From assembly GCA_903813345.2 (NCBI GenBank), contig CAIIXF020000006.1, forward strand, positions 24,559,936-24,623,935: DNA of 64,000 nucleotides, in the 5' to 3' direction. Made by a program: the position numbers and the translations under genes. The number at the start of each line of letters is the position of its first letter. Position 1 is the first letter of the stretch. Origin of the DNA: Owenia fusiformis. Taxonomy: Eukaryota; Annelida; Polychaeta; Sabellida; Oweniidae. Under the pieces are notes generated by a model. The model saw only the letters and a program-made list of their open reading frames with translations. It had not been told where the DNA came from and did no database searches. This document shows, in pieces, positions 1-64,000 of the stretch.

Positions 1-720
1 ATATTAACTATAGAAATCTGCAATATTAGAAAATTTCACAGTGGTCTTTTTGAAAAAGGACACTTTCGTTAAGCCACATTGATAGTCGTTTATAATGGCA
101 GCCAATGGGATTTTTCCAAAATCCAAAATCACTTTATTAACTATAGAAATCTGCAATAATTAAAAACTTCACAGTGGACTTTTTTAAAAAAGGCCACGTT
201 AGTAAAGCCACATTGATAGCCGTTTATAATGGCAGCCAATGGGATTTTGCCAAAATTCAAACGCCAATATCTTTGGAACTAGGTGAAAGAAAAAATTTAA
301 CCCCTCTTATTTTGAAGATAATCATGTTATTGTAACTTATAAGGAGAATGGTGATTTTCACTCTAAAACTGTTCTGCAGGGGGTCTTTTGAACATTGATA
401 AATTAACATGGGGCTCAATATAGTTTTTTTTATAATTTTAACGGTTAAATATATCAAAAATAAGAAATTTTTAGAAATGTACCTGTTTGATTTTTATCAA
501 ATCAATATATTAGTCGTTTATAATGGCAGCCAATGGGATTTTCAATATTCAAGTCAATATCCTTGGAACTCGGTAAAAGAAAAAATTTAACCCTTCTCAT
601 TTTGAAGATAATCATGTTATTGTAATATTCTAGGAGAATGGGCATTATTACTCTAAGACTGTTCTGCAGGGGGTCTTTTGAAGATTGATAAATTAACATG
701 GAGCTCAATGTAAATGAGTA
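1..720. repeat. Complex tandem repeat, two interleaved periods
   Basis: Two units that start with a TATTAACTATAGAAATC motif follow each other about 133 bp apart (about 1 and 133). A longer unit of about 294 bp is also duplicated: it contains TTGGAACT, TTTGAAGATAATCATG, CTGCAGGGGGTC and AAATTAACATGG at about 244-426 and 540-705. The block with TTTATAATGGCAGCC recurs at about 90, 220 and 515. Frames open across it are incidental. The left end is cut by the window edge. Confidence 0.75.
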
Positions 721-1094
721 AAATTTTGGAGGCCTGCTATTTTCAACTAGGGCCACTTTGCAACACCACTTCGTTAGATTTCAAAAATATATGTATAAAT
801 GATACTTGTGTCAAAAATGGTGCTCTATACACCGTTGCTCATAAATATGGAATATTTTATAGATACGAACCGTTCGATGGAATTTCTACAAAATTGTAAC
901 ATTTTGATGAAAATTTGTAATGTGTTGATTGGTATGAAAAGTTAAAACATTTATGGTTGATTAAACTTGTATTCACTCAGTTGACCCCATGACATCATGA
1001 TATTGGTAACTTGAAAGAGGTGTCCAAGTCTTAGTTGTAATCATTGTGCACATTTTATAAAAATTTAATTTAGAGTTGGAAGGGTTTTTAGAAG

Positions 1095-1985
1095 GCATGC
1101 CCCATAGAATAAGCGAAAATGAGCATGGCAGGTCATAGGGATGGCACTCTCTGGCATGAAACAAACTGCCATTCCCAGGACCCTAGGGGTGTTTCAGGAA
1201 CAGTCTTTAAGATTTTGCAGTGGTACCAAAGGCACTGGAATATGACTCCAGGTCACAGTAATAGTAGCCCTAGAGAGAAAAATGTAAGAAAAGACCACCA
1301 ACAGCTGCATTTATGTCATCAAAATCGCTTTAAGTCAATCAGTAGTCTACGAGATGAATGGCTGTCTCACCTCAAGACCTGTGTTCCAGAGCTATAGACA
1401 ACCAGTGATTTCTTTATAACCGATGCAAGGCCATGATACCCTTAAAGAGACCACAGCTGACTGATCATAACAAAGAAAGGTGCCTTCAATGGGCTGGAAA
1501 GCACCAAAAACGTTGGACCTAATCTTTGGTGTCATATGCCAGCATGTGAAGAGATAAAATGTGTCCTCCACAAAGTTAATAATTGTGTTAGTTTCTGTTG
1601 TAGACCTGGGGAAAGAGACAATTAGGACACTTACTGATGTGACAGTCCATGAAGGCGACCCTATTTATGTTTGGAGCAGTATTACAGAGGTTGTTTGGAG
1701 CAGTATTACCGAAATTGCACCCCCTTGGTGATTCCCAAACATAATTTCAGAGTAAATTGCTCTTTTGGACCTCCATCAAGTACCACATGTAAACAGAGTG
1801 TTTTGGGGCAACATTCAACTGCAGAATGATCATGCTGTTGCATATGCTAGTGGCATCGTGTTGGATTACATCAGGGCAGGCAATGTTGACAAGCCACCAT
1901 GGGCACAAAAGTCAGCCAATCAGGCTGGAATGGGGCCTTATTTCACTTTGAGCAGCACAAAGAGAACATAACACATATTAGTGCT
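1095..1985 (+). pseudogene. Dead Tc1-like transposase
   Basis: Fragments in all three plus frames read in order like a Tc1-family transposase. An N-terminal helix-turn-helix part (about 1119-1345) contains GVSGTVFKILQWYQRHWN, then TPGHSNSSPREK and LCHQNRFKS. A middle part (about 1440-1560) reads LKRPQLTDHNKERCLQWAGK. A catalytic-domain part (about 1765-1935) reads LQNDHAVAYASGIVLDYI then NVDKPPW, matching the family's QQDNARPHTA...LPWP region. Several stops and frameshifts separate these parts, and a 24-bp tandem duplication (TTGTTTGGAGCAGTATTAC twice, about 1666-1710) adds another break. No intact terminal repeats were found. The element is long dead. The family assignment rests on motif recognition. 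Confidence 0.7.
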
Positions 1986-2941
1986 ATCATTGGATAGAGG
2001 ACACTTCAATCTTCATGACCAGATGGTTTTTTTGTTTGATCTGTTTTACAGGACGATTTGGATAGGGGTATTTTGAAAATGCCAAAATTCTTAGCGTACC
2101 CCTGTTTAAGTAACAGAAATTTTCTAAACTTAAATGTTAATATTTTCTCTAAAAAATGTTGATTTGTAGGTGAAATATGTGGTTATGATTTGCCTAGAAA
2201 ATAAAATGTCTGGGCCAACTCCAAATAAATGTTCTCTTACTCCAAACTTTTAATTCTGAGCTGCCAAATGTAATATTCCATATTTATGAGCAACAGTGTA
2301 TATAGCAAGTAACAGCTAACTGACCCCACTACATATTAAATGAATACAATACTGTAGAACATAAACATACTTTAATATTAATAGACCTGTGATGGTTAAC
2401 TTAGTTGAAATATTTCATCATAGACAGATGACTATCATTTAATTGAAACCCATAGTCTTCTGGTATTGAGAGAGGAATCTTAAAAAGGTGGCAGGGTAGT
2501 CAGCTCGTTTATACCCTAAATACAGGTTACCATGGCAACCTTATCTCAAAAATAATTTAAGATATAGCTATAATATTTTAGCATTGTATGTGTAATTACA
2601 AAATCTTCAAGTTCTGGAAAAATGAGAGGGATATGTGAAAAAAATCACAAAATGAGAGCATTTTTATCAGAATATATGGATCGCCCCTTGTATATACAGG
2701 GTATGTGCTTCAAAAGCTTTGGAGGGTTCTTCATTGGACAAATGAATGGCGTTGATGGGTCTGCCCAATAGTTCCAAAAGGCTTTTGCTACACCACAGAC
2801 ATCCAACAACATCTTGGAGAGGCTTTAAAACCACTCTGAAGAGTTCTTGGAAAGAAAACCCCACTCCCTAGACCTGAACTCCAAGAATTTTATCCAGGAG
2901 TTCCTGAAACACGCGTGCTTTAAATGGCCAGCAAATGGGCA

Positions 2942-4433
2942 TTACCCAATTGAAAAAAGCCTATGGAAAATCACCTCCAATTATCACCTAACTTACTATT
3001 GATAATTAGTTGAAAGTTAGGTGTAAAAATTCACATGCAAATGAGCTAATTATCAACTTAATAAACGCTTAATTTGCAACTTAATTAACGATTAACTACC
3101 ATCAATATGCAAATGAGCTATTTACGTAAATTAGTTGAAAGTTAGTTGTAAGTTTGATGTTAGTTAATCTCTAATTATCACCTAACTTACTATTGATAAT
3201 TAGTTGAAAGTTAGGTTTAAGTCAGATTTGTGACATCTCAAAAATGACTCGCTTCTTTTTTGCTTCCCTATACTCGGAGATTTTTGCTTCATCTTGAACT
3301 ATTTTGTGACGGAATATTCATCTTAATTAGGATCTTTCAGAACAGACAACATTGAACTTGAACTATTGAAATTTCACAGCAAGAGGAGGGAAAACCCCAT
3401 GATTCAATTGATGACATACGATTTCCTCCTTCGCACACCTCCTTTTGTCGAAAAAGTACCCTCCATCTTGGTTTTTAAAGTTTTCAAATTGACCTAGTTT
3501 TAAACCAATCAACGATCGACTCGCTAAACCAATCAGCGACGATGTCATCTCAATACAGATTTACATTATAAGCGTATGTCATCTTTGAACCCTGGGGTTT
3601 CTCCCCCTCTTTTTTAAAGCTATTCTATTTTGCAAATTTTTAAGATTCATGAAAAGCATGTGAAAACATCATTATTGCCATCAACAACTAAAATCAGAAC
3701 ACAAACATTAGACTATAATGTTACATAATAAGGACGTAACAGATATAATCAAAAATATGTTTTGAAATGTCTTTGATCTAACAATCATTATTTAGAAGAG
3801 CACATTTGGATTACTTGTGAAATATAGGTGACCCATGTTAGTACCTAAATTGCATTCTAGGATTAATATTATAGGATCTGGTTCAAAAAGATTTTTAAAT
3901 TCATAAACATTTCAGACAGAAGTGTGAATAAGATTTAACATACATTGTATTCATGTTCTACATACCCTTATAATAATGTTGACCAAATTTCATGGTAGAA
4001 TATGCACCATTCACGTTGTAATTCTCAATTTTATGAGAGAAATATCTCTCACATGTTTTCTTTTTCCACCATCTTGAAATTAAATTTAGGGGGTTTGTAT
4101 TTCTAAATCATGGGCCTAATTTACAACTAATTATCATTATAATCATCCTATATGTTAACTATCAACCAATAATCTACTTCAGAACAAAAGCGTTTTAATT
4201 TACCACTTACTATCACCCTCAAACATTTCATATCTTAATTATCAACTAAAAATCATAAATCAGCATTATTGTAAGTTAATTTACGTTGAACTTGCTACTG
4301 ATAATTAGGCCATAATTATCATTGATTTAATTAACGCTTAACTTCAATTCCAATTGCCAGCAGAATTGTTGATAATTAGTTGTAAATTAGTTGGTAATAA
4401 GTTGGTAATTAGTTTTATTTTTCAATTGGGTAC
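2942..4433. mobile_element. AT-rich foldback element nested in mariner remnant
   Basis: It begins TTACCCAATTGAAAAAA and ends TTTTTCAATTGGGTA, a short terminal inverted repeat. Just inside, both ends are made of repeated AATTATCACCTAAC / GATAATTAGTTG motifs in both orientations (about 2980-3230 and 4110-4420). No coding capacity. A third insertion (3382-3611) sits inside it. Confidence 0.5.
3382..3611. mobile_element. Short inverted-repeat element, same family as 31120-31486
   Basis: The left arm (AGAGGAGGGAAAACCCC, then TTGATGACATA) and the right arm (ATGTCATCTTTGAACC, then GGGGTTTCTCCCCCTCTT) are inverted copies. The interior is near-identical, in reverse orientation, to part of the element at 31120-31486. 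Target duplication not evident here. Confidence 0.55.
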
Positions 4434-4540
4434 ACATTTCAACAGTAATGCAACATTAAGAAGATTAAAACAGCTTTAATTGACTCTATTGGTTAAAAAG
4501 ATATGCATTATTAGGTGGATTGCTTTTTTGATACACCGTG

Positions 4541-5610
4541 TAGTTCATCTTTTTGATAATTAATTTTAGAACAAACTTGACAAAATGACTCCAATGACAT
4601 CGAAAGGTCAAGGACACTTATATCGGACGCCATGTTTAAAATCTCCCGCGAAATTATGCAACATCATTTAAGCATATTTCAAGAGCCTTAAAAATTAAGA
4701 TTCCGTAGATACTTGATTAAAAATACAAACAAAACATGATCATATTATTTCGGAATCTATCTACAACAACATATTATAAGATTAAGATAAAAAAGAATTT
4801 GTAATAACAAACAGAACAACGAATCAATCAAAATATAGTCCGGTATTTTGTCAAGAAACATACTTTGGTTGATCGTTTTTTCTTACAATTTACCAAATAA
4901 CTTCGTTGTTATGTTAAGTTTCTTTTAATACTGTATAATTTGATTTTATAACTTGAAGAATGAGGAATATCAGTGTAAAATTGCTGCTTTGAATATAATC
5001 CTGATACCTGTATATTTGCATCCAGAACTATAGTTTCTGGCTTTGGATGATTTTTATAGTTTCAAGGTAATTTTCTAAAGCAAATATATTGTATGTATTT
5101 TTGTATAAATAGCCAACTACAAGAATAAACATCCCACTCAATATTTAGTAATTTAGTGCTATCCATGTCATGCACTTGTTCAAAAAACGTCTTTAACGAG
5201 TTGTCTAACGATGCCTGGGTCTTGATTCTGTAATGTAATATGCTATTATTTCTTCCTACATTGTTTATTCAAAGCAATTGTTTCCAACTAATAATACTAT
5301 TTATTCGAAATAAGATAATATTTGAAGTAAGGATGAACCCCGCTTATAGGCTTCCTAAATTATAAAAGAGACTGGAATGTGTGAATTAGATCGAACAACA
5401 AGACTTAAAATGAGAGAAACAGTACATTCGTTCCTTTTGAAGCAGAAGACGGAGAGAATACGGCAAAACTTTGTAAGTATTGTATTTATTATTTTTTGTT
5501 GACATCCATTGAAATAGACTTTGGACAGGGTGAGAAACTTGAACTAAAACTTTACGACTCCATATCTTATCAAATAAGGAAATCACACAAAATCAAAGTG
5601 TTGCTCTGTC
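4541..5610. other. Non-coding AT-rich stretch
   Basis: I see no exon with plausible splice sites, no long inverted repeat and no recognisable element in this kilobase. Confidence 0.5.
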
Positions 5611-5639
5611 ATCATATTTCATGAGAAAAGGTAAACATA

Positions 5640-6215
5640 CTGAAACGGAAGTTCTAAGATTATATAGTGTAACAAAAAATAACAAACCCAAATTTGGACG
5701 TATCCTTAGATTATATTGTACAGCCAAAACCACTACAAATTGTGAATATGTTATAAGATCATATTGTTTGATAAAGAAAGACACACCAAAATTAGAATAT
5801 TTCTTAAATAATATTGTATAGCCAAGAAAAGCACTAAAATGTGAACGTTTCCAAGGACTACATGTGTTACAAAGAAAAATAAACCAAAATGTGGACGTGT
5901 CCTTAGATTATATTGTATAGCAAAGAAAAACACTAAAATATGAACATGTCCTCAGATTATATTGTACAGCCAAAACCACTACAAATTGTGAATATGTTAT
6001 AAGATTATACTATTTGATAAAAAAAGACACGCCAAAATAAGAATATTTTCTTAGATTATATTGTATACCCAAGAAAAACACTCAAATGTGAATGTTTCCA
6101 AGGATTACATGTATAACAAGGAAAAATAAATCACGATGTGAACGTGTTCTTAGATTATTTTGAATAGCAAAGAAAAACACACCAAATTGCGAACATGTTC
6201 TAATATTAGTACCCC
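5640..6215. repeat. Minisatellite, about 49-bp monomer, 246-bp higher-order unit
   Basis: Diverged monomers containing GAACATGTTCTTAGATTAT, TTGTATAGCCAAGAAAAA and CACTAAAAT follow one another. The block CAGCCAAAACCACTACAAAT occurs at about 5721 and again about 246 bp later, i.e. five monomers on. Related monomers reappear at about 7855-8065 and 8590-8660, on the far sides of two insertions, so the array once extended to about 8660. Confidence 0.7.
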
Positions 6216-7201
6216 ACACACAATTTTGTCACCTACTTTGATGTGTTGTAGAAAAATATCCAATAAGAGTTTTCTCATGAAATTTGGCATACATTAAATT
6301 GAAACAATTTGTGACACTAATATTTTTCTGTTTGGGGTACTATGACTTCACAATTTGACTTCGGTTTCTAAATTGCTACGCATTTACAGATTTGACCTAA
6401 ATGAAGCTAAATTTTGAAACAATTTGTAACAAATTGATTACAAAAACAATTTGAATATTCTGGTCAATCCTAATAATTCACAGGTAAAAGAAAAACTGAA
6501 CCAAGCAGGAGTGACTGTTATAATGTTACAATGTTATGATGTTACCCATCAAAGTTTACATGTTAAATCCATGTGAATCATTTCCAACAAAAGGTAAGCC
6601 GTCGGTGGCCACATGTGAGGTATTGGGCGAATATGGCCTCCCGATCGTAGGCCAACGAAAAATTGAGTGCAAGCTCACTGTTAACAAAGCCTTAATTGAC
6701 TTAAACAAAATACAACCATTTTCTTGAGATTTTATGAGATGCGAGCTATTGGAAAGGATTTTTTAATCGAGTGAGACAGTAGGAAATGCTGTATTAGTGG
6801 TAGGATGGGATAGAAATTCAAGCAGGGATGTCTTTCAGTGCCCTGATAAATAATTGTTGTTCTTAAGACAGCGTCCCCAACAGTTCATGTGGTCCAAGTT
6901 CTCTCATAACACAAGCTATCAAAATTTTATCCAACGATAACGTTTTTTTATTGAGCTCTGTCGCACCAAATATTTAGAGGGGGTCATATCTGATGAGCAT
7001 TTCATAATTTTTCATAAAATCACACAGAAACTGTCTGGCATCCAAAATGGATAGTGTATCTTGAACACCATTAATTTTTTATGAATGATGGGGGGCGCTG
7101 TATAAAAACGACAATCTCATGTTTAATGCATGCTGCGTCGCTACAGAGTGGATTACATTACTATTTTCCTAATTTCATTGATATTAGGTGTCAACCACAC
7201 A
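6216..7201. other. Non-coding stretch inside the former minisatellite
   Basis: Nothing recognisable. A short open frame at 6536-6727 has no family signature and no splice context, so I regard it as chance. Confidence 0.4.
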
Positions 7202-7203
7202 TA

Positions 7204-7766
7204 CAGGGTGGGCCAAAAAACGCCACTTTTTTTTCAAGACACTACAACTTTTTTATTTTCCAACCTACATAGCCCAAATTTTGCAGTTAAATAGTGCCAG
7301 GGTTCTTAGCAATAATATAATGTAACAAGTCCTTCAACGTGGATTATATTTGATCTAAAAGAGGAGTTCAATTGGTCCGCCACCCTATTTGATGATTGAT
7401 TTTAGTTTTAGTCGCCTTGCTGATATAGCAGTATCAATGAAATGTTAGCTAATTTTTTTTCAACCTGTCCTAATTGCCAGCTTTAGTTGAGCATTTTTTT
7501 AGATCGGGTGCCTTAATATAATCTCCTGAAGACATTCCCATACCCTATACTCATATTTTGCAAATTATGCTTATTTCTCATGGCACACCACATGTTTAAG
7601 TGAGACGCTGGTGACATATTTTATTCAAGTAAAAGTGTATAATTCATGATCCATGACTAGATAACAACTTCAAGTTTCATTTGGTATGCAAATTATGATT
7701 TTGTATCAAAAATTAAAATGTTATAGCATTTTGAAAAAAAAGTGGCGTTTTTTTTGGCCCACCCTG
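7204..7766. mobile_element. 563-bp TA-flanked MITE (mariner-type ends)
   Basis: Terminal inverted repeats of about 33 bp begin CAGGGTGGGCCAAAAAA and continue CGCCACTTTTTTTT. The right copy is the reverse complement, ending GGCCCACCCTG. TA dinucleotides flank both sides (7202-7203, 7767-7768). There is no coding capacity. The TA duplication and the CAGGG start are typical of Tc1/mariner-mobilised non-autonomous elements. Confidence 0.85.
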
Positions 7767-8073
7767 TATAAGAGTATATTTGAAGTCCCAAAACATTTCT
7801 GCCACACCAAATATTTCCTACAGGCTCCGTCTGCATAGGGTGATACCAAGTAGTTCAAAGCGAAATGTAAACATGTCCTAAGATTATAGTGTTTTATGGT
7901 TTAGAAAATCATACCCAATAAGATTATTTTTCACTATTTTTTATTCTAATTAGATAGCACGGAAAAACATAGAAAAGTATACATATCCCAAGAGTATATA
8001 AATATAGATTATATGAATAGTTCTAAGACTATATTCTATAGCAGAGAAAAAAATAAAATGAAAACATGTTCTA

Positions 8074-8600
8074 CAGAGTGGTCAAAAAACGGAAAGCCTG
8101 TCGCTATTTTCCTCATATCATGTCAATTTTAAGAAAATTACTCCCCAATATTTGGCACATTAGTACATCATTCAATTTCCTACCAGCCTTCCATATTTCA
8201 TGCCCATCAGATTGATAGTCACAATGTTACAACACTTTAGCCAAACCAGCACACGTCGTCCAAAATGTCCCTATCTGACTTCTACCCGTGGGGATACACC
8301 ACAGATAGGGTGTACGGGAATGACCTCAGGACATGCAAAAATGAGATCACCTGTGCCCGCACCTGTGTCCTTCAGCCCATACCTGCTGAAGAATACAGTC
8401 ATTGACAACAGCAGCTTTGCTTACAGCATGATGGCCATACCTGAAGCATGTTCTTCAAAGTGCTGTAATATTGTGACTATCAGACGGATAGTCATGAAAT
8501 ATTGTAGACTGGTAGGAAGTTGAATGATGTACAAATGTCTCGAGTATCAGGGAGTTATTTCCTAAATGATATGAGGAAAATGCATTTTTTAATAAGATTA
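8074..8600 (+). mobile_element. Foldback element with mariner transposase remnant
   Basis: The left end is TA followed by CAGAGTGGTCAAAAAAC. Arms of about 140 bp (about 8095-8240 and 8440-8580) are inverted copies, sharing TTTTCCTCATATCAT, GTACATCATTCAA and TGATAGTCACAAT. The core (about 8258-8400, plus) translates to LSDFYPWGYTTDRVYGNDLR followed by TCKNEI, a degraded version of the mariner DFFLWGYLK...VY...L region. The expected right terminus is missing or too diverged to place. Confidence 0.6.
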
Positions 8601-8746
8601 TATTTCATATAAAAAAACACACCACAACATAAAAATGTTTATATCATGATAATATATTCACAGTATACATAAAAGCTGAGTTATATGTTTCATTACCATA
8701 TTATATATTTATAACCAATCATATTTTATCACAGTTTTTGTTGCAG

Positions 8747-9145
8747 ATGATGATAACCACAATGATAACAAAGCACAGCGTTAGATTGATATTTTGTGCG
8801 TTTTTGGTCGTCAGCCTAGTCCAAGAAGCAACCGGGGACGCTCATTCCTCCTGTCGGTTATACTGCCAAACAAATTTTGACAATAATATATCTGCCCTCA
8901 ATTACTGTGTAGATGTAGAATGTCCAGCTATGTACCGATCACGCGTGAACCGATTTGGGAAAAGACTATTCTTACATAAGTCAGAAGAAACACTTAATAT
9001 GCCGGTAAAAATCTCATCTTTGAAAACGGAAACGCCACATGGAGGAATAACGGATTCGGTGATACAGAACGAGCAGGACGCTGACATAGTACGAGAATTA
9101 AGAAAACTCATTGCACAAAGTTTGAGAAAAGAGACCCTGAAATAA
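8747..9145 (+). CDS. Cysteine-containing RFamide-like neuropeptide precursor
   Basis: A 132-residue secreted precursor. Residues 1-30 form a signal peptide (basic start, hydrophobic LIFCAFLVVSLV, small residues before DAHSSC). A four-cysteine segment follows (C36, C40, C54, C59), leading directly into SRVNRFGKR at 65-73: Gly71 is an amide donor and Lys-Arg a dibasic cleavage site, so processing would give an -RVNRFamide C-terminus. No basic cleavage pair lies between the signal peptide and the RF, so the mature peptide may be the whole ~40-residue disulphide-bonded region. A spacer peptide rich in charged residues follows to the stop. The first ATG lies immediately after a good 3' splice site (TTTTTGTTGCAG at 8735-8746), so the 5' UTR is probably spliced. 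I do not recognise the family. Its RF-amide C-terminus recalls NPF/RFamide peptides but four N-terminal cysteines are unlike NPF. Confidence 0.7.
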   Translation: MMITTMITKHSVRLIFCAFLVVSLVQEATGDAHSSCRLYCQTNFDNNISALNYCVDVECPAMYRSRVNRFGKRLFLHKSEETLNMPVKISSLKTETPHGGITDSVIQNEQDADIVRELRKLIAQSLRKETLK

Positions 9146-11676
9146 CACGATGGGGGTGTTCTTTGCTTGTTTTGAACATGATATATCTATACAGTACTTC
9201 AAAGAATGCAGATACATTGTATGATATATTTACATATGCAGACGATAGTTATTGTGAATTGAACTTTTTGTATAGTATGATGTTTTATTGGGACCTAATT
9301 CCAAAACATAAAACTGAGAGGAGTCCAGATAGTTGGACTTTTACACATATAACTGCTTCTGGTCTGAAACGACACTTTACTGATGAGTAGTGACTGTATC
9401 ATAATTTTGACTAAATAGTCCATGGTATGACTTCCGAATATGAAGGATCCGTACCACACTATAGCAAAGCAACATTTGAAGCAATATTTATGGAGGTGCA
9501 TATGTCTTGATTCTTTTAAAATACAATTTGCAGGAAAAACTTCTGCTTTCTAGTCGAAAAATGTTTTTCATCACAAGGGGTCAAAAAACGTAAATATTTT
9601 GAATCGAACTTTTATACATTTTATAAGACACAGACTGTTATTCTAAGCATACGAACAAAAAAGATTATCATAATGTAAAAATATGCTATAATTTTACTGT
9701 AGATGTCGGTGTTTGATTAGTGTAATTACGCAAGTGTGTTTTTCAGATTTTGTTTGATTTTTCAAATATGAGCCAAGCAGATTCAACAAAATTGTGTGGA
9801 ATATTTACGTAATTTAGGATTGGGAACATGTTAGTAAAAACATAATACAATAACAAATAGGTAAGATTTATATCTAATTAGATTTTACAGAGGTATTGGA
9901 ATGTTCATATATTTCAAGGGCATGTCTAATAATCAATTAACGTCATATGCAATCGAACGCCTTACAATTCTTCCTCGACGTTACTGCTGGCTACCATCAA
10001 GTTTTCTGATGGTTGTTTCTTCTTTGACCTTGCCGCTGGATATAATCAAATTTTAGGAAGATAATGATAACGATTTTTCTCAATTATTCATGAATTCGAC
10101 CAAGTCTTGATGGTTGTTTTATAAGCATCTGGGCTATATCTAACTAAGAGAAATAGAATTTTGGATGTAGTCCCAATTAGTCAAGGAAGAGCAATAGGCC
10201 CTCCTTTATTGATAATGTTCACCGCTGAATAAAAGTCCATGTGTCAAAACGTATTGAAACCCATTTTGTGAAAAAGTAGCATAATTTAAACATTTATCAT
10301 TCTAATATAAAAGTGATTCGTTTGTAGCATTTATCTTATGAATTAATACCTGAGAAACAATACAAAACGTCGATACACTAATTACATAGTTTTTGGGTAT
10401 TGATAAGAAAAATAACCTCAAACTTATAGCTTAGAAACCTAAATCATTTATTTAAAATCATTTTGTATTATTTTCTGTTGCATTGTGTACTCCAAATTGT
10501 GAAAAATTAAGATTTTATTGTTTGGTAATTTTTTGACCTCTGTTAATGGCAGGCATAATTCAGCCTAAAAGCCGGTAGTGTATTAAACGGTTATAATAAA
10601 AATTATATGTAGGTATATTTAATGTTAGGTCGAATATCGCTGCGCTATACGTGTGCTACCAGCTCCTTTATAAGACGCCCTAGAGATTTCATACCATGGA
10701 CTAAAACCGTATGTAACTGAGTCAGTATTAAATTGATAAAGTTTGATTGAACCCCGATCGCTTCTTCCCAGTTTTAGCACCATATTATATGTGAAATTAC
10801 TATAATGTTGTTATTGTATATATATTTGACACGTGTGTTACAATTTATAGATACTTCACTTAGATGTTTTGTGGAAATAGGATAAATGTAATAAAATCAA
10901 GAAAACAAGTGTATTTGCCAGATAATACTTTCTTTTGTACTGGATATATTTCCAATTGTATAATTATCAAACTCAAAAAGGTTATATAACAATTTATTCA
11001 TAAAGTTACATGAATATTGAACTTTAGTGGAACATTTTTCTATATCTGCCATGTTATTTGACCAGAACTAGCCACCTGGTGGAGAAACTGGTAACTACGA
11101 GTGAACGGGACAGCCAAATTGTACCTGCTGGTACCTTGGTAGTTGATCTCCAGCTTTTTATTGTGAGGAGTAAGGTTTCATATAATTAAAAAACACGATA
11201 TAAAAGTACAAATGTCATCTACACATAGGGTAACTAAGAGTGACAGCCTTTCAACGCTATATCTTCTTTTTATGTCTTTCTTTAAACAACAGTATTAATC
11301 TAATACGATTCGTTATTGACTACTAGATAATGGAATCATACTTTACCTTTAATGAATGTGATTGTGTGTGGTGTTTTATTGTAGGGTCTCTATTCTCTAA
11401 TATATTATAATTATTTTCATAACTTCTTTGGTTTCATTTGAAGATTTGATGACAATAAATTCAATTAAGTCAAATTAGTGAATGCAATAAAATCAACGTT
11501 AGAGATTAATTTAGATTTCTTATGGCTGCTCGAGACACTTGATATATTAAGAAAAGAATACCATACAAAGCATCCATTACACTAATATTTGATACACAAT
11601 CAGAGATGAGCTAGAAGTATCATACAGTCGCATTAAATAATTTAGATTTTATGATATTTATAAAGTAGTACACCAT
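9146..11676. other. 3' flank and intergenic AT-rich DNA
   Basis: This stretch is downstream of the peptide gene and upstream of the homeobox gene. I see no exon pair, terminal inverted repeat or tandem array. A compact GC-richer stretch at about 10620-10710 and another at about 11060-11160 stand out from the AT-rich background, but nothing identifies them. They could be regulatory sequence of the homeobox gene. Confidence 0.4.
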
Positions 11677-11691
11677 TGACTTGTAAGTCAA

Positions 11692-14600
11692 ATGTTTGCT
11701 ACGAGGAAACTACTAAAGACACTAAGGACTAAACATTTACACCAGTCCAGCATGGGAGACAAGCAACCGCCCGCCATTTCTGATAACACGGGAGCAGCAG
11801 AGCACACTAAAAACGCAAAGGACTTCTCGGGAAAACATAACGGTGGTGATCGTTATATGGAGCAGAATCTAAAGTGTATACACCCAGAACAAAATAAAGC
11901 ATTAACTAACTTCAGTATCGATTTTATACTGAGGAACGACGATCAACATGTAAAGAACCCGACTGTTTGTGAAATTCAGGATCTCGTGGAATCAAACGTT
12001 TTCGGGGAATCAAAAAAGTCCATGAACTATAAAGGTAGTGATATGATTTCTGCAACCTCACAGGTTCATATTTGATAAGATATTACAATTCTAAATTGTA
12101 ATGGAAACATTCCAACATTTTACCCTCTTATAGTTAATGGTTTCACTCTAAGTAATGACAGTCTGTGTGTTAATAAATTTTATTGTATTAATTTATCAAT
12201 TTATCTTAAATTTTCTAGTTTTCACTTTAGGTGACCTTAGCGAGAACCTTTGCAAAATTGCCAGAAACATTTTTTTTCCTTTAACGCGCTAAACCTTTTT
12301 ATCAATTTTAATTCTGTTTTAGATTTTGATAAACGCATCAATGATGGAATGGATGAAGTCATGGACCGAGGGAAGAGAAGTCGCACCACCTTTTCAGCGG
12401 ATCAAGTTAATGAGCTCGAAAGGGCGTTCAAGAGAACTCATTACCCAGATATATTCATGCGCGAGAAGCTGGCTCTGAGGCTTGGTCTTCCCGAGTCGAG
12501 AATACAGGTCGGTATTATATTATTGTGATTAATTCATACTATACTGGACATGACATATCTCATTCCAGCCAATCAACACACAATATTAAACAAATACTGG
12601 ACTATGAGGTGGATATTCCAGAATACCTATCCGAGGAAAAAATACTATGCGAGACGAAATTTTATTATGCACCTCCCTTGGTTAATATCATATTCCTACC
12701 ATCAATTTACTGTAGATAAATAAAAGATGGTGTTAAGTTGTCAAAAAGTAATTTATTTTAGAGAATGGGTCTACTAAAACAGAAACCGAGCCTAGTATTT
12801 TTTCGAGGATAGGTATTCTGGCATACGGGATGGTTGGAGATCTCGTTGCTTCAATACCGGATAGAACGAGATCTTGCTGACATGGCGATATACCCCACAG
12901 CTCTTAAACCAATCAGATTTGAGTATTTTAATGAGGTGCATAATAAATTATGATATCGTTCTATGTTTAACAATAGCTTTTGAAATCAGTGAAATTGATA
13001 ACCCTCATCAGTCAGCAATGCGGTTGTTCCGTTTGTTTGGCACATGTTAATTATACAAAGTATGAAATCCACTATTTGGGATCAATTTATTTATGGATCA
13101 ATTTGGTGAGAGGTGAAATGATGAGTCAGTCGGAAGATTTGGACATGGCACATTTCAATATTACATAAGTTTGAATTAAAGGTTTGGTTCCAAAATAGAA
13201 GAGCAAAGTGGCGGAAACGAGAAAAACATGGTTCTGCTACTGGCGAATTTCAAGATCAAGATGGCTTCTATACTAAAGATACAGCTACCATGAGATTCCC
13301 CGACAAACTGACGACACACCGACCATCTGGTCCTTTTGAACTTAAGGTGAGAAGCAAAGTTCCTTCAGAAAGATCCTACCACTTTTTGAGGTAACGGCCA
13401 TTTCGATCTGAATTTCTAATGGTCTTCATATGAATGTATTAGGGTTGTTCAAAATGTTTTGCACAGATGTCAAACTATGAGAATAACCAATCTTGTTCAT
13501 AGTTGGTAATTGGAAACAAAAAGCTATGGTGGAAAACTTGAAGAAAAATGAGAAATTGTATCTCACAAGTTATATTCATTAGTAAATATCGACATGATGT
13601 ATACTATGAATCCATTAGACATTGTACTCCAAGATGGAATTGAGAAAGAGAAATCTATTGACAGCAGTTGTTGACATCCTGAAGATGGGTTTGGGACTAA
13701 AAATGCCGGAATACAAAATCACCAAAAAATGAATTAATGTAATTTGTGTTAAGGATCGAAATACATTAGCCTATCAAGACATTTGAAAATTAATCAAATT
13801 TAATGTTGCATGGACTCGTTGATGTAAATCTTGGTCAATGAATACCTGGAAGACTAATATATATATGGTTCTGAAATTGCATTTATACATATAAGAAGAC
13901 TGGTTATGAAGTTTCATGTTTAGCAAAGAAGATCTCTACTCTTGAGAGGCCTTTCGTGCAAGACGTTTTGAACGACCCAAATACATGTATATGTATGGTA
14001 TGGTAAGCACCAAAATATGAATTGATTTTATGGAAAAGTTGGATTGGATTAGTTTACATTGATTTTCTTTAAAAATAAAGGATCTTTTTACCATTGATCT
14101 CTTAATGAAAAGTTGATTACTGCAATCCTAATCTGTAACTCTTTTCAGTTGGCTTTTAGACCATCAATATTTATTTATGGTTTGGGAATGTTTCACTCAA
14201 AATTGTTTGGCATGTTAAATGTGGCATTATACAGGGTTACACAAAAATGTGACCATCTGTTCTTTGTAAAACTCTCTCATTTATGCATATGTATTATGAA
14301 CTCATGGATCTTCAATTTTCATGAATTTTCTTTACCCACTAATAGAGGGTACCACTTTTGTGTCTTTTAAAATGGCTGCCGTAATAAGAGTAAGTAATAA
14401 GAGATCAATTGCAAAATGTAAATATGCATTGACTTCATAACATTTGATCATATGTTATGGATTGGAATTCACGACAATTGTAGAATAATTGATGTTAAGT
14501 TTATTTATTGCAATTTATTATTTATCAATCATTCTTATTATTCCCTGCCTTCTCTGACCAAACTTAACTATTGGCTTTGGAAATATGTTATGAAATAACG

Positions 14601-14847
14601 TAGTCAGATTAGATGCTTATTTTGTTCAATGATAGTATATCGACTATTGTAGGAATACTACGGTGCAATAAGATCATGTACGCCACATATGTCAGTCCCA
14701 GAAGCAATTTGGCCGCTACGTGCCTTTGAAATCCTTGCTCCAATGATAAACGACGATCTGGAGGAAACAACAAAGACAACATTGGCGTTGAAGGCACGAG
14801 AACATGCTGCATCTTTAACCATGATGCATATCAGAAGTTCTTTATAA
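11692..14847 (+). CDS. PRD-class (Q50) homeobox transcription factor, 4 exons
   Basis: Coding exons 11692-12034, 12323-12507, 13182-13346 and 14653-14847, joined by GT-AG introns of phase 1, 0 and 0, give a 295-residue nuclear DNA-binding protein. An in-frame stop at 11677 supports the first Met. Residues 74-80, FSIDFIL, are an eh1/octapeptide motif that recruits Groucho-type co-repressors. The homeodomain is at 131-190, with [21 protein letters not shown] and W48, F49, Q50, N51, R53 all present. The intron between its residues 46 and 47 is the classical paired-class position. Near the C-terminus [12 protein letters not shown] (about 275-286) is an OAR motif. There is no paired domain. The homeodomain resembles Otp, Unc-4/Uncx and Arx in parts but fits none cleanly, so I give no gene symbol. 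The gene is complete, with no frameshift. Confidence 0.9.
12536..12920. repeat. Foldback repeat in homeobox intron 2
   Basis: The segment at about 12612-12652 (CCAGAATACCTATCC, then AAAAAATACTA) is inverted at about 12790-12830 (TAGTATTTTTTCGAGG, then ATAGGTATTCTGG). A second smaller hairpin, AGATCTCGTT / AACGAGATCT, follows at about 12838-12872. It lies entirely inside the intron that splits the homeodomain. Confidence 0.5.
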
Positions 14848-15491
14848 TAACACAACAGAGTCAAATACTGTAAAAAATATTTTTATTCACAGACATAATT
14901 TTCAAAGAGACTAACTTCTGCTATAATGAACTCCACGTTGAGACGCTGAAAGTAATTATTATAAAAAAAGTGTAGATTGGGAGAGAGAAGAGTTGAGGGT
15001 AGGTTTAAAAATTGACAATTTAATTTCTATTGTCTTTAAAATCCAACAGTTCTAATTTTATTTTGTTAATTGCTATTTTACATTGTCTTATCCTTTCAAT
15101 TCATTAGTTTGAATACAAGCAGGATTGGCTCCCAGGGTTCCAACTCAATATTTTAATCTCCAAGCAATATGTTCTGTGCTGATCTCTACGGCAAAGTTCG
15201 CACGGAATTACTGCAAGAAGAATGGCTTATATTTTAGTGACTCACGGCTCTTTAATTTTGAATTTTGTAATCACAACATGACTCAATATATGGCAGAATA
15301 TCGAGTTGGAACCATGGGACCCAATCTTCCTTGTTTAAATATAAGGTGGTCGAAATCAATATTATACTGAAGAAATCATTTTCATCACACTTTCCACAAG
15401 AATGTTTTATATGTTTATAGTATTGATAACAATAACACATGTGAAAATATAAGATTATGTTTATAAAAGTACAAATCCATAAAGACAGTGT

Positions 15492-18170
15492 TTATTGCCA
15501 CTCTTCACTTTTATAGTAAGGATCGCCTAAAACGACATCCTCTCTTTTCCAAATCCGAATAGTCCCCATCACTAAAAGGCCGATCAAGAAAACGATAGTC
15601 AATGAAGCTCCAAGTGCAACTATTATAACTATGGCCTTTATAGAAGCCGAAAGGTCCCACTGGTTAACACTACCAGATATGACAGAAGGGGTTTGTTTGG
15701 CGAAATGTCTTGGGGATGTTATGCCTGCAGTATTCGTTTCTTGGGTGAATGTTAAGGCTTTGCCTGCGTGTGCTCCTGAAACTAAATGTAGAATAATTAG
15801 TTGCGTTTTATCATTTTTGGTCACACTTTGAATCTGAAAAAGAAAAGCCAATGGTTCGTTACAAAGATGGTGCAAATTGTGCTGGTGAAGTGGTGTATAA
15901 ATGTAATTTGGATCATTGGTTCATCTTTGGATCTTGCAAAATGTTAACGCACTCTTTCTAATGTAATGGCCTAATATAAAGAAACTTCGCTTATTCATGT
16001 ATATGCTAATCAGTACCACAAAGGGCAATACAGAAGATTAACCGTAATACATTTTACACTTGCTATTTCTCGAGTCGTTTCGTGGTAGCCCCTCATATTT
16101 CGCTCAATTACAACATGCTTATACTTTGAACTACTGTATGCGCACGCACACCTCTAAACATGTTGATCAAGGTCACTGACAAATACATAAAGGACTATGA
16201 CATTTGGGTCGAGTGGGTGCAGACTGTACACCCGGGACTGTACATTGAGTCAAACAGCAATGAGTAAATATTGTCTTTGAAATGTTCTTAGTATAGTAAT
16301 ACATGTACACCTGACAGCATATACATAAACATATGACAAACGATGACAAGAAAAGAATGTCTGCGTCATCCGGGCCCGCATCCGGGGTTAATATACGTTT
16401 ACCTCTAGACATAGTTCATTCCGTTTCTTATCACAAATATCTAAGATCATTAAAAACTATGCCCTTAGAAAATATAAGCACAAAGAACACACAGAAATAA
16501 TACTCAAAATCAGTTGATGTTTGATATACACTATTGGATTGGCAATTGACATGAGAACTGTGAAAGATGGCAGAGAATTCAATACGATTGAACGTATATA
16601 TCGACATTAACACACCCCTTTAAAGATCCAAGTAACCTCTATTCAAAAGTCATAACAACCTTTGCATCATTGACATACATTGATACAAAGCATACTTTGT
16701 AAAAAACGCACGCTATGTGTTTAAAATGGGGAGTACGTGCACTAATATTTTATTCATGCACTATGATTCAGGCACTATGATTCAGCTCTAATATTTCAGA
16801 TAAAGTTTTGCAATAACGCTTATTGAGTGCAATTGACGTAATTCTGAATCTTTTTCAATGTCGATGTTCTTATTATTGGGAATAATCGCCCTAATAAAAT
16901 TAATGCAGAGAAAAAACACATTTCGAGAATCATGTCACAACCACCCAGTATCACATATCATAGTTAAAAATGTATTCAGTAAACAGGTAAAACACTGTCG
17001 GGATTACAACAGGCTGTATATTAATGCTATGTTCATGATTATAGCTTTGAATAATTCCAAGACAGGGCGTTAACATGCAAAATGTCACCACCTGCCATTT
17101 ACAGACACCAAACACCAACAGCCGACGACGGTCCTCAAAAAAGCTGAAGACTATAACAATATGTCACCACTTCTAGTGATGACGCAATTAGAAGATAAGT
17201 ATAGAGTGCACGTACTGTTTTTATGAACATGTAGCATAAATGTGATCACATGTCTCGCAGCACCATTTTCAACAGCACACGTGTAATTCCCTCTGTCTCT
17301 GTGCTGCAGGTTGTTCATCGCATGTGTTGGCTGGAAAATAACATTCATGAAGTTGTTTTGTTTCAGAAAACAAAGATGTACCAGGCAGTACTTCGTTTTT
17401 TAAAACGTCCATATATCATACCACAATTCACGATACCATTTACGAAACATGGAAACGCAGAGTTTAGTTTAGTTTTACGCAATAAAAACACAAACTTTTG
17501 GAGTCAATGCACATGTAGACCAGACAAATTATACATTTCATTCAATTAGTTGTATTGCAATTCGATTTATATATGGTTGATCATTGAGGAAATTAATTAC
17601 AGGTCGTGTATATAAAAAGTTTGTTAGCAGTTGTTTCTAAATACCATACATTGATGAGGAAACTGGTATTAGGTGATACAGCATAATTGCAGAAACTAAT
17701 GAAATGTTTAATAATCGATCGAATAGTTTTTAATGATATACTTACAGATTTACTCGGTGAGAGTTTTCTGTTTATCCACCACTTTATTACTTCATTATTT
17801 GGAGTGGATTTCCGCAAACATGACAAAGTAATGTTGTCACCTTGACAACTGTGGATATGTTTTATAATCTCATTGGTAATGTGCCTTGATTCTGTAATCA
17901 AAATGGTTATATACATGTTTATAAGTAATGTACAAATATTTGGAGAATACATACTATGATATCATGCGTTCCCTGTATTCTTTTTAAAGCCTCGAAGAAC
18001 TTACCATGCGATTCAATGGAATCTGATGTGGTCAATTCTCTGTCATGGACGAACCCCTCTACTAAAATCACATGACCAAAAACAACCAATCCGAAAGCGA
18101 ATCCATGCATGATTGGCAGACTGAGATTCGGGACATTTGGGACACAAAATGCTCCCAAGACGTCTGACAT
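15492..18170 (-). CDS. Single-Ig-domain type I membrane protein
   Basis: Minus-strand exons: 18170-18005 (donor GTAAGT, phase 1), 17891-17746 (phase 0, donor GTAAGT), 17330-17216 (tentative donor GTACGT, phase 1) and a terminal exon 15833-15492. Exon 1 holds a hydrophobic leader, MHGFAFGLVVFGHVILVEG, preceded by a further in-frame Met. Exons 2-3 form an Ig-like domain: GDNITLSC, then IKWW, then the DRGNYTC signature, with about 41 residues between the two cysteines, short for an Ig fold, so a small exon may be missing. The last exon has a Ser/Thr-rich stalk, a long transmembrane segment (IVIIVALGASLTIVFLIGLL) and a short cytoplasmic tail ending SEEWQ. Exons 3 and 4 do not join in phase directly; a 38-nt exon at 16440-16403 would make all phases fit. 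Probably a cell-surface adhesion or recognition molecule; ligand unknown. Confidence 0.6.
16403..16440 (-). other. Candidate 38-nt microexon of the Ig gene
   Basis: Bounded by TGATCTTAG on the 5' side and GTAAAC on the 3' side (minus strand). It enters in phase 1 and leaves in phase 0, exactly what is needed between the exons ending at 17216 and starting at 15833. It would add ICDKKRNELCLE. The splice signals are mediocre, so this is a proposal only. Confidence 0.3.
17045..17190 (-). repeat. ATGTCACCACC-family repeat in Ig gene intron
   Basis: Read on the minus strand it runs GTGGTGACATATTGTTATAG ... GTTGGTGTTTGGTGTCTGTA ... GGCAGGTGGTGACATTTTGC, the same order as the copies at 35918 and 37433. 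Confidence 0.65.
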
Positions 18171-18629
18171 TTTGATATAAACGTCTCCTAAATAAAATAG
18201 AAAATATATGAATATGAACAAAACATATTGTTATGTAATGCTTCTAGGTGATGAAAATAGAACAAGCATGTCGTCATGCTTGCTTGTATTTTATGTAACT
18301 GTTATACAAAAGTACAAGAGTACAAAAAGATAACGAAGATAAAAATGCGATTGGATTGTAACTAATGTCTATGCACTGTGGGAGAAGTCATTACGCTCGC
18401 AGAGTAATTAAGTTCTTGGGGTTTCTCAAGTATATTTCTACTTTTATCCTTTTTATGTTATATTTGAAATCCAATATATAGGCCTAATCGCGTAATGAAA
18501 GATGAACGAGAACGTTTAGTTTTGCTAAGCCAATGAGTGATCGGGTCAAAAATGTATTTCTTTCCCCTTAGACCATCCAAACATACACAACAGTTGAATG
18601 ATAAAATGATCATCATGAACTTTATTATG

Positions 18630-18895
18630 TACATCATGGTAACCAATGATTAACTCAAATGACTAGAGATATAGATCATGGTTATCGATGATTAACCGAT
18701 TTATACACCATGGTCACCAATGGTTGACCAAATTGACGGACCACTGTCACCGATGATTAACATCTGGATCCAGACAGATAGGCATAAATAGTTCATGGTC
18801 ATAATGTCAGGGAACAGATACGTAGATCATGGTCGATTACTCATGCCAATGACCAGATGTATAGACCATGGTCACCAATAATTATGGCCTTGGAT
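18630..18895. repeat. Degenerate minisatellite
   Basis: About seven imperfect repeats of a CATGGTCACCAATGATTAAC core spaced some 30-50 bp apart, with variants CATGGTTATCGATGATTAAC and CACTGTCACCGATGATTAAC. No coding potential. It lies upstream of the Ig gene. Confidence 0.65.
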
Positions 18896-21590
18896 CGACC
18901 GGTGTAAAAGGGTAGGAGGTCCTATTAATTTATGTACTCTCCGGATCCATTGATTTATATGGTGACCTATTTGTGCTCTTTCCCTTATTATCTTATACAG
19001 AATCAGGGCCACTAAGGGCCTTTAAAAGGGGGGCCATAATCCCCGGGGACCATAAGTTCTCTCACACGGACTGAAATTTATACTTTATGGCCACACAAAA
19101 ATGATGAAAACCATCAATCGTCAGCATCTTATTATCGAGCAAATGAAATAGTTTAAACCGATAAGAAATATAAGCACAAATAAAATATGAACCTCGAGGA
19201 CAAAACATACAGCATTAACAGTAATATTATTCCCAAAGTCGGAGGTTTCCCTGACACTTGTAAGGCTTACGAACTGAAAGGGCCCTCAAGGTATAATACG
19301 AATTATTTTCCCCCATCAAATGGAAGCTGAGACAGCTATTTAAACGAATACTAACCTACCTTCTTACAGTATTAAACACGACCCTGAGAGGCAACAAAGG
19401 TAACCAGTACTACTTCTGGCTATTTGTAAATCTGTATAGAGTTCTGAAAATCTGACTTCCGTTTCTCCTGTATTGACGTCATCCATGAGCAAGTCAAGCT
19501 GGTTTCAAATGTTATTGTCTAACCAAATCTACAATTTGAATATATCTGAACTCAATTCATCTCCTATCGATATTGAACATGTTGTTTTTTCTCGAACTCC
19601 GTTAGGATAGCTAGTAGTTCCTAGTAATAACATATTACAATAACATTCAGTAAGCTAATAGCCTTCAGACTGGGATGAATTTTGTACTTGTCTATCTCTC
19701 GCTCTATAATGACACTTGAAGTAAAAATGTTGTCGTGTCCTACTAAATCATTTATAATGTTAACGCTTATCTTAATCACACTTCATATATTAACTTATAC
19801 ATAGGTGCACTACTTACCAATAGGCGTCAATATTGGCTAAAAAACTACACGATAAAGAACATCGTTTGTTCACAGTTCACTATTCAGCTTATTATTGATA
19901 TTGCTTATGAATGACCTCGACCTCTGACGCACTTTCTAATCACGTGATGTATGATATACTATGGTTATTAAAAAACATCTGGTACACTTACACTTTTATT
20001 ACTCTAATAAAAGAGAAATAAAAATTTGAAACAATGAACTCAAATGTGATGTTTTCCTTTACAGGCTTTATGGTAATCTGCGTCAGTGCATTCAAGATCG
20101 ATGTAAAATTACTAATTTTGAATGAAAATTTATTATTTCAATGGATAAATTAATTAAATGAAAATGTGTTTGCTTCTTATTTCATGCTTGAAACTTTAAA
20201 TAAGGTACAAGCACAAATAGTAATTAAAATTATTCATGTTGTTTGCTTGTTTAGATCCTTTCTACAGCTGACAATTATCCCCACAAGTGCTTGTAACTCA
20301 TAAGTAACACTTGTTTGCATTCTTACTTATCTTGCGTATGCTTGTTTATACTGTGTTATTGTGAAGATCCTTTTATTGTCATTTGTCTTAAAACAGGGCG
20401 ACTGCGGATAAACAATACAAACTCAATCATTTAAAGCAAAACACAAATTGTAAAATTTGGGTCGTATTTTTAACATTATTTGCCAAATGAGCTGGGCATT
20501 TCTGGATTATCATCCACTAAAACTCAATGCAATTAATGGACAGTTATTTCGAAAGCCATCTTTAAACCATGATGAGTCGTCTCACCTGATTGATGTATAA
20601 GGCAAAGCATTCGTAAACACTTCAGAACAATGTTGTTGAAAGGCGGGATTGGTCCCAATCTCAATCGTTCCAATCCCATATATAATATCAATACTAGGAT
20701 GCAATGAATGTGTGAACGTGGATTTTTAAAAATAAAATCGATTCCACGTTTAGCCATGTTTATTAGAATCCACTTTGTATTCTTTGCTACCACGTAAAGT
20801 CAACGTAAGGTTTTATTTTTGATTGCAGCTCATGAAATATCTAAAACAAACATGATCAATGGTTCCAACCTTGACGTTACGTCTTTATAACAAAATGAGT
20901 GAACACCCGTCTGATGTTTTCATCATTTTCACCAGGACGGGTAAAATGTTTGGATACAAAGCCATCTCCTTGTTGAGATGAAAATGATGAAAATAAGAAT
21001 TTATGTTACTCCAATGGAAATTCATCCATTGTTGGAACCTGCAGTGAACATAGAGAATAAGTTTGAAAATGAAACACTTATTGATTTATTCCTTTTTTGA
21101 ATGAAATGTCCATTGAAGCCAAAACGTTAGATAAAACCCGTCATTTTGAATATTATGGATATTGTGAGATTCGGACCATTTGGATCCCGGGATTTGGATT
21201 CAGCAAATGGAATTCGGAAAAACGGGATCGGACGATTGGGATTCGGACAAATTGTGTTTCTGGAATGACATAGTGTAAAAACGAACGGCAACATTGACAT
21301 TCCGGTCGGATAGAATGCTAGCTAAGTATTTTTTAGATAATATCCGTTTCCATTGCGTCGATTGTTTATTCAATTTAATTATTATCCAACAAATACAAAT
21401 ATATCTATTTTTAGACATTGGTCCATTGCTATTTCTGAGATCTTTACCAATAACATTACACTATTGAATCTTGACAGACGTCATGATATCATACGCAAAT
21501 TGATCTGATCATTTTTGGACGTGATATTTTATTCCTAAACGCAGAATATTATGTTTACTGTGTAAGTGACTCCCTGTGTGTCTTCTTGCT
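18896..21590. other. Intergenic region, possible 5' exon of Ig gene
   Basis: No coding exon recognised. A clean minus-strand donor (GCCTATTG then GTAAGT, boundary at about 19818) follows about 130 bp of mixed-composition sequence without an open frame. It could be a non-coding first exon of the Ig gene. A small inverted repeat, TTTTCATCATTTTC / GAAAATGATGAAAA, occurs at about 20915-20995. Confidence 0.3.
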
Positions 21591-21591
21591 C

Positions 21592-21832
21592 TTAAGAAAG
21601 ATATTTGATGGGCGGCACAGCAGGTATATTTAACCAATTTAATGAATTATGAGGTGTGTATTTAGTTTGATACTCGTGACCACCTACGCACTCCGAGATA
21701 CATTTCTTGGGATCTGAACACATTGGTTCATTTGCGTCCGTGATATATTGTCTTTTTAACTCGTGTCCTTGGATTGCTATTCTTAGAGGTTTTGAAACCA
21801 AGTAAAGAAAACACATCTTCAGAACCGTAACC
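21592..21832 (-). CDS. Possible terminal exon of small cysteine-rich protein
   Basis: Minus strand: a fair acceptor (GTGGTCTTTCAG) is followed by an open frame of about 80 codons to a TAA at 21592. The frame contains HELKRQYITDANEP followed by CSDPKKCISEC and then a tyrosine- and proline-rich tail. The spacing of cysteines and a possible Lys-Arg cleavage site suggest a secreted peptide, but I found no upstream exon with a signal peptide and the family is unknown. It could be chance. Confidence 0.22.
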
Positions 21833-21844
21833 TGAAAGACCACT

Positions 21845-22195
21845 GGTAAGTCTTTTGATTTATTATCTATTATTGCAATTGAAAACGAAAGACATGTAAT
21901 TCTGAACTGTTCTCGTTATGAAGACATCCGTTTAGACTTGTATGCAAACGTTTCTACTATTGTAACTGGTTTCATAAATTTAGATGAAGAGAGTAAATTT
22001 CAGTGTTTAATGTCTAATGACAGAATTTGTCTTTTCACAGCAAAAGCCTGTGACCGGATGCTTAAGCGACGGGAACATTTTATTTACAAAACCTGATTAA
22101 TATGTTTTTACAAAAGTGTCTTATAGGCCCATAGGGGGCCTGGGGTGATTTTAACAGTGTACTATTGTTTTAAATATGTAATTGTATTTTAACTC
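21845..22195. other. Non-coding
   Basis: A plus-strand GTAAGT at 21846 and a TTTTCACAG acceptor at about 22040 could mark a non-coding exon pair, but every plus frame leading into the donor is closed within a few codons. Nothing else seen. Confidence 0.25.
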
Positions 22196-22198
22196 ATG

Positions 22199-22247
22199 AC
22201 ACTATAATAAAATTAAAATAAATAAAAAATAAATAAATAAATAAATT
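22199..22247. repeat. (AAAT)n-type microsatellite
   Basis: A run of AATAAAATTAAAATAAATAA-like units ends in several perfect AAAT repeats. It may be the A-rich tail of an old retroelement copy. Confidence 0.7.
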
Positions 22248-22274
22248 GTGCTACTTTAGGGAGGCTTAGCTACA

Positions 22275-22475
22275 TCATCCGTCTTTTCAATACTTGGGTA
22301 GCACTTGCAAATTCAACTGCCGACTGACGGTTTATAAATTAACCTACTTTTGTTTGGCCAACTCATTCAATAGAATGGTGGCAGGTACAATTCATATTTT
22401 ATTGAGTTGGTCATAAAATAGTAGGTTGATCCGTCAGCCGGCAGTAGAATTCGCGAATGCTACTTTAAATAGTCA
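22275..22475. mobile_element. Foldback MITE, family shared with 47500-47925
   Basis: The left part has AACTGCCGACTGACGG then AAATTAACCTACTTTTG. The right part has the inverse, AAAATAGTAGGTTGATCC then GTCAGCCGGCAGTAG and GAATTCGCGAATGC. The centre is ATGGTGGCAGGTACAATTC. The same core and the CGCGAAT end recur at 47.5 kb. Confidence 0.65.
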
Positions 22476-23019
22476 AACTAAACGATGTGTTGAGCGCGAG
22501 TATGAGGAAAATATATTTTTCCTCCATCCCAGACTGAGAGTAAGTTTCGAATGTGCACACAACTTTACAATATCATTTTTATTGCTCTCAATCCATGCCA
22601 TGTCATGTCTTTTTTAAATTAATCAAATGGTTCTAACTTCATGTTAATGCATGCTAACCATTTTGAGGTTATATTTTGCAAAGAGTTGTAATACTTGACA
22701 TTCCTTTTCAGTTCCGTGTCAGCATTCTACAAATTCATTATCTGTATTTGACCAGATGTCCCTTTTCAGAGAACATAATTATAAATATGTAAGGGAAACA
22801 CTGACTGCCATGCTTTTTCAAAATATTTCTTGGCTAGAAATAAAACATTTTAAATTATTTAAAACTTCATCATAATAAACATGCTATACATTCAATATAT
22901 CTTCGATATCAGGATGTACATATGTATGTGTGTTTTATCTCATACTTGGACGTGTTACGGGTACATAAAGCCGGTTTGTAAAAACTTATATTTTCATCAG
23001 CGGGCAGATATAAGGGTTA
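22476..23019. other. Non-coding AT-rich
   Basis: No recognisable feature. Confidence 0.4.
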
Positions 23020-23430
23020 TGTACTGGGAGGTTTTGGATATGGGGTTTATCCAGAGGGAGATGTGCATATCTACCCGAGGGACCGTAGGGACCGAAGGTA
23101 GATGTGCATATCTCACGAGGGATGAACCCAATATCCAAACAGACCCGTACATAACTGCTTTATCCTATACCAAGTAGAGTTTTCAGGAGCATATGGCCAT
23201 TTCAATAGAACAAAGTGGAAAAATAAACAAATCATTCAAAAGTCATTTTATTGCATTTCCACTACTTACCGGAAGCGGGAAGATATGCACCGAAGCGGGA
23301 AGATATGCACCGAAGCGGGAAATATGGCGGGAGATATGGAGGTTCTGGATATGGAAACCTCAAAATCAGGATACGGGATATATCTTACCAACTTATCTCC
23401 CTAAAACTCTACTTGGCATAGGATAAAGAC
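23020..23430. mobile_element. Nested inverted-repeat element
   Basis: A 26-bp arm at 23158-23183 (TTTATCCTATACCAAGTAG core) is inverted at about 23403-23428 with one mismatch. Just outside, 23030-23155 forms its own palindrome around GATGTGCATATCT / AGATGTGCATATC. The core has three tandem GAAGCGGGAAGATATGCACC-type units (about 23270-23325). Short open frames here are by-products of the repeats. Confidence 0.6.
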
Positions 23431-25285
23431 TATTATACTGTTTTCATTGTTGTTTGTTTTCTAAGCAGTTTTATCTAAATAGTTTCATTTATTCTTAAAG
23501 GGTGACGCATATCGTTTAGAAAATCGAACGCTCGTTTCTGGTGTTGCTCACCGTTTAGTATAAAAGGCCCGATCCCGGAATAATACTCAAGGGTTCACAG
23601 GTTCGAGATCGTTGTGTCAACACCTCTAACTGTTATATAGCATAAGTATATTGTAGATCGTCACACATTTATAAAAGGGTGATTTTTATTTTGACAAATC
23701 AATTCCACATTTATGGGTGAAGTTTCAGGATCTTCTATTTGTGTATAATAAGGAAAAATTGGCATCTAAATTTCCCCATAACGTAATAGCACACAGCTTG
23801 GCATATGAAATATCCTACAAATGAAACAAAGCAAGACAAACCGGTTTCTAATACAAGGATTTATATTGGCTGTTGTACATGTATTCTTTGAACGCAATCA
23901 CTCTTTTGATAACGTTTTCAAAATCATTATAAACGGATTACTTTATCTCAAAGACAATTTCAATAAACTGGATTTTACAGAACTCCCCTTATTTCTTAAA
24001 AATGGACTGATCCAGTTAATTCGCCTGGAGCCGCCATATTGTTTTTATACGGGATGCTAATCGGAACCCTTTAAATTACTTTTAAATTCCAATTGTTTCA
24101 AACTCAATTCATCAATTCTAACTACGGACGTAAGGGATTTCCATAACTCACCGGTAGCATATCACTGGCAACACTTGACACCGATATAGACTAATTTTCA
24201 CTCAACCGTGCATTGATAGTTAATCGGGGTGTGTGGGAGGGCCCAAAGGAGTTGAGACGAGAATAGTCTTATCACATTTTAAGTTTTCAGGTGTAAATCA
24301 AACCGATTTTTCATTTCAATTGATAGAAACAATTCTCGAAATCGTTGTTCCCTCTTCAAAAGAGGAGACGCGAAAATCTTTCCTTATAAGGTCAAACTAT
24401 TTCCCATGATGCAGTTCGCGGAGGAACAAATTTATACTTCCTTGTTTTCCCTCATAGGTTTAACATGGGGATTTTCACACCTATCTTTCAAACGATATAT
24501 TCGTTCATATTCCCGTACGAGAGTACAGAAAATTTTTTTAGAAACGATTGATCTCTTATTAATCTTAATATAACAGCTATTTCTTTCATTGTATTGATTC
24601 ATAGCGTGGTGAAAACGACGATTGAAAAGTGAGAAAATATTCCGGAAGAGAAGGTCACATGATCAGTTGACTAGTCGCCATATTGGAAAAAACAATTCCA
24701 TTCGACTTTCAATACTTTCATGCCAATCTTACCGCACTACAAACTGCAACATCGATGCAACAACTGAATAAAAGTATTCATCTTCAAATTACATTATAGA
24801 GTTACGTTGAAAACCCACAAACAACTGATCAGTAGACCAAAGAAGACGCGTCGCTATTATCTAGGTCAATCTGTTCAGTGGTCCGAAAGCAAATCTATAG
24901 TACTCGTTTCCGAATTTTGTTGTTCATTGTACAGTCTTTTATTGATTAAACTCAGTATACTGACTATTAAAGCAATGACAAAGAGGAATACTTCCGATGG
25001 TGTCATTGTTTTATTTAGCGTGCGGGTGTAAAAACAAAATTGCGTAATTAGTTTGATTTAGAACTTTCGGGTCACGCAAATAGCTACGCGAAATGCATAG
25101 TGGAAAAATATTGACCAATCAAATTTTGTCCTTTTTGAGTGCTTTTTCAGAACATATTTGCGAACGTTCTGATTCAAAGAGCGAATCGCGAAAGGGAGAA
25201 TTTGAATAGACGCTCTTCTCTCTGCCCACGGTGAAAATCTAGCTACATACGTCTTTTGATTGGTCTGGTTCACCCACGTGATATA
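23431..25285. other. Intergenic region without recognised features
   Basis: A B-box-like GGTTCGAGATC lies at about 23600 but no tRNA cloverleaf can be drawn around it. Three open frames of about 70-80 codons (23821, 24807 and 25273 on the minus strand) show no domain, signal peptide or splice context. I treat them as chance. Confidence 0.4.
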
Positions 25286-25287
25286 TA

Positions 25288-25607
25288 CAGGATGGGAAAT
25301 AAAAATAGGACATTGTGTATATATGAGTATGAGGAATTTAATTAGCTTTAGTAAGATATAGTATTTTGTGACATATCTTTAATGATTTAGAAATTGTGAC
25401 AATTTTTTAATCTGATGTCCCATTGTCACAATTCACAAAAAACAGATTTTACAATCTACCAATACAAGAAAACGAATATCCAATTATCTCTGTCTTTCTC
25501 TTTGATAATAGCTCTCAATCTCAAGAAATCATTACTTTACATTACATATGTACTTTCTCTTTTGAATAGAATATATGTAAGTGTCACATCTTTATTTGCC
25601 CACCCTG
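25288..25607. mobile_element. 320-bp TA-flanked MITE
   Basis: It starts CAGGATGGGAAATAAAAATA and ends with the inverse of CAGGGTGGGCAAATAAAGAT. TA flanks at 25286-25287 and 25608-25609. The 93-codon frame inside has no transposase motif. Confidence 0.75.
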
Positions 25608-25609
25608 TA

Positions 25610-26345
25610 GTGTTTTATTTGCGGAAGCTTAGTAGACTCTTGGAATGTCAAGTGAGTTCATTAGCCGATGATATAATCAAACTGTGGATATTTTAAACTG
25701 CAATTGACATTGTTCAAGTCTGGTTTATTTATGCTAATTTACTTTTATTTAGACCCTATACACAAGGAGACGATGCAGATATTAAGATATGATCATATCG
25801 TGGCATAACAAAATAAAAAGGTGAGAATGATTATTTAAAAGATTCAAAAAAATTATTTGATATATCATTTTAAAGATGCTTATCTGTTATATCTTTTTTG
25901 TTATAACTATGATGTAATGATAATTATTACAAAACTATGGATGTAACTAACATTGTGTAAGTACGACTACTTGGGTTCTTCGGTCTACTGCCTTAATGGA
26001 TTATCACGGAGTGAGCTCGGAATATTTGTCCGCTGTTGGGTACAAGCTATTTGTCGTAAAAATGTGCAAGATGCTGTTTTTATAGTTTGCGTCAAAAATG
26101 GTAAGCGGGTCAAAGGGCGCAATGCATTGCGGCCGATATTAGGCACGGGGGTATTTCATGTTTGACACTGATCCTTTAGGAGTACTCCTCCTGGAGTAGG
26201 TTATTGTATTTTACCAAACATCAGAGTTAAAAAATGTGTGGTTTCCTGATAGAATAGCTTGATCGCCCATACAGAGAAACATCCGAAGCTTCTTCAATTG
26301 TAATTACAACATATTAATTGTATACTATTCTTATTTTCCCTCGTA
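25610..26345. other. Upstream region of secreted EF-hand gene
   Basis: No coding exon recognised. It ends in a polypyrimidine-rich 3' splice site (TTATTTTCCCTCGTAG) two bases before the start codon at 26349, so at least one 5' UTR exon should lie in this stretch or further upstream. Confidence 0.4.
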
Positions 26346-26348
26346 GTC

Positions 26349-27721
26349 ATGCCTACCAAACCAATGCAGCTTCTGATATTTTGCTTATGGCTACCGCATT
26401 TTTGGAAAGTTTCGGCAAATGTTTTTGTGGACAAAAGGATGAAAGAGGAAATATTTGAAGAAGGTAATTTTGTGTATATGTGTTACCAAACAACTCATTA
26501 TACATGTACAAACAAAACTTACGCTTGCTTTGTTTATTCCAAAATAAATTGCATGATTATATATGCGTGTCTTAATTGCCAATATTGTGAATTCTTGTCA
26601 ATACGAAAATATGTCCATATTCCGAAAACTTCATTCATATCGTGAAAAACGTGTAGACGAAATATATAGCCGAGAAATTTTCATTTATTTTTCTTTAAAA
26701 TCTTATTGTAGATGTGTATGATATTCCACATAAGAAGCAATATGGGGAAAGTGCCTTCGTTATATTCACCCGTCTTATGACAAGAAAAGGCCAGCGACAA
26801 TCCGACAATGATGATCTTCTTGCAGAAAGAATATTCAGACTTTTTGATGTAAACGGTAAGTGAATACATTCATTTTAATTTTAGTTTGTACCATATCATT
26901 TGACAGAAATTCATTTGATTTAATTTAAGAGAAAATTGTGAGAGCTGTGAAATATGCATATTAGTTAAATTACACAGATTCTAGCAATGATATAATAATT
27001 GTCTTTACTTATATTCGCCTCTTTGTTTCTTCAGATCATAATAAACAAATATGATATTTCCCTGGTTAACTCATGTTCGTCTTCAACCTCGTGATCTTTT
27101 GCATGATCGATTATCCAAATATGCTTATCTTAACAAGTGTTTTAAATATCCCACCCCCTCTTAATCAATCGGGCTTGTTATCGATCATTTCAATGAGATA
27201 ATTTACGGGTTTGATTAAACATAAGGAATCTTTTCTTGCTTGGATAGTTTGTTAATATATATCGATCGCCTCTCTTAATTTTGGGGGTTTAGGACGTAAA
27301 TGTCGTTTTGCATTTGTTGTTTCTATTAGTTAATAAGGAGTTTAAGCTTGCATTTAAAATCGAAACGCCAACCTATATACGTATGACCAATCGCCCATAC
27401 AAATGCATTGCTTCAATATTTTCCGTTCACGTTTAGGTTGTGAACAACATTGCAAGCTTAAACTCCCTAATAATTCACCCGCTAGCACAATATGACGACA
27501 GTATCATTAATAAAAAAATAACCATTGATCTGTTTTGTCCGGGGCACTATGAACTGAAAGTTTAGATACTCGGCGGTTTGGCACAATTCAATGATACTTC
27601 ATACTTCAACAAAAGTAGATTGTTTATCAAGCTCCATTTATTTTCAGAAAATACGGTAGTAGAGCTAAATGAGTTCAAAGCAATGCTGACATTACTAGGC
27701 GTGATTAAGAGACGACACTAG
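26349..27721 (+). CDS. Small secreted protein with calmodulin-like EF-hand
   Basis: Three coding exons, 26349-26463, 26712-26855 and 27648-27721, joined by two phase-1 GT-AG introns, encode 110 residues. Residues 1-23 are a signal peptide (PMQLLIFCLWLPHFWKVSA), so the product enters the secretory pathway. The C-terminal half matches the second half of calmodulin-type pairs: FVIFTRLMTRKG, an acidic linker SDNDD, the helix ERIFRLF, then the 12-residue loop DVNENTVVELNE (84-95), with ligand positions 1, 3, 5 and 12 occupied by D, N, N and E and valine at 8. Splicing across the exon 2/3 boundary is needed to make the loop exactly 12 residues, which supports the model. The usual Gly at loop position 6 is Thr. 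Only one intact loop is visible; residues 24-55 may be a degenerate partner. Calmodulin itself has four loops and no signal peptide. Likely a calcium-binding ER or extracellular protein; role unknown. Confidence 0.8.
27330..27473. mobile_element. Short hairpin MITE in EF-hand gene intron 2
   Basis: The arm AGGAGTTTAAGCTTGCA (27336-27352) is inverted at 27451-27467 (TGCAAGCTTAAACTCCC), each followed or preceded by TAATAA. About 100 bp between the arms, non-coding. Confidence 0.65.
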
Positions 27722-28011
27722 TTTAGTCTATTTGTGAAGACTTTACAACGACCTACTGTTCCACATAAATTGGTTAAATATATACCAATGCCAATTGCGA
27801 TTGTACGTGGTGGCAGTGATGATGTAGAAATAGTAGGATGAGATGTTCATGACTGAGCAGCGATGGGGTGTTAGGGAAAATTAGTTCAGTCTATATGTGG
27901 ATCGGAGACAATACAATGGCATAATGTTCATCATGCAACTAAGGGGATAACACCCCATCGTACTCGGACTCTCTTCATCAAATAAAAATAATACAACTAC
28001 AATTACAACTA

Positions 28012-28072
28012 CAGGGTGAGCCAATTCAATTTTATCACAATTTGTTTGGATTACCTTTTTTGGCTCACCCTG
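28012..28072. mobile_element. 61-bp minimal TA-flanked element
   Basis: CAGGGTGAGCCAA at the left and TTGGCTCACCCTG at the right are perfect inverted repeats with TA on both sides (28010-28011, 28073-28074). Only about 35 bp remain between them: the extreme of internal deletion in this mariner-end family. Confidence 0.75.
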
Positions 28073-28074
28073 TA

Positions 28075-28685
28075 TGACCTATTACTTATCTCTTCTTAAG
28101 CAACTATTAATTTGGCTAAAATACAAGATCCTTCGAAAATCATTGTTGTGGCAGTGATGATGTATTATAATTGAAATGGATATGGAAATCACAGCATTAG
28201 CATCACTTGTATTAGTATTTAATAACTCTACATTTTGACACCAGTTACTGTGTCACTCAGACAACATGTTTTGATTTATGCTCATATGGTCAAAAAATAA
28301 TTATTTCAATCCATCTGAGGTCTTATTTTATCGTCATCTACATTTTAATTGGTTGTACGGTCTCATCTCAGGCCATGTTTTAGAAAGGAATAAATGCATG
28401 ATTTCTTTGCAGTCCATAGTTCAATCGTATCCTCATTTAGATCGTCATAGAAGAAAAGATGTCATCGTCTACCTGAAATTGAAAATAAAAAGTACTTTAC
28501 AAATAAAAATCGGATAAACGTTACTTTGTGGGAAGAGGACCTCACAATAATTATCTGTTTACGATGTTGAATGAAGTTTGCCGTCAATAAACCGCTTTCA
28601 GTTGTCAATAAACTGACATCACATCATTAGGCTGGATAAAGGTATTTGCGGTTATTTTACAACCATTCGCGTAAAAGACAAAACA
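28075..28685. other. Non-coding
   Basis: A 79-codon frame at 28278-28517 has no recognisable signature. Nothing else seen. Confidence 0.35.
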
Positions 28686-28686
28686 A

Positions 28687-29963
28687 GAGATTCAAGATTC
28701 AAGATTCAAGATTTTATTGTGTTTCAAACCAAACACTTGGTTTCCTCACAAAATCAATTACAAGACATTTACATATAATTATACAATTAAAAAAACAACA
28801 TGCATTGTTTCACAAATACCATCATACAATCTTTCCTTTTTCAAATAGCTCCCGACGCTGATTAAAAAGTTTATTTATAAAATGTATCAATTCGTTAACA
28901 ATTTCAAAATCATCAGAAGTCATCAAAAAGTTATATTTTTCTTTATCCGACATATTATCAAATGTGTCAATAAAACTTAGTTTATTAAAAAATTCAAATC
29001 TACATTTTTTATAGCCATCACACACAAGAAGAAAATGCTTTTCATCCTCTACTTCCCCCTTATTGCAAATCTGACAAATTCTTTCATTTATTTCAAGTCG
29101 ATGCTGTTTAGTGCCATCTTTTTTCTTTTTCTCGTGTCTCCCTGTTTCAATTCTTAAATTATGGTTTGCTAATCTAAACCTGGCCATTTTAAAAATTAAC
29201 ATTTTGTTCACGCTTAATGTTAAATATCTTTCCAGATTGTAATCAATTTTCATATAATTTGATTACTAATATTAAGTTTTCTATTTTCCCTTATAGCTCT
29301 ATCATTAAGTTCTATACATTTTCTTTGCATTTCAAGTTTAATTGCTTTTAGTAATCGTTTTATTCCAAACGTACTCCCATTTTCAAAGACATGTTGAAAA
29401 TGAAAGTACTTTAATATGCATTCCATATGTTTGACATATATGTTATTTTTATCCCGAAATGATATATTTATTAAGCTATCCGCGTTTGTTTGATGCACAC
29501 ATTTCAACCAATATTTTATGGAATATATAAGTGAGTCTATAGCTAATGGAAATCTTCCTAAATCTTTTTTAACGGCATAACTTGAAGTATATTTGTTAAC
29601 CCCTAAAAGGAATTTGCAAAATTTATTGTGTATTTTTTCAGGAATAAAGTCTTCATAAGAACTCTCTAGTTTAAGGTCCCCTTGACTAATCCTTCTGTCA
29701 ACTTTCAAGTGAAGCATTGACCAAAATTCACTTCCGTATAATAATATAGGCTTAACACACATGTCAAAGATTTTTGTGTGCAATTCTACATTGATAGTTG
29801 AAAACTTAAAATTTTGTCTCATCATAAAAATAACTTTCATCGCCTTCTTACTTAATTCTGATATGCCATGTTTCAAACTCCCAGAGCTTTTTAAAACAAA
29901 TCCCAAATATTTATATTCATTTACTTTTTCTATATTTATACTTCCAAATTTAAAACATCTATA
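28687..29963 (-). pseudogene. 5'-truncated non-LTR retrotransposon (LINE), 3' end
   Basis: The minus strand encodes the region after the reverse-transcriptase core of a LINE polyprotein. It starts at KCFKFGS...NEYKYLGFVLKSSG (truncation at about 29963) and continues through KPILLYGSEFW, KFCKFLLGVNKYTSSYAVKK, DLGRFPLA and YWLKCV. A one-base frameshift near 29252 moves the frame; the second part (29253-28822) ends with a CCHC-like element, ICQICNKGEVEDEKHFLLVC, and a charged tail. The 3' end is AATAAAATC followed by about three TTGAATC units (28687-28715), the simple-repeat tail seen in CR1/L2-type LINEs. Truncation at the 5' end is the usual outcome of target-primed reverse transcription. The frameshift makes it inactive. 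Family assignment below non-LTR level is uncertain. Confidence 0.85.
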
Positions 29964-31111
29964 GCTAGGAGTAAACTACATCGTTTAGTTGCTATATCAT
30001 TGGAATATTGGGCACTTCACAAAAATCACGATACTTTCTTAACCATATAACAATAACAAATAAGATTTAATTGTAAAAAACTATGATTTTGTTGTTCTAA
30101 AACGCCCCGATGAAAATTATTCCAAGAAACGTTAGTTTCAAAAATACGCTCAGAGTATTCTGGTGGAGTAATTCCTGGGAATTGAATTTTTATTCAAAAT
30201 CCTCTGAATTCACTTCTCTGATTCAAACGAGAACAAATATTTGAAATCTCCATTCATTAAAGAGTTAACGGCACATTGAAATCTACGAAATCGTACGGTG
30301 TATATTTACAAGAATGGCTAAAAGCCAACTACAATTAAACAATTCAGAGTCCTAAAATGAACGAGTGAACATTTGTTCGCTTTTGTATGAACGTTCATCA
30401 TTCTGGTTTTTGCTATCAATCATAAAAGTGCCCGTTGTTAATGTTTTGTGAAATATGTAATTTCAAAATATATTTCAATCGATGTATATAAATGGATTTC
30501 AGAACATATTAAGAATTAACTGATATTATGAAACGGAAGGTTACTTATTCACTACAGTAGTTATACAGGATGTCCATAATCTCTACACTTTACACAGACT
30601 TTGTTTTGGAATTGTTTCGACTTTATTGACACCTTGTATATTATATATTATTATGAGACGTGTGTTTAAAATAAGAAAACACAAGAGTAAAAGTATATAT
30701 ATAATTGAAAACATTGTCTATAATGATATTTAGAATACTAGAAATATAAAGATGATATTTATTAGAATATAATAGTTAATGTTATATATTCATAAATGAA
30801 TACACAATGTACAAAGAAAAAACCATCATATTACATTTATGTATTGACATCAGAGAGTCAATAAAATATATATATAGTCAAGAGACAAATGTATAAGAAT
30901 TGAATGGTTTCGTTTTTATTCTAATTGTGATTTTGGTTACTTTCCTATGGTATGTGAAATGCAGAATCAGTTCGGCTAGTAGAACTATAGCAAGAAACCT
31001 TTCCAAATGAGTGTTTCATTTTAAATTAGGTCACTCTAATTTGTGGAATTTAATTTTACTAATAACAGTTTTAACTTAAAAGTATAATGATGTCACTTTG
31101 TTTATGTTTAG
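29964..31111. other. Intergenic AT-rich; 69-bp minimal element at 30569-30637
   Basis: At about 30567, TACAGGATGTCCATAA is followed some 55 bp later by TTATTGACACCTTGTA, imperfect inverted ends like the minimal mariner-end element at 28012. Otherwise non-coding. Confidence 0.4.
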
Positions 31112-31119
31112 TTTGAAAC

Positions 31120-31486
31120 CAGAGGGGGAGAAACACCAGGGTTCAAAGATGACATACGCTTATAATGTAAATCTGTATTGAGATGACATCGTCGCTGATT
31201 GGTCAAAAGTCAACAAACAAATGACGTCATCAATGGCGGTTTCAAAATTTTCGGAATACGCTTCGAATAATATTATGTTCATCTCTGGCGTTTTAACCAA
31301 TATCATAGCTTCTCATTTCACATCAAGATAAGGAAAGGTGTACGGAATATGCCTATGTCAATTAAAACATCCCATCGAAGGTAATATTTGATAACTAGCC
31401 GATGAAAATTTGAACGAACGAAGGTGGTAAGCAAGAGAGGTAATTATGTCTGTCATCTTTAAACTCTGGGGCTTTCCCTCCTCTTG
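31120..31486. mobile_element. hAT-like MITE with 8-bp target duplication
   Basis: Starts CAGAGGGGGAGAAAC and ends in the inverse, CTTTCCCTCCTCTTG; arms of about 37 bp include TCAAAGATGACATAC / TGTCTGTCATCTTTAAAC. The flanks are an exact 8-bp direct repeat, TTTGAAAC (31112-31119 and 31487-31494). An 8-bp duplication and CAGAG-type ends are hAT hallmarks. No transposase inside. A relative lies at 3382-3611. Confidence 0.75.
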
Positions 31487-31711
31487 TTTGAAACGTTAGA
31501 TGGTGAATGTACATTCGAGTATATTACACTCCCAAACATTAGTTTGGTAACAAGAAGTTTTCATTCAATGGCAAATCGGAGCCTAGAGATGTTTGAATGT
31601 TCATTTTTCAAGTTGCTAAGCAGACTTTGGTGAGTGATCTTAGGCCTAAAGGGATCTTTGGTTGTCATAGTTATGGAGGGGAGTGTAAATCATAGATTTG
31701 AAATACAATGA

Positions 31712-32414
31712 TTACCTACCCGGGGAACAATATGGATCATTCATACAATTCTGCATCAGGTTACCACGGTGGGCGTGCAAGGAGGCCTGTCCCATCTTAG
31801 CACCTAGTTGACTGTATATACACGGGAATCCACCACATTTCCGCTTTTCTACAGACGATTTCAGCAGTTGACTTATTTCTCGTAAAGTTTCGAGATTTTC
31901 ATTATTCCTAAAAAGGTTTCATAAGTCGCATGAATTACACTACTTTTAAAAAAGATTTTTAAATTCGGTTCCCAATTCGATTACAAAGGTTTTACGAATT
32001 GCATTTGTTCTTAAATAATTTTAGAGAATTTACATTTTCAAATCTAAGACGACTTTGGTTCGCAGCTGTGTTTCTTTTTGGTTATATTCATCTCATAGAT
32101 ACCAATAACGTAACATACTTCATGAGCAGGATAATATTAGTATAATTATAGTATTTACCATAAATGTTTCAATCCTCCACGCTTTATTTCAATCATAAGG
32201 GGGAATATGTTTTGTTGGGAAAACTTTCTCTATAATTTTTTATAATTCCTGCGATATTGAAATAATATTTTGAGACCTTAAAAGTCAGACGCTCAATTCG
32301 ATGTGTAATAACATATTAAAAAGAGACTTACCTTTCTATGTAAAACCCCTTTGAAAAGGGAATTATCACTGCAAACACGACACATGTCAACAAAAGATTC
32401 CAAATAAGCATCAT
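31712..32414 (-). CDS. Four-cysteine amidated peptide hormone precursor, two exons
   Basis: Minus-strand exons 32414-32332 and 31907-31712, separated by a phase-2 GT-AG intron (donor GTAAGT, acceptor CTTTTTAG), encode 92 residues. Residues 1-23 are a strong signal peptide (MMLIWNLLLTCVVFAVIIPF, then SKG). A short acidic linker ends in Lys49-Arg50, a convertase site. The predicted mature peptide, from about residue 51, has four cysteines (KCGGFPC at 51-57; NCMNDPYC at 81-88) separated by 24 residues, and ends SPGR at the stop codon. Trimming Arg and using Gly as amide donor would give a C-terminal prolinamide. A 3' splice site (TCTAATTTAG) two bases before the ATG implies a spliced 5' UTR. All features are those of a neuropeptide or peptide hormone gene. 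I do not recognise the family. Confidence 0.75.
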
Positions 32415-32416
32415 TC

Positions 32417-33330
32417 CTAAATTAGAGCCAAGACATGCAATACATTTAAAGAAAAACTCCGCTTTGACTAAAACAAAAGGAAAGATTTTAATGATATCTT
32501 AAGAATACGCCTATAAGTAGACGAGGAAGGTTAATTGTGGTTGTAACGTGAAAAATCAGAGCTTAGTAGATTATTTTATTATTTCTTAATACTTTATTGT
32601 CTATTTTATGCTGCGCCTCCTCATATTGGCATTTTTGTTAACGATGTCGAGCTCATGTGATGACTTCACCTTATTGAGAGGGTAGTACAATGTGATTGGA
32701 TGGCTAATGTCATGCGCCACTTACAAAGGATTCTGGGATGTCACCACCTCTGTGTACCCATGGATTATACCAGATCTCGATATCGTCCCTTGCTGAGCCT
32801 TCTGCTGGAATCCATAAAGAGGCTGTCATTTCTAATTCTACAATTGATGGCCAAACTGTTGGTCAGACTAGGACATTTTTATATAGCACCAGGGGACATG
32901 TTTCTGCACTTTACTATCATTCGTTTATGAGTATCATCCTTGGATTAAAACTATTAAGATAATAACAATTGTTTTATTTTTTATGGAGATCGTTACCTGT
33001 GCAATGTGTCTCAATAATAGGTTACTTCGCAATTTCATAGAGCAAAATCTGAGGATACGAGGCTTAAAGATTTATTTTGATGTGCCTATAATGTGGTGGA
33101 AAATGTTCAACAACGTGGCTGGATGTATTTTTCCATAGAGTACTTCCTACAGTACCTCTATTTGAAGAATGAGCGCATAACATGATAATGAAGAATGTGA
33201 AATTAAGCGGTCAATCTGTTTACATATTTGCTTCATGATACGTAACTTTCATTTGTACATTACATTATACATGATGCCCATCTCTTCATTTATTACACAA
33301 TTCCTCCATTTTGATCGTCTGACGATTTTA
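32417..33330. other. 5' flank of the peptide gene
   Basis: Should contain its upstream UTR exon and promoter, not identified. Two overlapping frames of about 75 codons on the plus strand (32700-32962) have somewhat higher GC than their surroundings but no recognisable domain. Confidence 0.35.
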
Positions 33331-35379
33331 GTTAGAGACCCATGCCTCTCTATCGTTTCAAAAAATTTACCCAACGTTGCGGTCTCTGTTAATTTATGGC
33401 ATCCATACTTTTCTGAAAGGTAACACTTTGAGGTTCAATTTTCTGCCGGATGCCCTTGCAAACTCTCATTGGTTGCTCTGTATTGTAGCATTCCGTTACC
33501 ATGGTTACGCATCTATAGGCATCTTACCTTGGAATCTTAAATCATTTGTAGCTTTGTCATTATTTTGTCTATAGATATGATATTGGTATCTAATTAAACC
33601 TAAATAAATGTCTCATATATTTAAATATCCAATTATGCAAATTAGCTCATTTGCATAAATTGTGACGTCATAAATCTATTTTTGGTTCAGAATTTTCAAG
33701 TATAGCAATGTATCTTTAAGAACTGAAGCCGTATGGTAGAATTTCTTCAATGTTATGACTTTTATTCTGTGAGCAGAAGGTTTAAGCAACATAAAAGTGA
33801 AAACAGATTCAAAATTGGATCAGAACTAACAAAGTTATTAATGTTTCTGGGCAGCTACCATGAACGTTATCATTGAATAATTAACTTTAAACATCTTACC
33901 TTAGAATTGAAATGTTTGGTAGCTTTGTCATTATTTGGTCTATAGAGGAGATCTTGGTATTGAATTGATCCTAATTGAATAAATGGTATGGTAACGATAT
34001 TCAATTATGCAAATTAGCTAATTTGCATAAATTATGATGTCATCAATCTATTTTTGGTTCAGAACTTCCAAGTATAGCAACAAAGGAGGGCGAGTTGTTT
34101 GTAGAATGAATCGGGGGATTTTTTTCATGAATTTCGCTTATGTTTTTCATCCAAAAAACATCAATACACTTTAAAACATTTTGTTTACTTTAAGATTACA
34201 CCATGTAATCAAAAAATATATTTCTCGTTTTCAAAGATAATCCATGGATTAACACCCAGGTATTTTTATTTTTCAAACTTTAGAGGGCTGGGAATCATTG
34301 ATGCTCAACGCTTTTGAATATGATAAATGCTGTTTTAAATAGGTTTTACGTATGCCAATAATTTCTCAAATTATGTAAGCTGAATGCATTCCATAATCCC
34401 TAGAATATTCTCTTGGAGGAATCCAATGGTATCCAATGGTAGTTCCAAGTAGATTTTTAGATGGCAGGTAAGTAAATTCTTTAGTACTCGCCTTATTGGG
34501 TTGAGTTAGTTTATATTCAAAAAATATATATGATTCTGTAAAGATGTCAGTGTGGATGCTATATAGATTGCACACGTATGGTTAGCTGTATAATCCTATA
34601 TTATGTAACACGAGTACAGTTTTGGTTGACATGATTGTGACTGAGTGAGAGATTAAACTCTTTAAGGTAGTTCTGCATGTTGATAATTTTTACTAATTTT
34701 GGTGATGAATAAATTATCTGATAATTATAAATTGGGCGATATTTTTGACATTTTAAGTGGATATAAAGAATTATGGTAACATACACATGGACCATGCATA
34801 CACATACAATTACAAATGTGAAAATATTGTCCCTTTCATTGATTATCGGTATTTATAATCATGAAAATTATTGAAAAATATCGAGACATGTTTACCTTAA
34901 AATCAGATTGGCTTACAAGTACCCTAAGCTATTTTCACATTTTTATTGCAAGAAAATCTTTTTGCAAGGATTACAAAGGCTGAAATATTGTGGTGGCTCT
35001 ATTTGGCTGGAGTTTAATATTCAGACCTAGCTATAGGTATTATTACATTTATATGTACACTAGTATCTTGTTGACCTATATTCAGCACTGTATTGATGAA
35101 TGGGCCACTTATTAGGGCCAATATTCAATCATAAAGTGTACAGGGGTAGAGATGCCAAACCAAGAAGTCTTTTTGTGTCTGTCAAAATCCATTTGCATCC
35201 TACACATCCCAACATATTATCCAAATATGTTATTAATTAATGAAACATAACAGTATAATCTTTGGATTTAGAAAGTTGTATGGGATTTCATTAGTATAAA
35301 AGTTGCTTTTGAAGCATTTTTCTATAGCCATTTTGTAGGAAAAAAATGATGGAAAAATGTATAATCTTTTAATTTGAAG

Positions 35380-35482
35380 TATGACCTGAATCGATTGCAA
35401 ACTTTATATTTGCACATCTGATGTGATATACCATTTGTGTCATACTGTGAAATTATTTAATTTGCAATCGATTCAGGTCATA
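35380..35482. repeat. Perfect 22-bp inverted repeat at element centre
   Basis: 35380-35401 (begins TATGACCTGAATCG) and 35461-35482 (ends CGATTCAGGTCATA) are exact reverse complements separated by 59 bp, close to the midpoint of the 34082-36843 element. Confidence 0.85.
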
Positions 35483-35917
35483 GTGTATTTTAGGTATTTT
35501 TGTGAAAATCAATAGAAACCAATGGCCTCTATTGGAATTGATGATATCCACATGTTAAGTCAATGGAGCCCATTCAAAGGCAAGTCAATACACCCTTGCT
35601 GAACTAAATGACCTCAACCTTTTCCACAGTATTATGTGACATTGTATTCTTTATGTTACACCTAAAAATGATTCATTTTGTTCATGGGGATATCATAATG
35701 GAAAGTGCACTAGACCCTTATTGTAATTGTATGATATCGTATTTGTGATTTGAATATACACTGTGATATTTGAGAAAAAGAATGTTTTGTTTTAGTTTCA
35801 TTGCAATTTATAACCCTAATATCCTTCCCAGAATCCTTCCTTGTCTTCCAATTTTCTAATAACCTCAGAAGTTCCTACTTTTAAAAAAAATACAATTTTC
35901 CATGATCATTTTTATGT

Positions 35918-36060
35918 CACCACCACAAGTGGTGACATATTGTTATGGTCTCAGACTTTTTTGTGGACGGTGTTCAGTGGTTGGTGTTTATCATTTGGCA
36001 GTTGGTGTTTGGCAGTTGGTGTCTGTAACAAATGGCAGGTGTTGACATTTTGCATGTGAA
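35918..36060 (+). repeat. ATGTCACCACC-family repeat
   Basis: TATGTCACCACCACAAGTGG, then TGACATATTGTTATGG, internal tandem GGCAGTTGGTGTTT units, ending GGCAGGTGTTGACATTTTGC. It is nested in the 34082-36843 element. Relatives are at 17045, 37433 and 55650. Confidence 0.65.
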
Positions 36061-37164
36061 TGCCTTGTCTTATAATGTAGCCAACTGCAATGGATGTAAA
36101 AGGTATACAGTTAACTAATACATTTCTTGGCATCAATTCAAATCATATGCTAATTTTAAATGAAAATGCTTTTTTTCATGTTTTACCACTCATAAATGCC
36201 ATAATATCTCGATGTCACATTCAGGAAAATATGGCTATCAACAAGTTTTGAATTCTTACAATCCTGGAAGTTGTACAAGTAAGCGTACACATCTGTCAGT
36301 TCAGTTTATGTGTAAAAGTTAATCCCCTAAGCCTTAATACCTGATGCATGAAATATTATGAATGAGTTACATAATATGTACTCGTGCTATTTAGGTAAAT
36401 GTTGTGCTGTTTCACCAGATTTGACTGACATCTTTAAATAACAACAATTTGATTTGATGATCAGACAGCAACAAAACATATTAAGTGGCCAAGACAAAAG
36501 AATGTTATTATGATAGGCATTCTAGGGATGAGGGAATGCATTCAGCTTACATAATTTGAGAAATTATTGGCATACGTAAAACCTATTTAAAACAGCATTT
36601 ATCGTATTCAAAAGCGTTGAGCATCATTGATTCCCAGCCCTCTGAAGATTGAAAAATAAAAATACCTGGGTGTTAATCCATGGATTATCTTTGAAAATGA
36701 GAAATATATTTTTGGATTACATGGTGTAATCTTAAAGTAAACAAAATGTTTTAAAGTGTATTGATGTTTTTTGGATGAAAAACATAAGCGAAATTCATGA
36801 AAAAAATCCCCCGATTCATTCTACAAACAACTCGCCCTCCTTTATTAGATCCGAGGTTGGATGGTGTAGTTTCTGCATAGTTCGTCATTGATTCTATGAG
36901 TGGAAGAGGTATGAGCAACATCAAAAAATATTCAAAATTGAATGAGTATTAGTAAAGTAATTCAGCTTTTGAGGCAGCTGCTATGTACGTTACTATTTGA
37001 CAATCATAAATATAACACTTTTGACTATCATTGACATGGGTCAAAACAGTTTTTTTTGATTTTGTAACATGATTTATTGTTTGTGAGAAAGTTATGGATT
37101 AATCAGTTAGTGAATGGGTGAATGGTATGGCGAAATCTGTTATGTAATCTATAAATCATTGAAA

Positions 37165-37388
37165 TGATTTGCTTCATAGGCGTCAATCTATTTAAAAATG
37201 CGAAACATCGTGACTGGTGAAACATCAATATTTGTCCTGCAATTCAAGCAGTGAACATCTACATGAATTTTTAAACTGATTTGCTTCATAGGCGTCAATC
37301 TATTTAAAAATGCGAAACATCGTGACTGGTCAAACATTAATATTTGTGCTGCGATTCAAGCAGTAATCATCTACATGACCTGTTAAGA
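37165..37388 (+). repeat. 112-bp tandem duplication
   Basis: GATTTGCTTCATAGGCGTCA and the following about 95 bp (including GCGAAACATCGTGACTGGT and TTCAAGCAGT) occur at about 37168 and again 112 bp downstream, with few differences. Confidence 0.85.
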
Positions 37389-37432
37389 CAAATTGATGAC
37401 GTTATATCACAAAATGTATGTCATTGCTGTTT

Positions 37433-37560
37433 TTTATGTCGCCATCAAAAGCGGTGACATATTGTTCCCCATTTGGCTCCATTTTTGAGACGGCTTTTGA
37501 CATCTGGTGTCTGGCCTTTGGCATCTGTAACAAATGGTAGGTTGAGACATTTTGCTTGTT
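37433..37560 (+). repeat. ATGTCACCACC-family repeat, diverged
   Basis: ATGTCGCCATCAAAAGCGGT, then GACATATTGTTCC, ending CAAATGGTAGGTTGAGACAT; same order of blocks as the 35918 copy. Confidence 0.55.
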
Positions 37561-37860
37561 TGAATTATTTACAAAATGTTATAAAAAATATCAAAATAAT
37601 ATATTTCTAAAAGCCTCATTTAAAAAAACAGCAAGAACATTTATTTTGATTTATTTCTTTGAAGAGGATTTAAAGATTGACTTTTTGCATGCTGGTGACG
37701 TTGCGCCATTCTTACACCTTAAACCTAACTGATTTTACCATACTGTATGCTTTTTGAAGAAAGAAATCTTATTTGTTGAATTTTCTAGCAGAAATCGTCT
37801 CCCTTCACTCATTTTGTCAGATTACTGGCAGTGACATTAAAGAGACAATTTTTATAATCT
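37561..37860. other. Non-coding AT-rich
   Basis: Nothing recognised. Confidence 0.35.
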
Positions 37861-37861
37861 A

Positions 37862-38819
37862 GAGTGTCTCAAAAAATTAACCAAAGGTAACAGCAAAGAT
37901 AAATCAATCAATATTTTCAGATATTTTTGCATGGTCATCTAGGAAAAGCATGTACGTTTTCTCTCCAATACTAATTTTTTAGTTCAGTCTTGTCTTTTTG
38001 ATGCTTTAACCCTTTTTATACCATGTGTTTAATTTCACCTCCTTATATTTCGATAAAAAGCATGCATTCTTACTGCTACATTGTTTATCATACAATGTTT
38101 CTGGTGGAATGTTTTGACATGATTTCCTTTCACATGTTGACCCCAAATTGTTCTATGTCTCTTAGCTTAGGACAAACATAAACATGGTTCTTGAGGTCAT
38201 TCCAGAGAAAATGTTTTGGGTGTCAAATCTGTTGAATAGGGAGGCCTTCACACTGTCTTTATATAGAGAGAAGAAACTGCAGTCATGGGGATTTTTATGT
38301 GGCCCTTGCTGTACATGGAGGGGCTCAAACTGTCTGGAACCACAGTGTTCTCATTTGGATACCATTCAGTCTCTGCACCTCTGGCAGAAGGAACTCTATT
38401 ATCAATTATATAACTGCTAAATCATTTGACGATAATTGAGCTGGTTCTCTGTGATTGTTCTGCCATCTTCAACCTTGGAACTTCTTTCTCTGGGGCTATT
38501 TGAAGGAGCATGTTAAGCTAATCCCAAGCCGCAAGACCTAGAACAACATAAAGCCAACACCCAAAAAGAAATTCAAAACGTTCCACCTGAAACATTATCA
38601 AATGTGATGAACAATGTAGCACAAGGATACAGGCTGTCATCGAAATATGAAGTAAAAAGTAAAGGGTTAAATCATCAAAATGCAAGACTGAACTGAAAAC
38701 TTTGTATTGGAGAGGAAACTTACATGCTTTAGCAACATGACCATGCAAAAATATCTGAAAATATTGATTGGTTAAACCGTGGTGTTAATATACTTTTAGG
38801 TACATTTTGAGACACCTTG
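37862..38819 (+). mobile_element. TA-flanked mariner remnant with long inverted ends
   Basis: Ends read GAGTGTCTCAAAAAATTAAC and, inverted, CAAGGTGTCTCAAAATGTAC, with TA at 37860-37861 and 38820-38821. Subterminal arms of about 150 bp are inverted copies (GATATTTTTGCATGGTCAT / TGACCATGCAAAAATATC; TTCAGTCTTG / CAAGACTGAA). The core, plus strand, contains FFLWGYLKEHVK (about 38482-38517), the mariner signature, followed by stops. The 78-codon frame at 38184-38420 is a scrambled piece of the same dead gene or chance. Confidence 0.65.
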
Positions 38820-38821
38820 TA

Positions 38822-39407
38822 TTATTTATCATACCCAGCTATTATAGTTCATAAATAGCATTGCATTTTTATATTAAGTGTTGATGAAGCGAGGACTTAA
38901 ACCCAAGAGATCCTACATCCATGTCACATTTATTTCCATGTGACTAACAACACCCTAATAGTGTAACTTTGAACAAATTAACGTTTAATCACCATGTTAT
39001 CATGTGACATTGATATCCGCGGTAACATCACCTCTATGGCATTCATTCATGTTATAGCCATCTAAATGTACGTAGATGTAAAATCGATATTCATGTAGCA
39101 TTACCCATGTCAAGGACCCATATGGCAGTGGTTGCATTTTTCTTTTGTTAATCTATTTCAGTGGTGACTTTCATGACAGGGATGCTTTTTATTCTTAACG
39201 TTTCCATCATCTTTGTCACATCTCCATGTTCACCTCACTAGTGTGATTTGACTCCCAAATTACATCTGTGTGACATTAATCTCCTTGTTAACATCATCTA
39301 GAGCTGTGACATTTATTCAGCTCCTCTCAGCACATCTTATTGTGATGACTTTTGCCCCAGCGTCCAGGCCTACATGTACATCTGAGACTTTTTGATAAAA
39401 TCTGTTA
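38822..39407. repeat. Very degenerate minisatellite-like region
   Basis: Short motifs such as GTGACATTGATATCC, GTGACATTAATCTCC, GTGACATTTATTC, AACATCACCTCTA and AACATCATCTAGA recur at irregular 50-70-bp intervals. No genes. Confidence 0.35.
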
Positions 39408-39409
39408 TA

Positions 39410-40388
39410 CAGGGCGTTTCAAAAAAACGCAACAGGTATTTATCTCGTAAAATCACAAAACTAGTGATGACTACATCAATTTCATTCAATGTACCATAAA
39501 GCCACGTCCCTCCTCTTCATTCACATGTGGTAATGGTTGGGTGAGAAATCCTTCCATTTGCACAGTGGATCAAAATCGGCTCTGGGCCAAGTTTTAGATT
39601 GCAAAAATTAGTCCAAGGGCTAAGTGCCTATGGAAGTTCCCCTGACTTGAAATGCTGTGACTTTTTCTTTTGGAGCTATCTCAGGAGCATCTGTGCTCAC
39701 AATTCCTTCACCAGATATTGCGAAACCTCGAGAAAGAATTGCTCATGGGCTGCTTTTCTCTGCTTTAACCCACAGATGACTCCAGGCTGAACCATGCATG
39801 ACGTGGACAAATGAGCGCATCTTTATGTGCAAGGAAGTTGTGGCAATTTGGAGGTATAGGATGTATTCTTGCAAGAGTATGAGTATGAACACTTTACTGT
39901 CTATGCCACACCTGTGACCTGTGACACCTTCTTGCAATCGCCCCTATGCCCCTTGTACTGACTTTTGCAATGTTTGAAACTTGAGTCCGAACTTAATTTT
40001 GCCCTACTTTGCAAAATTAATGATTATTCGGCCAGCCATGGCTCCCTGTGAAAGAATGATATTCCATTGCAAAGAGGAGTAATTTGACTTTTCGGTACAT
40101 TGAATGAAAAGGATACAGTCAGCATTGGTTTTTTGTTTTCTTCCAATTTTGCATCGGGTTCCGTACACTGACTTTTGCGATGTTTATAACTTGGCCCCAA
40201 GCTAATTTTGGGCCACTTTGCAAATGGAATGATTACTCGCCCAACCATGACCAAATATCAATGAATGATATATCATTGTAAAGAGGAGACACATGGCTTC
40301 ATGGTGCATTGAATGAAATCAATGCTGTTATCACTGGTTTTGTGATTTTCGGAGATAACAATCTGTTGCGTTTTTTTGATACGCACTG
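39410..40388 (+). pseudogene. Dead mariner-like element with recognisable ends
   Basis: Inverted ends CAGGGCGTTTCAAAAAAACG and CAGTGCGTATCAAAAAAACG (right end reverse-complemented), both continuing CAACAG, flanked by TA (39408-39409, 40389-40390). A plus-strand fragment (about 39620-39700) reads SPDLKCCDFFFWSYLRS, the mariner catalytic motif (family form SPDL..CDFFLWGYLK). The rest of the transposase is deleted or out of frame. Two related blocks in the right half (about 39955-40060 and 40135-40290; GACTTTTGCRATGTTT) suggest an internal duplication. Confidence 0.75.
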
Positions 40389-40390
40389 TA

Positions 40391-41060
40391 TTGATAAGAT
40401 CTTCATTAGATTAGATCATTCCATAATAAAGCTTGTAAACTATAAAAAGTGTAAATCAAAATAGTTTAGATTCAATCTCTGTCAATCATACTACGTGATT
40501 AACTCCTTTATTTTGCACTTAAAACTCATAACAGGATCTTAAGAGGTTCTGGACAAATCATTTGATTCTGGACTTGACATATTTTTTTTCCAACGAAATC
40601 ACATCCAAGGGTTGAATTTTTATTGGATATTTAGAGAGCAAGTCCTGTATTGATTTCAATAAAAAGGTTAAAATAGAACGCTATTTGAGAGTTAATCTTA
40701 TACTTTCATTACATTGATAAATTAAGGCAAATTCTGAAAAATTTTAAAGTGCATTTTTTATGAAATATTATCCAAGTATTTAGATGAAACGGTCTTATTT
40801 AAATACAAATCATAACATGATGATATTTTTTCATAAAATATTTCTTCAAGAAATTCAATTGAAGGCTCAAGATAAAACGAGCTAATTTAGGTGAAAACCC
40901 TTACATGATGATGTGTTTTCATGACTTCTTTCATAAAATTCCATCAAGGGGTGAAAATAAAATGATCGAATTTAAGTGATTTAAGGATCACGAGGATAGG
41001 TTTTCTTGGATATTTTCTATGAAATCCCATCCAGTGGTCAAGGTAAAATTTTTATTTGGT
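40391..41060. repeat. AT-rich imperfect tandem repeat, about 100-bp unit
   Basis: Recurring TTTCATAAAATTCCATCAAG, GGTGAAAATAAAATG and GAATTTAAGTGA blocks with drift between copies. Similar text in reverse orientation is at about 51620-51730. Confidence 0.45.
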
Positions 41061-41228
41061 ATATTTGGTCACGTGTTCGAACCCATAGAACCATATAGGA
41101 ACGTCATTTTGAATGTTACGTGATAAATCCATATAAGGCTTTTAGAACAATGTGGGGAAAGATGAGGGGAAACCCCTGACACCTGTTCACGATTTTATCC
41201 GAACGTTCATCGGATCATTTCGGTTTTT

Positions 41229-41640
41229 ATGCACTTCATTATTTTACCGAAGTTTGCCGATTCGATTCGTCGTATTTCGGAATATTGGGGACAATTTTAT
41301 ACTCCATTGGGAGTATTTTTAATCTACTTCTTATTACGAAGATTCCCGAACCTTGTTCGGATTAATCCGGATTTTCTGACCTACTTCATCTACCGAGATT
41401 TAACGAGTTTACATTCGGCTCATTTCGGAATCCTGGTGACAATTTTATACTCCATTGGAGTATTTTTGATCTACTTCTTATGACGAAGATTCCCGAATCA
41501 GTTCGGATTAATCCGGATTTTCTGACCTACTTTATCTACCGAGATTTAACGAGTTAACATTCGTCTCATTTCGGAATCCTGGTGACAATTTTATACTCCA
41601 TTGGAGTATTTTTGATCTACTTTTTCTGGATTTTGCCCTA
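41229..41640. repeat. Tandem repeat, about 147-bp unit, 2.7 copies
   Basis: ACAATTTTATACTCCATTGG occurs at about 41291, 41439 and 41585. Between them CGAAGATTCCCGAA, TCGGATTAATCCGGATTTTC and TACCGAGATTTAACGAG repeat in order. A frame stays open across part of it because 147 is a multiple of three; I do not regard it as a gene. Confidence 0.8.
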
Positions 41641-41689
41641 CTTATTATAAGTTGACAGCAAGCAAATCAAAAAGTTCGCCATGAACGGG

Positions 41690-41925
41690 TTTCGATCGAC
41701 TAACCTAGAGAGTGGAAGCTAAACACGCTAGCCATGAGGCTAACGTTCACCTGTGTGAGATGATAAAAGTATCATATATTTATACCGAGCGTCAATTTAG
41801 AATAGGTGAACGCCTATGGTGTTAGTGAATAACCAAATCCCAGGCGAGTGGTTCGTATCCCACCGTGATATGTTATTTTTGCTTTATTAATACGACAGAA
41901 AGGAGCAAGGTGTAGGTTTGAAAAC
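41690..41925 (+). mobile_element. tRNA-like SINE copy
   Basis: Contains an A-box-like TGGTGTTAGTGA and, about 35 bp on, a B-box-like GGTTCGTATCC in a short T-arm-like hairpin (GTGG-TTCGTAT-CCAC), then a T-rich tail. A second copy in reverse orientation is at about 51830-52070. No functional tRNA can be folded. Confidence 0.45.
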
Positions 41926-43794
41926 AAGATACTGGATGAGCATAATGTAAAAGTGGTTTTGAAAAGTAGCAAATTTCTCTTTATGTAGGTTTTTTGTGGT
42001 TTATTATTCTACATTGATTCTGAAACTATTGGTGTCTAGTTTTTCAGCGTTTTGGAAATATGCAGATTTATACCCCCCTGGTGTTATTTTAAGGGGGGTC
42101 CTAGGAAAGCCATGTATAATTCCTAGAGTATCCAACCAATCATCTTGAAATTTACAGGTAATCATCTTCTTATCATGTCCTATCATTGTGAGCAGTTTCA
42201 TCAATATTGGTTGGCTGGTTGCTATGGTAACAGAAATCACTTGTTAAAAAAGTACACATTTTCGTAAAAATTTAAGACCTACCCTGAGACAAAGCACATA
42301 ATATTTTCCTGGAATTGGGAGGAATTAGCATGAAAACATATTAGAAAACTTATTTAGAGTATGGTTGATAATACTAAATCAATTGATGTTTTATTTTAGC
42401 CATACAATTAATTATATTTGCCGATGATAATATGGCTATGCAAAAAATGTGTAAAAGGGGGCGTGGCACTTTTCCCAAGAAAACTTTATTTGTACCCAAG
42501 TTTGTGAATAAATATATGACTATTCATTCTGATATTAACAGATATTAGTATAGTTATGATGTTTAACCATCATGGGAAGTTTCGCTATTGTTGGTCTGCT
42601 GGTTGTTATGGTAACAGAAATCATTTGTTAAAACAGTTGACCATTAAAGGGGTATGGGGTATATTATCTAATTAAGGATATAAACTTTGTCTTCAAATAT
42701 ACATTCATGGCTTTGTGAGGTCATCAATGTGATTTTATTTATGTGTGCTTAATTTGCATCTTGGAATGAAGTTTTGAGGAAAACGCATTTTAACAAAATC
42801 AAATAAATTATTGTTTATATTAAATAAAATCAGTAATCTCATTCTGGATGATACTAATTTATCACTCACTCACATGCTTACCTATATATTTGTTTCTTTT
42901 CAAATCAACCTGACATCTTTATGAAATATACATGTTTGAGTGATTCCCGTCATGCTTAATATCCAGATAGAAAATAATGTTATTCATAAAAATAGTTAAT
43001 GATTCCTATTTGATATAACAATAATACCAAATTTAGAGCATTAATTAAATGTTGCAATTAGAATTTAGACTTCATTAATGTGATGGCAAATTAAATCTGC
43101 ATTCCTAGGAATAAGTTGTATATGCAATGATTAATCAGTTGTTGATATGAGCTTTTGTTGTCAATGTTATGCTTCAATTACCACAGTTCATGCCTTTTTG
43201 ATTAGCTGTGCAGACCTGATGAAATAGATATACGTTGTGCGGTTAAGCTGTGCTACATCTAGATAGAGGTGAGTGATTGTGGACAGGTGAGTGATTTAAG
43301 TCAGGTGAGTGATTTTGGACAGTGGTTCCAAACAGTGCGGTGCGGTTGCCTAACTGATTACTGGGCAGTTGCGAGTGATTTTGGACAGTGGTTCCAGACA
43401 GTGTGGTGTGGTTGCGTAACTGTGTAGATGCAGAGGCATTCTTTATTTTCTTTATTTTATAATTTTAGGGTGAAGTCAAGGTAGGTGATCTAATACACAT
43501 TGTTTATGTGTGCTGCATACAGATAAAGTTTAGTGACTCTGTGTTAATAGATTGAGTGATTTTGGACAGTGGTTCCAGATAGTGTGCTGCGGTTGCAGTT
43601 GTGCTATATACACAGTTATTCCTTATTTTTTACTTTTACGTTTCAGTTAAGGTAGGTGATTTAATACACCATCGTTTAGTTTCCATTATTGCATCGTGGA
43701 GTGTTGCCCTTCCAATATATATACTTTTTTCCATATATCATGCAACTGAGTAGAACCCTGTAAATCAATGTATTAGTGTTGTTACGTATATATC

Positions 43795-44280
43795 ATGTCC
43801 GAGAGAAGTTTGAGGAAAAGATCCTCTGCTCTAGCAATTGGTGAAGAATGTCATAGTGAGAAATTACGCCAAAGCAACCTTTTTGAACAAAACAAGTGCC
43901 TCTTTTGTGAAAAAGATCTGAAATATCTCAAAGGAAACACAAAAGAATCATTAACAAAATGCCAAACAGACAACGCTTCAACATCAATAATAAATGCAGT
44001 GAAAGCCCAAGAAGACTGGACTTTACATGCAAAAATAGGAGGACGCTGTTTGATATCAGCAGAAGCTTGGTACCATAATACCTGTAGAAGAAATTACTTG
44101 TGCAAGAAAGTACGAATGATAAATGAAGAGGAAAAGGTTTCAATAACATCATTTGACTTCATATGTAAGCATATAGATGAACATGTCCTTCAAACCGATG
44201 GAGTTGAAACACTTGAACATGTTCATGAGCTGTATCAGGCACATATGAAGGAAAACTATCTGAGTGACTATAACCCCTAA
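43795..44280 (+). CDS. Zinc-binding-type ORF of foldback element, frameshifted
   Basis: 161 codons from ATG at 43795. The sequence has a paired-cysteine knuckle CLFC (35-38), then ESLTKCQTD (51-59), IGGRCLISAEAWYHNTC (81-97) and RRNYLC. This C-x2-C ... W-Y-H-x2-C-x2-NY layout is seen at the N-terminus of long uncharacterised, transposon-associated proteins in many invertebrate genomes and probably binds zinc. The stop at 44278 looks artificial: in the next frame the text continues KYKQLFLKNKLSVRYKDDL for about 40 codons, as expected for a one-base change in the CCCC run at about 44275. The element's original protein was therefore longer. Whether this fragment is expressed is unknown. Confidence 0.6.
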   Translation: MSERSLRKRSSALAIGEECHSEKLRQSNLFEQNKCLFCEKDLKYLKGNTKESLTKCQTDNASTSIINAVKAQEDWTLHAKIGGRCLISAEAWYHNTCRRNYLCKKVRMINEEEKVSITSFDFICKHIDEHVLQTDGVETLEHVHELYQAHMKENYLSDYNP

Positions 44281-44456
44281 ATATAAACAGCTCTTCCTGA
44301 AGAACAAACTTTCTGTTCGCTATAAAGATGACCTTTGTTGCAATCTACTCTTAATTGCCTTTCATTTGAATATAATAAAGCTATACTTCATAAAGATCTA
44401 AAAATTAGCGAACCAAATATGAAGAAAATCCATCAACTAATATTTGAGTTATCTTC

Positions 44457-44520
44457 CGGACGGACGGACGGACGGACTGACTGACTGACAGACGGACGGA
44501 CGGACGGACGGACGGACGGA
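44457..44520. repeat. (GGAC)n microsatellite with GACT variants
   Basis: About 15 tetranucleotide units (GGAC, with a central ACTG block). It is followed by an imperfect hairpin, TATCCC ... GGGATA. Confidence 0.9.
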
Positions 44521-45547
44521 GGGCTTAACTATATCCCTACCGAACTTCGTTCGTTGGGATAATAATGTAGATATCAAGAAAAACTGACATTATTTTTTCA
44601 CTTTGAACACAAATAAAGAATTCTTAGGAAATTGTGCCATGGCCCCTTTCTAATTTTTTTGCAAAGCCAGTTTACCATCAGCAAGTAGAATTATTTGTAT
44701 GGCTAAGATAAAGCATCAAATGATTTAGTTTTATGAAACATACTCTAAATAAATTTTCTAAAATGTTCTCATCCTGACTGTCATAAAAATATTATGTGTT
44801 TTGTGTCAAGGTATGTCTTAGATTTTTAAGAAAATACAATCTTTTTTAACAAATGATTTCTGTTACCATAACAACCAGCAGACCAACAATAGTGAAACTT
44901 CCCATGATGGTTAAACATCATAACTATACTAATATCTGTTAATATCAGAATGAATAGTCATATATTTATTCACAAACTTGGGTACAAATAAAGTTTTCTT
45001 GGGAAAAGTGCCACGCCCCCTTTTACACATTTTTTGCATAGCCATATTATCATCGGCAAATATAATTAATTGTATGGCTAAAATAAAACATCAATTGATT
45101 TAGTATTATCAACCATACTCTAAATAAGTTTTCTAATATGTTTTCATGCTAATTCCTCCCAATTCCAGGAAAATATTATGTGCTTTGTCTCAGGGTAGGT
45201 CTTAAATATTTACGAAAATGTGTACTTTTTTAACAAGTGATTTCTGTTACCATAGCAACCAGTTAACCAATATTGATGAAACTGCTCACAATGATAGGAC
45301 ATGATAAGAAGATGGTTACCTGTAAATTTCAAGATGATTGGTTGGATACTCTAGGAATTATACATGGCTTTCCTAGGACCCCTCTTAAAATAACACAAGG
45401 GGGGTATAAATCTGCATATTTCCAAAACGCTGATAAACTAGACACCAATAGTTTCAGAATCAATGTAGAATAATAAACCACAAAAAACCTACATAAAGAG
45501 AAATTTGCTACTTTTCAAAACCACTTTTACATTATGCTCATCCAGTA

Positions 45548-46140
45548 AGACGTACGTTTATTTCAATACAGTTTTAGAAACATTAACCTCTGATAATTGA
45601 AGGATTTCCACTTCTGAAGCGCGACTAGATCTAAGAAGTTCATTAATCAAGACAGTGTAAACCTTTTAGATATATGTTAGACAATGTACACGCCCCGTGT
45701 GGAATCAACTAAATGTTACATTTTGGATTTCATTGAGATCCTGTCATAGTCCTAAAATTTATTTTTCTGGAACATCATTTTTTCAACACTGATACAAATT
45801 TCCCTGACATTTCCATGACATGTCTACAGTTTCAAAATTCCCGGACTCTTTGGCCCTTTTTGACCTTATTTTAAAATTCTCTGACATTTCAGGCACTTGG
45901 AAAATTAAATCAAAACCCTGACATTTCCAGGTGTGTACGAACGCTGGAATTATTCTTAAAATATCCTTCAAACAAAAGGGGAAAATGCTATGCACAAATA
46001 CTCTAATTTAGTTTGTATTGTAATGCGTTGTATTACATTGCATTGCATTGTATTGTGTATTTATTTGAGTGTCCGTTGACGGTAAAGAAGGCATTTAAAA
46101 GTTATTTGTGAAACTTAATAAACTTAATAAACAATACTTT
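45548..46140. other. Non-coding
   Basis: Short TTGTATTACATTGCATTGCA-type simple sequence at about 46020-46060. No gene recognised. Confidence 0.35.
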
Positions 46141-46154
46141 AACAGTATTCTGTT

Positions 46155-46334
46155 ATGGCAAAGTATATTTCATTTTTTCTCTTGTTCTCTACATTCTGCG
46201 TTGAGGACACTGAAGCATATGTCTGTATTTTGTTGGTGGGGAACAGCGTATCCTATCGTTCACGGAGCAAATTCAACTCTCGTTCACGAGTACCTTGTTT
46301 TTGGGCTCTTGTCCCAAAGATAACGATTGTATAA
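46155..46334 (+). CDS. Possible small secreted peptide (59 residues)
   Basis: ATG at 46155, about a dozen bases after a plausible 3' splice site (ACTTTAACAG), to TAA at 46332-46334. Residues 1-21 look like a signal peptide (MAKYISFFLLFSTFC, then VEDTEA with a small residue at the cleavage point). The remainder is basic and carries two cysteines (C24, C48) and a SYRSRSKFNSRSR stretch, but no GKR amidation site or clear dibasic site. An overlapping, slightly longer frame (46108-46323) lacks a signal peptide. In AT-rich DNA short hydrophobic frames arise by chance, so this is a candidate only. Confidence 0.3.
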   Translation: MAKYISFFLLFSTFCVEDTEAYVCILLVGNSVSYRSRSKFNSRSRVPCFWALVPKITIV

Positions 46335-47450
46335 GGTTGCATAATCAGGATTATGAGCTTTCATGTTCTCATAGTTACATCTGTTGTAAAACGAATCTTG
46401 TCGCAACCTCTGCGAATCACGACAGCATAACATTTGAATCACGTTGACATCATTGCAAAATTAGGCTAAATATGCTAAGTCAAGACGTTAATTAGCCCAC
46501 GAAAGTTCATGGGTAACTTGAGAACTACAAAATACAACCAAATACTTTTCGAACGTACAATAGCAATATTTCTCACCTAACGTCTTCATAGTTTTAGGAA
46601 CGTATTTTAAACGCATGATAGCCAAATATATCAAGATACTATATCTGCCTAAATGAAGTTATCTAGTGTTTACAAAGTTTTGAAATATATTATATCCAGA
46701 TCCATCAGAAATTAACTTATCCATTTACATTACTTTACTAGTTCTAGTATCTTGCATGACTCGTTCATAAGAATTCTTTAATTCTACCTCGTTCCCAATA
46801 CGTCCTCAGACAGACAAGAAATTGAAGTCACACCCGTTTGTTTGCGTGGCATATTTATACGTATACGCACTTTCTCTGATTATTGTCAAACAAATACATT
46901 TCAGGAGAAGAACATAAAAAACAAATGCCTGAAACGAATGCCGAAACATAAATCCCAAGTGATTAAGTATAGAATGTTTTATTCTTTTACGATTTGATAA
47001 GAGACCGAGACTAAGAAATTAAATGCGACGAAATATTTTGACAACGTAATTTGTATACTGTTTTATTCTTAAAGTTCTATGCGATAAATTATTTTATCTG
47101 TTTCAAAATGTTTCATTTTATTTTGCCTATATAAAAGAGATTGAAGAAGATAAGATAAACTGTTCCGTAATATATATTGTGTTTTAATAACCTTTTTTTA
47201 GAATCACAATGTAAAATAAATCTCCCGTTCCTGCCATTCTGGTAACGCCATGCAATGGATGCAATTCAAAGTGAGAGAGAGATCTATGAATAACAGAATG
47301 CGTCCATGCCATTAATTTGGCCAAATACATGGCATGAAACTGACGTAAGTTTAAGTAAGCTACGCCCCCCGCTTTCTCTGGTAAATTATGACTTTATTTT
47401 TCGGAGTAATGGGTTTCGGACAACTGGGTTTCGGAGAACTGGGGTGTACC
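46335..47450. other. Non-coding
   Basis: No exon or element recognised. TTTCGGACAACTGGGTTTCG at about 47412 resembles the GGATTCGGAC text at about 21190-21250, perhaps shared repeat ends. Confidence 0.3.
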
Positions 47451-47479
47451 CGATTACGCTTTGCACGCCGCTTTAAAAT

Positions 47480-47925
47480 CCCGATGTCTCCAGAGGTAGT
47501 TTAATCCGGTAGCCGACAGGCGTTTCTTGCATCATTGAATACAAGCTAACCTTATATTCGCGAATGCAACTAACGCCTTCCGGCTACCTGATTAACCCAG
47601 TATAATATGACTAAGTCATTTAAATATGAATGGAATAGTGGCAGGTACTATTCGTATTGACATGAGTTTCCAGTAAAATAATAGGTTAATCCGGTAGCCG
47701 ACAGGCGTTAGTTGCATTTGCGAATACAAGCTAAGACTATGATTTGGGAATGGAAGATTTCAGCTTCCGGATTAACCTACCATTCTATGGGCGACTCATT
47801 TAAATATGAAAAGAACCTGACAATATTCCATTAATATTTTAATGAATTGCCCATAAAATAGTAAAGTAGGTTTATCCGGTAGCCGACAGGCGTTAGCGGC
47901 ATTCGCGAATACAAGCTCCTTTATT
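47480..47925. mobile_element. Cluster of foldback MITEs (CCGGTAGCCGACAGGCG)
   Basis: TCCGGTAGCCGACAGGCG occurs at about 47503, 47691 and 47876 and inverted (GCCTTCCGGCTACC) at about 47576. Each is followed or preceded by GCATTCGCGAATACAAGC-like text. The centre ATAGTGGCAGGTACTATT matches the core of the 22275-22475 element, so these are one family, here two or three copies end to end. Confidence 0.7.
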
Positions 47926-50900
47926 TCATAATTTGGGAAATATATATTTTCACAATATTGAAATAGATGGTGGTTCAAAGTGGAATACATATCATACAAG
48001 TGTCACAGATATTTTTAGTGCATATATGGTCTGTCTTTGCATGACTTTGTAGAACATATCAAAACCCTGGGATCCACAGGGTAACAGTAAGTACATTTCG
48101 TTAGATCTTCCGAAGTTCATGCTTCAAAGTTGTCAAAGTTGTAAAAGGGTAATCCTTTTTTGAGTACGAAAGCGTACTTTTTGTTCAATAGCCTTTCCCG
48201 GCTGCTAATCTTTTGAGTGCATCGTGCATTCAACGAATTCCTCTCTCCCCTCCTCTATCTCTAGATGCGCAGAGTTTCTAGACCGGCTAAGCACGTCTAA
48301 AAATTACTAGAAATTCCACAATTTATACAGTGATATGGATTTCATGTTTCTATTGAATCCCTTATTTTGAAGTCTAGCTAAATAATCGAGTTTGATTTTA
48401 AACGTTTTCGGGGATCCGGGCAGAACTCAGGATATAGTACTTGAGTACATTTGCATTCAAAATAATTCAAAATTCAAAATTGCAAATATCATGGAAGTTG
48501 ATTGCAATTATGTTCGATGATCGTCAACATGAAAGAACAATATGTCTGAATAATTAGCTATTAAACATCTTTATCAAAACTTTCCTACACTTTTAAATGT
48601 TGATCTTGTCAAAGAGTACTCTCCATCTGAGATTCAGATGTAGATCGAAAATCAAATTGATTTCAAAGGTATTTATAGATGGTTTACATGAGGGGTTCTG
48701 TCCATGGTGTATTCCTTTCATAACAAAGAGTTGTTTTGCTTCCGGGGTCCTAAATTATTCAATTTTAAATAGTAACTAATAAGATTAAACAGATCAAAAA
48801 GACTCGGGGCACTGCCGTCGCCCCATCATGATCAATACAGGTGACAATAAGCGACACATGTTTCATCGTCATGATAGTAAACCATGACATCTCAAATCTT
48901 CCCAGCCCTTGATTTTTGAGATCTTTCATCCCAGCTCATATTTCATCTAATTGGGGTCATAAAACTTGTGTAACTGTGCCTGTTGCATCCTCGCTGGAAG
49001 GGTATTTTACAAGTATAAATGAAGTCCTTTGAAGAAGGATGTGCCTGTTGTTAAATACATGTACAATGCCTTACTACATTATGTAATGTATTGACATTAA
49101 GGTAGATGATTACATGATAACAATCACACTTATTGACATTCATAACTCTTCCCATCTGATATGCTCAGATCACAGAATATGCCTCATTATATCAGAGCAT
49201 GTTTCAGGCGTTTCAGACCCATAGCCAGGATTTGCCAAGGGGTGGGTTACTTTTTTAAGAAATTCCAGGGGGAGTTTACTTTTGGCAATGTTAGTTCAAA
49301 AATGAGCAAAATAATTTAAAAGGTGCTCAGTATGGGGTAAAAAATGCAATTTTGGTCACGGAGGGGGGGGGGGGGGTCGCTAGAACCAAGCTATCCCCCC
49401 TGTATTCGGGCCTGCATGTGCTATCTACATATTTGACAATTTGATTGACACGGTTCAAAGTGGACTTTGTTAATTATTCAAACTGTTTTAATATCTAGGA
49501 ATATGCGTCCAAGTTAAAATCACTCATAATCAGGGTAGATAAACCTAAGAAAAACACATTTCTTGTTTTCATTTGATCTTTAACATGATCCTGTAAAAAT
49601 GTCAGATTTAGCAAAATACATAGGCGATCTCCATCTGCACACATCTACTCATTTCGACTAAGCTATTGCCTATACTTACACGCACACGCATACTTTTAAA
49701 TTAATTTTATTTTGATAATGATTTAAAAAACACAAATTATTATTAACACGAAATTAAAATGATTGTTATATTCCAATCCTAGTAAAGTATAATTAAGCGC
49801 GACTTTAGGGCATAACAACATGTGGCCGGTCTAATTATACTGTTTGTTTTGATAAGGCTGTGCAAAGAGATATCAAAACTCTTGACACGCTCTTTACACG
49901 CGAGGTCTTTGCACCTCTTGACACGTCTTGGAATCTCTAGATACGCGGAGTTCCTAGACTATCTTTGCACGTCTAGAAATTGCTTGGAATTTCACATTTG
50001 ACGCAGTGATATCAACCCTCGGTCCCTACTATTTCTCGTGTAGATATATTGCATAACTTTCTCAGATATATCCTGTATATTAAATACATTAAATAACATT
50101 ATATATGTTAGTCTCAGCCTAGACAGTATATATATCAATTTTATTGGATAATGCCATGGGCTTTCCCACGATAATGCGTAAATTCGAATGAACTTGAAAT
50201 GAAATTCAACATCCAAAATGTGTTAATTTGATCATCCACCGTGTAACTAAAAGCATATTCATGGCCTATTTGCCTTAAAATACGATTGTGATTATGATTT
50301 CGAATTCTGTTCTCCATATGTAAAATCTAGAAACATAACAGAGTTAAGTTACACGAAATTCAGCCAACTTGAACATGAAGTCTTGTCAATTTACTTAATC
50401 GTTGATTGATTTCTAGGTTTATTAGAATTAAAAGAACGAACGTTTCATCAAACGAGTCCTATATTCAATATCTATTCGTTGGGCCCATTCTTTAAATGTA
50501 ACTATATTCTTTTAACTTTAAAAGTATCTGTTTAGTGCTACTTTAACATATATTCATTATTTTTATCCGCACAACAGTATCAAACGTTAATGCACAACTA
50601 GCCATGCCAAGACATGGCCACTACCCTCGTCCAAAGTAAAATACAAGGTCCTCATTCTTTAATGATTATGTTTCAATTGATTTAGTTTAGTGATTTAAAT
50701 GTAGGAAAATGAGTCGCTCTGATGTCATATCTGGCGCAGCAATTTCAGAGTCACTGCAAAAAATTGAAACATCAGTCGGATCATAAGACTAAATAAAAAA
50801 GCTATTTAGGGATGAATAACATTCGGTGAAATCCGTGATATCGTTATATCATTCGTTAATTGTCAAAGCTGCGCCCATTTCTCGGTGCAGGCAGATATAA

Positions 50901-51590
50901 GGCGGCCAGACTGGGCATACACAAAATGTATTGTATGTGCTCCTTAGGTTGCACTCGGGTGCTATCAACATCGAACACACACACGTTTAAGATACACAGA
51001 GATAATTAAGGGATGAGTGACAAAGGGATGTTAAAAACAGGTGGCTATTGCAATTGATATTTTAATGTAACTTTAGTATGTAAGAATCTTTTCATCAATA
51101 AAAATAACATCTTAGATATTACAGCTACATGTACAATGTGAGTGTATTTAAAAATGTAGTACATAGCTAGTTCCATCTATAAAGATGTCTGATGACAAAA
51201 AGCTCAATTTTCCTTGATGTCGTGGTCAATGGGACTTTAACACGTGAACTAATGTTTTTTATTTTTTTGTTTTAAAGTCACTTATAGCAAACCTAATCTA
51301 ACAATTATCTCACTATATGCTTATGACATATTCATGTATACGTTGTTTGTCTTTTTTTCAAATCAACCCACGGAAATATGCAATACACCAAGTTAAAAAA
51401 GTGGTACGAATCATAAAAGCGACGTTGGGTGTTTCACTAGTAATTTTTATATGAAAAATCTAGAAATATTACCCAAATTAAACTATGACTATTCAAAAGA
51501 AGACATTCAAATCTATATTATGTAAAAAAATCAAATTTGTCCGAAGCAGGGATAACGCTCAATTAGAGTGACGAACTTTGTTCTCCAAAC
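47926..51590. other. Repeat-poor intergenic stretch
   Basis: Two diverged copies of a repeat of about 90 bp (about 48255-48345 and 49905-50010) share CTCTAGATRCGC, AGTTTCTAGAC, GCACGTCTA and GAATTTC/AAATTCC. A run of 14 G lies at 49363-49376. A TATA-like GCAGATATAAGGCGGCCAG at about 50890 could be a promoter but no associated exon was found. No coding gene recognised. Confidence 0.4.
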
Positions 51591-51599
51591 CGAGAATGG

Positions 51600-52075
51600 T
51601 CTTTTATGAAAAAAGTTATGAAAACACATCACCAGATCATGTAAAGCTGTTTTACCTAAAAGATCGTTTTATCTTCACCCTTCGATTGGATTTCATGAAA
51701 AAATATTTTTATGAAAAAATAGGATTTGTAGGATATCGACGCTCTAACATGTAGTTTTAATCACACGCAGGTATCTGGTTTTATTGCGTGTAGAATGTAT
51801 CGATATCAGGACCGCTACATGCCAGTGACCTTGCTCCTTTCTGTCGTATTAAAAAAGCAAAAATAACATATCACGGTGGGGTGCGAACCACTCGCCTGGG
51901 ACTTGGTTATTCACTAGTACCATAGGCGTTCATCTATTCTGGATACAACTGACGAGTTGTATTTACGTGCAGTCAAAAGTGAAGATCATTTTGAATTGAC
52001 GCTCGGTATAAATATATAATACTTTTATCCTTTCGTATCGGTTGCACGTTAGCCTCATGGCATGACATGACATGT
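51600..52075 (-). repeat. Inverted copy of the 40.4-41.9 kb repeats, with SINE
   Basis: Read on the minus strand, GCCATGAGGCTAACGTGC, TATACCGAGCGTCAATT, TGAACGCCTATGG, CAGGCGAGTGGTTCGCACC and ACGACAGAAAGGAGCAAGG match 41690-41925 in order. This copy has an extra stretch of about 45 bp after GCGTCAATT. Confidence 0.65.
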
Positions 52076-52929
52076 TGTTACGGTTCTCAGTTTTGAATGG
52101 TATCCATAGTCTATGGGGATATACCTGAAATCCATCCATTTGAGACTCATATTTTTCATAGAATTTTGGTATTTCATATTTTGGAAACCTTTTAAAACAA
52201 GTTCAGATTATATGTCCTATACCATACATACTTTGGGTCATAAGAGATAAACCTATATGTAGATGTAGGAAGGGTTAGTTAAAGTCCTACAAAAATCAGT
52301 TCTTTCAAAAATATTTTGAAGGGCATTTTTTCTTCGTGGCTATTTTGATCAATAGACTTTAATTTCAGGATTACTAGTACTACTACTGAGCTCTTGTATG
52401 GATTTTGTCATCATTTTTCATATCGAAGAGGTTATATTATTTGAAATTATATAAAAACTACTTTTCATTTTGCTTCTCTAAGTACCTACTTTCTGCTTAT
52501 AGTCCATTTTCAGAAAAGCTATAACATAAATCATTCTAAGGTTGAATCACCAAGGATTTTGAAGGTTGAAAAATTCTCCTAAAGTAGTTATCACATTAGC
52601 TGTGTTGGCTCGCCATTTGCCACCGATTGACTTATTTTGGGCATTGATTTTTGGAAATGTTAACATATAAGTTCTTAAGTTGACACTCTATCTATATTTT
52701 AAATATAAAATGGTAGTTAAGATTTATTTAGTTTATGTCCAAATATCAACAAAATTTTGTTTTCAGCTTTTTCACATGCTAGAAATCAAATGAAACCAGG
52801 AATACTCTTCCATAAAGATTTTGTAAATATTGATATGTATATTAGTCAGCATATGTCAAAATTCCATAATTAAAGCATTACTATATATTCATATGGATCA
52901 TTGACAGTGTATGGTAAATTATAAAATTA
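52076..52929. other. Non-coding
   Basis: AT-rich, nothing recognised. Confidence 0.35.
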
Positions 52930-54720
52930 GATTTTATAATACAAGATTAAGATCACATGATTTTGACCCCTGTGAATGATAGTCAAAATAAATGTAACAT
53001 TTCAACATACTTTCATGTACAGTTCAATGGAAAAAATATGAACAAGTCATGAACATGTTTACTCAATAAGATTGAAACAACTATGTTTGTTTCTTTTTTT
53101 GTTATTGTAATTGTTATTGTAATATTTTTATAATTGTCAAACAATGACATTCACAGTAGCTGCCGCAAAAGCTGAATAACTAATTTAATTCTGACCCAAT
53201 TTTGAATCTGTTGTCTCTTGAATGTTGCCCCTATCTTCCACTCATCAAATAAAGGTCAAAACTATGCACATATTCTGTCTTTCGGCCTAAGTTCTAATAT
53301 ATATGTTGCTAACTGGGATATTCTGAACAAAAATAGATTGATGACGTCACAATTTATGCAAATTAGCTAATTTGCATAATTGAATATTGTACAGGAAATT
53401 TTATAAGGTTTAATTTGATACCAATATCATTTCTATAGACCAAATAATGACAAAGCTACAAACACTTTAAACGTCCATGGTAAGATGTCTGAATAAAATT
53501 GTCAAATAATGACATTCACAGTAAATGCCTCGAACGTTTAATAACTTTGGCAATACTGATCCAATTTTGAATCTGTTTTCACTTTTATATTGCTTATACA
53601 TTTTTCTTATAGTCTAAAGGACCAGACTTTGCCGAAACTCTGACATACGGCCTCAGTTCTAATAGATATGTTGCTATTCTCGAAATTTCTGAATCAAAAA
53701 TTGATTGATGACGTCACAATTTATATTGAATATCATTACTTTATGAGACAATTAATTAGGTTTAATTTGATACCAATATCATCTCTATAGACCAAATAAT
53801 GACAAAGTTACAAATGATTTAAGATTCCAAGGTAAGATGTCTATAGATGCGTAACCATGGTAATAATGAATAAACCATGAAAATAATCTTTTGTCTTTAA
53901 ATGATCTCAATATAAAAACTGCTATTAATTGCACCTTAGAGTATAACATTTTAAGAGGAGCCCTGCACAAAAGAGAGACATCTAGTGTCAAAACCCTTTC
54001 AACAAAACAAGTTTATTCTAGTTACATACAGAATTTATTTTTAGAACCAACCAACAGTTTATTAAAGGATGATACAGATGTAGATAAATACTTTTATTGG
54101 TGCTTAGCACATAATGTCACTAAAGAGACTAGGTTAATAGTTTTTAAATGGAAATTTTTACACAATATTGTGATAACAAATGATAAACTTTTTAAAATGA
54201 AAATAAAGGAAACGCCAAATTGTAATTTTTGTAATGAAAACAAAGATGATTTAACCCACAGATTTATAACATGCAATTTTGTACTCCCAATATGGGACTT
54301 TATAAGAAACAATTGTGAAATAAGTTTAAATGAACAAACCATCTTTAAAGGTATTTTAGGTAAAGAAGAAGAGTATCTTAATCAAGTAATAATTGTTGCT
54401 AAGTGGACAATCCACAAGCAAAAAGTTTGAATTGTACCAAAATAATAATATCTTACATAATTTTAAAATAGAACTTGATAAAAGAAACATATGTATTGTA
54501 ATTGTAAAATTTTAAAATGATATGAAAATAAATTTTAAATATAAAAAAATGGTAACGGAATGCTACAATACAGAGCAACCAATGAGAGTTTGCAAGGGCA
54601 TCCGGCAAAAAATTGAGCCTCAAAATGTTACCTTTCAAAAAAGTATGGATGCCATAAATTAACAGAGACCGCAACGTTGGGTAAATTTTTTGAAACGATA
54701 GAGAGGCATGGGTCTCTAAC
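52930..54720 (-). repeat. GTTAGAGACC-headed satellite element, minus copy
   Basis: The reverse complement starts at 54720 with GTTAGAGACCCATGCCTCTC and proceeds through the same blocks as 33331 onward, with TAGCAACATATMTATTAGAAC marks about 365 bp apart (about 53310 and 53672). Homology to the plus copy extends to about 52950 (TTTTGACTATCATT). It is interrupted by a LINE fragment at 53864-54548. Confidence 0.7.
53864..54548 (+). pseudogene. 685-bp LINE 3' fragment with ATGGTAA duplication
   Basis: The plus strand encodes the C-terminal end of a non-LTR polyprotein: FKWKFLHNIV, then NDKLFKMKIKETPNCNFC and a zinc-knuckle-like C-x2-C-x8-H-x4-C (CNFCNENKDDLTHRFITC), then a tail ending HKQKV. This is the domain found after reverse transcriptase in many LINEs. 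A stop at 53867 shows no coding upstream: 5' truncation. The 3' end is A-rich. ATGGTAA at 53857-53863 and 54549-54555 flanks it, and the uninterrupted sequence CCATGGTAACGG (seen inverted, CCGTTACCATGG, near 33495) in the other copy is the empty site. It differs in sequence from the 28.7-kb LINE. Confidence 0.85.
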
Positions 54721-54768
54721 TATTTCATAAACAACGTGCTGTTATAAAAATTCGAACATTCCCGCCCC

Positions 54769-55292
54769 CACTGGTGATCCTCTCGATTACGCTGGTTACC
54801 GAAACGGTTAGTTTCGGTAACGTCGAAGGTACGATTTTTCTTTTTTCCTTATTTCACACGTTGTAGGCAGAATTTCCACGACATTTTTATCACAAACGTA
54901 TATCAGTATCATATGTTTAAGAAAATGTACATATTTACGAACAAATAGTTCAGAAGACAACAGAATCGTCGATTTAATCCCTCACTTAAGTTACAGAAAC
55001 GGTATTTCGAAAAACAGTTAAGATCTGCACTTTTAACCCATACCGTTTCTGTAGTGAGGAATTAAATCGACGATTCTGTTGTCTTCTGAGCTATTTTTTC
55101 GCAAACATGTACATTTTCTAAAACATATGATGCTGAAATACGTTTGTGAGAAAAAACGTCGTGGGGATTCTGCCTACAACGCGTGAAATAAGGAAAAAAG
55201 AAAAATCGTACCTTCGACGTTCCGACGTTCCGACATTTTGTTACCAAAATGAACCGTTTTGGTAACCAGCGTAATCGAGCGGATAACCAGTG
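54769..55292. mobile_element. 524-bp near-palindrome (foldback MITE)
   Basis: Starts CACTGGTGATCC and ends GGATAACCAGTG. The arms of about 240 bp are inverted copies (CGATTACGCTGGTTACC, TTCGACGTTCC/ACGTCGAAGG, ACAGAATCGTCGATTTAAT), with a centre of about 28 bp near 55013-55040. No coding capacity. It lies about 50 bp from the end of the satellite element. Confidence 0.75.
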
Positions 55293-55640
55293 AATATAGG
55301 CACATTCGATAGGCTATGGGTTGACGAGGTGCGATAGATTGCTCCGGTGATTGCTCCGGTAATAAACATTGAACATCAATGAGAGAACACCAAGAAGAAG
55401 AGGGCAATAAATGGGGATTCTCAGAACAGAGGAAACGTATATATCTTCCGTACTATATGTCAAACGACGAGAATAGTGAATACAACCAGGACTAAAATCG
55501 TTTATTTGTTGTGCATTTATTGTAAAAAATAAGGATTCCGTCAACCTTCAATAAATGATAACAAATCACAATGATTTTGTTTACAATTGCGTACACGTGT
55601 CACTGTCAAATGTTGACTTCAATTTAGAACAAGAACACAA
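55293..55640. other. Non-coding spacer
   Basis: Nothing recognised between two elements. Confidence 0.3.
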
Positions 55641-55649
55641 ATGTGTACA

Positions 55650-57302
55650 AAATGTCCCCACCTATGGGTGATCCTGTCAAATGGTTATCCTAAAAATGAG
55701 TAGACAAGACTTTACCGACACAATTTGAGGACGGAAAATCCAAAATGGCCACCTTAAAATTTACCCAGAATGCCCAGAAATAAGTCAGTTCTAGATTTTC
55801 ATACTAAGAACCACCCCTGAAAATTTGAAATTGATCTGTCACACAGTTAACCAGAAAACATGTAAACAAGACTTTACAGACAAGATTTGAGGACAGAAAA
55901 TCCAAAATGGCTGCCTTGACATTTATCCAGAATGCCAAAAAACTAATCTGTTCTAGATTTTCATATTAAGAATCATCCCTGAAAATTTGAAATTGATCTA
56001 CCAAACGGTTCACCTGGAAATGCGTAGACAAGACTTTACAAACAAGATTTTAGGACAGAAAATTGAAAATGGCTGCCTTGACATTTACCCAGAATGCCCA
56101 AAAACTAATCAGATCTAGATTTTCATACTAAGAATCATCCCTGAAAATTTGAAATTGATCTACCAAACGGTTCACCTAAAAACACGTAGACAAGACTTTA
56201 CGGGCAAGATTTTAAGACGGAAAATCCAAAATGGCTGCCTTGACATTTACCCAGAATGCCAAAAAACTAATCAGATCTAGATTTTCATACTGAGAATCAT
56301 CCCTGAAAATTTCAAATTGATCTACCATACGGTTCACCTTGAAATGTGTAGACAAGACTTTACAGACAAGATTTTAGGACGGAAAATCCAAAATGGCTGC
56401 CTTGACATTTACCCAGAATGCCCAAAATCTAATCAGATCTAGATTTTCATACTGAGAATCATCCCTGAAAATTTGAAATTGATCTACCAAATGGTTCACC
56501 TGAAAATGCGTAGACAAGACATTACCGACAAGATTTTAGGACGGAAAATCCAAAATGGCTGCCTTGACATTTACCCAGAATGCCCAAAAACTAATCAGAT
56601 CTAGATTTTCATACTAAGAATCATCCCTGAAAATTTGAAATTGATCTACCAAACGGTTGACCTGAAAACGCGTAGACAAGACTTTACAGACAAGATTTTA
56701 GGACGGAAAAATCCAAAATGGCCGACAATAAAAAAGTGGTTATAAGTTTTTGCTGATTTCTTTTTACAAAATTATCACATATAACTACTGTTAACAATAA
56801 CATAGGCTTTTACAACAAAGTCCACCTGAAATTATTTATAAAGCTACTAAATAGTTTAAGTATGAAAACTGAAAAACACCATTCAATATGATACAAAGTA
56901 TTATCGTGCGCTAACTTTTCTTAAAACATTCAAAATGGCTGACATGACTGAGCTAACAGGTCCAAAACCTAATCAGATCTAGAATGAAGTAAGCTGAACA
57001 AGATGTTAAAGTTTTAAAAGCAACTGTGAAGCCGTTTTTCTTAAAGTTTGCAGACAAGGATTTTAGCATTTGACTTCAAAATGGCCGACAGGAAGTAGGT
57101 ATTGAGTTAATTTTTTTTCATCCACATCTGCATGCACTCATAAGTTATCCCTGAAAATTTGAAGGTGATATCTGTAGCGGTTTTGGAGAAAACTGCCGGA
57201 CGTACGGACAGACGGACAGACAGACAGACGGACAGACAGACAGACGGACAGACGGACGCGCCTAGGCCGACAATATGGCCCCACACTATGTGGTGGGGAC
57301 AT
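55650..57302 (-). mobile_element. 1.65-kb element with exact 162-bp tandem repeats
   Basis: The ends are ATGTCCCCACC (55650) and GGTGGGGACAT (57302), inverse of each other and like the ATGTCACCACC family. Inside, TAGACAAGAC or its variant occurs at 55701, 55863, 56025, 56187, 56349, 56511 and 56673, exactly 162 bp apart each time. Each unit holds AAAATCCAAAATGGC, TTTACCCAGAATGCC, AGATCTAGATTTTCATAC and GAAATTGATCTACCA. A CAGACGGACAGA microsatellite (about 57195-57257) and GGCCGACAATATGGCC precede the right end. No coding frame survives. Confidence 0.8.
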
Positions 57303-60160
57303 AAAAATGCATAAATGGACGCCATATATGTTTTGAGGGGCTGTTTTGCTTGATAATACTGTCCAACTTCATGACAAGATTAAGCTTATACCTTAGCTCC
57401 TGATTATTTTCAAGTAATTATTGTTACTGTAAAGACTTATAAATTTATACCATATTTTAGATTTAACGAAACATCCCATTTTATGTTAATTTTCAGAATT
57501 TTGCTTGTGAAGTTGTGATATCGATATTCAAACACAACCTTGTGCTTTTTAAAATAGAGAAAGATCTAAATGGTTTTGCCTGGGCTTCGTTGCCATATCT
57601 AGACTGTGGACTCGTAAACTTGTTGTAAATCACAGTACCACGTTTCCAGCGACTTCAATTTTACTGATTTAGACTCACGAACATATTGACACTATACACG
57701 GTGCCCTATACTACCCAATGATATGTAAATCGTTCCGGACTTGTTTTTCATAACCATTTGGACTCATTTCGTAGGAGAATGAGATGAGACATTCATCAGA
57801 AAGGCTCAAAAAGGTAATATAATTCAATCGTTTAGAAAAATACATACACTAACTTCTACCTAAAACATTCTTTTTCATACCCACATATCTATTTTGGCGA
57901 TCGTGCCATCATAGTTCATATTTATCGGCATTATATAACAAAAATGCCAGAAATATGCTCTAAATTATCTGCATTAATAGTGTCATTTAACTACAAAAAA
58001 ATCATTTTATAACGTGGAACAATATTAAAGATCGTGTTAATACTATCTGTACCTTCAAATTTCCATAAATGACCGTAATAAACGACGGCGAATGGTCCTT
58101 ATTCTGACACGGATTTGTATTATAATCACTAGGTTAACGACTGCGAATTGTACACAACGTGATAGAAATAACGATTAGGAATTGTCTTGTAATGGTATTT
58201 ATACGTTCCGTTGCTTGATGGATTGTCTATGCTTCTGGAAATATTGCACTTAGTATGATTATGTTTTAGAGGAGTTTTTGCACTAAATATTCACACATTT
58301 TGTAATTTCAGTTTCCAGAAACAAGTGCCACGAATGTACTTCTAAAAACCCAGATAAATAATCCATGTATGCGCGGGCATAGATCGTATTTCGGCGATCG
58401 ATGATGTTTCTATATATTCTTTTCAAAATACATTTGGGAGTAAAATTATTATTGTAAGTTTACAGCAAATCCTTTCTTAGGCGACACCTCTCTCATATTC
58501 AAAACAGTAAAAACACGAGTCAAAACCTATATAGTTTGGGCCATTTAAAACTGGTGACGCTGAGCTTTTTGTACTTATTTAGTACATTGGAAGTTAAGGG
58601 GAAAGTCTAAAGAAGAATCCGAGACAAAAACCTGCATGCTGTGAGGCAAATTATGAAATTGTAACAAATAATAGTGAATCAAATTGTTAATAATCTAGGG
58701 GCAAACCAGTAGATTTTTAACAGTAAATAACAATTAAAACTATTTATTTCTTCTCAACTTTCACTAAACTTCTTGCTTAGCATTAATATAAGCATGGAAG
58801 TCAGTTTAAAGTCAATAAGGGCGTTTTAAAGTCTTATTTGCTGAGGTAAACGTACAGTGTATGCTCACATTTTTAATAGGCAAATTAAAAATAGTGACGA
58901 GTGAAGTCTTTAAAAAAGCGAAGAGATAAACACAAGAAAAAGTAAAAAATCAACTTTTCTCTCTACATGCATTCTTGCCCCTTGAAAGTATGAAGTAAAG
59001 AACATGTATCTGTAATGATTCCCTAATTCAATCTGGCAAGTATCTCTTAATACGTTTAATTAATGATAATCATTTAGATAGTATCACTCAGACAACTTCT
59101 TCCACTGTCCTCATCCACTCTGATGATTTGTTGGAAATCTATAAAGTTTATGAGCTGTTCCACACATAAAAATGGTTCATTGTGTTTTACAATTCAGAAA
59201 CTTTCCAATAACACAAGTCAGAAACGTTCCAATAACAAGTCAACATCATTAACTGGAATATTTAGGTCACGTCCAAATGGTTAAATCTAAAAAATATTCT
59301 TTCGACAATTGCTACTCATTTAAATCATTTTAAATCATGATTTTCGTTCACAATATGGCTACTTTCATTATGAATCGAATCGGTGTATTCATTAGATACA
59401 AGGCAGGCTGGTGATTATAAGGCAAATTAGGTTAAAACACTGGCAGAATCGCTCGCATCCCGAAATAACAAGACTATAGCAAACGGTTCGTACAAAAAAG
59501 GCGTTTGCGGGTGGCTGAAGATAGGGTACATGTATATACTATGGTAAGTTATCCAATTGTATTATATTTACATAAAGTCAAGTCAAAGCAATTTCATAAC
59601 AAATCAAGTCCAAATGGTTATGAAAAACAAGTCCGGAACGATTTACGTAGTATCGGACACCGTGTTATGGTCAAAATACAGACTCCAGGTTGAATGATGC
59701 AATGTTCAGCACGCAGTTTGTGATCGAAACTTACTTAGGCGCGCAGCTTGACATGGGCACCGTGATATTACAGCATTAAAAACATTAAAATATTTGTTAA
59801 AATACATTTACAATACTGGACAATAAATATCAGTTATACATGTACAATATTATACATAATAGACTTTTATCTTCATCAGGGTCATTACAGAAAGTGAAAG
59901 TGAGTAAAATCAATGTTTCAATATCTCTTTATTGATATCAACTAAAAATGTTATTGATAGCTTATCAAAAGTAGAGCCTAGATCATGTCCCCAATATATA
60001 GTTACATCATATAGCAAATGACAAACCTATTAAGTTTTGTTCCTTTTACTTTTGCCTATCTAAGAGCGCATGTACCCAGAACACTACAGCCTCATATATA
60101 TTTTTTCGTAATTTATATTCAATGTTTGTCAAGTCATTGAATGGAGCATTAGGATAACAA
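57303..60160. other. Intergenic; one long-distance inverted pair
   Basis: The segment at about 57696-57763 (CACGGTGCCCTATACTAC, ATCGTTCCGGACTTGTTTTT, CATAACCATTTGGACT) is inverted at about 59607-59664. The 1.85 kb between them is AT-rich and non-coding. No other feature recognised; a GTAAGT after a short frame at 59505-59540 is not convincing. Confidence 0.45.
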
Positions 60161-60500
60161 CCTTAACACCCCAGTCACATTTGTCGTACGGCGGCCGTGC
60201 GTCGACCGCAGATTAATTTAATCAGTGAATTTCTGCGGCGAGCGTAGAAAAATCACGCTCGCCTTGTCTCCGTACGGCGTATCCAGTTTTTTACAGGCCG
60301 CAGGGTAGCCGTAGAAATTATAACTCGGAGTTATAATATTTGTTCATTGCTGCGGTCCCCGTAGAAATCCACAGGCCGTTGTTAGACCAGAGAAAGGTCC
60401 AACGTTGGTCACACGTCGGGTTTGCCGTTGACTTGCGTCTGCTGTAGGGTTCGATGGGTAATGTACACTCCCCTCCATAAGCTTGGCAACCTTTTTTCCC
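60161..60500. repeat. GC-rich non-coding island, probably repeat-derived
   Basis: Much higher GC than its surroundings, with several hairpin-prone stretches (GTACGGCGGCCGTGCG; TAACTCGGAGTTA; GCGGCGAGCGTAG). It lacks a credible exon. Likely an old repeat. Confidence 0.4.
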
Positions 60501-60839
60501 CATTGAACTACGTGTTAAAGCCTCTTTACGTTTGAATTTTTATTTATTTAACCGGCGATGAAATAACTTATAATAGTGATGGAAACGTGACTTGACTTTA
60601 TTTCAAATACCTCCAAATTTTCTCAATTTTTTTCCTCTATTACAATAGGTCGAAAATTGATGATAAATTTGATGAATTTTTGAAAATCGTCATTCCCATG
60701 TAATCCAATGGGAAATGGAGGGTTCGGGGCAAATCAGAAATCAGGATATCTTTTCAGTAAAAGATTCAGCAAAAAATATTTTTATATAGAAAATTGAATT
60801 GTCTAGCTTTTTTTAACACTTAAGGCCCCCTCACATATG

Positions 60840-61240
60840 AACGAATTCACCAAACGCAGCCTGACGCATGTGGTAAATTGGTCATTTCTGGCGAATATTG
60901 AGCGAAAATGTTTAAAAATATGTTACATAATAGAAAACATAACGAATAGTAATGTAAGGTAACTATTTGTTGCGAATGTTTTACGAAGTGTGACGAATTA
61001 CTACTTTTCTTCGCTAAAATGCGTTGCGTCTCGCAAACAACCTTTGACATCCCCTTCAGCGAGTAATAACGCATACATGCGAAATAAAGCGTAATTATGC
61101 GCATTCTTCCGAATCTGAACAAAGCCTTACGAAAAGCAGGAGGCGTCAGCGATTCCCGTCAGCGATTAACAACGCATACATGCGAACCAAAGCGCAATTG
61201 TGCGCATGCTTCCGAATCTAAACGAACCTTTGCGAAAAGT
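60840..61240. repeat. Tandem duplication, 103-bp period, CpG-rich
   Basis: CAGCGAGTAATAACGCATAC (about 61057) recurs as CAGCGATTAACAACGCATAC 103 bp later, each followed by ATGCGAA, GCGTAATTATGCGCAT or its variant, and TTCCGAATCT. A more diverged copy in the opposite sense is at about 60840-60990. Confidence 0.6.
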
Positions 61241-61328
61241 GTAAGGGTCAATTTAGTTGACAACACCACACTATCATGTATAAATCAAGCAGATTTTTGG
61301 CAATATGTTCTGTTGCCGTGCCAATATA

Positions 61329-61788
61329 CAGGGTGACACAAAAAATGCCACCCACTTATTCTGGAATAACTTTGTCAATAACGACGGAATCTTCGTAATT
61401 TTTTATCAAAGATTGATGTACTTGAATTGCATCAAATACAATTTTCTGAAATTGAGATTTCTTTCTTAGCCATTATTTGTGTCATTTCTGTATTGCTTTC
61501 ACATATTTTATCATTTAAATGTCATATCTACCCATTTTCCTTCATAATTTGTGCTATATTTGAGGAACTGACTCACTTTTTAAGTAAATTTAAAAAAGAA
61601 AGATTTCTAAATTACATTTTCGAACGATTTTGTGTCAGAGCATGCCTCCGCGGAAAATGTGATATCTCTTTCTTCTTAGTTATTGATGCAATGCAAGCAT
61701 ACCAATCTTTCTTCCATTGAACACTCTATCTACACATAAAAGAAAGTCATTCTGAAATAAGTGGGTGGCATTTTTTGGTGTCACCCTG
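61329..61788. mobile_element. 460-bp TA-flanked MITE
   Basis: Inverted ends CAGGGTGACACAAAAAATGC and CACCCACTTATTCTGRAATA match the right end over about 45 bp. TA flanks at 61327-61328 and 61789-61790. The 97-codon frame inside is not transposase-like. Confidence 0.85.
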
Positions 61789-61790
61789 TA

Positions 61791-62230
61791 TTTAATATGG
61801 CTCTTCTGACATTTCTAACATAGTCTACCTTAATTAAGAGGTCGTAGTCAACACAGATTTGAAATTCATACAGTGATCATCCATTGGGAATGTTATTAAC
61901 ACGTACAATTGGTTACCATGCCAAGCAATTATTGTAATTACTTCAGTTTGAAGGAAATATCCCTATGTTTTATGGTTTTGGGTCGTAATATTTGATATTA
62001 GAATGGAAGGGGAGGGGTGTTGGACACTGTTTCTTTTGACGCTTGAATTTCATTTGGGATAGTTGGGGTTTGTTTTTAATGACAATATTCGCTTAGAGAT
62101 TTTGTTTCTCTTGTGTTTTCTGATCATGTTTGGTATTTTCCCTTTGATATTATATAAATACATTTCTTATTATTAGACTCGTAAAACAAAAATACGTTTA
62201 AACTAGTTTTTACAATTTATGTCAGGCAAA
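61791..62230. other. Non-coding
   Basis: AT-rich, no feature recognised. Confidence 0.35.
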
Positions 62231-62233
62231 TTA

Positions 62234-63146
62234 CACTGACGTGTCGCAAAAAGGTGGCGCATTTGTTTTTTAAGGGTATCGCGTGAACGTAAATTTGATT
62301 CCCCGGATTATAAAATAATATTCTAATTAAAGTTATATATCATTTTAAAGCTGTTTCGATGAAGATTTTAGATCAACTACACTCCGTTCACATTTTTTGC
62401 GCGTTCGTTTTTAAAAGAGTTTTTTACCAAAACATCTGGCAAATATCCCATGTTGACACGTTACATTTTGAATTATTTTTCGTCTTTAAACGCTCATAAC
62501 TCAAACAATATATGACTATTATACTTATTTTTCGTCTTGATAAAGGTAGATGGAAGTTTTATTTCAAAGGATGAATTTTAGTGAGCGTCCCATATTGTGA
62601 CGTCATAGAGTCTAAAAATTGGATTTGTTGACAGCGACCTTTTTTCTCATTTTTTGGTACCTTCAACTTTTCAGGTGTACATTAAACAAAAAAATACGAG
62701 ATCAGTTTTTAATAAATTATACATGATTATTTTGCTCCTAAACTCTAGTTTATTAATAAATAGTTGATTTTGTTCACAAAAGTATGTGTTTTCTGTTGTA
62801 TGTGGAAAAGTGGAGGACGAAAGGTTTTCAAAATTCATTAAAATAGGGCTAATTTACGCCATTCGCCTATTTTCAAGCACAGCAACACGTATATTTATTT
62901 CACCTAAAATATCAATTGATTCGTGTTTTATGATGCTCCTAGCCCATTAACAATATATATATGATATCAGAGTTATTCGTCTAAAATGTTTTGAGATATA
63001 GAGGTAAATGTGGAGGACGAAAGGATTTTCATGTATGTACATTTTTCTCAAAAACGTCACAATTTATCATGTTAAAAGCGAGGATCCTCTGGATTACGCC
63101 ACAAAATGTGTAACAATGCGTGCGCGAGCTTTTTGCGACACGTCAC
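62234..63146. mobile_element. 0.9-kb inverted-repeat element with TTA flanks
   Basis: Left end CACTGACGTGTCGCAAAAAG, right end the inverse of GTGACGTGTCGCAAAAAG, both followed by a GCGCA block. TTA lies directly outside on both sides (62231-62233, 63147-63149), the target length typical of PIF/Harbinger. Inside, TGTGGAGGACGAAAGG occurs twice (about 62809 and 63008). No transposase within. Confidence 0.6.
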
Positions 63147-63196
63147 TTAATTTCAAGTTGACACAGTGCTTTAGATTATTTCTCAAAGCCCAACCT

Positions 63197-64000
63197 TTAA
63201 TTTGGCACGATCCTGTCTTGCCATGGTACACTTCCTGCTGGAGAGTTGACCCAGTGCTTCAGAGTATTTCTCACAATCTTCCCCTTTTTGTTTGATGTGT
63301 TGTGGCCTCTGATATTGACAGCCCTGACATCTTCCAAGTTGCGATCTCTCCTCCATTCCCCAGGAACCATGTCGCCTCTTCTGTCCTCTTGGTCAATCAG
63401 TGCATTTTGCATTGTAGGGTACCTCATTCTCATCAAGTTGTGGAGAATGCAGCATGTCTTGACTATCAGCCTCGCTGTGGATGCCTTATGGTTCATCGTT
63501 GAGAGGAGTACCTGAAATGTTATTATGCGTTAAATTGAATTAATTTGAAAATACGGATTAATAGTTAAACTGTTATAGGTCGAATGTGGAACTCAGTTGG
63601 TTCCAATTTATGCGCATCTTTCAAATTATTTATCAAACAAAACATACTATTTTCTTCATGTCTCAATTAGCGGAAGTTCGAATGAAGTCTCATTTACTCG
63701 AAGTCGAATAAACGTATCTAGATAGTCCCAGGAACTTGGAGTTTAACTGTTTGTTTCGCCGACAAATATTATAAATTACAATGTACCTGGAATCGGTTGG
63801 CCAAAATTCCAAAGGCGTTTTCCGAAACCCTCCTAGCCCTCGATAACCGGTAGTTTAGAATTCTTTCCTCTCTAGTGAGGGTTCTATGTCCATAGGGCTT
63901 CTGCATGTGATCACTGAGGCTGAATGCGTCATCCCCTACCAAGAAAAAAGGCATATCAACGGTGTCGTTGGGAAATGGCTGTTGGTGTGGAAATGCGATC
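63197..64000 (-). CDS. PIF/Harbinger (HARBI1-like) transposase, 3' part, spliced
   Basis: Two minus-strand exons: 64000 (cut by the window edge) to 63787 and 63511-63197, joined in phase 0 by a 275-bp GT-AG intron (donor CAG/GTACAT, acceptor ACATTTCAG). The first exon carries the C-terminal half of the DDE nuclease: FFLVGDDAFSLSDHMQKPY, then LTREERILNYRLSRARR and VSENAFGILANRF. D in GDDAF and E in SENAFG are the likely last two catalytic residues. The second exon continues KTCCILHNLMRMRYP and a basic tail ending RIVPN. No stop or frameshift is seen, so this is either a young transposon or a domesticated HARBI1-type gene. The active-site start and the partner DNA-binding protein lie outside. 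Confidence 0.85.

What the first reader, a model, noticed from the sequence alone, without database searches (positions are those of the whole stretch)
31712..32414. Unassigned four-cysteine, C-terminally amidated peptide hormone gene
Two small minus-strand exons, joined in phase by a textbook intron, give a 92-residue precursor: strong signal peptide, KR convertase site, a 41-residue peptide with C-GGFP-C and C-MNDPY-C pairs, and a terminal GR just before the stop, implying prolinamide. Neither exon is conspicuous on its own. Seen: frame, splice sites, motifs. Inferred: processing and hormone role. I do not recognise the family.
Basis: partly seen in the sequence, partly recalled or inferred. 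Interest (0 to 1): 0.75.

Follow-up and report, generated by a model that had tools for sequence, protein, structure and literature searches.

The report
Unassigned four-cysteine amidated peptide hormone gene
An animal genome segment carries what looks like a small, intact two-exon gene for a secreted, amidated peptide with two likely disulphide rings that could not be placed in any known hormone family, but there are no RNA data, related sequences or receptor data to prove it.

Summary
On the minus strand, 32414-32332 and 31907-31712 join in phase into a 92-residue precursor: hydrophobic leader, 22-residue propeptide, KR, KCGGFPC...CMNDPYCSP, GR, stop. The donor is the window's only AAGGTAAGT on either strand. 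Of three GT[AG]AG donors within 5 kb that open exon 2 from an ATG, only this one supplies a hydrophobic leader. None of 1431 simulated strands gave a comparable four-cysteine precursor, though the criteria were written after seeing the candidate. Most likely it is a real gene for a secreted, disulphide-bridged, prolinamide peptide, probably a neuropeptide or hormone; mature length 40 residues. No family assignment survived. Calcitonin/CGRP/amylin shares the KR-K-C-x4-C start and Pro-amide end, but A has an extra C-x5-C pair and is no more similar than shuffles. Orexin, GNXQN, PXRX, CCWamide and eclosion hormone fail on defining features. Two crinoid four-cysteine amidated precursors (PMC9793003) could not be compared. 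Relatives, RNA-seq and species identity were unavailable, so conservation is untested and function inferred. A second, dissimilar four-cysteine amidated precursor (NRFamide) lies 23 kb away (8747-9145, plus strand).

The parts
32332..32414 (-). coding exon 1: hydrophobic leader MMLIWNLLLTCVVFAVIIPFSKG (cleavage point not predicted) plus FYIE and two bases of Arg28
   Evidence: best ten-residue hydropathy 3.18
31908..32331 (-). phase-2 intron, GTAAGT...CCTTTTTAG, 424 nt
   Evidence: donor AAG|GTAAGT is the only such 9-mer on either strand of the window
31712..31907 (-). coding exon 2: propeptide, KR site, four-cysteine peptide, GR, stop TAA
   Evidence: 43.9% GC against 28.5% in the intron
31841..31846 (-). 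KR convertase site (residues 49-50)
   Evidence: translation; cleavage inferred
31721..31840 (-). predicted mature 40-residue peptide KCGGFPCIYSQLGAKMGQASLHAHRGNLMQNCMNDPYCSP-amide
   Evidence: calculated monoisotopic mass with two S-S and amide 4321.898
31715..31720 (-). Gly-Arg: amide donor plus basic residue, directly before the stop
   Evidence: amidation inferred
32468..32485 (-). possible acceptor of a 5'UTR intron, 14 of 15 pyrimidines then TAG; exon would start at 32467, 53 nt before the ATG
   Evidence: no donor or UTR exon assigned

Best explanation
A two-exon animal gene, single-copy in this window, encodes a secreted prepropeptide. Shown in the sequence: hydrophobic leader, 22-residue propeptide, KR, a 40-residue stretch with four cysteines, GR, stop, and canonical splice signals. 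Inferred: the leader is removed in the ER, two disulphides form (simplest C2-C7 and C32-C38, a small ring at each end of a linker), a prohormone convertase cuts after KR, a carboxypeptidase removes Arg92, PAM turns Gly91 into the Pro90 amide, and the peptide is released as a neuropeptide or hormone acting on a receptor, probably a GPCR. The family is unassigned.
For: Exact frame and splice signals; only AAGGTAAGT in the window; GC contrast between exon 2 and the intron; of 3 GT[AG]AG donors within 5 kb that give an ATG-open exon into the 31907 acceptor, only 32331 gives a leader; 0 of 1431 null strands with at least 4 Cys; a good extra acceptor upstream that fits a 5'UTR intron; no overlap with repeats found by self-BLAST of 31000-33000. 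Amidated four-cysteine peptides are an accepted kind of predicted neuropeptide, e.g. crinoid PCNP6 and PCNP7 (PMC9793003, section 36).
Against: No transcript, no homologue and no conservation test. The leader lacks a basic residue before its core. Exon 1 alone is not GC-rich: 44.6% of 83-base windows equal or exceed it. Criteria were post hoc and the finding was picked by a reader looking for such things. AlphaFold2 without relatives gives pLDDT 58, so no structural support. The exon 1 donor could also splice to other in-phase acceptors (one search lists 21 with at least 25 further codons, this one included, several inside the LINE-like frames at 28825-29975). No AATAAA lies within 790 bases after the stop.
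Confidence: 0.68

Rival explanations
1. It is a divergent calcitonin/CGRP/amylin-superfamily peptide that gained a second, C-terminal disulphide: the KR-K-C-x4-C start would be the receptor-activating ring and the Pro-amide the C-terminal anchor for a class B GPCR. (This would be a special case of the best explanation, with a family.)
For: N-terminal disulphide ring and C-terminal amidated proline are the shared features of CT-type peptides other than CGRP-type and DH31 (passages of PMC12638048; PMC6002491). Amphioxus CTFPs combine CGRP-like ring length and an N-terminal extension with Pro-amide (PMC6283891). Ring C2-C7 after a leading K is the same spacing as amylin (recalled sequence).
Against: Against 7 CT-family peptides, A's local alignment scores were reached by 26-88% and its global scores by 12-93% of 1000 Cys-fixed shuffles (the lowest, 12%, against Ciona CT), and local scores by 15-89% of full shuffles; a profile of the seven gives 0.2 bits, reached by 29% of Cys-fixed and 21% of full shuffles. 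No calcitonin model among Pfam matches (E up to 5, up to 10; the program's filters drop most weak matches). Described CT-type peptides have two cysteines; A has four. Echinoderm and hemichordate members mostly have a ring one residue larger. The post-ring segment shows no significant helical moment (27% of shuffles reach it) and a larger moment at the strand-like angle of 160 degrees.
Confidence: 0.13
2. It is a secreted defence or venom-like peptide, not a signalling hormone.
For: Short cysteine-bearing amidated precursors of this size also occur among such peptides (established knowledge); nothing in the sequence excludes it.
Against: KR site plus GR-stop amidation with a single copy is ordinary neuropeptide anatomy; only four cysteines; no family hit above cut-off. 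No library of venom or antimicrobial peptides was searched.
Confidence: 0.12
3. Chance assembly of open frame, leader and motifs in 34% GC intergenic DNA.
For: 79 of 1431 null strands give some amidated two-exon leader ORF, so the looser part of the pattern is not rare; criteria post hoc; no homologue found.
Against: 0 of 1431 null strands reach four cysteines, 9 reach two; perfect donor, GC contrast, upstream acceptor.
Confidence: 0.07
4. It is already known under another name, for instance one of the unassigned crinoid precursors PCNP6 or PCNP7. (Compatible with the best explanation; only the novelty would go.)
For: [quoted passage not shown]
Against: Their letters are in figures and supplements that could not be read here; nothing shows that this window is a crinoid.
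Confidence: 0.1

Closest known systems
Calcitonin/CGRP/amylin superfamily (amphioxus Bf-CTFPs, amylin)
   Same: Cys ring of amylin-like size near the N terminus with a leading residue; C-terminal amidated proline in most invertebrate members
   Different: second cysteine pair C-x5-C near the C terminus; sequence similarity no better than shuffles
Crinoid PCNP6 and PCNP7 (PMC9793003)
   Same: amidated four-cysteine peptide, unassigned family
   Different: sequences not seen; cannot be compared
Orexin-type peptides
   Same: cysteine-bridged, amidated, short precursor
   Different: vertebrate and Ciona orexin-A have an adjacent CC pair, ambulacrarian OX six cysteines; A has neither
Conchiferan PXRX family (PMC6425005)
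   Same: four conserved cysteines, two likely disulphides
   Different: P[FM]R[WY] motif absent from A; two Dreissena members also lack it; alignments not seen

Membership tests
amidated neuropeptide/peptide-hormone precursor (general kind) | N-terminal leader, convertase site, Gly before basic residue or stop | tested here: met
   by sequence only, no signal-peptide predictor
amidated neuropeptide/peptide-hormone precursor (general kind) | expression in neurons or endocrine cells and a detected processed peptide | not testable with these tools
   no RNA or mass-spectrometry data
calcitonin/CGRP superfamily | N-terminal ring from one Cys pair | tested here: met
   C2-x4-C7 after KR; the disulphide itself is inferred
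calcitonin/CGRP superfamily | C-terminal amidated proline (most members) | tested here: met
   SPGR-stop; amidation inferred
calcitonin/CGRP superfamily | only the two N-terminal cysteines | tested here: not met
   four cysteines; two in the members described in the passages seen
calcitonin/CGRP superfamily | sequence similarity beyond the cysteines | tested here: not met
   seven peptides and a profile of them, no better than shuffles; no calcitonin model among Pfam matches
calcitonin/CGRP superfamily | central amphipathic helix | tested here: inconclusive
   helical moment reached by 27% of shuffles; low-confidence model with helices 11-17 and 28-34
orexin type | adjacent CC (vertebrates, Ciona; 4 Cys) or six cysteines (ambulacrarian) | tested here: not met
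   A has four, none adjacent (criteria)
GNXQN/prohormone-2 | GN[QHR]QN motif | tested here: not met
   A has GNLMQN and no GN.QN (motif)
PXRX | four Cys plus P[FM]R[WY] | tested here: not met
   motif absent (definition, with two exceptions in Dreissena); cysteine spacing of the family not seen
CCWamide/agatoxin-like | eight cysteines, amidated aromatic end | tested here: not met
   four cysteines, Pro end (definition)
eclosion hormone | six cysteines | tested here: not met
   four cysteines (definition)
crinoid PCNP6/PCNP7 | same cysteine spacing and sequence | not testable with these tools
   letters only in figures and supplements

The most novel reading that the evidence does not exclude
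A previously undescribed bilaterian peptide-hormone family whose single mature peptide carries one small disulphide ring at each end (C-x4-C and C-x5-C) and a prolinamide, possibly an offshoot of the calcitonin superfamily in which a second ring was added at the receptor-anchoring end.
Probability: 0.3. Interest if true: 0.62.

Novelty: new member of a known kind. Interest (0 to 1): 0.42.

Why it matters
If transcribed and conserved, it adds an orphan ligand that could be synthesised and paired with an orphan receptor. Small spliced precursors like this are easily missed, because neither exon stands out alone. If it proves to be calcitonin-derived, it would show how that scaffold can take a second ring.

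Tried and rejected
Calcitonin/CGRP membership: looked promising (EKR|KC-x4-C, Pro-amide) but failed the shuffle and profile tests and the cysteine count. GNXQN: the GNLMQN stretch was a lead, rejected on the motif. PXRX, CCWamide/agatoxin-like, orexin and eclosion hormone: rejected on motif or cysteine count. PF06816 NOD (E 0.2, 0.13) and TIGR00194 uvrC (E 0.15) are below cut-off and were dropped as chance. Paralogy with the second precursor at 8747: tblastn of A against the window (E up to 50) shows no match in that frame. Structure: the single-sequence model of A has pLDDT 58 and was not searched. Relatives of A: viral contigs (28 pattern matches, 0 confirmed) and prokaryote contigs (225 matches, 0 confirmed). 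Rfam: 0 matches at gathering scores. ARAGORN: 0 genes, run with the bacterial code. Literature text (open-licence PMC papers only): CGGFPC 0 papers; CMNDPYC, GNLMQNC, CRLYCQ, NYCVDVEC 0 papers; NRFamide 0 papers. Species: not identified; the window is taken as animal (paired-like homeobox, LINE-like frames, spliced exons), phylum unknown.

Papers, what was seen: PMC6283891 parts 1-3 of 6; PMC9793003 passages and section 36; passages only of PMC4772807, PMC6586643, PMC10987541, PMC12638048, PMC4200219, PMC5627052, PMC6188537, PMC7314547, PMC8557429, PMC8398477, PMC6002491, PMC3890597, PMC6425005; other papers as search listings.

Errors of mine: exon 1 was cut one base short (frame broken, corrected), and the list of alternative acceptors used the same short exon and is invalid; it was redone. 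Pfam coverage, checked: one search scanned 140 of the 150 longest of 278 ORFs of at least 52 residues; the other 10 were covered (8633-9142 from its Met at 8747 only, 31715-31918 within the joined precursor). The remaining 128 of the 278 and all shorter ORFs were not scanned.

Full report
What is there. The minus strand of 31712-32414 encodes two exons. Exon 1 (32414-32332) ends GAAAG|GTAAGT, and exon 2 (31907-31712) follows CCTTTTTAG. Joined they give MMLIWNLLLTCVVFAVIIPFSKGFYIERNNENLETLREISQLLKSSVEKR|KCGGFPCIYSQLGAKMGQASLHAHRGNLMQNCMNDPYCSP|GR-stop, 92 residues, the intron lying in phase 2 inside Arg28. The coordinates and motifs in the finding are correct; the mature peptide is 40 residues once the glycine is counted as amide donor.

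Is it more than chance. The donor is the only AAGGTAAGT on either strand of the 64 kb. Exon 2 is 43.9% GC against 28.5% in the intron, and 4.7% of 196-base windows are as GC-rich; exon 1 (34.9%) is unremarkable, 44.6% of 83-base windows reaching it. Of 2970 ATGs in the window, 543 open at least 28 codons and 6 of these have a ten-residue core of hydropathy 3.0 or more. Three GT[AG]AG donors within 5 kb upstream give an ATG-opened exon into the 31907 acceptor, and only 32331 supplies a hydrophobic leader. A scan for leader + intron of 60-2000 + dibasic site + at least four cysteines + G[KR]-stop finds this gene alone on the two real strands, and 0 of 200 simulated strands and 0 of 1431; 9 of the 1431 had at least two cysteines and 79 had any amidated two-exon leader ORF. 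The criteria were written after the candidate was known, so these figures measure how unusual the pattern is and are not a formal p-value. A further acceptor with 14 of 15 pyrimidines lies 53 nt before the ATG (exon start 32467), as a 5'UTR intron would have. The stretch does not overlap the repeats found by self-BLAST of 31000-33000; repeat pieces lie downstream at 31109-31203 and 31448-31494.

Weak points. The leader has no basic residue before its hydrophobic core, and no signal-peptide predictor was available. The nearest AATAAA is 791 bases after the stop. No whole genome is held for the window, and no relative was found in viral contigs, prokaryote contigs, PDB sequences, Pfam or NCBIfam; none of these is a library of invertebrate peptide precursors. 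The single-sequence AlphaFold2 model has pLDDT 58. Expression, disulphides, cleavage, amidation and receptor are therefore inferred.

Which family. The start (KR, then K-C-x4-C) and the Pro-amide end recall calcitonin-superfamily peptides, in which an N-terminal ring and an amidated proline are the features shared by most members (passages of PMC12638048; PMC6002491; parts 1-3 of 6 of PMC6283891). The second cysteine pair is not a feature of the members described in the passages seen. I therefore do not file it there, while keeping 'works like' open. Orexin (adjacent CC or six cysteines), GNXQN (GN[QHR]QN), PXRX (P[FM]R[WY], with two stated exceptions), CCWamide/agatoxin-like (eight cysteines) and eclosion hormone (six) fail on a defining feature. 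Two unassigned crinoid precursors, PCNP6 and PCNP7, are described as amidated peptides with four cysteines (PMC9793003, section 36 read), but their letters could not be seen.

Mechanism. The most likely course is ER entry, formation of two disulphides (adjacent pairing gives a small ring at each end; hairpin pairing is not excluded), cleavage after KR, trimming of Arg92, conversion of Gly91 to the Pro90 amide, and release as a neuropeptide or hormone. Only the anatomy is shown; each processing step rests on established knowledge of prohormone convertases, carboxypeptidases and PAM.

Neighbourhood. A second candidate precursor lies at 8747-9145 on the plus strand, directly after TTTTTGTTGCAG: leader, DAHSSCRLYCQTNFDNNISALNYCVDVECPAMYRSRVNRF-GKR and a tail. 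It has no Pfam match, no NCBIfam match above cut-off and no viral-contig relative, and A shows no match to it in tblastn. Its mature part folds without an alignment as a two-helix hairpin, pLDDT 76, whose best PDB matches are insignificant (E 2.4: a vicilin leader peptide and Luffin P1). A paired-like homeobox split by an intron lies in the open frames 12241-12525 and 13125-13391, which with the LINE-like frames marks the DNA as animal.

Verdict. The reading as an unassigned amidated peptide-hormone gene is plausible and the best available, with novelty limited to a new member of a known kind until relatives or transcripts are seen.

Noticed in passing
window 8747-9145, + strand: Second candidate peptide precursor: 132 residues in one coding exon directly after an acceptor-like TTTTTGTTGCAG, leader, four-cysteine peptide (C-x3-C, C-x4-C) ending NRF-GKR (NRFamide); single-sequence model is a two-helix hairpin, pLDDT 76. 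No relative above cut-off. The lophotrochozoan CCRFamide family is named in PMC3890597 but its letters were not seen, so it was not tested.
   Followed up: partly
window 11680-13391, + strand: Paired-like homeobox gene with an intron inside the homeobox after ...ESRIQ; an upstream open frame holds an FSIDFILR stretch like an octapeptide motif (motif recalled). Highest-scoring PDB sequences are DUX4, then aristaless.
   Followed up: partly
window 41930-42636 and 44841-45547: 707-base inverted repeat arms, 99% complementary, 2204 bases apart, enclosing an open frame at 43777-44277 with no Pfam family above cut-off; looks like a recent foldback or terminal-inverted-repeat element.
   Followed up: no
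window 34079-34406 and 36519-36846: 328-base inverted repeat arms, 97% complementary, 2112 bases apart.
   Followed up: no
window 28825-29975, - strand, and 53870-54427, + strand: LINE-like remnants: the second has a zf-RVT domain (E 1.1e-10); the first is so called from its look, without a Pfam family above cut-off.
   Followed up: no
window 55678-56787: Tandem array with a 162-base period, six steps, 71-85% alike to a 300-base reference copy.
   Followed up: no
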